5,857 nucleotides of DNA from Candidatus Gerdarchaeota archaeon (GTDB lineage Archaea > Asgardarchaeota > Heimdallarchaeia > JABLTI01): NCBI GenBank assembly GCA_016840945.1, contig JAEORJ010000007.1:1-5857 (forward strand), read 5' to 3'. The position numbers were made by a program, and so were the translations under genes. This document shows positions 1-5,857 of this stretch, one piece after another; the first letter of the stretch is position 1, and the number at the start of each line of letters is the position of its first letter. A model generated the notes under the pieces. That model had not been told where the DNA came from. It did not search any database and saw nothing but the letters and a program-made list of their open reading frames with translations.

Positions 1-605
1 AGGCTTTTGAATCCTTTTTCAAGGATTGTTTTGTAATCAACTATTAAATGCCCACCGGTTGCCCCTAGATTTCCAAAGCCATTTTTATGATATTCGAAAA
101 TCATATGCCTATTTCTTAAATTACCTTTCTCGAATTTCTCATACTCGTTTTTGTTCAAGCATTTTGATAATTGAGTATTAAATCGTCCCCCAGCTAGCAA
201 GTCATTTTCTGAGATGATTTCTTGAGGGATATAATTTAACATGACTTCTTCAACAAATTTAGCTCTTCTAACAGGTAAAGGCTCATCCCAAAAATCATCA
301 GGTAGTTTTACTTCTTGAGCCATTAATTCAATAGACATATTGAAAAGTCCCTTTGTTTTATCACCAATGAAAGCATAAACATCGGGAACAATATAATAAT
401 CCCCTTCATTCCAAATTCTGTCACCCCAAGGAGCTCCAGTTGTAAATGGAGAATATTCATTATTCCACTCTCTGGAATTTCCTAGAAAATAATAATCTCG
501 AAGCCATTTTGCTCGAGGTGATAAATTATGAGGTTCGGCAACCGCAAATTTGGGTTTTGTTAAAGGAGTCTTACAAAATGAATTTAATTCTTCAGATTTC
601 GCCAT
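1..605 (-). CDS. Glycyl radical enzyme (pyruvate formate-lyase superfamily), N-terminal part, truncated by window edge
   Basis: The frame opens at an ATG at 603-605, with an in-frame TAG 15 nt upstream (618-620), and stays open to the window edge, giving 201 residues. Members of this superfamily are usually about 800 residues, so only the N-terminal quarter is visible. The sequence fits the superfamily's N-terminal region: a TTGAPWGD stretch (55-62), PVRRAKFVEE (111-120), the SENDLLAGGRFN segment (132-143) that matches the usual 'E-x-D-L-hydrophobic-G' region, and GATGGHLIVDYKTILEKGF (181-199), equivalent to the family's GH-x-x-x-DY-x-x-x-L-x-x-G element. The active-site cysteine and the C-terminal glycyl radical loop lie outside the window, so the substrate cannot be assigned. 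The extended aromatic-rich N-terminus looks closer to fumarate-adding (benzyl/alkylsuccinate synthase-like) or arylacetate decarboxylase-like members than to classical PflB, which is an impression only. An activating radical-SAM protein is expected nearby but is not visible. Confidence 0.8.
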   Translation of the reverse strand, partial: MAKSEELNSFCKTPLTKPKFAVAEPHNLSPRAKWLRDYYFLGNSREWNNEYSPFTTGAPWGDRIWNEGDYYIVPDVYAFIGDKTKGLFNMSIELMAQEVKLPDDFWDEPLPVRRAKFVEEVMLNYIPQEIISENDLLAGGRFNTQLSKCLNKNEYEKFEKGNLRNRHMIFEYHKNGFGNLGATGGHLIVDYKTILEKGFKS

Positions 606-627
606 AATAGTACAGCCCTAAATTATC

Positions 628-636
628 TAAATAAAA
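628..636 (-). promoter_or_regulatory. TATA-like box for the glycyl radical enzyme gene
   Basis: On the minus strand the sequence reads TTTTATTTA, centred about 27 nt upstream of the ATG at 605. At archaeal spacing, transcription would start at or very near the start codon, giving a leaderless or nearly leaderless mRNA. No convincing Shine-Dalgarno sequence precedes this ATG, which fits. The surrounding DNA is very AT-rich, so the match is weak evidence. Confidence 0.35.
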
Positions 637-642
637 TGTTTA

Positions 643-668
643 TTTTTGAGTAATAAAATACTCAAAAA
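643..668. promoter_or_regulatory. Perfect 10-bp inverted repeat, candidate operator upstream of the radical enzyme gene
   Basis: The arms TTTTTGAGTA (643-652) and TACTCAAAAA (659-668) are exact reverse complements separated by 6 bases. The repeat lies just upstream of the TATA-like box at 628-636, centred about 50 bp from the start codon, which suits binding by a dimeric regulator. It could instead form an RNA hairpin, but the A/T-rich outer stem makes a weak terminator, and the ESCRT cluster already has an oligo-T end at 716-723. Confidence 0.45.
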
Positions 669-715
669 ACTAAATGGCACTACCTGCTTTAGAATTTTGT
701 GATAAATATTTTTAG

Positions 716-723
716 AAAAAAAA
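716..723 (-). terminator. Oligo-T transcription end of the ESCRT cluster
   Basis: On the minus strand a run of eight T residues begins 12 nt after the stop codon of the Vps22 gene. No hairpin precedes it. Archaeal RNA polymerases terminate at such U-tracts without a stem, so this is the likely end of the vps23-vps28-orf100-vps22 transcript. Confidence 0.5.
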
Positions 724-735
724 TAGGGAGATAGG

Positions 736-1461
736 TCATCTCCCGCCTAAGCCAGGGAAGTAATATTTCTTACCTTCAGCATAACTTGCATCTACTCGAG
801 CGATACCAGTTTCTCTCATTGATTCAAGAGCTCTTTCAGAGCGTTCTTGTGACCATTTTGTTTTCAGAATCAATTCCTCTAATGATATCCATCCTTTTCT
901 TGTTGAAAGTGCTAGCACTTCCTCTTGATCATCAGAGAGATTAGCAGGTATAAATTCAACTATAATTACACCACTTTTTAGCTCTCGTAGTTCTGGAATA
1001 AGTTTTGCTTTTGCTAATTTTTCAACAGCTTTTATGACATCATCAGCAGAAATAATTTTACCTGGCCTACCTTTATTTACTAGTAGTACTACTTCACCAA
1101 GGGTCATAATACCACCAGTGTATTCTTGTAATTCTTTAGCTTTCTCGAGTATTTCTACACTCAAACGCTCATAAAAATCGCCACCACCAATTCTATCCCA
1201 GAATGTGGCGCTTTCTTTCCATTCATACACACCCATTTCATCTGGCAGGCCTAACTCTTGTCTAAGCTCAACTAATTTGCTATATGATTCTTCGTTTTTC
1301 TCGATATCTTTCTTCCATTTTTTCTCAAATTTCTTCAGTTCATCACGAAGTTCTCTAACATTCAACAGCATTTGTTCTAAATCTTTAATCATAATTTCTG
1401 CTTCTTTTGTTTGAAACGCTGATTTTACTCTGATTTTCTTTTCTATATCTCGTAAACCCAT
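736..1461 (-). CDS. vps22: ESCRT-II subunit Vps22/EAP30 (SNF8-like)
   Basis: This 241-residue protein matches the EAP30 family along its whole length (human SNF8 is about 258 residues). Residues 1-70 are charged helices with coiled-coil character (LRDELKKFEKKWKKDIEKN at 38-56). The family hallmark FWDRIGGGDFY (88-98) follows, equivalent to the FW...GVGDFY segment of SNF8. Next come two winged-helix domains. The first (about 97-172) contains GGIMTLGEVV and the DDVIKAVEKL helix. The second (about 174-236) contains ANLSDDQEEVL, GWISLEEL, KWSQERSERALE and the terminal YYFPGL, mirroring SNF8 almost element by element. In eukaryotes Vps22 pairs with Vps36 and two Vps25 copies to form Y-shaped ESCRT-II, which nucleates ESCRT-III on membranes. 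Vps36 is a paralogue, and the match is closer to Vps22; in Asgards one EAP30 protein may fill both positions. It is the last gene of the cluster. A weak AAGGA site (1472-1476) lies 10 nt before the ATG. No Vps25 gene is visible. Confidence 0.92.
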   Translation of the reverse strand: MGLRDIEKKIRVKSAFQTKEAEIMIKDLEQMLLNVRELRDELKKFEKKWKKDIEKNEESYSKLVELRQELGLPDEMGVYEWKESATFWDRIGGGDFYERLSVEILEKAKELQEYTGGIMTLGEVVLLVNKGRPGKIISADDVIKAVEKLAKAKLIPELRELKSGVIIVEFIPANLSDDQEEVLALSTRKGWISLEELILKTKWSQERSERALESMRETGIARVDASYAEGKKYYFPGLGGR

Positions 1462-1530
1462 GTTTATTCATTCCTTAGGAATTTAATGGACGATTAGTTT
1501 TTATAACATTTCGAAATAGATTTCCTAAAT
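1462..1530 (-). promoter_or_regulatory. Gap before vps22 with possible internal promoter and a palindrome over the Shine-Dalgarno site
   Basis: On the minus strand, CGAAATG followed by TTATAAAAA (1498-1506) resembles an archaeal BRE plus TATA box about 41 nt before the vps22 ATG. A start about 26 nt downstream would leave a short leader beginning at the AAGGA site. Positions 1470-1482 form a palindrome (ATTCCT/AGGAAT around one central base) that contains this Shine-Dalgarno site and could mask it. Both features may be chance in AT-rich DNA. Confidence 0.3.
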
Positions 1531-1833
1531 TTAACTAGGTATCTTTCTATAGTATTTCTTTAACCACTCATCAATAATTGATTTCAATCTTTCCTGATCT
1601 CTTTTCTCTAGGGGTAATTCCTTTTTTGCGAGGTATTTGTTGTATAAGTATTTCATCTGCGAACGTAATTGTATGGATAATTTATGGCGTTTACCAAAAG
1701 TGCTCTCACATTCATATAGCGCAGCATCAAGTTCTTCCAGTACAAAATCAGCATCTAATGATATCTCGAGATAATTTAATATCTCTACTAAATGCTTGTG
1801 TAAATTTCTATATGCTACTGGATTTCCTCGCAT
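1531..1833 (-). CDS. Uncharacterised 100-aa helical protein embedded in the ESCRT-I/II cluster
   Basis: I do not recognise this family. The gene has a good GAGGT Shine-Dalgarno site (1841-1845) 7 nt before its ATG, the same arrangement as the neighbouring vps28, so it is very likely translated. The protein looks all-helical, with about four helices at roughly 4-25, 28-47, 51-70 and 75-95. It has no signal peptide, membrane segment or cysteine cluster, and the last quarter is lysine-rich (WLKKYYRK at 90-97). The final two helices, joined by KKELPLEKR (70-78), resemble the short helical hairpins by which Vps23, Vps28 and Vps37 form the ESCRT-I headpiece. Compare the hairpin turn FKDGEISPVDF in the window's own Vps23. 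Gene order places it between ESCRT-I (vps23, vps28) and ESCRT-II (vps22). Possible roles, all inferred, are a minimal Vps37-like third subunit, an ESCRT-I/II connector, or a small helical-bundle adaptor. Gaps of 66 and 69 nt separate it from its neighbours. Confidence 0.8.
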   Translation of the reverse strand: MRGNPVAYRNLHKHLVEILNYLEISLDADFVLEELDAALYECESTFGKRHKLSIQLRSQMKYLYNKYLAKKELPLEKRDQERLKSIIDEWLKKYYRKIPS

Positions 1834-1899
1834 TTCAAATACCTCATTTTTTTGTTAGGAGCTCATAATACTTTAGAAAATAAAAGGTTAAGAAAATCA

Positions 1900-2535
1900 T
1901 TATTTTCGTAATGATCTTCTAAAAGCATTTAACCATCTTACAGCTTCGAATTCTAACCTTTTTATTAAGCCTTCATCGAGAACTTCATCAGGTGGTCGTG
2001 CTTCAAGCATTTCTTTCCAATTGGCTATTTCTTTTACAATATCAGAATCTTTACCGTAGCCTGGATATTTAATTAGTATTTCTTCCATTTCATCTAGATT
2101 TGGAACAATCAATTCAATTCTTGCTACTGAACCTAATCTAAGTAAGTCAATTAATTCTATTGAATTGGCAACAAAATCAGCACTTTTAGCTGGAAGATCA
2201 CTCATCTCACCAAAAGGCATAGCTATTGTTTCAATTGATGAATCAGTTGTTATAGGTGTTACTCCTTCAGCAAAGCGTAATTTTTCAGCTCCATATGGAT
2301 ATTTCTTTACAATATCTTCTTTTTCTAAGAAGCCTTCTAAATCAAATCCTTTCTTCTGAAGCTGAAATCTTGCCATGAACGCATCTCGTATTAGTGCTCG
2401 TAATTGTCTACGGTACATTCCAGGATCTAATATACCATCAGCAAAACTATGACTAAGATTATCAATTGTTGCAATACAGGAAAATAATTCTGCTTCTAAT
2501 TCAATTGTTGATTTATTTTTGGACGAATAGGACAT
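1900..2535 (-). CDS. vps28: ESCRT-I subunit Vps28, full length
   Basis: The 211-residue product has the two-part Vps28 architecture and nearly the family's usual length (human about 221). The N-terminal core domain (about 10-90) contains AELFSCIATIDNL, the turn FADGILDPGMYRRQL (31-45) and a helix to FQLQKKGF. This is the hairpin that packs against the Vps23 steadiness box. A loop with GVTPITTD (91-98) leads to the C-terminal four-helix bundle (about 116-210), with DFVANSIELIDLLRLG, IVPNLDEMEEIL, the WKEMLEA segment and a closing helix ending WLNAFRRSL, matching the human order down to the final aromatic-rich helix. In eukaryotes this bundle binds ESCRT-II through Vps36, so the ESCRT-I to ESCRT-II bridge is plausibly conserved. 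The ATG has an AGAGGT site 7 nt upstream, placed in the 13-nt gap after the vps23 stop, which indicates co-transcription and tight coupling. Confidence 0.93.
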   Translation of the reverse strand: MSYSSKNKSTIELEAELFSCIATIDNLSHSFADGILDPGMYRRQLRALIRDAFMARFQLQKKGFDLEGFLEKEDIVKKYPYGAEKLRFAEGVTPITTDSSIETIAMPFGEMSDLPAKSADFVANSIELIDLLRLGSVARIELIVPNLDEMEEILIKYPGYGKDSDIVKEIANWKEMLEARPPDEVLDEGLIKRLEFEAVRWLNAFRRSLRK

Positions 2536-2548
2536 TTTCTTTACCTCT

Positions 2549-3298
2549 TTATTTATTCTCTATCTGTTTATGTATTAGATACAGTTCTTTTGTGTATTTC
2601 CGATAAAGCTTTGAGAAGTCTACTGGACTGATTTCTCCATCTTTGAATTTTTCATCAAGAGTTGAAAGCAAATCAGCTATTGCTACACTCTGAGCTTTTA
2701 ACACCAATACTTCACTTTCACTTTTATCAGTTGGTAAAAGCATATCTAAATTATCAACTTTAGTAATTGTTTCATTAGATGATTTCATTAATTCTGAGCG
2801 AAGTTTACGTAATTCTTCATCCTTATGCTGAATTTTGTCTTGAAGTGTTGTAATTGTTTTATTAACATCATCCACTTCTTTGTTCTTAGTTGGCAAAGTA
2901 TCGATTGCCTGTATCGTTGCTTTTGTTGTTTTTTGTGGCATGTCAGCAAATTTTGGCGGGACTTTATCGAATAATTTTTGGCATTCATGGATAATTTGGT
3001 AAACATGTACATCAGGTTTCCATTCATGAGTTATTCGTAATAGTACATTGCCATCTTTTTCGATATTTGGATGTTGAATGTTTTTCTCTAAAACTATCAC
3101 CCTCGGAGGATATTCTGGGTATTTTAGTGGAACAAATACTTCTACTGGTATTTTTCTTTCACCATCAGCAGTGTTCACTATAATATCGCCTCTCCAACGG
3201 TTCAATTCATTACCTGCGAGTGAAAAGCCCTGAGTATAAGTAAACATTAATTGTGTTTCTCTGGCAAGGGCCATATCGTTTATTTTATTTCGGGACAA
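2549..3298 (-). CDS. vps23: ESCRT-I subunit Vps23/TSG101-like: UEV domain, coiled coil, steadiness box
   Basis: Numbered from the TTG, residues 10-125 form a ubiquitin E2 variant (UEV) domain with the E2 landmarks YPEYPP (60-65), HPNI (76-79), THEWKPD (90-96) and KVPPKF (112-117), aligning closely with TSG101. Where active E2s have the catalytic Cys after HPN, this protein has Leu86 (GNVLLRI), so it should bind ubiquitin or peptide rather than transfer ubiquitin. Residues 140-172 are a charged coiled coil. Residues 195-248 are a steadiness box, with ADLLSTLDEKFKDGEISPVDF and a following helix that match the TSG101 C-terminus. The fusion makes it a true Vps23, shorter than human TSG101 (about 390) because the proline-rich linker is nearly absent. 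The start is uncertain: TTG at 3296-3298 follows GAGGAG (3311-3316) by 12 nt, while an in-frame ATG at 3272-3274 has no ribosome site and would trim eight residues without touching the fold. It is the first gene of the cluster. Confidence 0.93.
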   Translation of the reverse strand: MSRNKINDMALARETQLMFTYTQGFSLAGNELNRWRGDIIVNTADGERKIPVEVFVPLKYPEYPPRVIVLEKNIQHPNIEKDGNVLLRITHEWKPDVHVYQIIHECQKLFDKVPPKFADMPQKTTKATIQAIDTLPTKNKEVDDVNKTITTLQDKIQHKDEELRKLRSELMKSSNETITKVDNLDMLLPTDKSESEVLVLKAQSVAIADLLSTLDEKFKDGEISPVDFSKLYRKYTKELYLIHKQIENK

Positions 3299-3310
3299 AG
3301 TATTCGATTT

Positions 3311-3317
3311 CTCCTCT
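3311..3317 (-). promoter_or_regulatory. Shine-Dalgarno site for vps23, favouring the TTG start
   Basis: On the minus strand AGAGGAG ends 12 nt before TTG (3296-3298) and 36 nt before the in-frame ATG at 3272-3274. The spacing to TTG is longer than usual but the only workable one, so TTG is preferred although the codon is uncommon. Confidence 0.5.
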
Positions 3318-3336
3318 ATAGTAATCTATCACAAAC

Positions 3337-3350
3337 TATATTTTAAACCT
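3337..3350 (-). promoter_or_regulatory. TATA box and upstream BRE-like purines, promoter of the ESCRT operon
   Basis: The minus strand reads GAAGG followed by TTTAAAATATA (3337-3347), close to the archaeal TATA consensus. A start about 25 nt downstream would fall near 3316-3318, just before or within the vps23 Shine-Dalgarno site, giving a leader of about 20 nt. It is the only good promoter facing the cluster from the divergent region, so it probably drives all four ESCRT genes. Confidence 0.55.
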
Positions 3351-3566
3351 TCATAAACAACTATTTCTGGTGCGGTTAATTACTAGTATGTTTTGGTACA
3401 TTAGCTTTTTCTCATTAAGAAATATTTTGATATTAAAATCAAGCTTTTTTATCTAATATAAAGGAATAAACACAATGAACGGAATTATTATAAAGCATTT
3501 TTGTAAACATCTTTTGTTTAACTAATTTAATATGACAGCTTTGTTTCAACAATATAGCTATTATGT
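3351..3566. other. Divergent intergenic spacer without a convincing gene
   Basis: Together with the flanking promoter elements, about 327 bases separate the vps23 and oppF starts. I see no tRNA-like fold, no conserved coding frame and no transposon ends here. It does contain the element GTTTAAC at 3516-3522, whose reverse complement GTTAAAC recurs at 3565-3571 at the edge of the oppF promoter, and a 16-codon ATG frame (3475-3525) that I do not consider a gene. Its length is enough for regulator sites or a small RNA, but nothing specific can be claimed. Confidence 0.5.
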
Positions 3567-3598
3567 TAAACTTAAAAAATATTTAATCATTAAGTTTA
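3567..3598 (+). promoter_or_regulatory. oppF promoter: TATA box enclosed by a 9-bp inverted repeat (candidate operator)
   Basis: TAAACTTAA (3567-3575) and TTAAGTTTA (3590-3598) are exact reverse complements around a 14-base centre containing AAATATTTAA (3577-3586), a good TATA candidate. It lies about 45 nt before the ATG at 3626, predicting a leader of about 20 nt. A dimer bound across these arms would cover the TATA box and block TBP, so repression is the natural reading. This is inferred from geometry alone. Confidence 0.45.
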
Positions 3599-3614
3599 GT
3601 TTAGTAAAAATAAA

Positions 3615-3622
3615 GAGTGATC
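3615..3622 (+). promoter_or_regulatory. Shine-Dalgarno site GAGTGATC fixing the oppF start
   Basis: GTGATC complements the usual 16S rRNA 3' end (GATCACCTCC), and the site lies at proper spacing from the ATG at 3626. The in-frame GTG at 3617-3619 therefore belongs to the ribosome site and is probably not the start codon. This assumes a conserved anti-Shine-Dalgarno sequence. Confidence 0.6.
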
Positions 3623-3625
3623 ATA

Positions 3626-4720
3626 ATGAGTGAATTTTCATTCTGGGACCGTGTTAAGCAAAGGATGGGTATTTACAAAGCCCCCGCCGTTGAAGAAGAC
3701 GCTGAAATTTATGAGATTCCTGACGACCCTAATTTGCTAGTAGCAATTAGAAATCTTAAAAAACACTTCTTAGTCGCTGGTGGTGGTTTAATATTCAACA
3801 GAACACCAATTTTTCTAAAAGCAGTTGATGGTATTTCTTTTAATGTTAAAAAAGGTGAAACAGTTGGTGTTGTAGGCGAATCCGGCTGTGGTAAATCCAC
3901 CGCTGCAAGAGCAATTCTCATATTACTCAAACCAACTTCTGGCCATGTTTTCTTTAGAAATGAAGACGAAGAAATGGTCGATTTAATGGGATTAGATGCC
4001 CATGAATTACGAGAAATGCGAAGACAAATGCAAATCGTTTTTCAAGATCCTTCAGCTTCATTGAACCCAAGAATGACTGCTTTTGACATTATTTCTGAAC
4101 CATTAGTTATTCATAATGTAGCTTCAGGCGATGAATTAAAAATTAGAACAATAGAATTAATGGAAAAAGTAGGTCTAATGATTCATCATGCTTTCCGATT
4201 CCCACACGAGTTTTCCGGTGGTCAAAAACAACGTGTTGGTATTGCTAGAGCATTAGCTTTAAATCCAAGATTTGTTATTCTCGACGAACCTGTCTCATCT
4301 CTTGATGTATCAGTTAGAGCTGCAGTATTAATGCTTTTAAGAGACTTGCAACGTGAATTTAACTTGGCATATATCTTCATTGCTCATGACTTATCAGTTA
4401 TCAGAATGATTTCAGATACTGTATGTGTTATGTACCTAGGAAGATTAGTTGAAGTTGGCACTGTAGAAGAAGTATTTGAAGATATGAGACATCCTTATAC
4501 TCGTGCTCTAATATCAGCTATTCCAATACCTGATCCTACTGTTAAACCAGAACGTATTTTCCTTGAAGGTGATCCTCCATCTCCCGTTGCCCCACCTCCT
4601 GGATGTAACTTCCATCCACGTTGCCCAATTGCTACATCAATCTGCACACAAGAGGAACCACCAAGAATACAAATTTCACCAACACATTTTGTTGAGTGTC
4701 ATCACGTAACTGCAAAATAA
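3626..4720 (+). CDS. oppF: Oligopeptide/dipeptide ABC transporter ATP-binding protein, OppF/DppF type
   Basis: The 364-residue product (ATG start) is a complete ABC ATPase of the peptide/nickel uptake class. It has Walker A GESGCGKST (84-92), the Q-loop VFQDPSASLNP (138-148), signature FSGGQKQR (196-203), Walker B VILDEP with catalytic Glu221, the D-loop SSLD and switch His254. Beyond the nucleotide-binding domain comes the characteristic oligopeptide-transporter C-terminal region, with HPYTRALISAIP and four cysteines (327, 333, 340, 358) in the CNFHPRC...C...C pattern. In some Opp/Dpp ATPases these bind an iron-sulphur cluster. An N-terminal extension of about 35 acidic residues precedes the ABC fold. 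The protein would sit on the inner face of the membrane and power peptide import with permeases OppB/C, a second ATPase OppD and a binding protein. None of these is adjacent: the gene has its own promoter and terminator, so partners must lie elsewhere. DppF or a related sugar/peptide ATPase is equally possible. Confidence 0.88.
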   Translation: MSEFSFWDRVKQRMGIYKAPAVEEDAEIYEIPDDPNLLVAIRNLKKHFLVAGGGLIFNRTPIFLKAVDGISFNVKKGETVGVVGESGCGKSTAARAILILLKPTSGHVFFRNEDEEMVDLMGLDAHELREMRRQMQIVFQDPSASLNPRMTAFDIISEPLVIHNVASGDELKIRTIELMEKVGLMIHHAFRFPHEFSGGQKQRVGIARALALNPRFVILDEPVSSLDVSVRAAVLMLLRDLQREFNLAYIFIAHDLSVIRMISDTVCVMYLGRLVEVGTVEEVFEDMRHPYTRALISAIPIPDPTVKPERIFLEGDPPSPVAPPPGCNFHPRCPIATSICTQEEPPRIQISPTHFVECHHVTAK

Positions 4721-4727
4721 AACAACT

Positions 4728-5857
4728 TTAGAGGTAATTAATACCTCTACTCTCCTTATTTTTTTCATAGATATTTTCTGTTAATTGTTTGTGTTTTGTT
4801 ACTTTAGCTTTCTCATTCATGAAACCAATTAAAATCATAGACATAAAACATACTAAAGCAGCTATTAAAAACACCCAAGGATATCCACCAAAAACATTCA
4901 ATGTCATATTATCTATTTTATTGTTTAAAATTAACCCTTGAATAATTGTAGCAAATGGTTTGATGATAGTGCCAAATATAAAGAACATTCCTAGAAAACA
5001 GGCTTCTTTACCAATTGGTACCTTATCAGCAGGTAAAACAATTGATAGGATACTAATCATTATATTACCAGCTCCCCCAATCACCATAATTGCATAAATT
5101 GCATTGGGATTTTTCATAAGCGCTAATGCTAAACAAAAAAATCCGTATAGTATGCTGGCAATTATTGCTGAATGATTTTTTTTCATTTTATTTAATATCA
5201 GAATAATGGGTACTAATAGAACTGCTATATAAATTCCCATTACTAAATTACTTGAAGTAGAAGCTATGGTTTGTGTAACTCTAAATCGATCAACCAATGA
5301 ATTTACAATAGATGTTTCTACTAAATGAGTACTAAAAGCCCAAAGTGTGCTAATAATCAATAATATAGTCCAAGTTTTTCCTCCAAACTTCCAGATTATC
5401 TTAGGAATTTTAATAATCTCTTTGATTTTAATAGTAGGTTCAAAATTTGGATTTTTCTTTGGCAGTAAAATTGAGGTTAATATTGCAGTTGATCCAAAAA
5501 CTATCCCTGCAATTATCCAAACAATATTTGATCTATTATTATCAATTAATTTTGAAAAAATCAATAGTGCTACTCCTGCACCTATAGCATTGACAATTGT
5601 AATAAGAGTGCCAATTATTACTCTCTCTTTTTTCTTGAAAAGATCAACAATTAAAGCTAACCAAGGAGCATAAGCAACCCCTAAAGTAATATGACTTATC
5701 ATAAAAAGTAAGATTATAATTATATAACTATAACTGACTCGCTGTAAAATGTTACTTAATAATCCTATGATAAGTAGTATGATTGCTGTTATTCCTCCCC
5801 CTATCATTATTAATGGTGAGCGATTACCAAAATTTGTCCTTATTGAATCACTTAGCA
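4728..5857 (-). CDS. Major facilitator superfamily (MFS) transporter, N-terminus beyond the window
   Basis: The frame remains open upstream of the ATG at 5807 to the window edge. The extra residues, LSDSIRTNFGNRSPLI, match the MFS loop motif (D-x-x-x-R-x-x-x-GxRxP) between helices 2 and 3, so the start lies to the right. About 376 residues are visible and contain ten hydrophobic segments. Numbered from the ATG at 5807 they are roughly 2-22, 25-50, 65-87, 93-115, 145-165, 183-205, 212-230, 234-257, 268-292 and 303-325. With the missing first two this gives the standard twelve helices. The APWLALIVDLFKKKER segment (47-62) after helix 4 resembles sugar/cation symporter-like (GPH/SLC45) members, and a charged 30-residue central loop and a hydrophilic C-terminal tail are present. 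The substrate cannot be read from sequence. The gene converges on oppF with only 7 nt between stop codons. Codons are strikingly A/T- and isoleucine-rich, as expected for membrane proteins in AT-rich genomes. Confidence 0.82.
   Translation of the reverse strand, partial: LSDSIRTNFGNRSPLIMIGGGITAIILLIIGLLSNILQRVSYSYIIIILLFMISHITLGVAYAPWLALIVDLFKKKERVIIGTLITIVNAIGAGVALLIFSKLIDNNRSNIVWIIAGIVFGSTAILTSILLPKKNPNFEPTIKIKEIIKIPKIIWKFGGKTWTILLIISTLWAFSTHLVETSIVNSLVDRFRVTQTIASTSSNLVMGIYIAVLLVPIILILNKMKKNHSAIIASILYGFFCLALALMKNPNAIYAIMVIGGAGNIMISILSIVLPADKVPIGKEACFLGMFFIFGTIIKPFATIIQGLILNNKIDNMTLNVFGGYPWVFLIAALVCFMSMILIGFMNEKAKVTKHKQLTENIYEKNKESRGINYL
4729..4765 (+). terminator. Hairpin plus T-run terminating oppF
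   Basis: TAGAGGTA (4729-4736) and TACCTCTA (4742-4749) form a perfect 8-bp stem with a 5-base loop, and a run of seven T residues (4759-4765) follows. It starts 8 nt after the oppF stop codon. The structure lies within the last codons of the convergent MFS gene, so the two 3' ends overlap and the transcripts may be complementary there. Confidence 0.6.

Follow-up and report, generated by a model that had tools for sequence, protein, structure and literature searches.

The small gene lying between vps28 and vps22 in the window, i.e., the whole stretch of 5,857 nucleotides analysed here, encodes a protein (in the following referred to as X) which is very probably homologous to the C-terminal domain of the ESCRT-I subunit Vps28, as judged from profile comparisons with its Asgard relatives. 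Because the two align end to end, X looks like a free-standing paralogue of this domain. A role of X within ESCRT-I/II is likely. With moderate confidence, we favour a single-domain Vps28-C homologue which is encoded with vps23 and vps28 alongside full-length Vps28 and would serve as an untethered docking module, joining or regulating the contact between ESCRT-I and ESCRT-II. Many Asgard genomes retain X at the same position, where it may help to connect the two ESCRT complexes.

X is a real gene and more than a chance reading frame, since it features a ribosome-binding site, low dN/dS ratios, relatives and a location shared by 43 genomes. A preliminary description of the window had noted a 100-aa reading frame with a ribosome site at 1531-1833 between vps28 and vps22, and all of these elements were confirmed (Table 1). 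The frame comprises 100 codons, starts with ATG and spans exactly these positions on the minus strand; the minus-strand sequence upstream of the ATG, ...aaaaaaatgaggtatttgaaATG, contains GAGGT, and the identities of both neighbours were borne out by the Pfam families VPS28 and EAP30. The gene is separated by 66 bp from vps28 and by 69 bp from vps22. Its dN/dS ranged from 0.047 to 0.143 (seven pairs with usable dS), while vps28 spanned 0.040-0.148 (10 pairs) and vps22 0.021-0.118 (among the 12 pairs listed). For the vps23-like gene, profile comparison confirmed the steadiness box, and the Vps23_core match (1.5e-4) lay under its cut-off. Positions 111-208 of the Vps28 profile (A5) matched the solved Vps28 C-terminal domain 2j9w at E 6.5e-9.

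Table 1. Coordinates of X and the ESCRT features around it in the window.
Feature	Position	Strand	Evidence
vps22-like gene, EAP30 family (ESCRT-II)	736..1461	(-)	Pfam EAP30 9.4e-28
X, putative free-standing Vps28 C-terminal-domain paralogue, 100 aa	1531..1833	(-)	ORF, family and synteny, profile-profile match, purifying selection
GAGGT ribosome-binding site of X	1841..1845	(-)	Sequence; 7 nt before ATG
vps28 (ESCRT-I), 211 aa	1900..2535	(-)	Pfam VPS28 E 6.2e-8, 33.1 bits, cut-off 24.5
Vps28 C-terminal domain, residues 115-210, putatively paralogous to X	1906..2193	(-)	Profile match to 2j9w; X aligned to domain
vps23-like gene (ESCRT-I), UEV and steadiness box	2549..3298	(-)	Pfam UEV 1.9e-9

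The first protein search with X yielded 39 proteins at E<=0.1 among 41 candidates, the window's own included, the others being 59-76% identical. A deep profile of the family (A4, 47 rows) gave 79 matches at E<=1 among 2760 candidates, of which 78 lay at 6.2e-13 or better. The named records nearest to the window are Asgard, Heimdallarchaeota and Gerdarchaeota bins. Four relatives (P0010, P0017, P0036, and P0055) carry the database labels Zixibacteria, Bathyarchaeia or Thorarchaeota and are probably mislabelled bins; the first three are 60-67% identical to X of the window. Among 227 Asgard genomes, the X profile matched 49 at E<=0.01 and 43 at E<1e-10, the latter with one match each. Three of the six weaker genomes were examined (G170, G095, and G175), and their matches lie inside proteins of 335-472 aa. 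X is present in all nine genomes of the order of G003 and in 30 of the 58 genomes of its class, furthermore in 8/8 genomes of the class of G071 and 4/4 of the class of G005, a bin named Baldrarchaeota. A match below 1e-10 is lacking in 139 of the 181 genomes with a Vps28 match (E<=1e-5), and X is therefore not required for having Vps28.

Conservation beside ESCRT genes, a check which the preliminary description had named, was investigated in these 43 genomes, and the position of X is kept throughout. Directly upstream of X lies vps28 or a vps23-28 fusion (42/43, the remaining one being a contig end), with the Vps28 C-terminal domain ending on the same strand 21-104 bp before the X match in each of these 42 genomes. 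Directly downstream follows vps22, with a match within 112 bp (38/43). In four further genomes, vps22 is found about 1.5 kb further on the same strand, and the two of these that were inspected (L007 and L008) feature an opposite-strand gene in between, which in L008 encodes an RsmB/F methyltransferase according to Pfam. In the last genome, vps22 is located 4.75 kb away on the other strand. X stays with vps28 in all five genomes with displaced vps22, so that its linkage is with ESCRT-I and not with Vps22. In 19 loci, a single chain of 464-472 aa unites Vps23 and Vps28, and X is separate there, too. This gene order bears on a reading of X as an adaptor for something other than ESCRT-II, e.g., ESCRT-III, cargo or a membrane factor, which we regard as somewhat unlikely: it would explain why X remains beside vps28 where vps22 lies further off, but vps22 is the next gene in most genomes.

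Some X-lacking genomes feature an other-strand gene between vps28 and vps22 (L094:4901-6355 (-) and L067:2777-4123 (+)), whose product shows zinc-ribbon-like cysteines and coiled-coil-like stretches. This protein was matched in 10/227 genomes (one weakly), none of them with X, and all 10 fall into one run (G045-G058) of a single class; owing to this confinement, the distribution says nothing firm about X. The L094 copy gave no Pfam match. It presumably resembles the Znr_PH_CC_SB protein described in the text of PMC10936438.

The relation of X to Vps28 emerged from comparisons of whole profiles. With hhalign, the X profile aligned to the C-terminal domains of 26 Vps28 proteins of X-lacking genomes over 88 columns at E 2e-8 (score 49.1; best of 100 column shuffles 17.4) and to those of X-bearing genomes at E 5.8e-6 (score 34.9, compared to at most 21.5 in 150 column shuffles and 16.4 on reversal). 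The alignment runs end to end and is collinear over the whole domain with both of these disjoint Vps28 sets. Likewise, comparison of profile A4 (X) with A5 (Vps28) gave E 1.9e-5. As an iterated Vps28 profile drew in Vps23 and X because these domains cross-match, its E-values were set aside in favour of clean profiles containing no X. Conversely, a profile built from fused C-terminal domains only, run on 993 ORFs, matched X of a Baldrarchaeota locus at E 3e-9. Among its matches weaker than 1e-15, the first 15 were all X, and 38 of 54 X ORFs came within E<=10 (both counts include locus duplicates), with the ORFs of the window's clade appearing at E 0.6 or weaker among the matches listed. Moreover, on a selection of 38 X-lacking loci (37 genomes; 1164 ORFs), 12 of the 13 matches of the X profile at E<=0.02 were Vps28, aligned in the C-terminal half among the matches listed. 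The same profile matched a 335-aa Asgard protein (3.9e-5) in a stretch (residues 235-324) which Pfam calls VPS28 above its cut-off. X hence features sequence homology to the Vps28-C superfamily over the whole domain and corresponds to only the second half of the full Vps28 architecture, in which steadiness box and C-terminal domain form one chain.

The alternative that X is an unrelated helical protein, which resembles Vps28-C by chance as helical sequences may do, is very improbable. It would account for the behaviour of the window's own X clade, which on its own gave no match to the Vps28 domain (score 13.5, E 0.11), as well as for the results of the standard databases: direct searches of Pfam, NCBIfam and PDB with X returned chance-level or scattered matches only, with none credible in Pfam and NCBIfam; the X profile reached none of the solved Vps28 structures of the PDB at E<=10; and VPS28 is absent among the best 25 of 67 Pfam families for 47 X members. 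The uneven conservation of six hydrophobic positions that are invariant in Vps28 (see below) points in the same direction. Chance resemblance is, however, opposed by the shuffled and reversed controls, the agreement of two disjoint Vps28 sets, the reverse profile match, the collinearity over the whole domain and the retention of the core tryptophan in most X sequences. As the window's clade alone gave no match and no PDB Vps28 was reached, the assignment of the window's X rests on its kinship to the other X clades, which are related to it at E 1e-16.

Vps28-C-like domains also occur in other settings. Two larger Asgard proteins carry a C-terminal stretch matched by the X profile (L056:5-1423 (-) and L057:3-1010 (+)); in this stretch, Pfam finds VPS28 in L057 and nothing in L056. 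Besides, genome G040 encodes a second, shorter Vps28-like protein of 169 aa (L098:4185-4694 (-)) in addition to its full Vps28.

The preliminary description had favoured a Vps37-like subunit. This proposal is not supported, as X showed neither a Mod_r match nor a steadiness-box alignment and aligns with the Vps28 C-terminal domain instead. Mod_r (PF07200) surpassed the curated cut-off in 0/227 Asgard genomes. Sub-threshold matches occurred in 50 of these and in 4 of 14 control genomes, none of them at an X locus among the matches listed. This agrees with the statement in the text of PMC9192718 that Asgards lack a clear Vps37, and the removal of a candidate archaeal Vps37 is in line with the view given there of Vps37 as a eukaryotic addition. 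X resembles Vps37 in being a small helical protein near ESCRT-I genes, but no sequence relation of the two was found over the 227 genomes.

Further relations were examined by profile comparison. X aligned with the steadiness box of Vps28 over 1 column (score 13.5), with Vps23 over 15 columns only (score 22.3, E 0.007; this score slightly exceeds 21.5, the highest value reached by the column shuffles in a different comparison) and with Vps22 over 44 columns (score 18.9, E 0.03), and none of the three relations was supported. The positive control, the Vps28 steadiness box against Vps23, gave E 1.2e-6 over 58 columns. X does not appear to be a hairpin of the steadiness-box type akin to those in Vps23 and Vps28. 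It is extremely improbable that X forms the third subunit of the ESCRT-I headpiece, be it as a minimal Vps37-like protein or as a free steadiness-box protein packing with Vps23 and Vps28. Such a subunit would suit the gene next to vps28 in 42/43 genomes, the helical appearance of X, the weak 15-column alignment with Vps23 and a precedent, namely the free steadiness-box protein of Lokiarchaeota and Thorarchaeota which may interact with Vps28 by yeast two-hybrid (PMC9192718). It is contradicted by the missing alignment of X with a steadiness box in a comparison where the boxes of Vps28 and Vps23 recognize each other, by the Mod_r result and by the alignment of X with the other half of Vps28. The Lokiarchaeota protein (Hatano et al., 2022, PMC9192718), for which the text gives two-hybrid contacts with Vps28 (may interact) and Vps22, is like X a separate ESCRT-I-related protein beside ESCRT genes; it differs in being a helical hairpin and not a C-terminal bundle, and X did not align with the Vps28 steadiness box with which it was compared. 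The helix-KKELPLEKR-helix pattern, which had suggested a headpiece hairpin, is indeed found in the sequence; the motif lies at about residues 70-78, between the segments which align as third and fourth helices of a Vps28-C-like domain, and the hairpin interpretation would thus fall away.

Besides the whole-length profile match to the Vps28 C-terminal domain (Pfam PF03997, C-terminal half; solved as 2j9w, 2g3k, and 2j9u), 20 aligned positions were compared in 47 X and 42 fused Vps28 domains, and X retains the hydrophobic core in part. Eight positions (Vps28 numbering 129, 134, 147, 177, 194, 201, 202, and 205) are hydrophobic or aromatic in 47/47 X, including the near-invariant core tryptophan (W90 of X, W201 of Vps28; W in 43/47 X). 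X differs from this domain in being free-standing without a steadiness box and in not uniformly keeping nine residues found in 42/42 fused domains, i.e., the hydrophobic V122, I126, L154, W173, F196, and L209 and the polar D130, E195, and R200. Position 130 is D in 8/47 X, and E195 and R200 are mostly replaced; X features its own invariants E33 (47/47) and Y67. The three polar residues were not taken as defining the Vps28-C superfamily and count against an identical function. As they are invariant in the fused domain and differ in X, the partner may differ, and X is probably no mere duplicate of Vps28 but has another binding site or partner. The uneven retention of invariant hydrophobic residues is to some degree an argument against an identical fold, or else points to local misalignment. 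The simplest reading of these residues would be the same fold with a changed surface and either partly changed packing or local misalignment. As a separate observation, the C-terminus of X is basic and could bind membrane; among 12 of the 47 rows, which were examined for it, this character is pronounced in the clade of the window, whereas other clades show it less or not at all.

In a tree of 116 domains, all 67 fused domains are set apart (89/99, drawn open) from X and two Vps28-C-like domains of larger proteins. The two additional domains fall among X with weak support and very long branches; the label X requires 3 changes on the tree, and the share of bootstrap trees with a branch that separates X from everything else is 0%. 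The topology suggests one old origin of X apart from Vps28, and it is a suggestion only on account of the two other domains among X, the few columns and the meeting of long branches. On a bolder interpretation, which we consider unlikely, several Asgard lineages would possess X as an old subunit dedicated to ESCRT-I, which adds a second Vps28-C module, untethered and with a partner of its own. X could then descend from the free domain that was once fused to a steadiness box to give Vps28, or it could couple ESCRT-I to ESCRT-II in the way the Vps36 contacts do in eukaryotes. The adaptor for partners other than ESCRT-II introduced above would gain from the two larger proteins on the X side of the tree, which are placed there with weak support and very long branches, and from the altered polar residues. 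It would be comparable to Asgard proteins which, according to the text of PMC10936438, join the Vps28-C domain to adaptin-appendage or longin domains.

The leading functional hypothesis, as the best inference from the analogy to Vps28, is a connector between ESCRT-I and Vps22. This second proposal of the preliminary description survives, since eukaryotic ESCRT-I binds ESCRT-II through the Vps28 C-terminal domain, and the same is suggested for Asgards (PMC10936438). X would fold as the same four-helix bundle as the Vps28 C-terminal domain and, encoded with ESCRT-I and facing ESCRT-II, would act as an extra untethered docking module which strengthens, extends or regulates the contact of ESCRT-I (Vps23-Vps28) with Vps22-based ESCRT-II. 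This contact would occur in organisms without a reported full-length Vps36: the text of PMC9192718 describes homodimers of Heimdallarchaeial Vps22, and full-length Vps36 was not found there. In view of the changed residues, X is likely to have a site or partner distinct from that of Vps28. Direct binding of X to Vps22 is a tentative assumption with nearly balanced prospects. Alternatively, X might be a competitor for the docking site used by the Vps28 C-terminal domain, the free protein switching off or gating the coupling of ESCRT-I and ESCRT-II. The presence of the same domain in the same gene cluster, unattached to ESCRT-I, would be expected of such a regulator, but the loss of polar residues invariant in the fused domain would not be expected of a competitor for the same site, and we hold this reading to be quite unlikely. 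As the docking module, the competitor and the adaptor for other partners all share the same fold, their probabilities overlap.

The kind of protein is already known in a sentence or two, since the text of PMC10936438 (mBio, 2024) states that some Asgard genomes encode the Vps28 C-terminal domain separately and in addition to full vps28. This wording fits X, which may be one of the proteins meant; that text offers neither a fixed position nor a breakdown by order, and neither a tree nor a residue comparison, and beyond its sentences no description of X was found in the accessible literature text. The distribution, the fixed position and the divergence of X were worked out here. For the heimdallarchaeote AB125, PMC9192718 names HeimAB125_14070 as Vps23-28 fusion and, in its results, 14050 as Vps22, while its methods assign 14040 to the Vps25 model as well as to the Vps22 model; the main text nowhere mentions a gene 14060. 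By its numbering and the synteny of X, 14060 should be X. If X is an ESCRT subunit, the reconstitutions described for this group in PMC9192718 miss a component, and adding X would make a meeting of ESCRT-I and ESCRT-II without Vps36 directly testable.

Apart from the ESCRT genes, the window contains the N-terminal 201 codons of a gene running off its end (3-605, minus strand), which was without a Pfam or NCBIfam match. Its motifs ENDLLAGG and GGHLIVDY look like those of a glycyl-radical enzyme of the pyruvate formate-lyase-like type. On the other side, the ESCRT genes are accompanied by an oligopeptide-type ABC transporter ATPase (3617-4720, plus strand) and an MFS transporter (4728-5807, minus strand).
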